Below are positions 1-51,029 of a DNA stretch of 51,029 bases, in pieces. The stretch's first letter is position 1. Every line of letters starts with the position of its first letter. A program made the position numbers and the translations under genes. Source of the stretch: Halobacillus yeomjeoni. Lineage in GTDB: Bacteria > Bacillota > Bacilli > Bacillales > Halobacillaceae. The stretch is from NCBI RefSeq assembly GCF_020171525.1, contig NZ_JAIVAI010000010.1:1-51029 (forward strand), in the 5' to 3' direction. Under the pieces are notes generated by a model. That model saw nothing but the letters and a program-made list of their open reading frames with translations. It did not search any database and was not told the origin of the DNA.

Positions 1-60
1 TTGCATGTATTAGGCACGCCGCCAGCGTTCGTCCTGAGCCAGGATCAAACTCTCCATAAA
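1..60 (-). rRNA. 16S rRNA, 5' end only (partial)
   Basis: The reverse complement begins with the conserved 16S start (TTTATGGAGAGTTTGATCC, then the CTGGCTCAGGACGAACGCTGG region). Only the first ~60 nt of the gene lie in the window; the rest runs off the left edge. It is read leftward, behind lysS, as in B. subtilis where an rRNA operon follows lysS. Confidence 0.97.
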
Positions 61-208
61 AGTTGAAAAAGTTTGTCTTGCTCATTTGCACACCGAATGT
101 GCTTGTTTAAGTTTCTTCTTAATAGAAGAAATATCTTGACGTACTGGTTGGTTCGTTCAGTTTTCAAAGATCAAAATGTTGTTTGCCACTCAAAACAGCG
201 ACTTAACC

Positions 209-237
209 ATCTTATCATGGCTTGTTGTTGGTGTCAA
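209..237 (-). promoter_or_regulatory. rRNA operon promoter P2 (sigma-A type)
   Basis: On the minus strand a perfect TTGACA -35 box (232-237) lies 17 bp from a TAAGAT -10 box (209-214). About 150 nt of leader separate it from the mature 16S end. The leader carries the GATCTTTGAAAACTGAAC segment that is common in Bacillus rRNA leaders. Confidence 0.85.
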
Positions 238-283
238 CAACTTTTTCAATTTCTTTCGTCTGCCTTTTTTGGCGACAAATATT

Positions 284-312
284 AATTTACCATGATGCGT
301 TGTTGGAGTCAA
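284..312 (-). promoter_or_regulatory. rRNA operon promoter P1 (sigma-A type)
   Basis: On the minus strand a TTGACT -35 box (307-312) is separated by exactly 17 bp from a TAAATT -10 box (284-289). It is the upstream one of two tandem promoters for the 16S gene. Its -35 surroundings (GTTGTTGACTCCAACAAC) nearly repeat those of P2. Confidence 0.75.
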
Positions 313-445
313 CAACTTTTTTCATGTTTTTTTGAGCTGCTGTCAGCTCGTGGCCGCTCTCTCAATGCGACAAGTAATAATTTATCACGGTTACGAAAGT
401 AAATCAAGGGTTTTTAAAATAATATCTTTATAAATTCATAAAGAA

Positions 446-474
446 AACCCCCAGGTATAAAAACCAGGGGGTAA
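446..474 (-). terminator. Rho-independent terminator of lysS
   Basis: An 8-bp perfect stem, CCCCCTGG paired with CCAGGGGG (arms at 448-455 and 464-471), is followed by a T-run on the minus strand. It lies 14 nt past the lysS stop codon. Confidence 0.9.
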
Positions 475-487
475 AATCTTTACGTTA

Positions 488-2002
<1,515 letters not shown>

Positions 2003-2023
2003 TCATGTATACCGCTTCAATAA

Positions 2024-2051
2024 TAAAAACTGCCAGCTTGAAACTGGCAGT
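2024..2051 (-). terminator. Terminator-like hairpin at the very start of the lysS leader
   Basis: The minus strand reads ACTGCCAG, a 7-nt loop, then CTGGCAGT (arms 2044-2051 and 2029-2036), followed by TTTTATTATT. It has the form of an intrinsic terminator, but it lies downstream of the lysS -10 box and starts about 10 nt after the predicted transcription start. It could end folate-operon transcripts, attenuate lysS, or act as a 5' stabilising hairpin. Confidence 0.7.
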
Positions 2052-2067
2052 ATTCCAACTATGGTTT

Positions 2068-2096
2068 AGTATAGAAAAGTCCTCGACCCGTGTCAA
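2068..2096 (-). promoter_or_regulatory. Sigma-A promoter of lysS
   Basis: A perfect TTGACA (2091-2096) and TATACT (2068-2073) are separated by 17 bp on the minus strand. The predicted start is near 2061, about 89 nt before the lysS start codon. I recognise no T-box motif in the leader. Confidence 0.85.
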
Positions 2097-2273
2097 CGCT
2101 CAGGAAGAACAGGATACTTTTCTCCTTAATTAAAACCTTTTTATAAATTCACCAAGAGAGTTAAACATCGTTTTCAATGTACATGAAGGTTTCTCATGCC
2201 ACCATGTCCTTTTTACCTCTCTAGTATTATGAAGCATATTGTCGTATTTCCATTATGACCACTATGATCGCTC

Positions 2274-2771
2274 TTATATTCTTCCCCAAACACGAATTTC
2301 TGACTTATTTTGTTCAGGCAATTCATTTATTATCATTTGCGCGGTTTGATTCAACCCAGGGATTGTTACCTGAGGAGCAATTTCTGCAAGCGGGACCATA
2401 ACGAACGCTCTATCCTGCATAGAGGGGTGAGGGATAATCAACCGTTCTGTTTCCATATTTTCTTGATTAAACAGTAATATGTCAAGGTCTATTGTGCGAG
2501 GCCCCCATTTTACAATTCTCCTTCTTCCAAGGTCAGCTTCTACCGACTGACAAACATCAAGCAATTGCAAAGGAGAAAGGGTCGTAGATATTTGTATCAC
2601 CATGTTTAAAAAGTCGTTTTGTTCCGTATATCCGACAGGAGCTGTTTCATAAATGGATGACTTCTGTATGACTTCCAATTCATTTTGTTGATCTAACATT
2701 TCTATGGCGTGTTTCAAATGATCTTCTCTTTGAGAGATGTTAGATCCGAGAGCTATATACACGGTATTCAT
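2274..2771 (-). CDS. folK: 2-amino-4-hydroxy-6-hydroxymethyldihydropteridine pyrophosphokinase (HPPK)
   Basis: Transfers pyrophosphate from ATP to 6-hydroxymethyl-7,8-dihydropterin, the step before dihydropteroate synthase in folate synthesis. The protein is 165 aa, the usual length for the family. It shows the N-terminal ALGSNIS motif, the RWGPRTIDLDILL-type signature (here KWGPRTIDLDILLF) and the following IPHPSMQDRAFVMVPLAEIAP. Its start codon overlaps the folB stop (ATGA), so the two are translationally coupled. It is the last gene of folP-folB-folK. No strong terminator follows within 200 bp except the hairpin in the lysS leader. Confidence 0.96.
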   Translation of the reverse strand: MNTVYIALGSNISQREDHLKHAIEMLDQQNELEVIQKSSIYETAPVGYTEQNDFLNMVIQISTTLSPLQLLDVCQSVEADLGRRRIVKWGPRTIDLDILLFNQENMETERLIIPHPSMQDRAFVMVPLAEIAPQVTIPGLNQTAQMIINELPEQNKSEIRVWGRI

Positions 2772-3133
2772 GAAGAACGGCTCCTATATATTTCGATGGC
2801 GACTGATTTATAGTGGCCTGGAATAGGCGGGTCGGGCTTATATACTTTCACCAGGCAGGCATCAATAATAGAAAACTGATCCAACAATTCGTTCGCTAAT
2901 TTCTCTGCCACCGTTTCGACAAGGTGGTGAGCTCTACCTTCAACTATTTTCTTACATATTTCATAAGCAGCACCGTAGTCGACTGACTTTTGCATATCGT
3001 CTGAAAGAGCCGCTGGTTTTAGATCTAATTCCAGCTGCAAATCAACATAAAAACGCTGCCCTAATTTATTTTCCTCAGGGAAGAGGCCGTGATAGCCCCA
3101 GAATTCCATCTGGTTCAAATATATTTTATCCAT
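2768..3133 (-). CDS. folB: Dihydroneopterin aldolase
   Basis: Converts 7,8-dihydroneopterin to 6-hydroxymethyldihydropterin and glycolaldehyde. At 121 aa it is the normal size. Recognisable features are the start MDKIYLNQMEFWGYHGLFPEE, the SVDYGAAYEI segment and the C-terminal VKVYKPDPPIPGHYKSVAIEI stretch, which carries the conserved catalytic-lysine region. It overlaps folP by 8 nt and folK by 4 nt, so the three folate genes form one tightly packed unit. Confidence 0.95.
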   Translation of the reverse strand: MDKIYLNQMEFWGYHGLFPEENKLGQRFYVDLQLELDLKPAALSDDMQKSVDYGAAYEICKKIVEGRAHHLVETVAEKLANELLDQFSIIDACLVKVYKPDPPIPGHYKSVAIEIYRSRSS

Positions 3134-3959
3134 TCTTTACACCCTTTCCTAGCATGGCATCCATCATCCTGGTCATACGGGAGATCGGCTTCACGTCATG
3201 AACTCTTACAATCTGGACCCCTTGAGAAATGGCATAACATACTGTAGCTCCGGTTCCTTCCATCCGTTCATCTTTCGGCAGATCCAACGTGAGACCAATG
3301 AAAGATTTGCGGGAGCTGCCGAGCAGTAAAGGGTATCCCATATCATGGAATTGGTAAAGGTTTCTCATTACGACCAGATTGTCTTCTGGCGTTTTTGCAA
3401 ACCCGATACCGGGATCAAGTATAATTTGTTCATCTTTTACTCCTGCTTTTTTAGCTGCCACAACACTCTTTTTCAAGTCTGTTTTCATATCAGAAATGAG
3501 GTTGTCATAATCTTTGTCTTCCCTGTTATGCATCAATATGATGGGCACTTCGTATCGAGCGGCAACTTCAACAATAGCCGGATCTTTTTTCGCTCCCCAC
3601 ACATCGTTGACGATGGAAGCACCAGCTTGAACCGCCTGTTCGGCTACTTCCGCCTTGTACGTATCAATGGAAATAGGGATGTTCACTTTTTGTTTCACCG
3701 CCTTGATAATCGGTAGAACCCGTTCCAACTCCTCTTGTTGAGAAACAGGTTCATGCCCCGGCCTTGTCGATTCACCACCTATATCGATGATGTCAGCTCC
3801 CTCTCTTTCCATAGTGAGGGCTTGCTCTACCGCAGCTTCGACATCATTGAAACGACCTCCATCGGAGAATGAATCGGGGGTAGCATTCAGAATACCCATT
3901 ACAAGCGTCCGCTCTCCAAGGTTGAATTGTTTTTCATTTGTTTGCAAAATATAACTCAT
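3126..3959 (-). CDS. folP: Dihydropteroate synthase
   Basis: Condenses p-aminobenzoate with hydroxymethyldihydropterin pyrophosphate; it is the sulfonamide target. The 277-aa protein has the signature MGILNATPDSFSDGGRF near residues 22-38, the DIGGESTRPGHEPV motif, the ISIDTYKAEVA strand and the LLGSSRKSFIG loop. An AGAGGG ribosome site precedes the ATG. In B. subtilis the gene follows pabB-pabA-pabC. Here it follows cysK and its terminator directly, so p-aminobenzoate genes must lie elsewhere or be missing. Confidence 0.97.
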   Translation of the reverse strand: MSYILQTNEKQFNLGERTLVMGILNATPDSFSDGGRFNDVEAAVEQALTMEREGADIIDIGGESTRPGHEPVSQQEELERVLPIIKAVKQKVNIPISIDTYKAEVAEQAVQAGASIVNDVWGAKKDPAIVEVAARYEVPIILMHNREDKDYDNLISDMKTDLKKSVVAAKKAGVKDEQIILDPGIGFAKTPEDNLVVMRNLYQFHDMGYPLLLGSSRKSFIGLTLDLPKDERMEGTGATVCYAISQGVQIVRVHDVKPISRMTRMMDAMLGKGVKNG

Positions 3960-4042
3960 CCAAGTTCCCTCTTTCCCCTAAATCTTCTGCCCTTATCTTA
4001 CAACATTTTGCCTTTTCTATCACATCAACCGAGAGGACAAAT

Positions 4043-4076
4043 AAAAAAGCTGCGCTCTTAGGAAAGAGCACAGCTT
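4043..4076 (-). terminator. Rho-independent terminator of cysK
   Basis: The minus strand reads AAGCTGTGCTCTT, a short loop, AAGAGCGCAGCTT, then TTTTTA. It begins 6 nt after the cysK stop and separates cysK from folP. Confidence 0.9.
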
Positions 4077-4082
4077 GATGAA

Positions 4083-5009
4083 TCACTCTTCTTCAAATTG
4101 ATAAAGCGGAGTGGAAAGGTAGCGTTCTCCATTACTCGGAATGATGGCGACCACTTTTTTACCTTTTCCAAGTTTTTTAGCAACTTGTTTCGCAACGTGA
4201 ATTGCGGACCCGGAGGAAACACCACCTAAGATACCATCTTTTCTAGCGGCTTCACGTGCTGCAGCATAGGAATCCTTCATAGTTACTTGATACACTTCGT
4301 CATAAATCGAAGTATTCAATATACCAGGAACAAAACCAGCTCCTATTCCTTGGATTTTGTGGGGGCCGGGCTCCCCTCCAGATAAGACAGGAGACCCTTC
4401 CGGTTCAATGGCGACGATCTTGATATCAGGATACCGTTCTTTCAATACTTTTCCTGCCCCTGTAATCGTTCCTCCCGTTCCTATTCCTGCAACAAAGGCG
4501 TCCAGTTGATCACCCATTTGCTCAACAATCTCCGGGCCGGTCGTTTTTTCATGAATATATGGATTAGCTTCATTATTGAATTGCTGCGGCATGAAATATC
4601 CGTGCTGTTCTTGAAGTTCCGCAGCTTTCTTGATCGCTCCCTTCATTCCTTCGCTTCCAGGAGTAAGTACAAGTTCAGCACCATAAGCACGGAGCAGGTT
4701 TCGGCGCTCCTGGCTCATCGTGTCGGGCATGACAAGGACTGTTTGGTATCCTTTTGATGCCGCGATCATTGCCAGGCCGATGCCCGTGTTTCCACTTGTC
4801 GGTTCAATAATCGTGTCCCCGGTATTAAGAAGGCCGGCTTTTTCAGCTTCTTCGATCATAGAAAGAGCGATTCTGTCCTTCACAGAAGAACCCGGATTCA
4901 TGTATTCCAGCTTCAGATAAATATCTGCACTATCTTCCTCTGCACTTCCAACCAGTTTTACCATTGGAGTTTTACCAACCAGTTCACTTACATTGTTCGC
5001 TATTCTCAT
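4083..5009 (-). CDS. cysK: Cysteine synthase A (O-acetylserine thiol-lyase)
   Basis: PLP enzyme making L-cysteine from O-acetylserine and sulfide. PLP lysine: the [18 protein letters not shown] motif near residue 41. Substrate loop: [12 protein letters not shown]. Phosphate-binding loop: [12 protein letters not shown]. The C-terminal GGVSSGSA segment is also intact. I chose the ATG at 5009 ([10 protein letters not shown], 308 aa) because AAGGAG lies 7 nt upstream; a longer in-frame start at 5030 would bury that site. A TTGACA-N17-TAGATT promoter precedes it. In B. subtilis cysK is CymR-regulated, but I could not confirm a CymR site. Confidence 0.96.
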
Positions 5010-5053
5010 TCTCCCACTCCTTAATACCAAGTGTTTTTATAGGATTTAATTTC

Positions 5054-5082
5054 AATCTACCTGATATACTAAAGGTTGTCAA
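5054..5082 (-). promoter_or_regulatory. Sigma-A promoter of cysK
   Basis: TTGACA (5077-5082) and TAGATT (5054-5059) lie 17 bp apart on the minus strand, about 45 nt before the cysK start codon. Confidence 0.8.
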
Positions 5083-5085
5083 ACC

Positions 5086-5336
5086 TTTCCACTCACTGGC
5101 CGCTTGCAGTCACCAGCATTTATAAATGGTATTATCAGCTTCCAGAAAAAATTAATATTATTTATATACAATCCCCCTGTTCTGGATAAGAAAAGTTCTT
5201 TCAATCCAGGAGGGGGGGGGAGCGATACGAACTTAATTAAGGCATGACATTTTGTTTATCTTTATCAATTCCGTGATTCATATTCGAGGTTCATTCCCAA
5301 AGGTTCAATATCTTTGAAAAAAGGATGCAAATCTAA
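5086..5336. other. Intergenic stretch without recognised gene
   Basis: About 250 bp between the cysK promoter and the hslO terminator. I see no convincing ORF or RNA gene. It holds an AT-rich segment around 5140-5170 and an 11-base G-rich run (GGAGGGGGGGGG) near 5211-5220, which could be prone to slippage. In B. subtilis yacD (a PrsA-like foldase gene) occupies this position; nothing like it is visible. Confidence 0.6.
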
Positions 5337-5383
5337 GAAAAAAAGCGGAACAGCCACATCGGGGGGTGTTCCGCTTTTTTTAT
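5337..5383 (-). terminator. Terminator of hslO (symmetrical)
   Basis: Complementary arms AAAAAGCGGAACA and TGTTCCGCTTTTTT flank a GC-rich loop. The stem carries T-runs on both strands, so it could work in either direction. It lies 20 nt beyond the hslO stop. Confidence 0.9.
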
Positions 5384-5401
5384 ATTTAGAGATCGCTTTA
5401 A

Positions 5402-6283
5402 TTACTCGGTTGAGCCTGACTGTAGTTCTTTCAGCTCTTCTTCATTAAATTGATAATCTTCGTTACAGAAGTGACATTTGGCTTCTGCTCCTTGATCTTC
5501 ATCAATCATTTTTTGGATTTCTTCATCTCCGAGACTGGATATAGCTGTTTCTACCCGCTCTCTGGAGCAGTGACATTTGAATTGGATCGGCATCGTATCG
5601 AGCACTTGTACATTGTCTTCCCCTAGTACGGCATGTAAAATTTCTTCAGGACTTTTACCATCACGAACAAGAGAAGAAATCGCCGGCATTTCTGTAAGTC
5701 GTTTCTCGATTTCACTCGTAGTCTCGTCATCAGCTCCAGGCATCATTTGTATGATAAACCCTCCTGAAGCAAGAATGGAATGATCAGTGTCGATGAGAAC
5801 TCCTGCACCGACAGCTGATGGAACCTGTTCGGAGTTAGCAAAGTAATAGGTGAAATCTTCACTTATTTCTCCTGAAATCAAAGGTACCTGACCAGTAAAA
5901 TGGTCTTTCATGCCGAGATCTTTGACTACGCTTAACGTTCCGCTCGTACCTACTGCCCGAGCCACATCGAGTTTCCCTTGGTCATTCAAATCGAAATCTA
6001 CATGAGGGTTTTTAATATATCCTCGTACTTCACCTTTTGAATTAGCGTCTGCAATCAAAGCACCTGCAGGACCGTCACCTTCAATTTTTATGGTGATCTT
6101 GTCATCACCTTTCAACATGGCCCCCATCATGGCACTGATCGTGAGAGTTCTTCCCAGGGCAGCTGAAGTTGTAGCCCATGTATCCTGGCGGCGGCGGGAT
6201 TCTTCCACAGTATCCGTGGATTGAACAGCGTATGCCCGCACCTGTCCGTCATAAGCCATCGCACGCACTAAATAGTCTGACAT
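5402..6283 (-). CDS. hslO: Hsp33 redox-activated holdase chaperone
   Basis: Cytosolic chaperone that becomes active when its C-terminal zinc centre is oxidised. All four zinc-binding cysteines are present as CHC ([10 protein letters not shown]) and CHFC ([10 protein letters not shown]). The N-terminal domain has the family start [19 protein letters not shown] and the [10 protein letters not shown] segment. I preferred the ATG at 6283 (293 aa), since it matches the length of the B. subtilis protein and leaves 10 nt after AAGGAG. The ATG at 6292 is only one or two bases from that site. The gene is coupled to coaX, whose stop codon lies inside the ribosome-site region. Confidence 0.95.
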
Positions 6284-6288
6284 ATGAA

Positions 6289-7080
6289 TCATTCTCCTTT
6301 AAAAGCGTTTTTCTCTTTGTTGCGTTGATATATTTTATGAAGTCCTTTTAAAGTAAGGTAAGGATCAACATGATCAATTGTACTGGATTCTCCGGCGATT
6401 AATGAAGCCAAACCACCTGTAGCTATAACTGTAGGATCGTAATCAGAAGTTTGTTTCATCCGTCTGACGACTTCATCGACTTGTCCTACATACCCATAGA
6501 ATACACCAGATTGCATCGCTTCTACAGTACTTTGTCCGATTACATGTTCGGGACTCTTGATCTCAATTTTAGGCAGCTTTGCTGCCTTCGCATATAAAGC
6601 CTCCATTGATACGTTGATTCCCGGCGCAATTGCACCTCCGATATATTCTCCGTTTTCATTAATATAACAATAGGTTGTTGCTGTTCCGAAATCAATAATG
6701 ACTAATGGCAAATTATATTCATCGATCGCCCCGACAGCATTGACTACCCGATCGGCGCCTATTTCAGATGGGTTGGGATATTTCATTTCAAGACCGTGGT
6801 CGACTTTACCCTCTCCGATGATCATTGGCTCCTTTTTAAAATAATAACGAGCCATCCGTTCAAGAGCAAACATGATAGGGGGAACGACAGAAGAAATGAT
6901 GACTCCTTCCATATCTTCAAACGTCAACCCTTCATGGTCGAACAAAGATTTGATCAACATTCCGTACTCATCTTCTGTTTTATGGCGATCAGTTTTAATT
7001 CTCCATTGATATTGCAGGGATCCTTTTTCAAAAACACCAAGTACTGTATTGGTATTTCCAACATCAAGAACAAAATTCAT
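6289..7080 (-). CDS. coaX: Type III pantothenate kinase
   Basis: Phosphorylates pantothenate in the first step of CoA synthesis. It belongs to the acetate/sugar kinase fold family. The N-terminal phosphate-binding [13 protein letters not shown] and the later [25 protein letters not shown] and [15 protein letters not shown] motifs are all seen. The ATG at 7080 gives 263 aa and is preceded by GGGAGG with 7 nt spacing. An upstream in-frame ATG at 7119 would add a non-conserved 13-residue tail. It is followed directly by hslO, as in B. subtilis. Confidence 0.96.
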
Positions 7081-7182
7081 TTTAAAGCCTCCCGGATCAT
7101 TTCCTTCGGCTACCATCATACCACATTCTTCAATGGTATCGCTGTATCAAAATTCTGGACGAACCAATTTTGTCATAACCAG

Positions 7183-7228
7183 CAAAAAACCACACCTCCC
7201 CAAAATGGGTGGTGTGGTTTTCTTTTTT
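7183..7228 (-). terminator. Terminator of ftsH
   Basis: Arms AAAACCACACCACCC and GGGAGGTGTGGTTTT on the minus strand, followed by a T-run. It overlaps the last bases of ftsH and separates it from coaX. Confidence 0.88.
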
Positions 7229-9257
7229 ATTTACGATCTTCAGACTCAGAATCATTCTTTTCAGATGTTTCTTCACTGTCATCAGATTCTTCCGTCGTTT
7301 CTTGAGAATCTGTCTGATCGTCTTCTTTGGATTGAATGTTTACGCGTACATCTTCATCTTTTGAAGAAGTATTATTTTTTATCTTCGCGTTATGCTCTTT
7401 AGCAATCGCCTCCAGCTCTTCATCTGTCGGGAGACGTCCCTTATCAAAGAGGGAACGGATTTGAGTTGCATCAAGCGTTTCAACATCAAGAAGTGTTTGA
7501 GCGATCAATTCTAACTTATCTTTATTCTCAGTAAGGATCGTTTTTGCACGATCGTAGCAGTAATTGATGAAGTTTTGAACTTCCTGATCAATTTCATAAG
7601 CGATTTGATCACTGTAATTTTGTTCATTTTGGATGTCACGACCCAGGAAGACCTGTCCGCCGGAATTAGAACCGAATTGCAACGGACCGAGTTTTTCACT
7701 CATTCCATATTCTGTGACCATCTTACGAGCAATGCTGGTGGCACGTTGGAAGTCATTGTGAGCTCCTGTACTCACTTCACCAAAGATGATTTCCTCAGCG
7801 ACACGACCACCGAGTAGACCCGTGATCTTATCGAACAACTCAGGCTTCGTCATGAAGTAACGATCTTCTTTCGGAAGCATGACAGCATAACCACCTGCTT
7901 GACCACGAGGGACGATCGTAACTTTGTGTACCATATCGGCATCATCAAGCACCATACCGATGACCGTATGTCCACTTTCGTGGTGAGCGACAATATTGCG
8001 CTCTTTCGTAGAAATGACACGGCTCTTCTTAGCAGGACCAGCAATGACACGATCTATGGCTTCATCGACATCGTCCATATCTACTTGTTTCTTATCCCCA
8101 CGAGCGGCTACTAGAGCAGCTTCGTTTAACAGGTTCTCCAGATCTGCACCTGAGAAGCCTGGTGTACGTAGAGCGATTGTCTTCAAGTCTACGTTTTCAG
8201 ATAGAGGCTTGTTCTTCGCATGTACAGCCAGAACAGCTTCACGACCTTTCACATCAGGACGGTCGACCGTAATTTGACGGTCAAAACGACCTGGACGCAG
8301 AAGGGCGGGGTCAAGAATGTCAGGACGGTTGGTTGCAGCGATAATGATGATTCCTTCGTTGACACCAAATCCATCCATTTCAACTAACAGTTGGTTCAAT
8401 GTCTGCTCACGCTCATCATGACCTCCGCCCAGGCCTGCACCACGTTGACGACCTACGGCATCAATCTCATCAATGAAGATAATTCCCGGAGCGTTTTTCT
8501 TTGCATTTTCGAACAAATCACGTACACGGGAAGCACCGACACCGACAAACATTTCAACGAAGTCAGAACCACTGATGGAGAAGAACGGTACGCCAGCCTC
8601 TCCTGCCACTGCACGGGCAAGCAAGGTTTTACCTGTACCTGGAGGTCCTACCAACAGGACACCTTTAGGTATACGGGCACCTACAGCAGAGAATTTGCGA
8701 GGATCTTTCAAAAAGTCTACGACCTCGACTAATTCCTGCTTCTCTTCGTCAGCCCCGGCTACATCTTTGAAGCGTACTTTCTTTTTCTCTTCGGTATACA
8801 TCTTCGCTTTACTTTTACCAAAGTTCATGACACGACTTCCGCCGCCTTGAGCTTGGTTAAGTAAGAAGAAGAACAAAATGAATATGATGACAAACGGAAT
8901 GATCGACGTAAGGAACGTCACCCATGCGCTGGGCTGCTCCTCTTCTTTTACAAACAACGTCGTCTTTTCCTTCGCTGTTTCAGTCACGTTCGAAATGACT
9001 TGATCATTTTCAGGAAGCTGGACCGTAAACCCACCTTCACCTTCTTCACTGTCAGCCAGCTGACCGGTGACACCAATCACCCCATTGACAGGCTGGATCG
9101 TCATTTCTTCAATTTGACCGTTATTCAATTTATCATAAAACTCGTTCACGTTCAGTTGTTTCTGTTGCTCACCTTGACCTCTGAATAGACCTACGACGCC
9201 TATGACAACGAGGAAGATAAGTAAGTAAAATATTGTATTACGAAATATCCGGTTCAT
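7227..9257 (-). CDS. ftsH: ATP-dependent zinc metalloprotease FtsH
   Basis: Membrane-anchored AAA protease that degrades damaged membrane proteins and regulators. Two membrane segments (about residues 7-25 and 115-134) flank an extracytoplasmic domain. The AAA domain has Walker A GPPGTGKT at 204-211, Walker B IIFIDEID near 259-266 and the second region of homology [20 protein letters not shown]. The zinc motif HESGH is at 426-430. The start is preceded by GGGAGGAGG. The last ~60 residues are an extended tail very rich in D, E, S and T, unlike the conserved core and consistent with a halotolerant host. Confidence 0.98.
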
Positions 9258-9292
9258 TGCCTACCTCCTCCCAAGCGAGAAAACTATAGTAA

Positions 9293-9322
9293 ATCGTACC
9301 ATATCAAAAACAGAATACACAA
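9293..9322 (-). promoter_or_regulatory. Possible sigma-A promoter of ftsH
   Basis: TTGTGT (9317-9322) and TACGAT (9293-9298) with an 18-bp spacer on the minus strand, preceded by GG at the -10. Modest match; other choices in this AT-rich stretch are possible. Confidence 0.4.
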
Positions 9323-9373
9323 CTAATTACCCTTGCAAACAAAACATTTAAACTTCAATTATCCAGGTGAATA

Positions 9374-9913
9374 TTATCCACCGTAAACTTCAGGTTTCAA
9401 TACACCGATATACGGTAAGTTACGATACTTTTCTTCATAATCTAATCCGTATCCGACCACGAATTCGTCCGGCACTTCAAAGCCGATGGTATCTGCTTTG
9501 ATATGAGACGTTCTTCCAGTCGGTTTATCCAGCAGCGTTACAATTTTAATGGATTTTGCTTTGCGATATTTGAACAGGTCTACTAAATAGCTCAAAGTCA
9601 AACCGCTGTCGATAATATCCTCAATGATAAGGATGTCTCTTCCTTCAACTTTTGTATCAAGGTCTTTAACAATCTTGACTTCTCCTGAAGATCTCATACC
9701 TCCGTGGTAGCTTGAAACGTCCATAAAGTCCATTTCCAAATGCGTTTCCACTCTCTTCAGCAGATCGGCCATAAACGGGGTAGCCCCTTTCAAAACACCA
9801 ATAGCCAAAGGAAACCGCCCTTGATATTCCTCTGTCAATTGTGCCCCCATTTCTTTGCATTTCTCCTGAATCTGATCTTCAGAAATCAAGACCTTTTCAA
9901 TTTCGCTGTGCAT
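9374..9913 (-). CDS. hpt: Hypoxanthine-guanine phosphoribosyltransferase
   Basis: Salvages hypoxanthine and guanine to IMP and GMP using PRPP. The 179-aa protein carries the PRPP-binding signature [21 protein letters not shown] near residues 94-114, the [19 protein letters not shown] flexible loop and a C-terminal [21 protein letters not shown] segment. GGAGGAG precedes the ATG. It sits 11 nt after tilS. In B. subtilis the same pair precedes ftsH, and the two products regulate ftsH together; that role is known there and only inferred here. Confidence 0.97.
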
Positions 9914-9924
9914 GTTTGCTCCTC

Positions 9925-11319
9925 CTACTTGTCTGCTTTATTTTCATATTTCAATCGAAGCCACTTCCCAGATGGCTTTCTGATGTATTCCCCGCCTTTT
10001 TTCAAGCCAATCAACCAAAGGATGTCTCCATTGCTATCCGTCACCAGAGGCCATGAATTTCGACTATCGGATGGAATCTTTTGATCAATAAAAATATCTT
10101 TCACTTTCTTCGATCCATTCATTCCTCTTACTCGTATCCGATCTCCATTCATCCTGGTACGAACAACCAAAGGTAGCTTTACGTGATGGGAATCACAAAG
10201 GTAGACATACGTCCCTTCTTCTTCAGGTCGATCCGTCCAATCTGCCTGAAGTAAAGAACCGTCCGGAAGTTGTATGGTTTCTCCTATTTGTAAGGTTTTG
10301 AAAAGGGGTTCAATATCCTCGTCAATACGGAACGTCAGCGTAACGCTGTCGTATGCACGTATGATTTTCAACCCACGCGGGAAATCCATCGTCGCATTCG
10401 ATTTTTGTTCACTTATAAGATCCATGAACATTTCCTCGTGTAAGTAGGAAATGTCATCCGCTTGATCCACATACAGATAGTTCAATATTAGATGAAAGGC
10501 ACTTCTTTGTAAAGCAAGCGGGAATGTTTTGAAAGTTTGAATTGAAAATCGAACGCACCTCTCTTCTTTTGAAGAGAAATCCATGGTTTTCAAAACTTCT
10601 TTCGCTTGTTCTTTTATGTACTCTTGATCATCTCTTAAACGTTCGCTCAACCTTTGCATATGTTGAGAAAATTTCGGGTTTTGCTGTCGGAAATATGGAA
10701 TGACATGTTTACGGAATGCATTACGCGTGTAGTCTGTTTCTTCGTTGGAAACGTCTACCCTGAATTCAACGTGATGTTTTTTGAGATAATGGATAATTTC
10801 ATCTTTAGTAACGTTCAGGAAAGGACGGATGATCTCACCTCGTCCAAATGCTCTCCGGACAGGAATACCTTGAATGGATTCCGGTGTCGCGTTGCGGACC
10901 ATCTGCATCATCATCGTTTCCGCCTGATCGTCTCCATGATGACCCAAAGCTAATACATCGATATTCTTTTCATCCATCATCTCTTTAAAAAAGTCGTACC
11001 GTAACTTCCGTGCTGTTTCTTGTGTCCCCATTCTTTCCATGGATTTATAGGAAGGGACGTCTACTGATGTCCCGGTGAAATCAACATTCCATTGTTCACA
11101 CATACGTTTCACATAGGCCAAGTCTTCATAAGAATCTTCTCCACGCAGCCCATGATCGATGGACACGACATGCAACTGAAGCTGGTACTCTTCCTTGATT
11201 GCACAGAAATAATGCAATAGAGCCATAGAGTCCGGCCCACCCGACACCGCGGCCAGAATAGTTTGTCCCGGTCTGATAAGCTCATGCTTTTTAATAAACG
11301 AATGGACCTTCTGCTCCAT
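9925..11319 (-). CDS. tilS: tRNA(Ile)-lysidine synthetase
   Basis: Modifies C34 of tRNA-Ile(CAU) to lysidine, so that it reads AUA instead of AUG. The PP-loop motif SGGPDS is at residues 26-31, and the [14 protein letters not shown] and [14 protein letters not shown] motifs follow. A C-terminal TilS domain includes the [22 protein letters not shown] stretch. I chose the ATG at 11319 (464 aa, starting MEQKVHSF), with GGGAG 10 nt upstream. The longer frame begins with TTG. It is adjacent to hpt, as in other Bacilli. Confidence 0.95.
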
Positions 11320-11398
11320 GTGACCCACACTCCCGTTTACTGACAATTCATCTACCCTTATCCTATCACTCTTTCATAGCTAAGCAAAAAGAATACCC

Positions 11399-12319
11399 CT
11401 AGATCCAGAAGCTGAAGATAGACACCCCTAAAAACAACACCGATAAGATAGAAAAAGTGACGAGCTCTACTTTTTCCGATCCTTGCTGTTGTTTCTTTTT
11501 CCGCCTTGATGGGGGTGGAGACATGGTTCTTTTCATAAGCACAAGGGACAGGGAGTGCTTCATTTCTGATGCATGAAGATACTTTCCTTCCCAACACTGG
11601 ATAATCATTTTTTGATACGGTTTTAAAAGCGTAGAAGCAGTCAATTTATTCATCAATGTCCTGCTCGGTTTTACTCCTTTTTCAAACCTGCCGGGGTAAG
11701 CCATTTCAAGCATAATCATCGAAACAGCAAATAAATCGTAGGAGGGATCTGCTTTTCTACTTCCAAGCCCCCAATAGCCCCGATCATAGAATTCCGTATA
11801 TTCCTTGATGGCGCGCCCGAACTGTGTCACACCCCCGACATCGATTAAACGAACCCGCGAGTCCACCATCAACAAGTTATCTGTCTTCAAATCTCCGAAA
11901 GCGTACCCGGCACGATGGAGGTGCTCTAAATCACTGAGTAGTTGAAGCGCACAGATCCCCACCCACTCCCTTGATTTCCCTTTTAAAAATGACCGCAAGG
12001 CTGCCCCTTCTATGTATTCCATCACATAAAAAGGGAAGGTTTGCCGGGAAGGGTCCACCCAATCGTCTACGTCAACAAAAGAAGGTCCAAGCTTTACCCC
12101 TTGGACCTTGCCGAACTTTTTCAACATATTCACTTCCAGCATCAAGCGCGAACTATCAGATCCTATTTTAAGGGCACACTTCTCCCCTTTGGCATTCCTA
12201 CTTAAAAAAACAGTTCCACAGGCCCCTGAACCTAGTTCTTTTTCAATGATATAGCCATGCCCACTCCATTTTCCACGCACATAAGATCCCGGATATAGGT
12301 TAAAGCCCTGTTTCTTCAT
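11399..12319 (-). CDS. yabT: Membrane-tethered Hanks-type protein kinase (YabT-like)
   Basis: A 306-aa serine/threonine kinase with a C-terminal membrane anchor (about 285-305) and no extracellular domain. The glycine loop GSGACG is at 30-35, the ATP lysine at K51 (CALKIG), the catalytic loop is FGDLKTDN with D143, and the metal-binding motif is DVG (160-162) rather than DFG. The usual HRD histidine and arginine are replaced (FGD), a variant also expected in YabT-like kinases. A basic KKK stretch precedes the anchor. In B. subtilis YabT acts at sporulation and binds DNA. The gene overlaps yabS by 20 nt, and GGAG lies 9 nt before the ATG. Confidence 0.88.
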   Translation of the reverse strand: MKKQGFNLYPGSYVRGKWSGHGYIIEKELGSGACGTVFLSRNAKGEKCALKIGSDSSRLMLEVNMLKKFGKVQGVKLGPSFVDVDDWVDPSRQTFPFYVMEYIEGAALRSFLKGKSREWVGICALQLLSDLEHLHRAGYAFGDLKTDNLLMVDSRVRLIDVGGVTQFGRAIKEYTEFYDRGYWGLGSRKADPSYDLFAVSMIMLEMAYPGRFEKGVKPSRTLMNKLTASTLLKPYQKMIIQCWEGKYLHASEMKHSLSLVLMKRTMSPPPSRRKKKQQQGSEKVELVTFSILSVLFLGVSIFSFWI

Positions 12320-13037
12320 AAGGATCTACTCCATCTTGCATACTGTGAAAGAAAGGTTTTTCAGTAAATGCATATAACGCTTCCTTCAAGGCAGGACCTG
12401 TCGGTGTATATCCTCCACTTGAAATTTTAGAGAAAATCCCATGAATTTTTTCAAGCTCAGGCGTCCAATCAATCATTTTTTTGATCGTCTTTTTAGTGTC
12501 AGGAAAGACGTATACACAAAATTGATTCGACCCTGTTCTCGCATTCAAACTCAAAGAAAGGTCATATAGTGCATCTTTCACTGTAGGAAGCTTATGGTTC
12601 ATACTCGCGCTGGTGTCGACAAGGACAAGGACTTCGAGATCACAGGTTTCACCTAAGTCATCGACGACCTCTACGACTTCCGCCCGTTTATCCAAAGGTA
12701 GTTCTTCAATGGTTTGATCTTTACCGAGGATTTCTTGCAATTCTTTATTCACGACCCCTTGAATCGTCTGAGTCATGGCTTGCCTCGTCACCATTTGAAC
12801 GGTTTGGGACAAACTTTTTTGATATACAATTTGACTGATGCCTCCACCGGCTTCGGCAATCGATTCAATTTCATCAAGCCCTTGTGGCTTGCTGTGCTGC
12901 CGATCGTCGAGAACGCCAATCACATTGACCGTTACCCCCTGATTCCTAGCAAGAGCTGCAACTGCAATCGGGTCTTCTCCATGGTTGGAACATCCATCTG
13001 TCAACAGCAGTATTTGTTTTAAACGTCCTGGTTTCAT
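12300..13037 (-). CDS. yabS: VWA-domain protein (YabS-like)
   Basis: A 245-aa protein with two parts. The N-terminal part starts with ILLLTDGCSNHGEDPIAVA. The C-terminal part has a von Willebrand A fold with the metal-site motif DTSASMNHK (DxSxS). The substrate is unknown. It overlaps the kinase gene, a conserved pairing in Bacilli that suggests joint action, possibly with YabS as a partner or substrate of the kinase. That is inference. GGAGGG lies 8 nt before the ATG. No promoter or terminator is evident between spoIIE and this gene. Confidence 0.85.
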   Translation of the reverse strand: MKPGRLKQILLLTDGCSNHGEDPIAVAALARNQGVTVNVIGVLDDRQHSKPQGLDEIESIAEAGGGISQIVYQKSLSQTVQMVTRQAMTQTIQGVVNKELQEILGKDQTIEELPLDKRAEVVEVVDDLGETCDLEVLVLVDTSASMNHKLPTVKDALYDLSLSLNARTGSNQFCVYVFPDTKKTIKKMIDWTPELEKIHGIFSKISSGGYTPTGPALKEALYAFTEKPFFHSMQDGVDPYEETGL

Positions 13038-13101
13038 ATGTCCATCCCTCCTGTTTCGTTATCACCATAATCGCCGAAAAGAGGAATTTATATACGTTGC
13101 C

Positions 13102-15549
13102 TCAGGCTTGTTTTTTCTCTGTTGGTATGGAAGACCATGCCGGCATATAACGATCAATTCGAGCGACCAAAATCGTCATGTCGTCGATGATCGACCCTGA
13201 TTGTGTTCTGATCACTTCTTCTAACAGGACATCAGCAATCACTTGCGGATCTTTACTAGGAATTTCTCTAATCTTGCGTTTTAACCACATTTCCATGTTT
13301 TCAACGTACTTGGGACCTTCGATAATCCCATCACTCATCATGATCAGCAGATCCCCTGCTTTTAACTGTTCGCTCGTCATGTCCACATCTACCTCCGGAA
13401 TGATCCCCATCGGCAAATTCCCGGACTCAATTGTAAAGATTTGATCTCCTCTCTTTATGAAGCTTGGGGTGCTTCCGACTTTCACAAATTTTGATGTGGC
13501 TTGATGAAGATCGATGACAGCCAAATCCAATGTTGAAAAAATTTCATCATTGCTCCGTAAAGAAAGAATGGAATTGATTGATTGGATCGCAACGGATTCT
13601 TGAATTCCGGATTGAAGAATCTGTTTCAATAACCTCAACGTCTCCACGCTTTCTTCATGCGCACGTTCGCCGTTTCCCATACCATCGCTTATCGCCAGGG
13701 CATATTTTCCCCTCCCCAATTCCATCATGGTGTAGCTGTCTCCAGATATGAACCCTCCCCCTTTAGCTGCATGCGCTACGCCGGTTTCAATGGAATAATG
13801 TTTGGCCGATCCAAAATTCAAATAACAACGCCCGTGCGGATATGGAGTAATTTCCTCCATTGTCACTACAATTGATTCTCCTAAAATATCCGAAAGTACA
13901 GGGGCGATGACTTTCGCGCCTTCCCCTCGATAATTATCAATCTCTACAATTAATTCCAAATCCATATTCCCCGGGTCCAGGGAATAGATTTCTAACTTCT
14001 GGATCACCATCCCCATTCGTTCCAGAGCATGATAAATAATCTGCTCCTTCTTTTCATGATGCTCTCTTTCTTTAACTATTTCCTGCGCAAAATTACTCAT
14101 CACATCTGAAACGCCCTGAAGCTGCTCTGCTACGAACTTGCGACTCTCCATTACTTGTTTTTTCAATTGTTTGTTCGCATGGTAGAAAGACAGCTCGTGT
14201 TTCATCGTATCTATTAACTTTTGAGATTTTACGCAATGGTCTTCCACGTTCTTACGGACAATCCGATTAGGCTCTCCTTTCTCATCGATTTCGGTCATCA
14301 ATTCGGTCATCATATCGTGGGTTTGATCGAACAGGTTAACCCAGCATTTCTCCTTCTTAAAACAGGACTGACAGGTCTTTTCTGTGACATGGCTGAGAAA
14401 ATAGTCCACTTCCTCTTCTTCAGCAGTTTCAGGAGGGACCGGTTCTATATGAGTGAAACTTTTGGATAACGCTTGAAAAACCTCTGAAAATTTCCCCACT
14501 CGTACGGCTGTTACATCACGCACCTTTTGTAAATATTTTTGTTGTTCCGACTGATGTTCATCTGTTCCAGGAACATAACGCGATAATTTACCCACCAAAG
14601 AATTGGGGGTCAATAGAAAAAAGATCACAGCTAGAGCTGAGGCAATCACAGAAGACGGCAGACTTGCCCCGTTATTTACATAAAAGCCGATCAATAATGT
14701 ACCGACAATCAGCCCGGCACTCACCCCCACTTTTTTCCCCTCTTTTAATAACCCGCCTAATAAGCCTGAAAACGCAAGCAGGCTCATCTGATAGATATGG
14801 TCCATATTCGATAAACTCAACACCAGGCCTGTAACCACACCAACAGTCGAACCGATGGCTGCTCCCGCAATATAGGCAAGAAGGATGACTAAATACCTGG
14901 CGAATACATCGACGACCGCAACGCCTTGTATCTCCCAGCCGATCATGCCGGTCAATACGGAGGCTAATAATATGATTAAGCAGACAATCTCCTCATTTTT
15001 TAAAGTAGGATGATATCTTTGTGGTGATAATAAAGGGAGACTCTGCATAAATATTAGTACTAGTATGAAACTGAGAACCCCTTCTGCAACCAGTAATGTA
15101 AGTTCATAGAGCTGCCAACGGTCAAGGAGGGCCAGACTGACCGTTCGGGGTATAAAGCATGCAAGGAGCGCGAGCATCGGTAACCATTTCTGGGGGTGAC
15201 TTGTTCTGGACAGCCCCAGACTTAAGAGCAAAAAAGTCGCCGACGCTCCTAACACGAAACCCGCATGGCTGTAACTATATGTAGAAGCCCCCGCGGCCAT
15301 CATGATTGTAACTGGAATGATCAATGGCCTTTTCATCCACCAGATCACTGCTAAAAACGCTACACTGAATGGAGCCATAGAAGATAAAATGATAGCTCTT
15401 CCTAATAAAACCGACAGCACCATGTGGAAGACCCCTTTTTCCACCATGAACGTAAAAAGGTTTCCTGATACCTTTTGTAACCCCTTGCTGACATTAGACT
15501 GTTTCAGTGTGGTCTTACGATCTTCTCGCTTGGTCAACGTTCCTAACAT
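13102..15549 (-). CDS. spoIIE: Stage II sporulation protein E, membrane PP2C phosphatase
   Basis: Dephosphorylates the anti-anti-sigma factor SpoIIAA and so activates sigma-F in the forespore; it also interacts with FtsZ at the polar septum. The protein is 815 aa, near the family length. The first ~330 residues are a polytopic membrane region of about ten hydrophobic segments, followed by a regulatory middle region with CQSCFKKEKCW. A PP2C-type domain has metal-binding SDGMGNG at 621-627, MSDGIIEG and IDDMTIL. The ATG is preceded by AAAGGAG. Its promoter has the atypical 21-bp spacing known for Spo0A-activated promoters. Confidence 0.97.
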   Translation of the reverse strand: MLGTLTKREDRKTTLKQSNVSKGLQKVSGNLFTFMVEKGVFHMVLSVLLGRAIILSSMAPFSVAFLAVIWWMKRPLIIPVTIMMAAGASTYSYSHAGFVLGASATFLLLSLGLSRTSHPQKWLPMLALLACFIPRTVSLALLDRWQLYELTLLVAEGVLSFILVLIFMQSLPLLSPQRYHPTLKNEEIVCLIILLASVLTGMIGWEIQGVAVVDVFARYLVILLAYIAGAAIGSTVGVVTGLVLSLSNMDHIYQMSLLAFSGLLGGLLKEGKKVGVSAGLIVGTLLIGFYVNNGASLPSSVIASALAVIFFLLTPNSLVGKLSRYVPGTDEHQSEQQKYLQKVRDVTAVRVGKFSEVFQALSKSFTHIEPVPPETAEEEEVDYFLSHVTEKTCQSCFKKEKCWVNLFDQTHDMMTELMTEIDEKGEPNRIVRKNVEDHCVKSQKLIDTMKHELSFYHANKQLKKQVMESRKFVAEQLQGVSDVMSNFAQEIVKEREHHEKKEQIIYHALERMGMVIQKLEIYSLDPGNMDLELIVEIDNYRGEGAKVIAPVLSDILGESIVVTMEEITPYPHGRCYLNFGSAKHYSIETGVAHAAKGGGFISGDSYTMMELGRGKYALAISDGMGNGERAHEESVETLRLLKQILQSGIQESVAIQSINSILSLRSNDEIFSTLDLAVIDLHQATSKFVKVGSTPSFIKRGDQIFTIESGNLPMGIIPEVDVDMTSEQLKAGDLLIMMSDGIIEGPKYVENMEMWLKRKIREIPSKDPQVIADVLLEEVIRTQSGSIIDDMTILVARIDRYMPAWSSIPTEKKQA

Positions 15550-15563
15550 TTGTACATCACTCC

Positions 15564-15613
15564 TTTGTTATTTCATTCATTAAACCACAGCCTGGACAAG
15601 CATTTTGTCAAAA
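15564..15613 (-). promoter_or_regulatory. spoIIE promoter with 21-bp spacer and Spo0A-box-like site
   Basis: On the minus strand TTGACA and TTTAAT are separated by 21 bp, just before the AAAGGAG of spoIIE. The B. subtilis spoIIE promoter is known for the same long spacing and for dependence on phosphorylated Spo0A. The -35 is embedded in TTTTGTCAAAA (plus strand 15603-15613), one base from a 0A box (TGTCGAA). A further near-box, TGTAGAA, lies upstream near 15672-15678. Confidence 0.7.
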
Positions 15614-15764
15614 CAACAAGAGAGCAGAAACAAAAACTTCGATGCTATTTTCATAGACCGCATCGATTTCTACAAAATCTACCTCCCCACTTACCTTCTT
15701 ACCTTAAAAACCCCCTTGTTTCCCTATCGAAATTTACATAATAGTCTGATTATTTTATTTTGTG

Positions 15765-15793
15765 TTGACACTTTTTCAATCATGATGTACTAT
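15765..15793 (+). promoter_or_regulatory. Sigma-A promoter of the tRNA-Met/tRNA-Glu unit
   Basis: TTGACA (15765-15770), a 17-bp spacer and TACTAT (15788-15793), about 35 nt upstream of tRNA-Met. It faces away from spoIIE. Confidence 0.85.
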
Positions 15794-15827
15794 ATTTCTT
15801 GTGACTTTGAGAAAACATTATTCAAAT

Positions 15828-15904
15828 GGCGGTGTAGCTCAGCTGGCTAGAGCGTACGGTTCATACCCGTGAGGTCGGGGGTTCGATCCCCTCCGCCGCT
15901 ACCA
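15828..15904 (+). tRNA. tRNA-Met (CAU anticodon, elongator type)
   Basis: A cloverleaf is readable: acceptor GGCGGTG, D-arm GCTCAGCTGGCTAGAGC, anticodon CAT in GGTTCATACC, T-arm GGGGGTTCGATCCCC, and an encoded CCA end. As I recall it, the sequence is the same as trnSL-Met1 of B. subtilis, which lies at the same place next to spoIIE. The first acceptor pair is G-U, not the unpaired C-A of initiators. Confidence 0.95.
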
Positions 15905-15923
15905 TTATTTTTTTATCGTTACT

Positions 15924-15995
15924 GGCCCGTTGGTCAAGTGGTTAAGACACCGCCCTTTCACGGCGGTAACACGGGTTCGAATCCCGTACGGGTCA
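15924..15995 (+). tRNA. tRNA-Glu (UUC anticodon)
   Basis: Acceptor GGCCCGT pairs with ACGGGTC. The anticodon loop is CCTTTCACG with TTC, and the T-arm is ACGGGTTCGAATCCCGT. The discriminator is A, followed by TCA rather than CCA, so the 3' CCA must be added enzymatically. It lies 19 nt after tRNA-Met and shares its promoter and terminator. Confidence 0.95.
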
Positions 15996-16012
15996 TCAAA
16001 AAGCATTCTTGT

Positions 16013-16055
16013 CCAAAAAACGCCTTTCTCTCATTGAGAAAGGCGTTTTTTTATA
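16013..16055 (+). terminator. Bidirectional terminator after the tRNA pair
   Basis: AAAAAACGCCTTTCTC, loop TCATT, then GAGAAAGGCGTTTTTTT. It has A and T runs on both sides, so it can also end transcripts of the convergent aminotransferase gene on the minus strand. Confidence 0.9.
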
Positions 16056-16138
16056 TCCTCATCCACCCATCAAGAGCAGCATTGTAGACTTTTTAGAGAC
16101 TGATAAGGAAAGAACCATCGGCAGTTGAAGTGATTGAA

Positions 16139-17527
16139 TCAGAAAATACGTTTTGTATATGTGTCTTTCATACCGATAATCGCTTTTTCATGTGCTTTTA
16201 TGGTGAAGTCAAGATCCTGTTCATCATGGACAGTAGATAGAGAGTATCGATTAAGAGGTTTACTGTATACACCAAACTTCAACACCCGTTCATCGATTCG
16301 TTTCCTTACATTCAAATCTGCTTTTTTCATATCCCGATAGTTTTCAATGTCTCTATCTGTCATAACGATATTGAAGATGCTGCCAAGACCTATCGTCTGC
16401 ATCGGGAGATCATAATGAAGGTATAGGGCCTCTAATTCATTTCTAAGTATGTCTGTAGTATCAAACAGATTTCTCATGACACCTTCTTTTTCCAGTACTT
16501 CGATCGTAGCTAATCCAGCTGCAAGAACTAAAGGGTGCCCGTTATACGTTCCACTATGGAACAGCCCTCTTTCGGAAGAAGGCTGTCTTCCACCGGCAGA
16601 AAGAAGGTCCTGCCCGTCAGGAGAAAGCAATGCCATCATATCCTTCCGACCGCCAACCGCCCCCACCGGAAATCCTCCTCCTAAAACCTTTCCTAATGCC
16701 GTGAGATCCGGAGTGATCTTATAAAGTTCTTGAGCACCACCGACTGAGAGGCGAAAACCGGTTTTCACTTCATCAAAAATTAATACGATGCCCAACTCTT
16801 TAGTTATATCCCTAAGACCCTGCATGAATGCTTGGTGAGCAGGAATAAACCCTCCCTGGACAGGTTCAACAATGACCGCCGCTAATTCTTCAGCATTTTC
16901 TCTCAAAAGGTTTTTGGTGGCTTCCAAGTCATTGAATGGGAGGACTATAGTATGGTTCGTATAATAATCAGGAATTCCCTTTGATTCAGGTATCGTTTCC
17001 GGACGGTCTGCGGCACCCGCTTCCCCAGGGGCAGGCTGTATGCTGAAAAGCACTTGGTCGTATCCACCATGATAATGCCCCTCAAACTTAGCCACCTTGG
17101 ATCTTCCTGTAAAGGCTGAAGCGACCCGTAAAGCGAGCATGGTAGCTTCTAACCCTGAGTTCGTAAAACGTACACTATCAATCCCCCTGTAGAGAGAAAT
17201 TAATTTCTCTGCCATGACCGTCTCTATTTCATGCGGCGTACCGAATACTGGTGTACCTGCCGCCGACCATTGATCGATCACAGCTTCATATACAGCCGGA
17301 TGACCATGCCCCAAAATCAATGCACCATAACACAGGAGGTAGTCTACATATGAATGGTTATCAGCATCATAGAGTTTACTTCCCTTACCCTTCTTCATGA
17401 ATAGAGGGTGGGGAGAAAAGTGCTTGATGTTCGCTGTCACACCTCCTGGAATAGAAAGCTTTGCCCTTTCATATAACTCCGCTGAACGGTTTGTTTTATA
17501 ATGTGATCGATCAAGCTGTTCACGCAA
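16139..17527 (-). CDS. Class III PLP aminotransferase, glutamate-1-semialdehyde aminomutase-like
   Basis: A 462-aa fold-type I aminotransferase. It shows the N-terminal RAKLSIPGGV segment, the SGLEATMLALRVA cofactor-phosphate region, GHYHGGYDQVLF, VEPVQGG, the PLP-aspartate motif IFDEVKTGFR and the catalytic lysine in LTALGKVLGGGFPVGAVGG (near residue 277). It resembles GSA aminomutase (HemL), but the active-site context does not settle whether it makes aminolevulinate or transaminates another substrate. The start is TTG, with GGAGG 8 nt upstream. It sits alone between yabR and the tRNA pair, with terminators on both sides. I do not know it from this place in B. subtilis, so a lineage-specific insertion is likely. 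Confidence 0.85.
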   Translation of the reverse strand: MREQLDRSHYKTNRSAELYERAKLSIPGGVTANIKHFSPHPLFMKKGKGSKLYDADNHSYVDYLLCYGALILGHGHPAVYEAVIDQWSAAGTPVFGTPHEIETVMAEKLISLYRGIDSVRFTNSGLEATMLALRVASAFTGRSKVAKFEGHYHGGYDQVLFSIQPAPGEAGAADRPETIPESKGIPDYYTNHTIVLPFNDLEATKNLLRENAEELAAVIVEPVQGGFIPAHQAFMQGLRDITKELGIVLIFDEVKTGFRLSVGGAQELYKITPDLTALGKVLGGGFPVGAVGGRKDMMALLSPDGQDLLSAGGRQPSSERGLFHSGTYNGHPLVLAAGLATIEVLEKEGVMRNLFDTTDILRNELEALYLHYDLPMQTIGLGSIFNIVMTDRDIENYRDMKKADLNVRKRIDERVLKFGVYSKPLNRYSLSTVHDEQDLDFTIKAHEKAIIGMKDTYTKRIF

Positions 17528-17622
17528 GCGTATGACCTCCGAATCTCTGCTTGAATTTACTTCTTCAACTAATCATATGATACGGCCTGTCCAATCATTC
17601 GGCAGAAGAAAAAGCTTCTGGC

Positions 17623-17655
17623 AAGAAAAAAAGCAGACCCTTTTGGGTCTGCTTC
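17623..17655 (-). terminator. Terminator of yabR
   Basis: GCAGACCC, loop AAAA, GGGTCTGC, then a run of seven T on the minus strand (arms 17645-17652 and 17633-17640). Confidence 0.92.
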
Positions 17656-17700
17656 TCATATAGTTAAATGCACATTTTACTCATTGTCCTAGACAGCAAG

Positions 17701-18087
17701 CTATCCTCTTTTAGCACCTCGACCTCCACGTTTGGATTCTGTGTGCTTTTTAAGTGATGCTAAGCGGTCTTCGCTGTCCTTCATAAAACGGTTCATCTTC
17801 TGTTCAAATGATTCAGCCGGTTTACGAGGCTTTTGCGGGCGACGACCTTGGTTTTCTTTTGCTTTTTTGATGGACAAACCAATCTTACCATCATCTCCGA
17901 CATTAATAACTTTCACCTGCACCTCGTCACCTTGGCTCAAGTGTTCGTTAATGTCTTTAACGTAGTTGTCGGCAACTTCACTAATGTGAACGAGACCAGT
18001 CTTCCCATCAGGAAGCTCAACGAACGCCCCGAAATTAGTAATTCCTGTTACCTTACCCTGCAGCTTGCTGCCTACTTCAATTGACAT
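17701..18087 (-). CDS. yabR: S1-domain RNA-binding protein (YabR)
   Basis: A 128-aa protein with one S1 RNA-binding domain filling residues 1-75: EVGSKLQGKVTGITNFGAFVEL, then GLVHISEVADNYVKD, then VKVINVGDDGKIGLSIKKA. A basic, low-complexity tail follows (QGRRPQKPRKPAE and a C-terminal KRGGRGAKRG), probably for RNA contact. It follows divIC by about 75 nt, the usual order in Bacilli. Its precise role is not established; general RNA binding is all the sequence supports. Confidence 0.92.
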   Translation of the reverse strand: MSIEVGSKLQGKVTGITNFGAFVELPDGKTGLVHISEVADNYVKDINEHLSQGDEVQVKVINVGDDGKIGLSIKKAKENQGRRPQKPRKPAESFEQKMNRFMKDSEDRLASLKKHTESKRGGRGAKRG

Positions 18088-18162
18088 AAAAAAAATGCTC
18101 CTCCTTAAAGTTTCGATAAATAGATCCTTCTTACATATTATATATAAGCTATGAAAAGAGTG

Positions 18163-18546
18163 TCAATATGAGGGATCCTCATTAGGGATTTTAAAGATAA
18201 TTTCGCCTTCTTTCGAGAAGAAATAATTGGTTCTCGCAATCTGTAGAACATATTCTTCATTATTCAAAAGCTCAATTTCCTGTTTCAAATCCTTTTCCTC
18301 TTTCTTCAAAGCGTCCATGTCCTGCTGCAACTGCTGATACTGCTCATGCTTTTGTGAATATAAGGACTGTTGCTGATAGTGATAAACACCCATGACACCA
18401 GCTATGATTGTCAAAATCAGGGCAAACGACACCAGACGGCGAACGAGCCGCTTCTTTCTTCTCTGATGTCGCTCCATATAAGCATCATAGTGCTTCATGT
18501 ATGTAGAATCTAAGCGCGCTACCGACTCCGGTTGTTTTTTTGCCAT
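18163..18546 (-). CDS. divIC: Septum-formation initiator DivIC
   Basis: Bitopic divisome protein that partners with FtsL and DivIB. A basic cytoplasmic N-terminus (RHQRRKKRLVRR) is followed by one membrane segment (about residues 38-58). A coiled coil then extends through QQLQQDMDALKKEEKDLKQEIELL, ending in the NYFFSKEGEIIFKIP region. I chose the ATG at 18546 (MAKKQPESV, 127 aa, close to the B. subtilis length), with GGAGG 11 nt upstream. A longer start at 18591 would overlap yabQ by 28 nt and add an unrelated N-terminus. Confidence 0.94.
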   Translation of the reverse strand: MAKKQPESVARLDSTYMKHYDAYMERHQRRKKRLVRRLVSFALILTIIAGVMGVYHYQQQSLYSQKHEQYQQLQQDMDALKKEEKDLKQEIELLNNEEYVLQIARTNYFFSKEGEIIFKIPNEDPSY

Positions 18547-18563
18547 GAAAAGTCCCGCCTCCT

Positions 18564-19157
18564 TCACTTCTTGTAAAGTTTTTTCACCCATGTGCTCAAA
18601 GTATTCTTCATTTTACCTAAAAAACCTGCTATTTGCCTTAAGTGTTTTTTCATGCTTTTCGGCAGCAATCGCCAAATCAATCTCAAAACTAGCTTAATAG
18701 GATAAAATGCGACAAGAAATATTATTATTATACCCTTTAAAAGTATCTTATAAACGACAAGAAGTAAAGAAAAAATTAGGAAAATGATGGATTTCACAGG
18801 CCACACGACAAAGTAATAAAAAGTTTTTTTCACAATCCTGTATATCGCCATACAAAACTTGATGAGGAACTCAAGTATATTTAAGTAGATGGGCTGAAGC
18901 ATGGCACGATATGCTGAAAAACCACAGACTAAAGCGATAAAAACATAGACTCGTAACTCTCCATAATTGGCCAGGTAAAGAATATAAAATAGAAAAGCCG
19001 CTTGAAACAACCAAAAACCCAGTTGATAAATGATTTCAAGCCAGCTCTTTTTATTTCTTTTATAAAATAATCGTTCAAATGTATCCAGGGAAGCTCCTAC
19101 GAACATACCTCCCCCGATCATAGACAAAATAGTAATAAACTGGGTTGTGAGGGTCAT
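18564..19157 (-). CDS. yabQ: Spore cortex biosynthesis membrane protein YabQ
   Basis: A 197-aa polytopic membrane protein. Hydrophobic segments fall roughly at residues 5-23, 43-62, 70-87 and in two or three segments from 110 to 165. A basic C-terminus follows. The family is needed for spore cortex formation in B. subtilis, where it is made under sigma-E. The start codon overlaps the yabP stop (ATGA) and has no good ribosome site of its own, so it is probably translated by coupling with yabP. Confidence 0.9.
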   Translation of the reverse strand: MTLTTQFITILSMIGGGMFVGASLDTFERLFYKRNKKSWLEIIYQLGFWLFQAAFLFYILYLANYGELRVYVFIALVCGFSAYRAMLQPIYLNILEFLIKFCMAIYRIVKKTFYYFVVWPVKSIIFLIFSLLLVVYKILLKGIIIIFLVAFYPIKLVLRLIWRLLPKSMKKHLRQIAGFLGKMKNTLSTWVKKLYKK

Positions 19158-19456
19158 TTGAACAACTTGCTAAATAAACCTTTAGCTTTATCCCCTTGGT
19201 GTTCGTCCAAGTAAGTCATTTCATGAACTTTACCCTTGATTGAAACCACACCTGAATCCAGATCCAAGTTCTTCATTTGCAAGTTTTGGCCTCGAATCAC
19301 CAAATAACCCATTGAAGTTTGCAATAGGAACTCTTCACTGTCGAAGCTGTCGACTTCTTTGACTCCGGAGATTTCTATATTTCTTCTGTTCCACATCTGC
19401 ACATTGTGTTCGATTTGTTGTTGATTTCTTGATTGGTTATTATCGTAAGCTTGCAT
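19154..19456 (-). CDS. yabP: Sporulation protein YabP
   Basis: A 100-aa protein of the YabP/YqfC family. It is required with YabQ for cortex formation, acting in the mother cell. Conserved segments are ISGVKEVDSFDSEEFLLQTSMGYLVIRG, MKNLDLDSGVVSIKGKVHEMTYLDE and the GLFSKLFK end. I chose the ATG at 19456 with GGAGG 9 nt upstream. A TTG three codons earlier is less likely. It is separated from yabO by a terminator, so it must have its own promoter. That region holds a 22-bp near-perfect direct repeat. Confidence 0.92.
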   Translation of the reverse strand: MQAYDNNQSRNQQQIEHNVQMWNRRNIEISGVKEVDSFDSEEFLLQTSMGYLVIRGQNLQMKNLDLDSGVVSIKGKVHEMTYLDEHQGDKAKGLFSKLFK

Positions 19457-19474
19457 CCGACCCAACCTCCTTCT

Positions 19475-19526
19475 CTAGTACAAGCTATGTCAGAAAAGGA
19501 GGGGTTAGAACAAGCAAAGTCAGAAA
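19475..19526 (-). repeat. Direct repeat pair upstream of yabP
   Basis: Two copies of a ~22-bp unit (plus strand TAGTACAAGCTATGTCAGAAA at 19476-19496 and TAGAACAAGCAAAGTCAGAAA at 19506-19526) are offset by 30 bp, matching at 18 of 21 positions. They fill the space between the yabO terminator and the yabP ribosome site. They may be duplicated regulatory DNA. Confidence 0.75.
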
Positions 19527-19557
19527 CGAAAAAACCACTGCGTAAAAAGCAGTGGCA
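19526..19557 (-). terminator. Terminator of yabO
   Basis: Minus strand CCACTGC, loop TTTTTAC, GCAGTGG, then TTTTTT. It starts 6 nt after the yabO stop codon. Confidence 0.9.
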
Positions 19558-19562
19558 ATCCA

Positions 19563-19829
19563 TTATTGTACAGGTTCTTCTTTTTTGATTTCGTATAGGG
19601 AGGCAGCTTCATTTTTATTCACATTTTCTCTCAATGACTTAACCTCAATCGTCAAGATTTTTTGACCGAATTGAATGGTCAGTTCATCTCCGATCGTAAC
19701 GTTGCTCGCTGCTTTACTCTGGTTACCGTTTATTTGTATTCTTCCCTGGTCCGCAACTTCTTTCGCCAACGTTCGTCTTTTGATTAAACGGGAGATTTTC
19801 AAAAATTTATCTAAACGCATTTTATTCAT
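19563..19829 (-). CDS. rqcP: S4-domain ribosome quality-control protein RqcP (YabO)
   Basis: An 88-aa small S4 RNA-binding protein (MRLDKFLKISRLIKRRTLAKEVADQGRIQINGN). In B. subtilis RqcP binds stalled 50S subunits with RqcH and supports C-terminal alanine tailing of incomplete chains. The S4 domain fills most of the protein, with a short acidic C-terminal tail. It overlaps the end of yabN by 8 nt and has a terminator directly after it, so it ends the yabM-yabN-yabO group. Confidence 0.93.
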   Translation of the reverse strand: MNKMRLDKFLKISRLIKRRTLAKEVADQGRIQINGNQSKAASNVTIGDELTIQFGQKILTIEVKSLRENVNKNEAASLYEIKKEEPVQ

Positions 19830-21291
19830 CCGCTCCTTTGTGTCGTTCTTTCGCCTGCACCCACAACTCTTCTAATTGATTCAAGTCATAATCATGCAGT
19901 GAGTGTCCTCGACGCTTCGTTTCTTGCTCCATCGATAATATTCTGGTCCTGAATTTCTTATTGGTCCGCTGGAGAGCATTTTCACTATTCAATTTATAAT
20001 GCCTTGCCAGATTCGCAATAGCAAACAGCCAGTCCCCGAATTCTTTCTCCATTTCTTCTTCATTATCATTCTCTCGCGCTTCTTGGAATTCCTTCCATTC
20101 TTCTTCTACTTTTTCCATGACCGGTTCGACAGAGTCCCAATCAAACCCTACTTTCGCGGCTTTTTTCTGCAGCTCTTCTGCTTGAAGGAGTGCCGGAAAA
20201 CTGGTTGGAACTGAATCAAGGATTGATTCTGCCTTTTCCCCTTTTTCCTGCTGCTTAATCGCTTCCCAATTGGTCACGACTTCGTCAGCATCGTTCACTG
20301 TCACGGACTCAAAGACATGAGGATGACGGCGGATCATTTTATCCGTTACCGATACTATTACGTCATCGATGGTGAAAAACCCTTCATCTTCACCAATTTG
20401 ACTATGCAGCATGACTTGTAGAAGGATATCCCCTAATTCTTCAATCATATGATCGTCATCTTGACGGTTGACGGCATCTATAAATTCATAAGCTTCCTCG
20501 ATCAAATACTTCCTCAAAGATTCATGTGTTTGTTTTCTATCCCACGGGCACCCTTGTGGGCTTCTCAACGTTTGAATCACTTCTCTCAAACGGAAAAATT
20601 GGTGATTCAGCTTTTCTTTATCGACCGGAGGAATGTATACACTAGTCAAATTGTCGACTTCTACATTACGATCCAACTCTTCTAACGGTACAGTCGTGAT
20701 TTTTTCCTGAGCACTACCTGCCGCAGATACTATCGTTACTGGATGGTCAGCCGGGAGGTCTTCTAGTAAAGTCAACTTCACTTCTGAAGCTATCATTGCA
20801 TCATACACCTGGCAAAGGATAATGTGGTTCAAGTATTGCAGTTGATCTCTTTGTAAGGCTGTCGCATCTAAAAATTGGAACCCTTCAATCGGATCTATTT
20901 CCAAAGCTGCAAACGTCGCATCCAGGAAACTTTGGCCACCTTCTATGACGACGTCAATGGTTCCTTTCCTTTTTTCTTCAATCAATAGTTGGACTGTACG
21001 TTCCGCAAGCATCGGATGCCCAGGGACGACATAGGTCACATCCTCAGCCAGTGACGCCTCTACCAATTGTTTAACAATCTCTTCGTAAACCAGGTGAAAG
21101 TGATCATGATTTTCATATACAGAATCAAAGCTTTCGAAAGTCAAACCTTCCTTTTTCAAATCCTCAAGTACGGGGTGATCCATTGTCCTTACGTAAAGTT
21201 TCTGATCTGAGTTTGTCAGCTTTCTATATACTCCCAACGGAAGCTGTTCAAGGTCTCCAGCTCCTAGTCCAAGTACAGTTATCGTTTTCAT
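19822..21291 (-). CDS. yabN: SAM-dependent methylase-like / MazG pyrophosphohydrolase fusion (YabN)
   Basis: A two-domain protein of about 489 aa. Residues 1-220 are a tetrapyrrole-methylase-like (TP-methylase) fold starting MKTITVLGLGAGDLEQLPLG and including VPGHPMLAERT. The C-terminal half is a MazG nucleoside triphosphate pyrophosphohydrolase (SPQGCPWDRKQTHESLRKYLIEEAYEF, then EELGDILLQVMLHSQI and the second repeat EKEFGDWLFAIANLARHY). I chose the ATG at 21291, 5 nt after GGGAGG; the frame extends 11 codons further. The MazG part probably removes aberrant nucleotides. The function of the methylase part is unknown. Confidence 0.93.
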   Translation of the reverse strand: MKTITVLGLGAGDLEQLPLGVYRKLTNSDQKLYVRTMDHPVLEDLKKEGLTFESFDSVYENHDHFHLVYEEIVKQLVEASLAEDVTYVVPGHPMLAERTVQLLIEEKRKGTIDVVIEGGQSFLDATFAALEIDPIEGFQFLDATALQRDQLQYLNHIILCQVYDAMIASEVKLTLLEDLPADHPVTIVSAAGSAQEKITTVPLEELDRNVEVDNLTSVYIPPVDKEKLNHQFFRLREVIQTLRSPQGCPWDRKQTHESLRKYLIEEAYEFIDAVNRQDDDHMIEELGDILLQVMLHSQIGEDEGFFTIDDVIVSVTDKMIRRHPHVFESVTVNDADEVVTNWEAIKQQEKGEKAESILDSVPTSFPALLQAEELQKKAAKVGFDWDSVEPVMEKVEEEWKEFQEARENDNEEEMEKEFGDWLFAIANLARHYKLNSENALQRTNKKFRTRILSMEQETKRRGHSLHDYDLNQLEELWVQAKERHKGADE

Positions 21292-22871
21292 CTTATCCTC
21301 CCTTTCGGCAAAAACTCCCCCCATTTATCGTGAAAGGGGATTTGCTTTAATTCTGCTTTCGTAAACGCGCCAGTGATAAATAAAAGAACGAAATAAAGGG
21401 TTGCTCCGATACCGGTTAAGCTGAGTGTGTAGAAAAGGAGTACTGCACGATGATCCAATTCAACTACAAGCCCCCCCAGTATACGAAGGAACATCAATAA
21501 AATAATCATGCCTATAGAAGCTATGACTATGGAACTCCAGGGAAGCTCGAGCCATTTTTTTATAGGGAAGTGTTTCCTCAAAGTGATGACATTCGCCAGC
21601 CATACGAAAACCACAGCAATTAATGAAGCAGCAGCAGCCCCTTCAAGCCCTAGATATGGAATAAGCCATAGGTTACAAAGCGTTTTGAACAGTATGGCTG
21701 CAAGTACATAAAAAGCTGTATGAGTGACATACCCTAATCCTTGAAGAATTGATGATGTTGTAATAGCTAGCGAAGTGAACAAAATGACGATTGACAACAG
21801 TCGTAAAACTTGTGTTCCATCCTCGCTTTGAAAGAAGAGTCGGTTGATTTCAGGAAACAGTACAATCAATCCAACCGTTGCGCCTGCAGCTACAACCAAA
21901 CTGAACTTCGTCGCTGTAAACATATAACCTTTCACTAATTCAGGGTTTTTCTTTAAGCGTGGCTTTGTCACAGAAGGGATTAATGCAAGGGCAATCGATG
22001 AAGCAAGCACAGTTCCTAGTTGAATCAGGGGCTGTCCCCTGTCAAAGATCCCTTTTGATACTCTTGCCGACTCTAAATCGATCCCAAAATCAATTAACCC
22101 CCGAACGAGAGTAAATGCGTCGACCAATTGTAAAGAAAGGAGCATCATATAGTTAAAGCATATGAACAACCCATAAAACAGAATCGTCTTTATGTATGAT
22201 ATCGATGACTCCCAACGCTGATACGACCACACCTGGTGCTTCCTTGCGTATAAGACCAAAACCAATATGGCTCCCAGCGCACCTGCCAAAGCCGCTGTTG
22301 ATGCGCCTATACCAATGGCATATAATCGTTCACTTCTCATCACCCAAACAGCAGTCGCGATAATGATGCTGACACGAATGAGCTGCTCAATGATTTGGGA
22401 TGAAGCGGTAGGTCCCATTTGGTTGCCCCCTTGAAATACACCGCGTAACAACGAAACAAAAGGAACAAGTAAGAACACAAAAAAAGCTGACCGTAAAGAA
22501 GGGACCAGTTTCATATCCCCCATGACAGCAGCTATCGTAGAAGCTTGACTGTAACCAATGATAAAAATCAGCCCGCATATTCCTGCCATCCATAAGAACA
22601 CCGGAATGAAGAATGAAGGGAATGAAAGAGTTTTATGTTCTTCGCTGATTTCTGAGACCAGCTTAGATATAGCCGCCGGAAAACCATATAAAGATAAGAT
22701 GACAGCAATACCTAAGATAGGATAGACCTGTTGATATATATAAAAACCGAGGTCTCCAGTAATATTTTGTAGAGGGACCCTGTATCCTGCACTGAGAATT
22801 TTGCTGATCAAACCAGCGACAGTCAAGATAAAAGCCCCTTTGAAGATCGTTCGAGATTTATGTTCGGTCAT
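21288..22871 (-). CDS. yabM: MOP-superfamily lipid-linked saccharide exporter-like membrane protein (YabM)
   Basis: A 527-aa polytopic protein with about 14 membrane segments. It belongs to the polysaccharide-transport/SpoVB/MurJ group: the N-terminal KGAFILTVAGLISKILSAGYRVPLQNITGD and the LLRGVFQGGNQMGPTASSQIIEQLIR motif are typical. It probably flips a lipid-linked precursor; the substrate cannot be read from the sequence. Its stop codon overlaps the yabN start (ATGA). It begins 88 bp after spoVT, and the spoVT terminator intervenes. Confidence 0.9.
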   Translation of the reverse strand: MTEHKSRTIFKGAFILTVAGLISKILSAGYRVPLQNITGDLGFYIYQQVYPILGIAVILSLYGFPAAISKLVSEISEEHKTLSFPSFFIPVFLWMAGICGLIFIIGYSQASTIAAVMGDMKLVPSLRSAFFVFLLVPFVSLLRGVFQGGNQMGPTASSQIIEQLIRVSIIIATAVWVMRSERLYAIGIGASTAALAGALGAILVLVLYARKHQVWSYQRWESSISYIKTILFYGLFICFNYMMLLSLQLVDAFTLVRGLIDFGIDLESARVSKGIFDRGQPLIQLGTVLASSIALALIPSVTKPRLKKNPELVKGYMFTATKFSLVVAAGATVGLIVLFPEINRLFFQSEDGTQVLRLLSIVILFTSLAITTSSILQGLGYVTHTAFYVLAAILFKTLCNLWLIPYLGLEGAAAASLIAVVFVWLANVITLRKHFPIKKWLELPWSSIVIASIGMIILLMFLRILGGLVVELDHRAVLLFYTLSLTGIGATLYFVLLFITGAFTKAELKQIPFHDKWGEFLPKGRIR

Positions 22872-22916
22872 TGCGGACCCTTTCTAATTCAGGAAATTTA
22901 TTTCCTTATTATATCA

Positions 22917-22957
22917 TACAAAAGGTCAGATCCATGACGACGTGGACCTGACCTATC
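22917..22957 (-). terminator. Terminator of spoVT
   Basis: A long stem on the minus strand, GGTCAGGTCCACG with CATGGATCTGACC, followed by TTTTG just before a TATAAT-like yabM promoter segment. The T-run is short. Confidence 0.75.
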
Positions 22958-22959
22958 AG

Positions 22960-23496
22960 CTATTCCATCTGTTTAGCTAAAAAGCTTGCTGCTGTATGAA
23001 CAGCTTTCCCTGCACTATCATCCAATGGAGAACCCTCTTTGTTCAAAACAACTACACACCCGATCGGATCACCCTGCGCTATTATAGGATGGATGATATA
23101 AGAAATGACGTCTTCTTCTTGACCGCGGAGAAATTCAGTTGGGGTGGGATGTTTTTCAAAAGACATCGTTCTCGCATCCATGACTTCCTCTACTTTTGAA
23201 CCGATGGATCGGTTCATGTAATCTTTCTTAGTTCCGCCAGCTACTGCAATATACTCATCACGATCACAAATCAACACAGTCGCTTCCAACGCTTCATTAA
23301 GAGCCTCTGCATATTCCTTCGCAAAATCACCTAACTCGCTGATAGGGGAATATTTCTTAAGAATGACCTCACCTTCACGGTCAACGAATATTTCTAATGG
23401 ATCCCCTTCACGAATCCGCAACGTGCGGCGGATTTCTTTCGGTATAACCACACGACCTAAATCATCTATACGACGTACAATACCAGTTGCCTTCAT
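22960..23496 (-). CDS. spoVT: Stage V sporulation transcription factor SpoVT
   Basis: A 178-aa AbrB-family regulator that tunes sigma-G genes in the forespore. The N-terminal swapped-hairpin DNA-binding domain (MKATGIVRRIDDLGRVVIPKEIRRTLRIREGDPLEIFVD) closely resembles AbrB, also encoded in this window. Residues 55-178 form a GAF-like domain (ATVLICDRDEYIAVAGGTKKDYMNR and GDPIGCVVVLNKEG). A sigma-G promoter is readable upstream, as known in B. subtilis. Confidence 0.97.
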   Translation of the reverse strand: MKATGIVRRIDDLGRVVIPKEIRRTLRIREGDPLEIFVDREGEVILKKYSPISELGDFAKEYAEALNEALEATVLICDRDEYIAVAGGTKKDYMNRSIGSKVEEVMDARTMSFEKHPTPTEFLRGQEEDVISYIIHPIIAQGDPIGCVVVLNKEGSPLDDSAGKAVHTAASFLAKQME

Positions 23497-23578
23497 TCTT
23501 ATGCTGCCTCCCTTTCTTTGATGATGTTCATGATCTTTTACTGTTGAAGCGCATGCAGAATAAGCGGGTGATTAAAGA

Positions 23579-23607
23579 TAGTATGATACAGCAGAAAAAA
23601 CCTATAC
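23579..23607 (-). promoter_or_regulatory. Sigma-G promoter of spoVT
   Basis: GTATA (plus strand 23603-23607), a 17-bp spacer, then CATACTA (23579-23585) on the minus strand. It matches the sigma-G pattern GNATR-N17/18-CATNNTA and the known control of this gene. Confidence 0.75.
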
Positions 23608-23850
23608 ACCCTTGGTATGGATTTTTTTATAGGATTTCGGATAATTTGTAGAATTTTGTAAAAAAACGATTGAAGAATCCCAAATAAAGACAAGTGAAAT
23701 AAAAAAGAAAAGTGTATTAAAACCTAAAAAAAAGCTCCCCGGTTGGGAGCTTTCTCAGAGGTCGAAATTCATATTCCTTATCGTGTATAAGCAGGAAAGG
23801 GGCCTTATAGACTCCGAAAGGTCAATGCATCGCTGTTTTAAGAACTTTCT
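23608..23850. other. mfd-spoVT intergenic DNA
   Basis: AT-rich spacer from the spoVT promoter to the mfd stop. Apart from the mfd terminator (23724-23756) I see no ORF, RNA gene or repeat. The terminator lies about 95 nt beyond the mfd stop codon. Confidence 0.6.
23724..23756 (-). terminator. Terminator downstream of mfd
   Basis: Minus strand AAAGCTCCC, loop AACC, GGGGAGCTTT, followed by TTTTT. Confidence 0.88.
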
Positions 23851-26800
23851 TTAAGCCTTAGATGGTTCTCTCATCATTTCCGGCAGCCGACTCAGAAATT
23901 CTTCTACAATTTCGTATCGTTTCAGCTGTGATTTACGATCCCAGTTGAAGGTGACTTTCAGCTTGTTGTCTTCGGTGCCAAGCTGGACGATGCGTCCATA
24001 TTGGTTGGCGAATTCAAACAGCTTAGAGCCATCAATCGATTGACTCTGCTCAGCCTCCATAACCATAATCAGCTTTTTCTTTTTCTCAGACACAGATTCA
24101 ATCCGTGCTTGTTTGGCATACTGTCTAATGGATGAAGCTTGGAATAAGTTTGCCACTTCTTCTGGATAATCACCGAATCGATCAATCAGTTCATCACGTA
24201 AATCATGAATATCTTCCATTGATTCGATCGCTTGAAATTGCTTATACATATCAATTTTTTGTTTTTCGTCTTTGATATATTCCTGAGGGATATATGCATC
24301 CATAAGCAAGTCCAGCTCCGGCTGAAACGGCTGTACAGCTTCCGGTTCTTTTCCTTGCTGCTTTGCATGTATCGCATCTTTCAGCATCTGGGAATACATA
24401 TCGAACCCGACAGAATCAATGAAACCGTGCTGTTGGGCGCCCAATAAATTTCCGGCCCCCCTGATGGAGAGGTCTCTCATAGCAATTTTGAATCCAGAAC
24501 CTAATTCAGTGAATTCTTTGATGGCTTGCAGACGTTTTTCTGCCACTTCGGTCAGCACTTTATCTTTTTGATAAGTGAAATAAGCGTAGGCTACACGATT
24601 GGATCGTCCCACCCGCCCGCGCAATTGATACAGCTGACTCAAACCCATCCGGTCCGCGTCATAGACAATCAATGTATTCACATTCGGTATATCTACCCCT
24701 GTTTCTATAATTGTCGTACTAACAAGGACATCAAATTCCCCTTCCAGGAAAGAGAACATGACGTTTTCAAGCTCAGTTTCATTCATTTGTCCATGCGCAA
24801 ATGCTACCCGCGCCTCAGGTACCAATGCTGATATTTCCTGCGCCATCCGCTCAATGTTTTCAACACGGTTGAACAGGAAAAAGACCTGTCCATCACGGGC
24901 CATTTCCCTTTCCACAGCTTCCCGTAAGAAAATCGGGTTATATTCTAATACATACGTTTGAATCGGGAAACGGTTCGCTGGCGGTGTCTCTATGACTGAC
25001 AAATCACGCACTCCGAGCATCGACATATGAAGGGTTCTCGGTATCGGGGTAGCAGTCAGAGTCAAAACGTCGACGTTATGCTTCAGCTGTTTGATTTTTT
25101 CTTTGTGTTTTACTCCGAACCGCTGCTCTTCATCCACGATCAATAAGCCTAAATCTTTGAACTGCACATCCTTGGATAAAATTCTGTGAGTCCCAACGAT
25201 AACATCGACAAGACCTTTCCTTAGTCGATCTGTCGTCTCTTTCTGCTGTTTTTTCGTACGGAAACGACTCATCAACCCTATATTGATACCAAACCCTTGG
25301 AACCGCTCTTGTAGAGTTTCATAGTGTTGTTGAGCAAGAATGGTCGTCGGGACAAGAAGGGCGACCTGTTTTCCTTCCACTATTGCCTTGAAAGCTGCAC
25401 GTATGGCAACTTCCGTCTTGCCATAACCTACATCCCCGCATAAGAGGCGGTCCATCGGCCGAATCCGCTCCATGTCATGCTTGATCTCTTCAATACAGCG
25501 GATTTGGTCTTCCGTTTCTTCATAAGGAAATGCCATTTCGAATTCTTTCTGCATCTCCCCGTCCTCACTGAATGCATGCCCTTTGGATGCTTCCCGCTCC
25601 GCATAAAGCTGAATCAGATCATCGGCGATGTCTTCTACAGAGGATTGCACCCTGCTTTTCACCTTCGCCCATTCACTGCCACCAAGCTTATAAACTTTCG
25701 GCTCTTTTCCTTCGGATCCAACATATTTTTGTATCAAGTCGATTTGATCGATCGGAACGTAAAGCTTATCGTTTCCTGAGTACTTCACCATGAGGAAATC
25801 CTTATGATTTCCATTCATCTCTAAAGTTTCAATCCCCAAGTATTTTCCGATTCCATGGTTGGCATGGACGATGTAATCGCCCACTTTAAGCTCCTGATAA
25901 TTCTTTATCCGTTCTGCATTGGACATCTTTTGTTTTCGCTTGGGCTTGGAAGTCCTCTTCTTAAACAATTCATTTTCTGTCAATACAGCAAGTTTATGCA
26001 TAGGCCATTCAAAACCACTGCTGATATTCCCTTTAATGATCGTCGGTTTTATCAACGGAAGTTTAACAGGCTCTTTAGCAATGACGGCTTCCATGTCATA
26101 ATCCTCTAAAACAGATTGTATCCTTTCACTTCTTTGGTCATCAGGTGCGAGAATGACAACGGAGTAACCTTGATTTACCCAGCGTTCCATCTCACTTTTC
26201 AACAGATTCATCTGACCGTGGAACTGCTGCATCTGACGACTTGAAATGTTTATGATATTTTGCGGCTGTGTATTAGGTATATGCCGCATAAACACAGACA
26301 TATAAAGGCGCGGATGCTCCATTTTAGCCCAGGTGTCATGCCAGTCAAAGGATATTTTCAATTCTCGTACAGTCTGGTTGGCTTCCAATAAACTTTGATG
26401 CCATTCGGCTTCTTCCTGGTCCAACCTGTTCGCAGTTTCCTGTACACGACTCATTTCGTCAATGACTAATAAGCCGTCAGATGGAAGATAATCCAGCAGA
26501 CTGACAGCCTCATCATAGAAGTATCCGATGTACTTATACATCTCTTGAAAACGTTCCTCTTCTTTCAATCGATCCAAATCGTGTTCGATGACTTGATTCA
26601 AGGTTTCTTTCGCCTCTGATTTCGTCAGCTTTTTCAATGAATGGCTGAGCGCTGCTTCCAAACGGTTGTGTGCACGAGCAAAATCCTGTTCTTCAAGCAG
26701 TAATTCAGTAGCGGGACCTACATTTACCTCTTTCAGCTTTTCTTGAGAACGCTGTGTTTCAGAATCGAAGGTACGTATCGAATCTACTTCAGTATCAAAC

Positions 26801-27387
26801 AATTCGATACGATAAGGAAACTCTGCAGTCAATGGATATACATCTAAGATTCCACCTCGGATAGAAAATTCACCAGGTGTTGCGACCATTTCTGTACGTT
26901 CATACCCCATACTGATAAACCGCTGCAAGTATTGATCTAAATCAATTTCTTCCCCAACACGAAAAGGGAGCTGATTATGCTCCCAATAGGATTTCGGCGG
27001 CATCATTCGTTTTAAAGCAGCCACAGGGGCGATCAGAATACCCGAATCTTGATTGAACCATTGCGTCAAAGCATCTATACGCTGACTCCTGAGCTCTGGA
27101 CTCGCAATAGCGATTTCGGATGCGATCAACTCATTCACAGGATAAAGGTGAACTTCAGCAGATGATGTAAGTTCCTGCATATCCTCGTAGAGTTGCTGCG
27201 CTTGAACCAATTGATGGGTCACAAGGAGTACAGGCCGGTGTAGAGACTCCCGAAGTAATGAGATCATGACACTTCTGGATGCGCCTGACAACCCAGCAAC
27301 CATCTGTTCCTTCATTCCGTTTTCAAATCCGTCAATCACAGAATTGATATCATCCTGTGGATATAAATAATCCTTTATTCCCTGCAT
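23851..27387 (-). CDS. mfd: Transcription-repair coupling factor Mfd
   Basis: A 1178-aa full-length ATP-dependent translocase. It removes RNA polymerase stalled at lesions and recruits UvrA. The N-terminal UvrB-like module has GLSGASRSVM and SIRGGILDVYPL. The CarD-like RNA-polymerase-interacting domain contains LKVGDYIVHANHGIGKYLG. The superfamily 2 motor has Walker A GDVGYGKTEVA, DEEQRFG (motif II) and TATPIPRTLHMSMLGVRDLS (motif III). Motif VI is QLRGRVGRS, and the C-terminal TRCF domain is complete. The gene follows fin closely, as in B. subtilis. Confidence 0.98.
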   Translation of the reverse strand: MQGIKDYLYPQDDINSVIDGFENGMKEQMVAGLSGASRSVMISLLRESLHRPVLLVTHQLVQAQQLYEDMQELTSSAEVHLYPVNELIASEIAIASPELRSQRIDALTQWFNQDSGILIAPVAALKRMMPPKSYWEHNQLPFRVGEEIDLDQYLQRFISMGYERTEMVATPGEFSIRGGILDVYPLTAEFPYRIELFDTEVDSIRTFDSETQRSQEKLKEVNVGPATELLLEEQDFARAHNRLEAALSHSLKKLTKSEAKETLNQVIEHDLDRLKEEERFQEMYKYIGYFYDEAVSLLDYLPSDGLLVIDEMSRVQETANRLDQEEAEWHQSLLEANQTVRELKISFDWHDTWAKMEHPRLYMSVFMRHIPNTQPQNIINISSRQMQQFHGQMNLLKSEMERWVNQGYSVVILAPDDQRSERIQSVLEDYDMEAVIAKEPVKLPLIKPTIIKGNISSGFEWPMHKLAVLTENELFKKRTSKPKRKQKMSNAERIKNYQELKVGDYIVHANHGIGKYLGIETLEMNGNHKDFLMVKYSGNDKLYVPIDQIDLIQKYVGSEGKEPKVYKLGGSEWAKVKSRVQSSVEDIADDLIQLYAEREASKGHAFSEDGEMQKEFEMAFPYEETEDQIRCIEEIKHDMERIRPMDRLLCGDVGYGKTEVAIRAAFKAIVEGKQVALLVPTTILAQQHYETLQERFQGFGINIGLMSRFRTKKQQKETTDRLRKGLVDVIVGTHRILSKDVQFKDLGLLIVDEEQRFGVKHKEKIKQLKHNVDVLTLTATPIPRTLHMSMLGVRDLSVIETPPANRFPIQTYVLEYNPIFLREAVEREMARDGQVFFLFNRVENIERMAQEISALVPEARVAFAHGQMNETELENVMFSFLEGEFDVLVSTTIIETGVDIPNVNTLIVYDADRMGLSQLYQLRGRVGRSNRVAYAYFTYQKDKVLTEVAEKRLQAIKEFTELGSGFKIAMRDLSIRGAGNLLGAQQHGFIDSVGFDMYSQMLKDAIHAKQQGKEPEAVQPFQPELDLLMDAYIPQEYIKDEKQKIDMYKQFQAIESMEDIHDLRDELIDRFGDYPEEVANLFQASSIRQYAKQARIESVSEKKKKLIMVMEAEQSQSIDGSKLFEFANQYGRIVQLGTEDNKLKVTFNWDRKSQLKRYEIVEEFLSRLPEMMREPSKA

Positions 27388-27438
27388 AAACGAACTCCCC
27401 CACCACCCTGTCTTTCAATCATGCATCAATGACAGGAT

Positions 27439-27669
27439 TTAATGAATAAAAAAATCTAACTCATGGTAGTTTGGATGTTTGTCCAGTGTCTCTTTGCACG
27501 AATCACAAATGGTGCGGATATCCATGTTACCTTGGCTGTTCATATGAACCATTTGTTGTTGATCCTCATCATTCAGCAAATCGAATCCCAATTGAGACAC
27601 GTCCACTTGTTTCGCATCCAGTTCTCCCACTTGGTTTTTACAATGCCGGCAAAAATAACGTATCTTCAT
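27439..27669 (-). CDS. fin: Anti-sigma-F factor Fin (YabK)
   Basis: A 76-aa zinc-ribbon-like protein with two CxxC pairs (YFCRHCKNQVG and TICDSCKETLDKHP) and a conserved ELDFFIH end. In B. subtilis Fin helps shut off sigma-F and shift the forespore to sigma-G. I chose the ATG at 27669, 6 nt after GGAGG; the ATG two codons earlier touches the ribosome site. It lies 51 nt before mfd and 82 nt after pth. The anti-sigma-G factor gene csfB is also in this window. Confidence 0.93.
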   Translation of the reverse strand: MKIRYFCRHCKNQVGELDAKQVDVSQLGFDLLNDEDQQQMVHMNSQGNMDIRTICDSCKETLDKHPNYHELDFFIH

Positions 27670-27751
27670 TTCCATCCTCCTAGGCGGTTAATGGTAATTA
27701 GTTTTTCCGCCGACATTATAGGTTATACCAAGTCACCTTCTATTCGTTCAG

Positions 27752-28315
27752 TCACTTCACATTAAATTCATTCATAACTTCATTAAAAGGATTTTGAATC
27801 CAAGCTTCACAAGCCTTCACTGCATCTTGAATACTATCTTCCACGGGACCTTGCTGGTCTTTATCAAACTTACCAAGTACATAATCGACGACTGACATAG
27901 GAACGGATGGACGACCGACACCTACGCGCAATCTTTTGAATTCCTTGGTCCCCAACTGGTCGATGATATTTCGGATACCATTGTGACCCCCATGTCCGCC
28001 TTTTTTTCGAAGGCGGATCTTTCCAGGAGGTAAATCCAGATCATCATAAATGACTAAGATATCTTCTATATCGATTTCATAATAGTCCATAAACGCTCTT
28101 AACGATTCTCCCGAGAGGTTCATATACGTCTGGGGTTCTAAAACGAGAACTTTCTCACCGCCCACGTGCTCAATCGTATAGAGTCCACGGAACTTCGTTT
28201 GGTTTAATGACCAATGGTTCTGTCTGGCTAACTCTTCAATGACCATAAACCCGATGTTATGCCGTGTCTGTTCATATTTCTTTCCCGGGTTTCCGAGACC
28301 TACGATACATTTCAT
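27752..28315 (-). CDS. pth: Peptidyl-tRNA hydrolase
   Basis: Releases tRNA from peptidyl-tRNA that drops off ribosomes; called spoVC in B. subtilis. The 187-aa protein has the N-terminal signature IVGLGNPGKKYEQTRHNIGFMVIEELA with the catalytic histidine of TRHN (near residue 20). It also has PQTYMNLSGES, the DDLDLPPGKIRLRKKGGHGGHNGIRNI motif and RLRVGVGRP. Length and motifs are typical. It follows rplY, separated by that gene's terminator. Confidence 0.97.
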   Translation of the reverse strand: MKCIVGLGNPGKKYEQTRHNIGFMVIEELARQNHWSLNQTKFRGLYTIEHVGGEKVLVLEPQTYMNLSGESLRAFMDYYEIDIEDILVIYDDLDLPPGKIRLRKKGGHGGHNGIRNIIDQLGTKEFKRLRVGVGRPSVPMSVVDYVLGKFDKDQQGPVEDSIQDAVKACEAWIQNPFNEVMNEFNVK

Positions 28316-28463
28316 TCAATAACTTCCTTTTCTGTCGTTTTACTCCTACTATTATATCAAACCTGATGTGAAAAACATGTCAGTTCCTAGCGACAACTAC
28401 TTATGCACACCACTTATTCTTTACCATTTACCCGCATCCTTTTCCTCCAACACCTGACTTCAC

Positions 28464-28498
28464 ACAAAAAAGGGCGGGCCTACTGGCCACGCCCCTCT
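28464..28498 (-). terminator. Terminator of rplY
   Basis: Minus strand GGGGCGTGGCC, loop AGTA, GGCCCGCCC, then a run of T. It lies 14 nt past the rplY stop. Confidence 0.88.
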
Positions 28499-28511
28499 GT
28501 TAAATTAGTTT

Positions 28512-29189
28512 TTATTCTTTATCTTCATCGTCAGATGCTTCTTCGCCTTCGCTTTCATCTTCACCTTCATCATCACCTTTTTCATTGATGACTTCAGGTT
28601 CAACATCTGCATCTTCTGTTTCCGGCTCTTCAGGCATTTCTTCCGGAGGAGTAACAGATACGATTGTGGTATCCGGGTCTTCAGTAATTTCATACTTACT
28701 GGATGCCTTCAGATCACTGACCAGGATACTGTCACCGATATTCAATTCAGAAATATCGACAACAACTTCTTCCGGGATGTCTGCAGGTTTCGCACGGACA
28801 GCCAGCTCATAAAGTGGTTGTTGTACAACTCCACCTTCTTTTGCACCTTCTGCTTCGCCTTCTAAGTGAACAGGTACTTCAACATCCATTTCTTCTGACA
28901 TATTCACTATATAAAAGTCAGCATGAATGAGTTCATCTTTTAATGGATCAATTTGATATTCGTGAAGCATGACATCTACAGTTTCGCCACCATCGATGTC
29001 AAGTGAGATAATTGCGTTCTTCCCTTCATCACGAACGGTTTTAAGTAACTCTAAGCTGTTAACAGCAACCGTGATCGGCTGTTTATCTTTTCCGTAAACG
29101 ACGCTGGGAACATTTCCTTCCAAACGCAGTTCTCTTGTTACGGACTGTTTGAGATTTTTCCTTTGATTTGCTTTCAATACAGTAGCCAA
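28512..29189 (-). CDS. rplY: 50S ribosomal protein L25 / general stress protein Ctc
   Basis: Binds 5S rRNA in the 50S subunit. The two-domain L25/TL5 type includes LRLEGNVPSVVYGKDKQPITV at the start, the VMLHEYQIDPLKDELIHADFYIV signature and a C-terminal beta domain. The true start is probably a TTG at 29189 (225 aa), 9 nt after GGAGG; the longer frame has an unconserved leader. The last ~45 residues are almost entirely acidic (about two thirds D or E), much longer and more acidic than in B. subtilis. A sigma-B-type promoter precedes it, as for B. subtilis ctc. Confidence 0.94.
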   Translation of the reverse strand: MATVLKANQRKNLKQSVTRELRLEGNVPSVVYGKDKQPITVAVNSLELLKTVRDEGKNAIISLDIDGGETVDVMLHEYQIDPLKDELIHADFYIVNMSEEMDVEVPVHLEGEAEGAKEGGVVQQPLYELAVRAKPADIPEEVVVDISELNIGDSILVSDLKASSKYEITEDPDTTIVSVTPPEEMPEEPETEDADVEPEVINEKGDDEGEDESEGEEASDDEDKE

Positions 29190-29229
29190 ATTAATCAACC
29201 TCCATATAATTACCAATCATTTATATCAG

Positions 29230-29255
29230 TTTCCCGTAATTCGCAAGAGTTAAAC
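29230..29255 (-). promoter_or_regulatory. Sigma-B promoter of rplY (ctc)
   Basis: On the minus strand GTTTAA (29250-29255), a 14-bp spacer and GGGAAA (29230-29235), about 40 nt before the start codon. The pattern agrees with the sigma-B consensus GTTTAA-N12/15-GGGWAW. ctc is a classical sigma-B gene in B. subtilis. Confidence 0.7.
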
Positions 29256-29276
29256 CTTTTATATCAAACTTTTTTA

Positions 29277-30230
29277 TTAATCAAATAAAATACTGATGGA
29301 CTGACGTTCATGCACGCGGATGATCGCTTCGCTGATCAAACCGGCAACAGATAGTTCAGTGATTTTTTCACTCTTCTTATCTTCACCAAGTGGAATCGTA
29401 TTCGTAACGACCAACTCTTGAATTTTTGAGTTTTCAATACGATCGATGGCAGGTCCTGAAAGTACAGGGTGTGTACAACAAGCATAAACAGCTTTTGCAC
29501 CATTTTCTACAAGAGCGTTTGCTGCTAATGTAATCGTTCCTGCTGTATCGATAATATCATCAATTAATATCGCTGTTTTACCCTCAATGTTCCCGACAAT
29601 ATTCATGACTTCTGAAACATTCGGTCTAGGGCGGCGTTTATCAATGATCGCAATCGGAGCTTTCAGGCGGTCTGCCATCTTACGAGCACGGGTTACGCCA
29701 CCATGGTCAGGGGACACGATGACCACATCATCAAAATTCTTCTCTTCAAAGTAGTCAGAAAGAATCGGCACACCTACCAGGTGATCGATCGGTACATTGA
29801 AGAAACCTTGGATTTGTGGTGCGTGAAGATCCAGCATGAGAACTCTGGATGCACCTGCAGTTTCTAGTAAGTCGGCAACTAATTTTGCAGTAATCGGCTC
29901 ACGCGCACGGGCTTTACGGTCTTGTCGCGCGTACCCGTAATATGGCATGACGATATTAATTGTTCTTGCAGATGCACGCTTTAATGCATCAATCATAATC
30001 AACAATTCCATAATGTGTTGATTTACTGGTTCACAAGTGGATTGTACGACATATACATCACACCCACGAATACTCTCTTCAATATTTATCTGAATCTCGC
30101 CATCACTGAAAGATGTGACTGTACACTTCCCAAGATCGACTCCGATATTATCGGCAATCTCTTTTGCCAAATCTGGGTTGGAGTTCAGTGAGAACACTTT
30201 CAATTTGGAATCCTTATACCCATTTTCCAT
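29277..30230 (-). CDS. prs: Ribose-phosphate pyrophosphokinase (PRPP synthetase)
   Basis: Makes PRPP from ribose 5-phosphate and ATP for purine, pyrimidine, histidine and tryptophan synthesis. The 317-aa protein shows the family start [35 protein letters not shown], the [18 protein letters not shown] signature, [15 protein letters not shown] and the PRPP loop [19 protein letters not shown] lies 8 nt before the ATG. It follows glmU by 15 nt. Purine repressor PurR, whose effector is PRPP, is encoded nearby. Confidence 0.98.
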
Positions 30231-30245
30231 GGATTGAACCCTCCG

Positions 30246-31625
30246 TTAATCTTTTTTAATCGACTTAAGTTTGCTTGCATAACCCTCTTTGTTCGTTTGT
30301 TTAGAACGAGCGATCGACAGTGCGTCTGCGGGTACATCGTTATTGATGGTAGAACCAGCAGCTACATACGCTCCTTCTCCAACTGTCACCGGAGCGATCA
30401 AATTGGAATTACAGCCTATGAATGCGTCATCCTCAATCGTAGTCAGATGTTTGTTCTGTCCATCATAATTCACCGTTATTGTACCACAGCCGATATTTAC
30501 ACCTTGACCGACTTGTGCATCTCCGATATAGCTTAAATGAGAGGCTTTGCTGCCGTTACCGAATGACGCTTTCTTCACTTCTACAAAATTTCCTACTTTC
30601 ACATCGTTCCCAAGAGAAGACTGGGGACGGATGTGTGCGAAAGGTCCAATTTGAACACGTTTCCCAATGCTTGAGTCCGCCGCAACGCTTTGTTTTACAA
30701 CCGACTCCGCACCTACAAGACAATTCTCAATTGTCGAGTGAGGTCCAAGGATAGCATCATCTTCAATGGTCGTATCACCCGTGATTGAACACCCAGGGTA
30801 AATGACTACATCTTTACCGATTTTTACATCAGGACCGATATACGTTTGGTCGGGGTCTACGATTGTAACACCATTTCTCATATGGTTCTCATTTATTCTT
30901 TGTTTCATCAATCTTTCTGCTTTGGACAAAGCAACGCGGTCATTGACGCCTAAAGATTCAGCGAAGTCAGGCGTTTGATAAGCACTGATGACTTCATTCT
31001 GGTCCTTCAGAATTTCAACGACGTCAGGTAAGTAATATTCACCCTGAACATTATCGTTCGACACGTTTTTCAAGGCGTCAAACAGCATTTTATTATCGAA
31101 ACAGTAAGTACCTGTATTAATTTCCTGTATCGCCTGTTCTTCTTCTGATGCATCTTTTTGTTCAACGATTCGTTCTACTTGACCATTCCCGCCTCTAATG
31201 ACACGACCATAACCTGTCGGGTCTTCAGCATGGGCAGTCAGAATTGTGGCTTTAGCATTTTGCTGGTCATGGTGATCCAGCAGCTTCTGCAGCGTTTCAC
31301 TTGTCAAAAGTGGTGTGTCGCCGCAAACGACTACGGTCGTTCCATCTTTATCGGCTAAAATATCTTCTGCTTGTAAAACAGCGTGACCTGTACCGAGTTG
31401 TTCTTCTTGAACTACATAATGACTGTCTTCACCCAGCTGGTCCTGGACCTTCTCAGCTCCGAAACCAACCACAGTAATCAATTCACTCAAGTTCAATGTA
31501 TTCAATTGATCTACGACGTGCTGAACCATCGGCTTTCCACACACGGGATGCAAAACTTTGTAAAGTTTTGATTTCATGCGTGTGCCTTGGCCGGCTGCCA
31601 GCACCACAGCGTAACGATTAGTCAT
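30246..31625 (-). CDS. glmU: Bifunctional UDP-N-acetylglucosamine pyrophosphorylase / glucosamine-1-phosphate acetyltransferase
   Basis: Performs the last two steps to UDP-GlcNAc for peptidoglycan and teichoic acids. The N-terminal uridyltransferase domain carries [21 protein letters not shown] near residues 8-25 and VVCGDTPLL. Residues from about 250 form a left-handed beta helix of hexapeptide repeats ([19 protein letters not shown] and onward). The acetyltransferase site is in the [27 protein letters not shown] stretch. The 459-aa length is typical. GGAGG lies 7 nt before the ATG. Confidence 0.98.
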
Positions 31626-31730
31626 GAACGTACCTCCATCCTAATTATCCACTTTGAATAATATCTCAAAATAACCTTGATTTCAACATATCCCTCCATT
31701 ATGTCCATGGAGTTCAAGGAGCCTCATAAA

Positions 31731-31772
31731 CAAAAAGAGCCTAACCTTTTTACAGGTCAGACTCTGATTTTT
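31731..31772 (-). terminator. Terminator of spoVG
   Basis: Minus strand AGAGTCTGACCT, loop GTAAAA, AGGTTAGGCTCT, followed by TTTTTG. It lies just past the spoVG stop codon and separates it from glmU. Confidence 0.88.
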
Positions 31773-31782
31773 TTACTAAGTA

Positions 31783-32079
31783 TTAAGAAGCTCCAGCTTC
31801 TTCGTAGGTTACTTCAGCCTCTTCTTCACCAGCTTGGTGATAGGCCTCAAGTACTGCATCTTGAATTTTCCCACGAGTACCGGAATTAATCGGGTGGGCA
31901 ATGTCTCTGAATTCCCCATCCGGGGTACGCTTACTCGGCATTGCTACAAACAAGCCATTGTTGCCATCAATCACCCGTATGTCATGGACTACAAACTCCT
32001 GATCTAAGGTAATAGAAGCAATTGCTCGCATTCTTCCATCGGTATTAACGCGTCGCAGTCTTACGTCAGTTACTTCCAT
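31783..32079 (-). CDS. spoVG: RNA-binding regulator SpoVG
   Basis: A small conserved regulator that affects septation, cortex synthesis and, in other Firmicutes, post-transcriptional control. The 98-aa protein begins [26 protein letters not shown] and has [35 protein letters not shown], the diagnostic core. I chose the ATG at 32079, preceded by AGGTGGTGA. A sigma-H promoter with AT-rich upstream DNA is readable. In B. subtilis yabJ lies between purR and spoVG; here a repeat element occupies that place. Confidence 0.97.
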
Positions 32080-32119
32080 TATCATTCACCACCTTTATTC
32101 CAAAAAGAACTTATGTAGA

Positions 32120-32147
32120 TGAATTCCACAAAACACCAAAAATTCCT
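32120..32147 (-). promoter_or_regulatory. Sigma-H promoter of spoVG
   Basis: On the minus strand AGGAATT (32141-32147), an 11-bp spacer and GTGGAATTCA (32120-32129). Spacing and -10 agree with the classical B. subtilis spoVG promoter. Upstream DNA (32150-32185) is very AT-rich, like the AbrB-controlled upstream region known there. Confidence 0.85.
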
Positions 32148-32354
32148 GCCTATTTTCTAAAAAATTTTTATAATCTAATTTTTCCATATGCTCTAATGGA
32201 GTTACGAATGGACTTACCCAACACATGGAACAGGTTTAGATGGAGCGATTAAGAGAGGCTCTTCCGGGTGCTGAAGTGTCCAAAAAAGCCAATTTAAGCT
32301 CATCAATTGGCTTTCTCATGTGAACCTGGATTGAGGCAGGGGGATTTTTTAAAA

Positions 32355-32745
32355 AGGCTCTGTTAAAGATTGGTGTTGGTATTTCACATGTGAGCTTACA
32401 TCAGCTATTTCCGTAGAAGAATTAGTGTGAGGCGGCCTTTTAGAATGACTCGCTTTCCGTGGGGTACCGTGAGCCTCCTCAGGCTGACGCCTTCCGGTGT
32501 CTCACGATGTACCTTTATCCCACAGGAGCCTCACCATCCCCAAAGCCATCTCCTCAAAATAGGTGGACGGAAAGGCCATATTACATTTATAAATGAAAGT
32601 TCGTTACACTAACTTTGAATGGGAGGGAAGGGAAAACAGGGAGACTCCTGTAGGAAAAAGGAACAAGGTGAGAACCCGAAGAACGAAGTTCGAGGAGACT
32701 CAGCTTTCTCGTTATAAATATCAACACCAAACTTTAAAAGAACCT
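32355..32745. mobile_element. MITE-like inverted-repeat element, copy 1 (391 bp)
   Basis: The ends are 30-bp inverted repeats that agree at 26 of 30 positions (left 32355-32384, right 32716-32745; motif AGGYTCTKTTAAAG-TTGGTGTTG). Inside is a core at 32431-32579 (CGCTTTCCGTGGGGTACCGT, CTCCTC, CCACAGGAG) shared with copy 2. A second, diverged core copy in reverse orientation lies at 32638-32711, so the whole unit can fold back. There is no coding capacity for a transposase. It lies between spoVG and purR. Confidence 0.75.
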
Positions 32746-32788
32746 AAAAAAAGGAAGCTCTTTTTGACTACAAAGAGACTTCCTTTCT
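32746..32788 (-). terminator. Terminator of purR
   Basis: Minus strand AGGAAGTCTCTTT, loop GTAGTC, AAAAAGAGCTTCCT, then a run of T. It abuts the right end of the repeat element. Confidence 0.85.
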
Positions 32789-32791
32789 GCT

Positions 32792-33610
32792 TTATATATG
32801 GTCGATAAGGTTGCCTGGACGAACTTCGATGGTACCTCGACGATCATCAGCATTAACGATTTGTACCAAAGAAATATAGTCTTGAACGACTCTTTCCTCT
32901 TCTTCATCTTCTGCTTCAGCTAAGACGCCGATCCCAGCAACTTCTGCCTCAAACTCTTTCAGTAAGTTGCTCATTCCGTTTATCGTTCCGCCTGCTTTCA
33001 TAAAATCATCAATGATACAAACTTTTGCCCCCTTCTTCAAAGAGCGCTTCGTAAGTACCATCGTTTGAATCTTCCTGGTCGAACCTGAAACATAATTGAT
33101 ACTCACCGTCGATCCTTCCGTAACCTTCGGGTCTCTTCTTGCGATGACGACCGGGACATTCAAATAAGAGGCTACAGCGTAAGCCAGAGGAATTCCTTTT
33201 GTAGCTACTGTCATGATTGCATCGATTTCCCGATTACTGAAGGCTGAAGCGAACAATCGCCCAATGTTTCTAGTTGCTTCAGGATCCCCGAGTATATCGC
33301 TCATGAACAAATAACCGCCTGGTAACAAACGTTCAGGATCCTCCAGTCTCTCACATAGCTGATGGACGAAGGAATCGCTATACGTTTTAGAATAGGCAGG
33401 GATATACTTCACTCCTCCAGCCGCTCCTGGAACCGTTTCTAAATAACCGACCCCTTCATGCTGAAACATCTTGTGAATGATTCCTAAATCTTCGCTGATT
33501 GAAGATTTGGCCGCCTCGTATTTTGATGAGAAATACGGCAGGGAAATTAACTCCCGTGGGCGGTCCAGTATAAAATGAGTCATCGCAACCAAACGTTCAC
33601 TTCTTTTCAT
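32792..33610 (-). CDS. purR: Purine operon repressor PurR
   Basis: A 272-aa repressor of purine genes, relieved by PRPP. The N-terminal winged-helix domain starts MKRSERLVAMTHFILDRPRELISL. The C-terminal part is a phosphoribosyltransferase-like domain with the PRPP motif VCIIDDFMKAGGTINGM (near residues 200-216) and IMTVATKGIPLAYAVASYL. The upstream promoter overlaps two PurBox-like sites in opposite orientation, which suggests autoregulation. YabJ, which is encoded after purR in B. subtilis, is not found here. Confidence 0.97.
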   Translation of the reverse strand: MKRSERLVAMTHFILDRPRELISLPYFSSKYEAAKSSISEDLGIIHKMFQHEGVGYLETVPGAAGGVKYIPAYSKTYSDSFVHQLCERLEDPERLLPGGYLFMSDILGDPEATRNIGRLFASAFSNREIDAIMTVATKGIPLAYAVASYLNVPVVIARRDPKVTEGSTVSINYVSGSTRKIQTMVLTKRSLKKGAKVCIIDDFMKAGGTINGMSNLLKEFEAEVAGIGVLAEAEDEEEERVVQDYISLVQIVNADDRRGTIEVRPGNLIDHI

Positions 33611-33625
33611 TCGCTAGACACCTCT

Positions 33626-33676
33626 AAATCCGAATATTATTCATTTAATATACCAGATTTGTACGGTTTTTTTCAA
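33626..33676 (-). promoter_or_regulatory. purR promoter with tandem inverted PurBox-like sites
   Basis: On the minus strand TTGAAA (33671-33676, overlapping the ispE stop) and TATATT (33647-33652) are 18 bp apart. One PurBox-like site, AAAACCGTACAAA (33658-33670), lies in the spacer. A second, AATATTCGGATTT (33626-33638, 12 of 13 to the inverted consensus AWWGTTCGGWWWT), lies downstream. The paired inverted layout is typical of PurR operators. Confidence 0.65.
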
Positions 33677-34539
33677 GTCGTTTCCCGATATCCCAGCATC
33701 CGAACGATATACACTTCGTTACAAAACCCTTTTAAGCTATTGTATATCCTCTGGGCACGGGCATCTTGTTCCACTAAAGAAAAAACCGTCGGACCACTTC
33801 CACTCATCAAGACCGCATCGGCACCTGCCTCACGCATCTGATCTTTGATTTGAGCGACTTCCTTATGCAGGGAAAGGGTGACACCTTCCAGTGTATTGCC
33901 CACTTCTTTACAAATGCTGTTGAAATCATGTGCCTGAATCGCCTGAATCATCGCATTTGTATCAGGATGTATAGCTCCATCCAATTTCAAGTTTTGATAG
34001 ACAGACTGGGTCGACACACCGATTGGGGGTTTAGCCAGCACAACCCAGCAAGAAGGAGGTGCAGGTAATTGGGTCACTTTTTCTCCACGACCGGTGGCAT
34101 GAGCAGTTCCACCATACACACAAAACGATACATCTGAACCGATTTGTGATCCTAAATCAGCCAAGTCATCAAGGTCGATGTTCAAGTCCCAAAGCTTATT
34201 CACACCTCTTAAAACAGCGGCAGCATCACTGCTCCCCCCTGCAAGCCCAGCAGCTACAGGTATATTTTTCTCAATGAATATCCGCACTCCCTGTTTCACA
34301 TCATAGGTGTCTTTCAAAAGCTTGGCAGCACGGTAAGCCAGATTTCGTTCATCATTCGGAACAAACCGACTTTCCGACTCCACACGAATCGTATCCTCTT
34401 CAAGAAGAGTCAATTCAATGCGATCGGCTAAATCTACGGTGGTCATGACCATTTCAACCTCATGAAAACCGTCGTCCCTTTTATGCAACACGTCTAAAGA
34501 CAAATTTATTTTAGCGGGAGCTTTTTCTAAAATTTGCAT
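33673..34539 (-). CDS. ispE: 4-diphosphocytidyl-2-C-methyl-D-erythritol kinase
   Basis: GHMP-family kinase in the methylerythritol phosphate route to isoprenoids. The 288-aa protein has the substrate segment [13 protein letters not shown] at the start, the ATP-binding signature [22 protein letters not shown] (near residues 89-110) and the C-terminal [12 protein letters not shown] motif. GAGGTG precedes the ATG. Gene order sspF-ispE-purR is the standard one in Bacilli. Confidence 0.97.
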
Positions 34540-34637
34540 TCAAGCACCTCATCTTCACAGTTTATCTTCAAGCATTGTACCATATTTACGGGGATTTAGG
34601 AGAGAAGCTGTATGACAGTACGCTGTTGAGAGTGGAA

Positions 34638-34681
34638 ACAAAAAACACCCTGAATCCTTTGAAGCATTCAGGGTGTTTGAT
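34638..34681 (-). terminator. Terminator of sspF
   Basis: Minus strand AAACACCCTGAAT, loop, ATTCAGGGTGTTTTTT. It starts immediately after the sspF stop codon. Confidence 0.9.
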
Positions 34682-34861
34682 TTATTTATAGTTTTTCACC
34701 ATTTGTTCTTCTGCCATTTGAATTGCTCGTTTGACCATGTTGCCGGCATCTCTGGTAGTAATGCCGCCCCAACCATCAGTTTGAACTTTGCCGTAAAACC
34801 CAAGTTCTTTCGCGATCTCTTCCTTCAACGAATCGGACATGATTCCTTTTTTACGTCCCAT
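34682..34861 (-). CDS. sspF: Alpha/beta-type small acid-soluble spore protein SspF
   Basis: A 59-aa spore DNA-protecting protein. Its translation begins [20 protein letters not shown] and contains the family segments [16 protein letters not shown] and [19 protein letters not shown]. The GPR protease-type region is weak, as in SspF of B. subtilis. It is too short for a simple ORF cutoff but well supported by AAAGGAG before the ATG, a sigma-G promoter upstream and a terminator downstream. It lies between veg and ispE, its usual position. Confidence 0.95.
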
Positions 34862-34902
34862 CGTTTTCAGCTCCTTTCGCTTTCACTTAGTTACGACAAC
34901 CA

Positions 34903-34931
34903 TAGTATGAATCTCTTGAAGAAACTCATCC
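34903..34931 (-). promoter_or_regulatory. Sigma-G promoter of sspF
   Basis: GGATG (plus strand 34927-34931), a 17-bp spacer and CATACTA (34903-34909) on the minus strand. It shares the -10 and spacing of the spoVT promoter in this window and agrees with forespore expression of small acid-soluble proteins. Confidence 0.75.
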
Positions 34932-34992
34932 CGTGTATATGTAGACAAGTATGGAAACAATTGCATGGATGTCAGGAACTGATACGAGCAAA

Positions 34993-35025
34993 ATAAAAAA
35001 GCAGTAAACTTTAGTTCACTGCTCC
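34993..35025 (-). terminator. Terminator of veg
   Basis: Minus strand AGCAGTGAAC, loop TAAA, GTTTACTGCT, then TTTTTA. It overlaps the final codons of veg. Confidence 0.9.
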
Positions 35026-35276
35026 AAGGCCATCGTTTGTAAATCATCGAAGTTCAGTTCTACTGTCTCTGTTAGAACATCGGCATAGCTGTAAGACACA
35101 CGTTCAAAAGCATTTTCTTCTTGGTCAAGTTCAACAATGAAAACCGCAGGGTATGTTTCTGCAAGAACTCCTGAGCGCTCAATCGTTTTACGGCGACCAC
35201 CGTTTGCTTTCAAAGTTAAACGTTTACCAATTTGACCCTCTAGGGATTGCTTAATTTCAACTAACGTTTTAGCCAC
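35016..35276 (-). CDS. veg: Veg protein (biofilm-related small protein)
   Basis: An 86-aa conserved protein, the same length as in B. subtilis if translation starts at the GTG at 35276, 6 nt after GGTGG. The conserved body is [30 protein letters not shown] and [18 protein letters not shown]. In B. subtilis Veg stimulates biofilm gene expression by countering SinR; the mechanism is not readable here. Two strong sigma-A promoters precede it, which matches the high vegetative expression for which the gene is named. Confidence 0.95.
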
Positions 35277-35299
35277 TACACTCCACCTCACTGTTTTTA

Positions 35300-35328
35300 A
35301 TAATACCACACTTCCGAAATTAAGTCAA
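35300..35328 (-). promoter_or_regulatory. veg proximal sigma-A promoter
   Basis: TTGACT (35323-35328), a 17-bp spacer and TATTAT (35300-35305) on the minus strand, directly upstream of the veg leader. Confidence 0.8.
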
Positions 35329-35340
35329 ATAAAATTATTA

Positions 35341-35370
35341 ATTATACCAATAGGACAAAAAGAATGTCAA
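35341..35370 (-). promoter_or_regulatory. veg distal sigma-A promoter
   Basis: A perfect TTGACA (35365-35370) and a perfect TATAAT (35341-35346) with an 18-bp spacer on the minus strand. It is among the strongest-looking promoters in the window. Confidence 0.85.
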
Positions 35371-35488
35371 CATAAAGATTTATAAAAGCTCTTACGATAG
35401 GTTATCCAGTAAAAGGAAAATTATGCATTTCCCTAGTTATAATAGAGCTTTGAAAGCCATCTCCCACCCATCATCCCCATCAAAAATA

Positions 35489-35528
35489 ATAAAAAAAGCC
35501 GCTGCTGATATCCAAAACAGCAACGGTC
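35489..35528 (-). terminator. Terminator of yabG
   Basis: Minus strand CCGTTGCTG with CAGCAGCGG around a 10-nt loop, followed by a T-run. It begins at the yabG stop codon. Confidence 0.88.
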
Positions 35529-36402
35529 AAGACAATTCTTCTGGTTCAGTGGAATAAGGGATCCCGATTCTTAGAAGACCTCTGGTTTCTACTCCTCCAA
35601 GACCTGCTTCTCCGCTTATTGTATTCCGAATGACTTCCCATATATTGATATGATCCATAAATGATGTATAAGCGACTCTGGCGGCTACATAGACAGGGTC
35701 TATCGCATGGATGTTTACCCTTGCAGGAGAACTAGCAAAGTTAGCCCCCGCTTTAATCAATGATTCAAAATGCGATTGACATGCTCCAGCGAAAATGACA
35801 AGTTGATCAAAGTTCGGGTACTTACTTCTGATTTTCCTCACAGATTCGACAAAATAGCGGGAGTGACGATATGCTTCCAGATCCCTCGTTGTCCCTTTAG
35901 CTTTAGAGTATGAATCATGGCCGGTCAAAACCACGATTTCCGGTTGTACTTTTTCAATCAGAGACATTACTTTTTCAGGCATTTCTTTTTCATGAAGGTA
36001 TTGTCCGTGAACCTGCAGACCCAATTGTTCATACAAAGCGATACACTTCTTCAAAAAAAGCGGATCTCCATCGATATGAAGAATTCGTGGAGGAATTTGA
36101 AAATAGTTCATTTCTTTTTTTGTCGTGTACCCACTGCCTGCCTCTGCATCTCTTTTTTCTTTCAACAAACGATAATCCTGTCGAAACAACCGGTAGGAGT
36201 ATGCTTCCTGTTCATCCACTTGTTTTTTTCTTCGTTCGTATTCCACTCCGCTTACTTTTTCCAAATCCTCAAAAGGGGCATCGGCTTCCAAACGGACCGT
36301 TTCCCCCATCAGTTTCACGTTGGATCCCTGCACCGATTGGACCCGGAACATTAAATCGTGCTGATAAGACTTTCTTGTCACGAGATCCCCGTTTATAATC
36401 AT
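35527..36402 (-). CDS. yabG: Sporulation-specific protease YabG
   Basis: A 291-aa member of peptidase family U57, which processes spore coat proteins (and, in clostridia, germination proteins). The N-terminal part is GDLVTRKSYQHDLMFRVQ. The central region ILHIDGDPLFLKKCIALYEQLG and IVVLTGHDSYSKAKGTTRD carries candidate catalytic residues, including the His of TGHDSYSK and the Cys of FAGACQSHFESL. I chose the ATG at 36402, preceded by GAGGTGG. A sigma-K promoter upstream fits late mother-cell expression. Confidence 0.94.
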   Translation of the reverse strand: MIINGDLVTRKSYQHDLMFRVQSVQGSNVKLMGETVRLEADAPFEDLEKVSGVEYERRKKQVDEQEAYSYRLFRQDYRLLKEKRDAEAGSGYTTKKEMNYFQIPPRILHIDGDPLFLKKCIALYEQLGLQVHGQYLHEKEMPEKVMSLIEKVQPEIVVLTGHDSYSKAKGTTRDLEAYRHSRYFVESVRKIRSKYPNFDQLVIFAGACQSHFESLIKAGANFASSPARVNIHAIDPVYVAARVAYTSFMDHINIWEVIRNTISGEAGLGGVETRGLLRIGIPYSTEPEELS

Positions 36403-36431
36403 ATATCCCCACCTCACAACAAACACTACTG

Positions 36432-36461
36432 TAGTGTATGTGAGATGCCCTGCTTTGTGTC
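36432..36461 (-). promoter_or_regulatory. Sigma-K promoter of yabG
   Basis: On the minus strand GACAC (36457-36461), a 16-bp spacer and CATACACTA (36432-36440), which fits the sigma-K form AC-N16/17-CATANNNTA. A perfect 15-bp palindrome, ACACTACTGTAGTGT (36423-36437), overlaps the -10 and the likely start site. Confidence 0.65.
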
Positions 36462-36468
36462 AGCTACT

Positions 36469-37897
<1,429 letters not shown>

Positions 37898-37956
37898 CTT
37901 GATTTCCTCCTGCATTACCTGCAATCATCTTTTCATAGCATACCACGGGACCGATA

Positions 37957-37992
37957 TAGAAAAAAAGCAGAGGAGCTATTCCTCTGCTTTCG
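37957..37992 (-). terminator. Terminator of yabE
   Basis: Minus strand AGCAGAGGAATAGCTCCTCTGCT followed by TTTTT: arms AGCAGAGGA and TCCTCTGCT with a short loop. It lies at the yabE stop codon. Confidence 0.9.
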
Positions 37993-37994
37993 GA

Positions 37995-39233
37995 TCAATC
38001 TAGTATTTTGACTTTCACACTTCTGCGGCCGTAGCTTAAAGCCTGGCTCTTGGACGGTATGAACAGATCAATACGGTTACCTTTGATTGCGCCACCCGTA
38101 TCGCCTGCAATAGCATAACCATAGCCTTCTACCCATACACGTGTTCCAAGAGGAATGACACTCGGATCGACAGCAACCACCTTACGTCCTGGATTCGCTT
38201 TTAGGTTGATTCCTATAGCTGTAATTCCAGAACAGCCAGTGCAGTTAGCTGTATAGGCTGTCGAATGCATATAAAGAGTTTTCGCTCCATTTGTATCGCC
38301 TCTGGAAACCGTCGTAGTTGCACGACTGGAGGATCCAGATGAGCGGTCAGAAGTGGATCTTGCCGGCGCATTCACCTTCGTGCCCACAGCAACGATTTTT
38401 TTCTGACTTTCTTTTTCAACAGATTCTTCGATTAACTCTCTTTTTACTTCTTCACCGTTTTTAAGAGTGACTTCATACTTTTTAGTGATAAGACCTTTTT
38501 CTCCATCAGACACCACTCGTTTTTTTCCTTTTAATAAGGAATCATCTTTGCGTGTTTCTACTGTGAAGTCGACCTCTTCTTCTACGATGTCAGTCACCTT
38601 TTCAATTCTGTTGATCTTGACAGGCACACCTGCTTTCAACTCTTCTGTTTTAGCAGGTTTCAATTCGTCCAGTTCATTTAATTGGACTCCTTGTTTAGAC
38701 AGAAACTCATCTACCGTAGATGCTGTTGTCCAAACCTTTTTCTTATCTCCACCGTCATTCAGTGTGATTTCCATCGCTTGGTTGACGGTGATTTTCATGC
38801 CACTTTCAATCGGATCGCCTTGTTTGTGCGAAATATCATCACGTTTTTGAAAGTCCAAGTTTTGCTCCTGGAAAAATTCTTCCACCGTTTTCGTGGTTGT
38901 AAAATATTGTTCGAATGGCTGGTCATCGATAGCAAGATTAATAGATTTTGATGCTATGTATTGAAGATCCATACCATAACTGATCGGCGTTGATAGATCA
39001 TGTGATAGTTCATCGTGTTGTTGTACAGTGACATCCAATTCAGATAGTAAATCTCCTACAGTATTAGAATGAGTGCGGATTAATTCAGATTCACCATCCA
39101 AGGTCACTTGCACAGAGGCTTTCGTAGCTTCATAAGATACCGTTACTAAAAAAGAAAAGCTGAAGATCGTCAAAACAGCGATCCATAAAACCTTACTTTT
39201 TAAAACATTGCGGATATCATTCTTTTTACCCAT
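37995..39233 (-). CDS. yabE: Cell-wall-active 3D/G5-domain protein YabE
   Basis: A 412-aa secreted or membrane-anchored protein of the resuscitation-promoting-factor-like group. A basic start and hydrophobic segment (about residues 17-37) are followed by three DUF348 repeats (each ending in a VxExL-type segment, e.g. TVGDLLSELDV and TVEEFFQEQNL). A G5 domain follows at about 190-270, then a serine-rich linker and a C-terminal 3D domain. The three aspartates are seen in AVDPSVIPLG, AGDTGGA and NRIDLF. It probably cleaves peptidoglycan. I chose the ATG at 39233, with AAGGAGG 9 nt upstream. Confidence 0.94.
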   Translation of the reverse strand: MGKKNDIRNVLKSKVLWIAVLTIFSFSFLVTVSYEATKASVQVTLDGESELIRTHSNTVGDLLSELDVTVQQHDELSHDLSTPISYGMDLQYIASKSINLAIDDQPFEQYFTTTKTVEEFFQEQNLDFQKRDDISHKQGDPIESGMKITVNQAMEITLNDGGDKKKVWTTASTVDEFLSKQGVQLNELDELKPAKTEELKAGVPVKINRIEKVTDIVEEEVDFTVETRKDDSLLKGKKRVVSDGEKGLITKKYEVTLKNGEEVKRELIEESVEKESQKKIVAVGTKVNAPARSTSDRSSGSSSRATTTVSRGDTNGAKTLYMHSTAYTANCTGCSGITAIGINLKANPGRKVVAVDPSVIPLGTRVWVEGYGYAIAGDTGGAIKGNRIDLFIPSKSQALSYGRRSVKVKILD

Positions 39234-39251
39234 CAACTTTCGCCTCCTTTC

Positions 39252-39296
39252 ATGACACATGCGTCATATTCTAGTCAACCGTTCATAGATTGTCAA
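39252..39296 (-). promoter_or_regulatory. yabE sigma-A promoter with operator-like palindrome at the start site
   Basis: TTGACA (39291-39296), a 17-bp spacer and TAGAAT (39268-39273) on the minus strand. A 16-bp near-palindrome (plus strand ATGACACATGCGTCAT, 39252-39267) directly abuts the -10 and ends 3 nt before the AAGGAGG ribosome site. A repressor or a 5' hairpin could act here. Confidence 0.75.
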
Positions 39297-39312
39297 ATCA
39301 AGCCCCTTAAAT

Positions 39313-39349
39313 GGAAAAAGGAGCCAGCTGATAAACCGCTGACTCCTAC
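39313..39349 (-). terminator. Terminator between tatD and yabE
   Basis: Minus strand AGGAGTCAGC, loop, GCTGGCTCCT, followed by TTTTTCC. It lies about 100 nt past the tatD stop. Confidence 0.8.
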
Positions 39350-39377
39350 ATTATGCATTTTTTGTTAGTAAATTAAC

Positions 39378-39394
39378 ATAACAGTAATGTTACA
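39378..39394 (-). promoter_or_regulatory. Candidate WalR box upstream of yabE
   Basis: The minus strand reads TGTAAC-ATTAC-TGTTAT, an exact match to the WalR consensus TGTWAH-N5-TGTWAH. WalR controls cell-wall hydrolases in Bacillus, and YabE is such a protein. The box lies upstream of the terminator and about 80 bp from the clear -35, so it may serve a second, upstream promoter (possible -10 CATAAT near 39349-39354). Confidence 0.45.
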
Positions 39395-39447
39395 ATTCCG
39401 GTACAAAAGGTGGGGGCGATTGTAACAATAATTCAAAAGTCCCTAAA

Positions 39448-40218
39448 TTACGACTGGATTTTAAAGAATTCGAGTGCATTCTTCGTTGTTGTTTCTTCCA
39501 CTTCTTGTAATGAAATACCTTTTAACTCTGCAATTTGCTCTGCTACCAACTTCACATAAGCCGGTTCATTCCGCTTTCCTCTATTCGGGTGAGGAGCCAG
39601 AAACGGACAATCTGTTTCTACCAGCATATGCTTCAAATCGATTGCTTTTGCCACTTCTTTGGGCAGTTTTGCGTTTTTGAATGTCACCGGCCCGCCTAAA
39701 GAGATCATAAAATTCATATCAATACACTCTTTGGCTGTTTCCACCGGACCACTATAACAGTGCATGATTCCGCCTACTTCTGAAGCATTCTCTTCTTTCA
39801 GAATTTCAACGATATCTTCTGTCGCTTCCCGGTTATGAATGATGATCGGCATCTTCACCTTTTTCGCCAAGGCAATTTGTTTTCGGAACACTTCTTTTTG
39901 AACGTCTGCTGGTGACTTATCCCAATGATAATCCAAACCCATTTCTCCAATAGCTACAACTTTCGGATGTGAAGATAGCTCTTCAATCCAAGCAAGGTCT
40001 TCCTCTGTCATATCGATCGCATCAACCGGATGCCATCCGACAGCGGCGTATATGTTTTCGTTGTTTTCAGCAATTTCCATCGCCTTCGGTATGGTCTTCC
40101 TGTCAAAACCGACAACGGTCATATACTGGACACCCTCTTCTCTGGCCCGTTCAATCGTTTCTTCCAAATCATCCTCAAATTGATCAGCATTTAAATGGAC
40201 ATGTGTATCAAATAGCAT
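39448..40218 (-). CDS. tatD: TatD-family metal-dependent deoxyribonuclease
   Basis: A 256-aa amidohydrolase-fold protein, YabD in B. subtilis. Metal ligands are visible in DTHVHLN at the start, IGEMGLDYHWD, IIHNREA, GIMHCYSG and the ETDCPFLAPHP motif. I chose the second of two adjacent ATGs (40218, MLFDTHVH), which fits the ribosome site and family start. The longer start at 40275 adds a non-conserved leader that overlaps the region after metG. It follows metG by 86 nt. Confidence 0.95.
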   Translation of the reverse strand: MLFDTHVHLNADQFEDDLEETIERAREEGVQYMTVVGFDRKTIPKAMEIAENNENIYAAVGWHPVDAIDMTEEDLAWIEELSSHPKVVAIGEMGLDYHWDKSPADVQKEVFRKQIALAKKVKMPIIIHNREATEDIVEILKEENASEVGGIMHCYSGPVETAKECIDMNFMISLGGPVTFKNAKLPKEVAKAIDLKHMLVETDCPFLAPHPNRGKRNEPAYVKLVAEQIAELKGISLQEVEETTTKNALEFFKIQS

Positions 40219-40303
40219 CATTACTCCACCTTTCATCAATCTGTTATTTAAAACACTAAAGGGGAAAGCGCCCAATGTGCTCTCCCCTCAGCCATGATAA
40301 CCT

Positions 40304-42274
<1,971 letters not shown>

Positions 42275-42299
42275 TCATATATTCCAAACAAAACCAATT

Positions 42300-42592
42300 T
42301 TCATCCATAATGGTTATTGTATCATTCTACTGTTTAAATTTCTGTAATTCCATTCCTAACATTAAAATATACCGAAAATGCTATTGACCTGTCAAAATAG
42401 CACGTTAAAGTATTCCCCATATGTATACACTCTGGTAAAATTAAATGTAAATAATATTTGGATTTTCCAACCAAATATGGAATACTTCCAAGAATCTCAT
42501 AATCCCAGTATAGGCCTGTGATTACCGTCATATTCAACACATGGACAACTTATGGTCGAGCTGCTATTGGAAAGGAAAATTGTGTATAAAGA
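42300..42592. other. metG-abrB divergent intergenic region with nested inverted repeats
   Basis: About 290 bp of AT-rich DNA with no ORF support. It holds ATATTTGG-N9-CCAAATAT (near 42448-42476), a wider imperfect pair AAGTATTCC...GGAATACTT enclosing it (42404-42487), and a TGCTATT...AATAGCA pair around 42377-42401. AbrB is known to bind AT-rich DNA near its own promoter, so these may be regulatory, but that is inference. Confidence 0.5.
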
Positions 42593-42593
42593 A

Positions 42594-42622
42594 TTGACAC
42601 CTCTGGGAATGGTTGGTACGAT
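42594..42622 (+). promoter_or_regulatory. Sigma-A promoter of abrB
   Basis: TTGACA (42594-42599), a 17-bp spacer and TACGAT (42617-42622), followed by three 0A-box-like sites. About 55 nt separate the start site from the abrB ATG. Confidence 0.8.
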
Positions 42623-42624
42623 TA

Positions 42625-42653
42625 TGTCGAGACATATGTCGATTTTTGACGAA
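42625..42653 (+). promoter_or_regulatory. Three tandem Spo0A-box-like sites downstream of the abrB promoter
   Basis: TGTCGAG (42625-42631), TGTCGAT (42637-42643) and TGACGAA (42647-42653), against the 0A consensus TGNCGAA. In B. subtilis, phosphorylated Spo0A represses abrB through boxes just downstream of the start site, and the layout here is the same. Confidence 0.75.
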
Positions 42654-42682
42654 AATACTTTTGATTGAGGGGAGACAGAATT

Positions 42683-42961
42683 ATGAAATCTACAGGTATC
42701 GTACGTAAAGTTGACGAATTAGGTCGTGTGGTTATTCCTATCGAGCTTCGTCGTACACTAGGAATCAATGAAAAGGACGCTTTGGAAATTTATGTGGATG
42801 ATGATCGCATCGTCCTTAAAAAGTACAAACCGAACATGACTTGCCATGTAACTGGAGAAGTTTCAGATGAAAATATGAAACTTGCAAATGGCAACTTGGT
42901 GCTAAGTAAAGAGGGCGCTGAGATGCTTCTTCAAGAAATCCAGCAAAACATGACTAAATAA
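42683..42961 (+). CDS. abrB: Transition-state regulator AbrB
   Basis: A 92-aa DNA-binding repressor of stationary-phase genes. It is almost identical to the B. subtilis protein through the swapped-hairpin domain (MKSTGIVRKVDELGRVVIPIELRRTLGI, then EKDALEIYVDDDRIVLKKYKPNMTC). The C-terminal multimerisation segment is LANGNLVLSKEGAEMLLQEIQ. I chose the ATG at 42683, 8 nt after GGGGAG; the frame extends six codons upstream. It is the only protein gene on the plus strand, divergent from metG and convergent with rsmI. Confidence 0.97.
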   Translation: MKSTGIVRKVDELGRVVIPIELRRTLGINEKDALEIYVDDDRIVLKKYKPNMTCHVTGEVSDENMKLANGNLVLSKEGAEMLLQEIQQNMTK

Positions 42962-43031
42962 AAACATAGAGATAAAAAGACGACGACTGGTATAGAAAAA
43001 AAGAACGTATTAGCATGACATATGTTGTATA

Positions 43032-43078
43032 CAAACCCCTTACTGTTAACAGGCCTGACAGTAAGGGGTTTTTTGTTA
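43032..43078. terminator. Bidirectional terminator between abrB and rsmI
   Basis: AAACCCCTTACTGT, a 12-nt loop, ACAGTAAGGGGTTT, then TTTTG. It serves the convergent pair. Confidence 0.92.
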
Positions 43079-43951
43079 TTATTCAACGTGATAGGCTTGA
43101 TAAACTTCCCGTTTAGGAAGCTTACGGTCCAGTGCGGTTTGTTTAATAGCGGCTTTACTTTTCATGCCTTCCTCTTCCATGTAATGTTTGACATGATCGA
43201 TGATCGATAAATGGGTCCACCATAAAAGGTTTTCGGTATTATCTTCTTCCGTACCTTCGACGATGATGCAAAACTCCCCACGGACCTCCTCTTCCTGACT
43301 CCAGGAAACCAGTTCTTCGAGGTTCCCTCTTATATACTCTTCATACCGCTTTGTCAGTTCACGAGCTATGGTGGCTTGTCGATTTCCGAATACCTCCAGG
43401 ACATGTGCCAGCATCTCTTTCAACCGGTGAGGTGATTCATAAAAAACAAGCGTTGCTGACAAAGATTGAAGTCGTTCCAATTCACTGGCACGCTCTTTTT
43501 TCTTCCTTGGTAAAAAACCAAAGAAATAAAACTGCTCTGTAGAGAGTCCCGAACCAGCTAAAGCAGGTAACGCTGCGTTAGCACCAGGTAGTACAATAAC
43601 TGAAAGTTCACCTTCAACTGCCTCTTTCACAAGCTCTTCGCCGGGGTCAGAAATACCGGGCATTCCCGCATCACTGACCAAAGCGATGTCTTCCCCTTTT
43701 TTTAACCTTTCAATCAGTTGAGGTCCTTTGGCATGTTTATTATGTTCATGATAACTCACTAAAGGGGATTGAATTTCAAAGTGATTGAGCAGCTTTTTTG
43801 TATTCCTTGTATCCTCCGCTGCAATAACATCTACTTTTTTCAGAGTCTCAACAGCACGAAAGGTCATATCTTGTAGATTTCCAATGGGGGTTGGAACGAT
43901 ATACAACACCCCTTCGGTTTGTTCATCTTTAAAGCTTTTTTGGACTTTCAT
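43079..43951 (-). CDS. rsmI: 16S rRNA 2'-O-methyltransferase RsmI
   Basis: Methylates the ribose of C1402 in 16S rRNA. The 290-aa tetrapyrrole-methylase-fold protein has the signature LYIVPTPIGNLQDMTFRAVETLK, AAEDTRNTKKLLNHF, ALVSDAGMPGISDPG and FYESPHRLKEML. I chose the ATG at 43951, preceded by AAGGTG; an in-frame GTG lies four codons upstream. The start overlaps yazA by 23 nt. YabC is its B. subtilis name. Confidence 0.95.
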   Translation of the reverse strand: MKVQKSFKDEQTEGVLYIVPTPIGNLQDMTFRAVETLKKVDVIAAEDTRNTKKLLNHFEIQSPLVSYHEHNKHAKGPQLIERLKKGEDIALVSDAGMPGISDPGEELVKEAVEGELSVIVLPGANAALPALAGSGLSTEQFYFFGFLPRKKKERASELERLQSLSATLVFYESPHRLKEMLAHVLEVFGNRQATIARELTKRYEEYIRGNLEELVSWSQEEEVRGEFCIIVEGTEEDNTENLLWWTHLSIIDHVKHYMEEEGMKSKAAIKQTALDRKLPKREVYQAYHVE

Positions 43952-44219
43952 GATCCCTGTCACCTTCTCTTTCTTGAGCGATCCACTTTTCCTTTTGCGT
44001 TCGTGACATCTGTTTGATCCGATATTCTTCCTTCATCGCTTCTTGTTTCGTTTCATATATTTTTGTAACTTCTAAAATGAATGGTCCTCTTCCACGGGTA
44101 TATTTTGCTCCTTTACCCGCTTCATGCTTTTGCAATCGCGCTTTCAAGTCATTCGTATACCCCGTATAAAGCGATTGATCCTTACACCGAAGCATATAAA
44201 CATAATGTTTACTTTCCAT
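43929..44219 (-). CDS. yazA: GIY-YIG domain nuclease-like protein (YazA/UPF0213)
   Basis: A 96-aa single-domain GIY-YIG protein: [44 protein letters not shown]. The paired tyrosines (YVY and YTGYT), the arginine of KARLQKH and the glutamate of [10 protein letters not shown] are the expected catalytic set. Its biological substrate is unknown. It overlaps the genes on both sides (yabB by 11 nt, rsmI by 23 nt), so the cluster is translationally coupled. Confidence 0.93.
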
Positions 44220-44952
44220 ATAAAATTTCCCTTAATTCATTGGTATATTGATCATCTTGAGTCAAAGCATAGAGAGGGGGAAGGATATTCAACCCAGGTT
44301 TTCCGTCGCGGGTCCCTTCAATTAAAAGTATATTCGCTTCTTTCCCTTCCTTAGGATATACCAGCCGCATACGCTTTGGTTCAAGCTTGTACTTTTTGAA
44401 AAGTTCAATGATCTCAACCAATCGATCAGGACGATGGACCATAGATACTTTCCCACCAGACTTTGCTAATCGACTGCACGATTGTATAACGTCTTCTAAC
44501 GTACAGTGTATTTCGTGTCTTGCTATGGCCAAATGTTCATTGATATTTTGTTCATCCGATTGAGGAGTCGGGAAATAAGGCGGGTTGCAAGTCACTAAAT
44601 CAAATTTATCATTTCCATACCGGGCGGGCATATCCTTCAAATCTCCATGTATCATCTCGAGCTGCTCGTCCAATTGATTCAATTCGATGTTGCGGACAGC
44701 CATATCATAAAGCCGTTCTTGAATTTCTACACCTGTAATCGGTACGCTCGAACGTGTGGTCAAAAACAAAGGAATAACTCCATTTCCTGTACATAAGTCA
44801 AGAATTTTCCCACGTGTTTTCGGTACATACGTAAAGTCTGCAAGTAATACGGCATCCAGTGAGAACGCAAACACACTAGGACTTTGAATAATCCGCATAT
44901 TTTCTTCAGCTAATAAGTAATCTATCCGTTCGTCTCCATATAATTGAACCAT
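44209..44952 (-). CDS. yabB: tRNA1(Val) (adenine-N6)-methyltransferase-like protein (YabB)
   Basis: A 247-aa Rossmann-fold methyltransferase. It has the SAM motif [15 protein letters not shown] (near residues 50-64), [21 protein letters not shown] and the catalytic NPPY signature in [13 protein letters not shown]. It is related to E. coli TrmN6 (YfiC), which modifies A37 of tRNA-Val; activity on that substrate here is inferred. I chose the ATG at 44952 ([14 protein letters not shown]), with AAAGGA upstream; it gives the B. subtilis YabB length. Confidence 0.92.
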
Positions 44953-45027
44953 CGATCTATTTCCTTTCTGTATAGATAAAAAGAGAGCCCTCCCTCGGAT
45001 GAGCAAGGAAAGGCTTTGGACCTGGAA

Positions 45028-45375
45028 TTATTTTTTCTTATTCAAGAAAGATAGGCAGAATAAACAATCTTCATCTCGAGGACTACCAAAATGTAAATTA
45101 CAAATATGAAAGCCTTCTTCATACAAACGAGCAAGGTTATCGTAACCTTCTCCGACCGCTGGACCTCGGTCGTGCTTGGAATCTGATGATTGTTTCTCCT
45201 GTTTCTCATTCTCTTTTTCTAAGCGTTGTCTCAAATGATGATTTTCAAGCGATAAATGCTGGTTTTCTTCTAATAAGTATGCGAGTTGCTTCTTAAGATC
45301 GCCAAGCTGTTGGTACAACTCGCCAATTTGGCTTTCGAAATGGGATACTTGTTCAAATATGGCTTTCTTATTCAC
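45028..45375 (-). CDS. yabA: Replication initiation control protein YabA
   Basis: A 115-aa negative regulator that bridges DnaA and DnaN to limit re-initiation. The N-terminal half is a leucine-zipper coiled coil ([33 protein letters not shown]). A charged linker leads to a C-terminal zinc region: [40 protein letters not shown], with the Cys/His set. The start is a GTG at 45375, 8 nt after GGTGG; the frame's apparent earlier start lies within that ribosome site. It lies between yabB and ricT, the standard order. Confidence 0.95.
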
Positions 45376-45390
45376 GCTTGACTCCACCTT

Positions 45391-46218
45391 TTATTCTGTG
45401 GCTTCTGTTTGTACGACCCCTTCATCGATTAACTCTTGTAAGGAGTACTCCAGAACTCTTTCTTTTTCACGGAATTCTATTTGAACCATGCGTTCTAACA
45501 TGTTAAGTCCGACGACTTTCCCTTTTCCGAAGGAAGTGGCGATACTTTCTCCCAAATCAGGAAGCTCCTTTTTAGCAGCTTCATAGTCGTCGTTTTCATA
45601 TTTAAGACAGCACATTAAGCGGCCACACAATCCTGATATTTTGGCAGGATTCAACGATAAATTTTGGTCTTTGGCCATTTTTATGGAAACCGGTTCAAAG
45701 TCACCCAAAAATGTAGAGCAACATAACATACGGCCACACGGACCAATCCCTCCGAGCATTTTCGCTTCATCACGTACTCCGATTTGGCGAAGTTCAATTC
45801 GGGTTTTGAATACAGAAGCTAAGTCTTTAACTAATGTACGGAAGTCCACTCGTCCATCTGCTGTAAAGTAAAAAATGACTTTATTTCGATCAAACGTATA
45901 TTCTACATCGACAAGGTTCATGTCCAATTTATGTTCACGTATTTTCTTTTCACAAATACGGTAAGCTTCTGAGGCGTTGTCTTTATTTTCGTCCACCGTC
46001 ATCTTATCTTTCTCATCTGCAATACGGATGACTTTTTTCAAAGGCAATACGACATCTTCTTCATCCACAGATTTATTTGCGATGACGACTTTTCCGAATT
46101 CGATTCCCCGGACGGTTTCAACGATGACGTAATCTTCTGTTGTCATTCGGTAATCCCCGGGATCGAAATAATAAATTTTTCCCGCCTGCTTAAATCGAAC
46201 ACCTACAACTTCGATCAC
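45391..46218 (-). CDS. ricT: Y-complex / PSP1-domain protein RicT (YaaT)
   Basis: A 275-aa member of the RicA-RicF-RicT complex, which in B. subtilis binds Fe-S clusters, aids RNase Y processing and promotes Spo0A phosphorylation. The PSP1 fold carries a conserved cysteine set at C161, C166, C167, C198, C203 and C204 (GPCGRMLCCSTF and GLCGRLMCCLKYENDDYE). It is located between yabA and holB, as in B. subtilis. Confidence 0.95.
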   Translation of the reverse strand: MIEVVGVRFKQAGKIYYFDPGDYRMTTEDYVIVETVRGIEFGKVVIANKSVDEEDVVLPLKKVIRIADEKDKMTVDENKDNASEAYRICEKKIREHKLDMNLVDVEYTFDRNKVIFYFTADGRVDFRTLVKDLASVFKTRIELRQIGVRDEAKMLGGIGPCGRMLCCSTFLGDFEPVSIKMAKDQNLSLNPAKISGLCGRLMCCLKYENDDYEAAKKELPDLGESIATSFGKGKVVGLNMLERMVQIEFREKERVLEYSLQELIDEGVVQTEATE

Positions 46219-46225
46219 TCGATCA

Positions 46226-47212
46226 TCACCTCTGTAGTTGAAGGGTTAATTGTTCCATCACTAAATTCGGATGGACATTTTGATTTATCTTTCGTTTCGC
46301 CTCAAGAATCCGGGATAAGCATTGAGCGGCCGATTGACGTGACCATTTCATTGTCGCTCGTTCCAATTTCTCTCTTTCTGTAATAAAAACAATGGAATCT
46401 TCCCGGTCCAAAAATTTATTGATTACATCCTGAAACCAGAGCACAAGCACATCAAGTCCGCGCTGTAATTGCTTACGTTCCTTAAAATGAGGCATCCACT
46501 GATGGTTGATAAATAAGAGTCCTTCGTTTGGTTTATTTTGAAGCACTTCAATTAATTGTATCACTATTTTTCGAACATTAGCAAACCACTCATCTTGGTT
46601 CATATCCAAGGCTTCTTGAAGATTATTGGTCAACGCTGCCAACAGTCTCGCGTTCGATTGAGACACGCCTTCCTCGACAAGCTTGTTTTCCAACCGCTTA
46701 GCGCTTAATGGCTGAAAAGACAACAGCTGACACCGGGAGCGTATAGTATTGAGGATGGTCTGTCCACTTTCCGTCAATAACATGGCTGTCGTCTGTTTAC
46801 TTGGCTCTTCAAGAAATTTCAACAAACGGTTGGATGCATTCACAGTCATCCGGTCAGCATCGACGATGATATAAACTTTCCGATTCGATTCCATTCCTGT
46901 ATAAGTAAACTCTTTTTGCAAGTGTAAGATTTGCTCTTTCTTGATTGATTGTCCATCCGGTTCAATCCAGTGAAGGTCGGGATGATTACCAGAATCGACA
47001 CGTATGCAGTCCCTGCACTTCTGGCATGGATCGACACCATCTCGAAATTTACAAAAAATGCTTTTTGCAAAAAGTAGACTCATCTCTCTTTTACCAGTCC
47101 CACGATTCCCGTGAAATAAGTACGCGTGGGAGATACGATCTTTCGTAAAACTATTCATCAACATCTGCCCTGCTAAAGGCTGTAGCTCTTTCATCTCTTC
47201 CCATGTCTGCAT
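46226..47212 (-). CDS. holB: DNA polymerase III subunit delta prime
   Basis: A 328-aa clamp-loader subunit. The N-terminal AAA+ fold has a degenerate Walker A (HGNRGTGKRE near 34-43). A zinc module follows with Cys54, 63, 66 and 69 (FCKFRDGVDPCQKCRDC), then the VNASNRLLKFLEEPSKQTTAMLL sensor region with an SRC-type motif (TIRSRCQLLSF). The ribosome site is weak. It is sandwiched between yaaR and ricT, 14 nt and 7 nt away. Confidence 0.95.
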   Translation of the reverse strand: MQTWEEMKELQPLAGQMLMNSFTKDRISHAYLFHGNRGTGKREMSLLFAKSIFCKFRDGVDPCQKCRDCIRVDSGNHPDLHWIEPDGQSIKKEQILHLQKEFTYTGMESNRKVYIIVDADRMTVNASNRLLKFLEEPSKQTTAMLLTESGQTILNTIRSRCQLLSFQPLSAKRLENKLVEEGVSQSNARLLAALTNNLQEALDMNQDEWFANVRKIVIQLIEVLQNKPNEGLLFINHQWMPHFKERKQLQRGLDVLVLWFQDVINKFLDREDSIVFITEREKLERATMKWSRQSAAQCLSRILEAKRKINQNVHPNLVMEQLTLQLQR

Positions 47213-47226
47213 AATGACTTCCGTCC

Positions 47227-47667
47227 TTACGTGTATAAATTGATGAGCAGACCCTTGATTTCACCAATGATCCCTAATAAATCTATCGACCTTTGTTCTT
47301 GATCCAGGACAGCGTCCGTCAACTCTGCCAATTTTTCATCTACAGATTCCACAATGGTCAACTTCCTTGTCTGTCCATGCTGATTCCAGCTGTGAGAATG
47401 CTTTAAGTTCATACCATACTGAACAGATTCTTTGACGAAATCTTTAATCAGACGTTTATATTTCGCCAAATCTTTGAAAGAACGGAATCTTGCCACCCTT
47501 TCCCCTTGGGAAGTAATCGTCTTCAACAATTCATTTAATTGTGCTTCCTGCAGCTGTCTGCTTTGAGATTGAACTATGGCATCAAAGTTCGCGCTGCCTT
47601 TCGCCTGGTTCCCGGCATGTTTCTGGACAGACTCAAGATGGGTCCGCATGTCCTGACTGATCTTCAT
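47227..47667 (-). CDS. yaaR: YaaR family protein of unknown function (DUF327)
   Basis: A 146-aa protein, mostly alpha-helical and hydrophilic. Conserved pieces include FDAIVQSQSRQLQEAQLNELLKTITSQGERVARFRSFKDLAKYKRLIKDFVKESV and the C-terminal DLLGIIGEIKGLLINLYT. There is no signal peptide or membrane segment. Function is unknown. It normally follows yaaQ at short distance, but here a 332-bp repeat element lies between them. Confidence 0.9.
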   Translation of the reverse strand: MKISQDMRTHLESVQKHAGNQAKGSANFDAIVQSQSRQLQEAQLNELLKTITSQGERVARFRSFKDLAKYKRLIKDFVKESVQYGMNLKHSHSWNQHGQTRKLTIVESVDEKLAELTDAVLDQEQRSIDLLGIIGEIKGLLINLYT

Positions 47668-47687
47668 ATGGTAACTCCTTTAATTTC

Positions 47688-48019
47688 AGGATCTGTTAAT
47701 GCTTGGTGTTGTTATCTCACAATAAAGGTTGAAAACAGCTCTTTCTTTTGCAAAATCGCGTGAAGGCGGTCTTGGGAATGACGCGCTTTCCGTTGGGTAC
47801 CGTGAGCTCCTCAGGCTCTCACGATGTACCTATATCCCGCACGAGTCCCGCCATTCCCAAGACCGACTCTAGAAAAATGGGATATAAAGGCCATAAACCA
47901 TAATAATAAGTCCGGTTAACCAACTATGGTTAAAGTAAACGCCGCAAAACCGCAACCCCAGACGGGTGCAGTTGTAAGAAATGGTTGTAAATATTAACAA
48001 AAGACATTAAACAAATCCC
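47688..48019. mobile_element. MITE-like inverted-repeat element, copy 2 (about 332 bp)
   Basis: The left end (47688-47720) closely matches the left end of copy 1 (AGGATCTGTTAATGCTTGGTGTTG); the right end (about 47987-48019) is a diverged inverted copy. The core at 47765-47894 is collinear with copy 1 (CGCTTTCCGTTGGGTACCGT, CTCCTCAGGCT, CTCACGATGTACCTATATCC, AAAGGCCAT) but lacks about 17 bp. It is bounded by a perfect 14-bp inverted repeat, CGGTCTTGGGAATG with CATTCCCAAGACCG. It fills nearly all of the yaaQ-yaaR gap and carries no ORF. Confidence 0.75.
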
Positions 48020-48023
48020 AATT

Positions 48024-48395
<372 letters not shown>

Positions 48396-49034
48396 TTACT
48401 TCTGTATAGATGGTAAGTATTTCCTTAACACTTGGATAGCGTCTGTCTTCACTTCCTGGAAAGATTGAGATGCATTGATGACTTTGATCCGCTCTGGAAA
48501 ATCAACAGCGAGCTTTTGATAAGCCTCATGTACCTTTTCATGAAAATCTACTTTTTCAAGGTCCAGACGGTTCTGTTCTCTTTCTTTATTAGCCGCGATT
48601 CTCATCAAACCTTCTTCAGGAGTGATATCAAACAATAAAGTAAGCTCCGGCATAAAATCTTCAATGGCAAATTCATTAATTCGATGGACGGCATCCATTC
48701 CTAATCCTCGTGCGTAGCCTTGGTATACGAGACTGGAATCCAAAAAGCGATCACACAACACGATTTTTCCCTCTTCCAGTGCAGGGATCACCTTTTCAAC
48801 TAAATGCTGACGTCGGGCAGCAGCATATAAAAGAGCCTCCGTCCGGGCATCCATCGATGTATGAGAAGGGTTCAATATAACGTCACGTATTTTTTCCGCA
48901 ATATCTATTCCGCCCGGTTCCCGTGTTTCTAACACAGGATAACCATCATCTCTTAACTCTTGGCTGATTTCTTTAAGGATGGAGGACTTTCCAGCACCCT
49001 CTCCTCCTTCAAATGTTACAAATAAACCTTTCAC
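48396..49034 (-). CDS. tmk: Thymidylate kinase
   Basis: Phosphorylates dTMP to dTDP. The P-loop is [21 protein letters not shown]; the DR(Y/F) motif is in [19 protein letters not shown]; and the LID region includes [16 protein letters not shown]. The likely start is a GTG at 49034 (212 aa), 7 nt after AAGGAG. An ATG two codons earlier (49040) overlaps the yaaO stop codon but sits too close to the ribosome site; either is possible. It follows yaaO, its usual neighbour. Confidence 0.95.
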
Positions 49035-49036
49035 AC

Positions 49037-50461
49037 TCATTCTCCTTTGAACACTCGTATCCCGTGAGCAATGTTTCCGTTTTGAAATTTTGCTCCTTGT
49101 CCTTGCAATGAACGGACAAGCTCTATATGTTTCTTAGAAATTCGTTCTCCCTTCATGAGCAAAGGAATTCCAGGTGGGTAAGGGATTACTGCTTCAGCTG
49201 CAATTAGTCCAACAGCATCTTTCCAGTTCACGTCGTAAGAAGGGATTTCCTGCATTTCTGGATAACTCATTTCTAATGTTTGTATAGATGGTAACGAAAA
49301 GTCGTCTTGCTTTATTGTAGCACGCTCAGGGAGGTTTTTTAATTGGAAATACACACTACTTAACCGTTCCTTCAAGACTTCCTTATCAAATGCCGGCTCC
49401 AATCCAAACGTAAGGAGAACCTGGTTTGTAGTAGCCATTTCCGGCACGATACTGCTATCTTCTAATGCTTGAGCCACTTCAAAACCTGATCCCCTTTTTA
49501 CAGACAGGGTCATTTTTAAGGGATCATCATAATGTGTGAGAGGTAACACATCCCAAAAATCGTGATACCTCTTAAAATACGTTCGTATATCCTCAATAAA
49601 TTTGAATACACCCTTCTTATCATCCCAGTTGGCTAAATAATACCTCGCAAGGTCCAGGCTTGCCATTAATGGATAAGAAGGGCTGCTGGATTGAAGGATT
49701 TGAAGATAGTGGTTCAGTTTCTCTTTGTTCACTCTGTTCCCTTTGATATGTATAAAGGAAGCCATGGTCATCGCCGGTGCCATCTTGTGTGCAGATTGTA
49801 CAACCGCATCAGCCCCTTCCTTCAGAGATGGATAAGGAAATGGCGAACCCAGATGAAAGTGTACTCCATGAGCTTCATCCACCAGCAGTGGCAGGTCGTG
49901 AGCATGAGCAACATCTATGATATCTTTTATTGGATAGGTGCGCCCAAAATAATCCGGGTATGTCAAAAATACGGCCTTAGCATTAGGATGCTCGGTTATA
50001 CCCTTTCGGACTGATTCGGCTGTCACTTTACTGTACCGCCCTGTTGCTTCCTCGTATTCTGAAGACAAAAACACGGGCTTCGCACCTGCAAGTTCCAAAC
50101 CGTTCATAACGGATTTATGACAATTCCGCTGGACAATCACTTCATCTCCTCTGTTACAGACAGATAGAACCATTGCCATATTACCTACAGTTGTTCCGTT
50201 AACTAAAAAGGAAGTTGCATCACTCTCAAAATATAGGCTGGCTAATTTTTGTGCTTTTTTAATGACGCTGTCTGGAGCGTGTAAGTCATCAAGACCAGTT
50301 ATTTCTGTAGCATCAATAGATAATAAGGCCTCATAAGTATACTTCGCTTTTTCAGGAAAGACTTGACCATATTTATGTCCAGGGACATGAAAAGACAAGG
50401 GACTTTTTTGTTTATTTTTTATTAACGCGTCATAAAGAGGCGTCTCTTTTTGTACATTCAT
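49037..50461 (-). CDS. yaaO: Orn/Lys/Arg decarboxylase family PLP enzyme (YaaO)
   Basis: A 474-aa fold-type I decarboxylase related to SpeA. It shows the N-terminal [48 protein letters not shown], the cofactor motif [15 protein letters not shown] and the catalytic lysine in [17 protein letters not shown] (K226). The substrate (arginine, lysine or ornithine) cannot be told from the sequence. I chose the ATG at 50461, with AAGGTG 9 nt upstream. It precedes tmk, as in B. subtilis. xpaC and yaaN, which lie between csfB and yaaO there, are absent here. Confidence 0.92.
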
Positions 50462-50532
50462 ACTCTTACACACCTTTATAAGCTTTTATCCTCACTTATC
50501 GTACATAACTTCATGGATACAATCAATCTCAT

Positions 50533-50571
50533 AAGAAAAACCGCTTCTTTTAAATGAAGCGGTTTTTCATA
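50533..50571 (-). terminator. Terminator of csfB (symmetrical)
   Basis: AAAAACCGCTTC, 8-nt loop, GAAGCGGTTTTT, with T-runs on both strands. It lies just past the csfB stop and separates it from yaaO. Confidence 0.9.
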
Positions 50572-50583
50572 GCTGCTATATCG

Positions 50584-50763
50584 TTAAGACGGAATCATAG
50601 TACGATGAGCTTTGGCCATCTGCTGTACGAAATATTTGTATTTAGGGTCATCTGCAGGTGTATCAATAATCTCTTTTTCACATGAATGGCATATATACAA
50701 ACGTAACAAATAAATCCCATCCTTCGTTTCTTTCGAACAAATATTGCATGACGGGTTGTGCAT
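50584..50763 (-). CDS. csfB: Anti-sigma-G factor Gin (CsfB)
   Basis: A 59-aa zinc-binding protein with two CxxC pairs (SCNICSK and ICHSCEKEI: C6, C9, C25, C28), followed by DDPKYKYFVQQMAKAHRTMI. In B. subtilis Gin blocks sigma-G (and sigma-E) activity until the right stage. I chose the ATG at 50763, 8 nt after GGAGGG; the open frame extends 36 codons upstream without conservation. It follows the rRNA operon directly. The counterpart Fin, which acts on sigma-F, is also in this window. Confidence 0.92.
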   Translation of the reverse strand: MHNPSCNICSKETKDGIYLLRLYICHSCEKEIIDTPADDPKYKYFVQQMAKAHRTMIPS

Positions 50764-50870
50764 CCTCGTATCCCTCCTAAGTTGCTTTCTTCGGATATTT
50801 CTTATCAAACTATGAAACGGTAACTTTATTTTTAGTATCTCCGAATCTAGCACTTCTATACATGAATGCA

Positions 50871-50904
50871 CAAAAAAACCTTAGAAAATAGTTTCTAAGG
50901 TTTA
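50871..50904 (-). terminator. Terminator of the right-hand rRNA operon
   Basis: Minus strand ACCTTAGAAA, loop CTAT, TTTCTAAGGT, then a T-run. It lies just past the 5S 3' end. Confidence 0.9.
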
Positions 50905-50912
50905 AGGTTTGA

Positions 50913-51026
50913 TGTGGCAGCGTCCTACTCTCACGGGGATCGACCCGACTACCATCGGCGCTGAAGAGCTTAACTGCTGTGTTCGGCATGGGAACAGGTG
51001 TGACCTCTTCGCCTTCACCACCACAT
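50913..51026 (-). rRNA. 5S rRNA
   Basis: The reverse complement carries the conserved 5S core (GCGAAGAGGTCACACC, CCCATGCCGAACACAG, AGTTAAGCTCTTCAGCGCC, GATGGTAGT, GAGAGTAGGACGCTGCC). The terminal stem TGTGG...CCACA is complete or almost so at the window edge. It is the last gene of an rRNA operon that enters from the right. Confidence 0.95.
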
Positions 51027-51029
51027 CGT

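Follow-up and report, generated by a model that had tools for sequence, protein, structure and literature searches.

The inverted-repeat element between purR and spoVG in Halobacillus yeomjeoni is, with little room for doubt, a non-autonomous MITE of the IS1595 family, probably dependent on a transposase acting in trans whose source this genome has apparently since lost. Four observations bear out the original prediction of a non-autonomous MITE. Firstly, many copies with the same ends are present in the same genome. Secondly, these copies are bounded by 8-bp target duplications. Thirdly, the equivalent gap is short and empty in most of the related genomes. Fourthly, elements encoding IS1595 transposases have the same ends; one with an uninterrupted transposase is present in a sister genus, and only fragments of such a partner were found in the genus of the window, the window being the whole stretch of 51,029 nucleotides that was analysed.

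These comparisons are consistent with a simple history. A DDE transposase of IS1595 type, acting in trans, would have recognised the GGCTCTGTTAAA..GTGTTGAT ends, and a staggered cut at insertion would have duplicated eight AT-rich bases. At this site the duplicated bases would have been the U-tract of the purR terminator, such that the terminator survived. In its commonest form, of 469 bp, the element carries two opposing copies of a conserved hairpin of ~105 nt between these ends, and the window copy has lost one arm of the second. With the source of transposase now apparently gone from the genome, the copies would decay in place. In this genus the MITEs have probably outlasted their transposase, of which an uninterrupted copy persists in a sister genus. 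The MITE itself is of an ordinary kind; what sets it apart is its pair of hairpins in opposite orientation, an arrangement also met in other shells.

Structure of the element in the window

The features of the window, and the transposase-bearing elements with matching ends, are collected in Table 1. The 30-nt terminal repeats originally noted (32355-32384 and 32716-32745, complementary at 26/30 positions, or 87%) are present, and the inverted-repeat element they delimit is real, although its extent of 391 bp has been corrected to the 389 bp from 32356 to 32744. The two ends have 0 and 2 mismatches to a 23-nt pattern of the family's ends, which matches the window three times in total, and none of 100 shuffles. 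The hairpin-forming core that had been recognised is core A. The second core had rightly been placed in the opposite orientation, but is more than merely diverged: one arm and adjoining sequence, ~90 bp in all, are gone relative to the 469-bp copies.

Table 1. Features of the window, and IS1595 elements of other genomes with the same ends. Positions are those of the window unless another sequence is named.
Feature	Position	Strand	Details
MITE copy with IS1595-type ends	32356..32744	+	389 bp; ends located by pattern
Left terminal inverted repeat, GGCTCTGTTAAAGATTGGTGTTGGTATTT	32356..32384	+	Pattern common to IS1595 elements L107, L122 and L169
Right terminal inverted repeat	32716..32744	-	GGTTCTTTTAAAGTTTGGTGTTGATATTT on the - strand
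Target duplication, left copy TTTAAAAA	32348..32355	.	6/8 identical to right copy
Target duplication, right copy TAAAAAAA	32745..32752	.	Includes the A-run that forms the purR terminator's U-tract
Hairpin core A, complete	32440..32543	+	Covariance model 87.0 bits, E 7e-27, core A belonging to the model's 50-sequence training set; covariation, 52 sequences
Hairpin core B, one arm deleted	32630..32726	-	Covariance model 31.4 bits, E 4e-8
purR intrinsic terminator, intact beside insertion	32746..32791	-	RNA fold -18.6 kcal/mol, z -4.7, 0/200 shuffles
Second MITE copy, same type, more decayed	47689..48019	+	Left end at 47689, 1 mismatch
IS1595 element L169	Halobacillus sp. A1, 3409-5407		Uninterrupted transposase; duplication AATTCTTT
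IS1595 element L107	Sediminibacillus albus		Transposase in two frames; duplication TTTTTAGT
IS1595 element L122	Aquisalibacillus elongatus		N-terminal transposase part only; duplication AAATAAAT
IS1595 element L173	Bacillus mediterraneensis		Transposase by tblastn, 55% identical over C-terminal part; duplication TATTATTA

Most of the element can fold back on itself, as had been supposed: RNA folding of the whole element stretch gave z scores of -5.5 on the forward and -7.6 on the reverse strand, with 0/100 shuffles equally stable. The accompanying view of it as a structured repeat agrees with the covariation seen in its core. Open reading frames of at least 40 aa overlapping the element are 45-71 aa long. 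The element matched no Rfam family at the gathering score; six matches at E<=5, at or beside it and to miRNA and plastid families, all lie below the gathering scores and are likely due to chance. In the second window copy, the hairpin at 47773-47860 scores 42.9 bits with the covariance model, and the right end, read by eye, has diverged.

A family of copies in the same genome

The further genomic copies with the same ends anticipated by the original prediction are abundant. A blastn search of the H. yeomjeoni genome (3.27 Mb, 15 contigs) with the element returned at least 88 matches, the best 40 of 159 candidates being scored, such that the copy number is a lower bound. Among these best 40 of 159 candidates, at least 40 places including the query reach 250 bits, at least 30 of which span query positions 5-340 or more; the 39 other than the query are 76-87% identical to the window copy. 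The family's end pattern, with up to three mismatches, occurs 177 times in this genome (90 forward, 87 reverse), against 0 matches to the same pattern read backwards, and the copies are spread over nine contigs. Pairing the ends at the 100 of 177 places listed gave elements of 173 to 581 bp, plus one pair of 1344 bp; the commonest length, ~469 bp, corresponds to two complete hairpins placed face to face. The only pair exceeding 1 kb among the listed ends (C3:40503-41846) was considered as an autonomous partner and rejected, consisting of two MITEs around a host gene. The window copy appears to be old, as its nearest relative among those compared is only 86% identical, while copies L003 and L005 are 97% alike.

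Some copies in this genome are shorter. Three elements of 263-290 bp (L063, L066 and L078) are apparent fusions of the outer halves of cores A and B, and at least six pairs of 282-291 bp occur among the end places listed. The deletion producing the short form may be recurrent, since L063 and L066 are just ~75% alike.

Transposition marks were counted in 46 elements with both ends within 700 bp of each other at up to five mismatches. These came from 51 stretches (L001-L030, L059-L078 and the region of the second window copy); L019, L028, L030, L071, L072, L077 and the second window copy fell outside these limits, and L024, whose copy is also contained in L076, was counted once. The target duplications expected at family copies are evident: 27 of the 46 elements have a perfect duplication of 8 bp, the length usual for IS1595, and 33 match at seven or more of the eight flanking bases, compared with a mean of 3.5 identical bases and 1.4 elements at seven or more in shuffled flank pairings. 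Among the 13 elements below this level, five match at only one or two of eight bases; the ends of at least two of those five, L012 and L060, were apparently misplaced, and both were left as counted in the 46. The duplication around the window copy is itself imperfect and of low complexity.

Gene context was obtained for 35 of the 46 elements, 27 lying between tandem, 5 between convergent and 3 between divergent genes; the gene pairs of the window, for comparison, comprise 39 tandem, 3 convergent and 3 divergent. For 7 of these 35 elements, no more than 5 bp separate the junction from the nearest open frame, and the context method was not designed to reveal insertions inside genes; no claim is made that all copies are intergenic.

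IS1595 elements with the same ends

Insertion sequences sharing the ends of the MITE were looked for, and elements of the IS1595 family were found in related genera and not in the H. yeomjeoni genome itself. Scanning named genomes for GGCTCTGTTAAANNNNNGTGTTGAT yielded at least 114 stretches, chiefly from genera of Bacillales. Among the matches listed, four combine the same ends and perfect 8-bp duplications with IS1595-type transposase sequence between them (L169, L107, L122 and L173), and their ends match those of both the window copy and copy L004. The transposase frame of L169 comprises 352 codons, or 349 aa from its ATG, and the 349-aa protein scores 205 bits against the NCBIfam model NF033547 for IS1595 (cut-off 75) and 47 bits against PF12762 (cut-off 27). 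Its host, Halobacillus sp. A1, belongs to the window's family and to another genus in the taxonomy used. An IS6-type origin, suggested by the GGNTCTGTT ends, was considered and dropped, as the elements with these ends carry IS1595 transposases. The L169 element is 1999 bp long, and a further open frame of ~98 codons behind its transposase is a possible passenger gene.

Within the window's genus, PF12762 was detected in 0/22 genomes, H. yeomjeoni included, and NF033547 exceeded its cut-off in 0/22. Scraps of NF033547 similarity occur in 7 of the 22, none of them in the H. yeomjeoni genome, and each transposase scrap has an end-like 12-mer within about 700 bp. Assignment to the family depends on the ends and duplications of the MITE, and the missing transposase is taken as loss of the partner, rather than failed membership of the family. 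The comparisons suggest that an IS1595 transposase would have mobilised the MITE in trans, that this partner was probably lost rather than absent from the start, and that the copies in H. yeomjeoni look stranded.

Two further elements were encountered. In another Halobacillus genome (G006), L221 contains at 1463-2104 a 642-bp element whose IS1595-type ends enclose a transposase scrap and are flanked by a perfect duplication (TATTTTTT); this element is an intermediate between an IS and a MITE. In a MAG labelled Bacteroidetes, L131 has at 927-3256 an element with IS1595-like ends, flanked by a perfect 8-bp duplication (TAAATTTA) and giving a fragment match to transposase, representing either an occurrence outside Bacillales or a misbinned contig. 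Plasmids searched with one end gave weak matches only (best E 0.8) and none with the hairpin core, and the end pattern had no exact match in viral contigs.

Insertion beside intrinsic terminators

In the window, the right-hand target duplication coincides with the U-run that ends the purR terminator. The stem of this terminator is bulged, and it was missed both by a simple terminator scan and by the detector used in this work; as the detector permits no bulge, the window copy is scored as terminator-negative among the 46 elements. Even so counted, in 24 of the 46 a terminator hairpin points at a junction from no more than 25 nt away, compared with 439/2613 (16.8%) of AT-rich non-coding 8-mers and 1531/15112 (10.1%) of all non-coding positions, these control positions overlapping and not being independent. 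In the named genomes, chiefly of other genera with some Halobacillus, ends were usable in 111 of 114 stretches and assessed on one side only; 20 of the 111 ends have a terminator, against 1821/43305 (4.2%) of control positions and 980/16061 (6.1%) of 8-mers with an A4 or T4 run, and for 19 of these 20 the distance from hairpin end to junction is 6-13 nt.

Transposition may choose terminators directly. That the association instead reflects survival only, insertions behind terminators being harmless and hence remaining, is an evenly balanced possibility: present-day copies are those that have already passed selection, and a preference for AT-rich targets alone leads to T-tracts, as the higher frequency at AT-rich 8-mers than at all non-coding positions indicates, but the enrichment in H. 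yeomjeoni holds against the AT-rich 8-mers themselves. That in the named genomes exceeds either control, and both enrichments are compatible with targeting or survival. The T-tracts of intrinsic terminators are in any event over-represented among the insertion sites of this transposon family, and the insertion in the window, at least, spares the terminator.

A hairpin in several shells

The hairpin was characterised from 52 diverse copies (alignment A1), which share a 23-pair consensus. From 169 hairpins found, 65 were retained below 82% identity, five chimeric or broken copies and nine others were excluded, the latter by hand, and the window's copy was added; a second alignment of 50 hairpins (A2) underlies the covariance model. 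Pairing-preserving changes on both sides affect 14 pairs, versus 10.7 in shuffles, compensatory cells number 143 versus 45, and covariation is 0.341, versus 0.167 in shuffles (0/500) and at most 0.128 with the partners slid, figures to be read with the consensus structure derived from the same alignment and with kinship alone able to beat such shuffles. Covariation is unsupported by the number of further pair types (35 versus 35.4 in shuffles, 351/500 of which reach 35). Covariation therefore indicates that pairing has been kept and not why, since arm-to-arm correction of a palindrome looks the same.

Of 120 genomes of the order, 91 contain at least one match to the covariance model, as do 56 of 73 genera, the best 33 candidates per genome being scored, such that copy numbers are lower bounds. 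The simplest form in other genera, exemplified by L172, is a MITE of ~180 bp whose IS1595-type ends enclose a single hairpin. Where a selected end lies nearby (56 hairpins), end-like 12-mers flank 43 hairpins on both sides and another 12 on one side, against 190 and 973, respectively, of 2944 random positions; 16 hairpins far from a selected end are at about chance level (both sides in 2, one in 5, neither in 9). Examples of other surroundings were taken from the top of the match list rather than at random. Some hairpins lie in GAGGYTGGGACA..TGTCCCARCCTC shells, in genomes G091 and G101, in degenerate form in G106, and at one locus in G021. Within the H. yeomjeoni genome, where the regions were chosen for lying outside known MITE copies, GTTTCC..GGAAAC flanks surround the hairpin at L267, L272, L273 and L275. 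Bare hairpins, finally, occur in G047 and G090; the similarity between two of them, at 99% identity, extends across just 139 bp.

It is conceivable, if somewhat improbable, that the hairpin is the real element, a self-dispersing structured repeat or RNA for which IS1595 ends are one of several vehicles. The compensatory changes, the breadth of the hairpin across the order, both kinds of alternative shell and the near-identical bare copies would all fit such an entity. However, target duplications at the bare hairpins (18 of 21 measurable) do not exceed the level of shuffled pairings, and the CCGCTGTTGATTTCC of these hairpins recurs at the inner ends of L102, an IS1595-type MITE, so that they may be relics; wobble counts favour neither strand as RNA (27 G-U versus 19 A-C cells, p 0.30, one near-constant U-G pair omitted), further pair types do not exceed shuffles, and the window copy is without an Rfam family. 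The bare hairpins may thus be end-less relics of IS1595-type MITEs, or a separately spreading unit. The idea of the ~105-nt hairpin as an order-wide nomadic module, characterised by its fold no less than by its sequence, housed, frequently as opposing pairs, in several MITE-like shells (of IS1595, GAGGYTGGGACA and GTTTCC..GGAAAC type) and also spreading bare without duplications, is correspondingly tentative; were it true, it would imply a mobilisation route of its own, or a selected role for the folded strand. The interpretation of the window element as an IS1595-family MITE aside, a structured hairpin of this prevalence, with several vehicles and no Rfam match in the window copy, is of wider interest.

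In G101, the hairpin-bearing repeats L231 and L232 have ends, GAGGTTGGGACA and TGTCCCAGCCTCTTTTT, that would jointly make a terminator-like hairpin.

Comparison with known repeat families

The terminal-repeat pattern of the window MITE is that of the IS1595 family (NF033547, PF12762) and its derived MITEs, as are the perfect AT-rich 8-bp duplications of its relatives, and the sister genus keeps an uninterrupted transposase with the same ends. It differs in being geneless, in its paired opposing hairpins, and in lacking a partner transposase in its own genome or the set of genomes from its genus. REP and BIME sequences are likewise intergenic palindromes often alternating in orientation, but REPs are described as 20-40 bp (PMC3733652), whereas the hairpin here is ~105 nt and lies inside an IS1595 MITE. 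The bcr1 repeat of the Bacillus cereus group, counted among MITEs (PMC3733652) and given as 147-167 bp (PMC2267715), is also a short repeat with traits of mobile elements; going by its description, it is set apart by a restriction to the B. cereus group, of which it is said to be specific in a title cited in PMC3733652. The Bhal-1 stem-loop family of B. halodurans, described as 74 bp and 36 sequences (PMC2267715), resembles the present hairpin, by that description, in being an intergenic stem-loop of similar size class in a related species, and could be part of the same hairpin family. Among the matches listed in a literature search, there were no IS1595 MITEs in Halobacillus, no name for the window MITE, no terminator targeting by IS1595 and no recognisable description of the window hairpin.

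The purR-spoVG gap and yabJ

The element had been described as occupying the position of yabJ, and its location between purR and spoVG stands, though not as a replacement. Both genes are readable in 21 of the 22 genomes of the genus, the exception having a contig without purR. In 18 of these 21, H. yeomjeoni being one of the 21, the gap measures 151-217 bp and contains neither yabJ, for which this length is insufficient, nor the element; these are also the empty sites that had been sought in relatives. RidA-family genes are present in all 31 genomes searched, and the sole RidA/YabJ-family match in H. yeomjeoni is at C2:181295-181648. The order purR-yabJ-spoVG is kept in 5/5 loci examined from other families, one of which (L102) retains yabJ and has a MITE of this kind between it and purR, the flanking duplication (TATTTTAA), read by eye, being perfect. 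Hence the absence of yabJ follows the genus and not the insertion, contrary to the suggested link between the element and loss of the gene.

The gap is nevertheless a repeated landing place. Its three other lengths are, in ascending order, 488, 576 and 706 bp; the genomes with these long gaps are H. yeomjeoni, H. halophilus (G001) and G017, in each of which the only RidA/YabJ-family match lies outside the gap. The H. halophilus insert is beside the purR terminator and has one IS1595-like end (GGCTCTGTTAAAC..), with no clear second end and no hairpin match, and the insert in G017 is a hairpin pair without IS1595-type ends. A fourth genome, G033, whose contig is without purR, has a hairpin upstream of spoVG (L091). 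This recurrence could suggest selection of the element at this locus for a regulatory or terminating role between the two genes, or a connection with the loss of yabJ, but that is highly improbable, given that the three gap inserts differ in kind, that 18 of 21 genomes have none, that the gap lacks yabJ whether or not an insert is present, that copies are found on nine contigs, and that purR retains its own terminator.

Two features of the gap lie outside the MITE. Without it, the gap in the window would be ~317 bp (including 32196-32347), 100-166 bp longer than in the 18 short-gap relatives, and a terminator-like inverted repeat, AGCCAATT..AATTGGCTTT, is found at 32288-32314.
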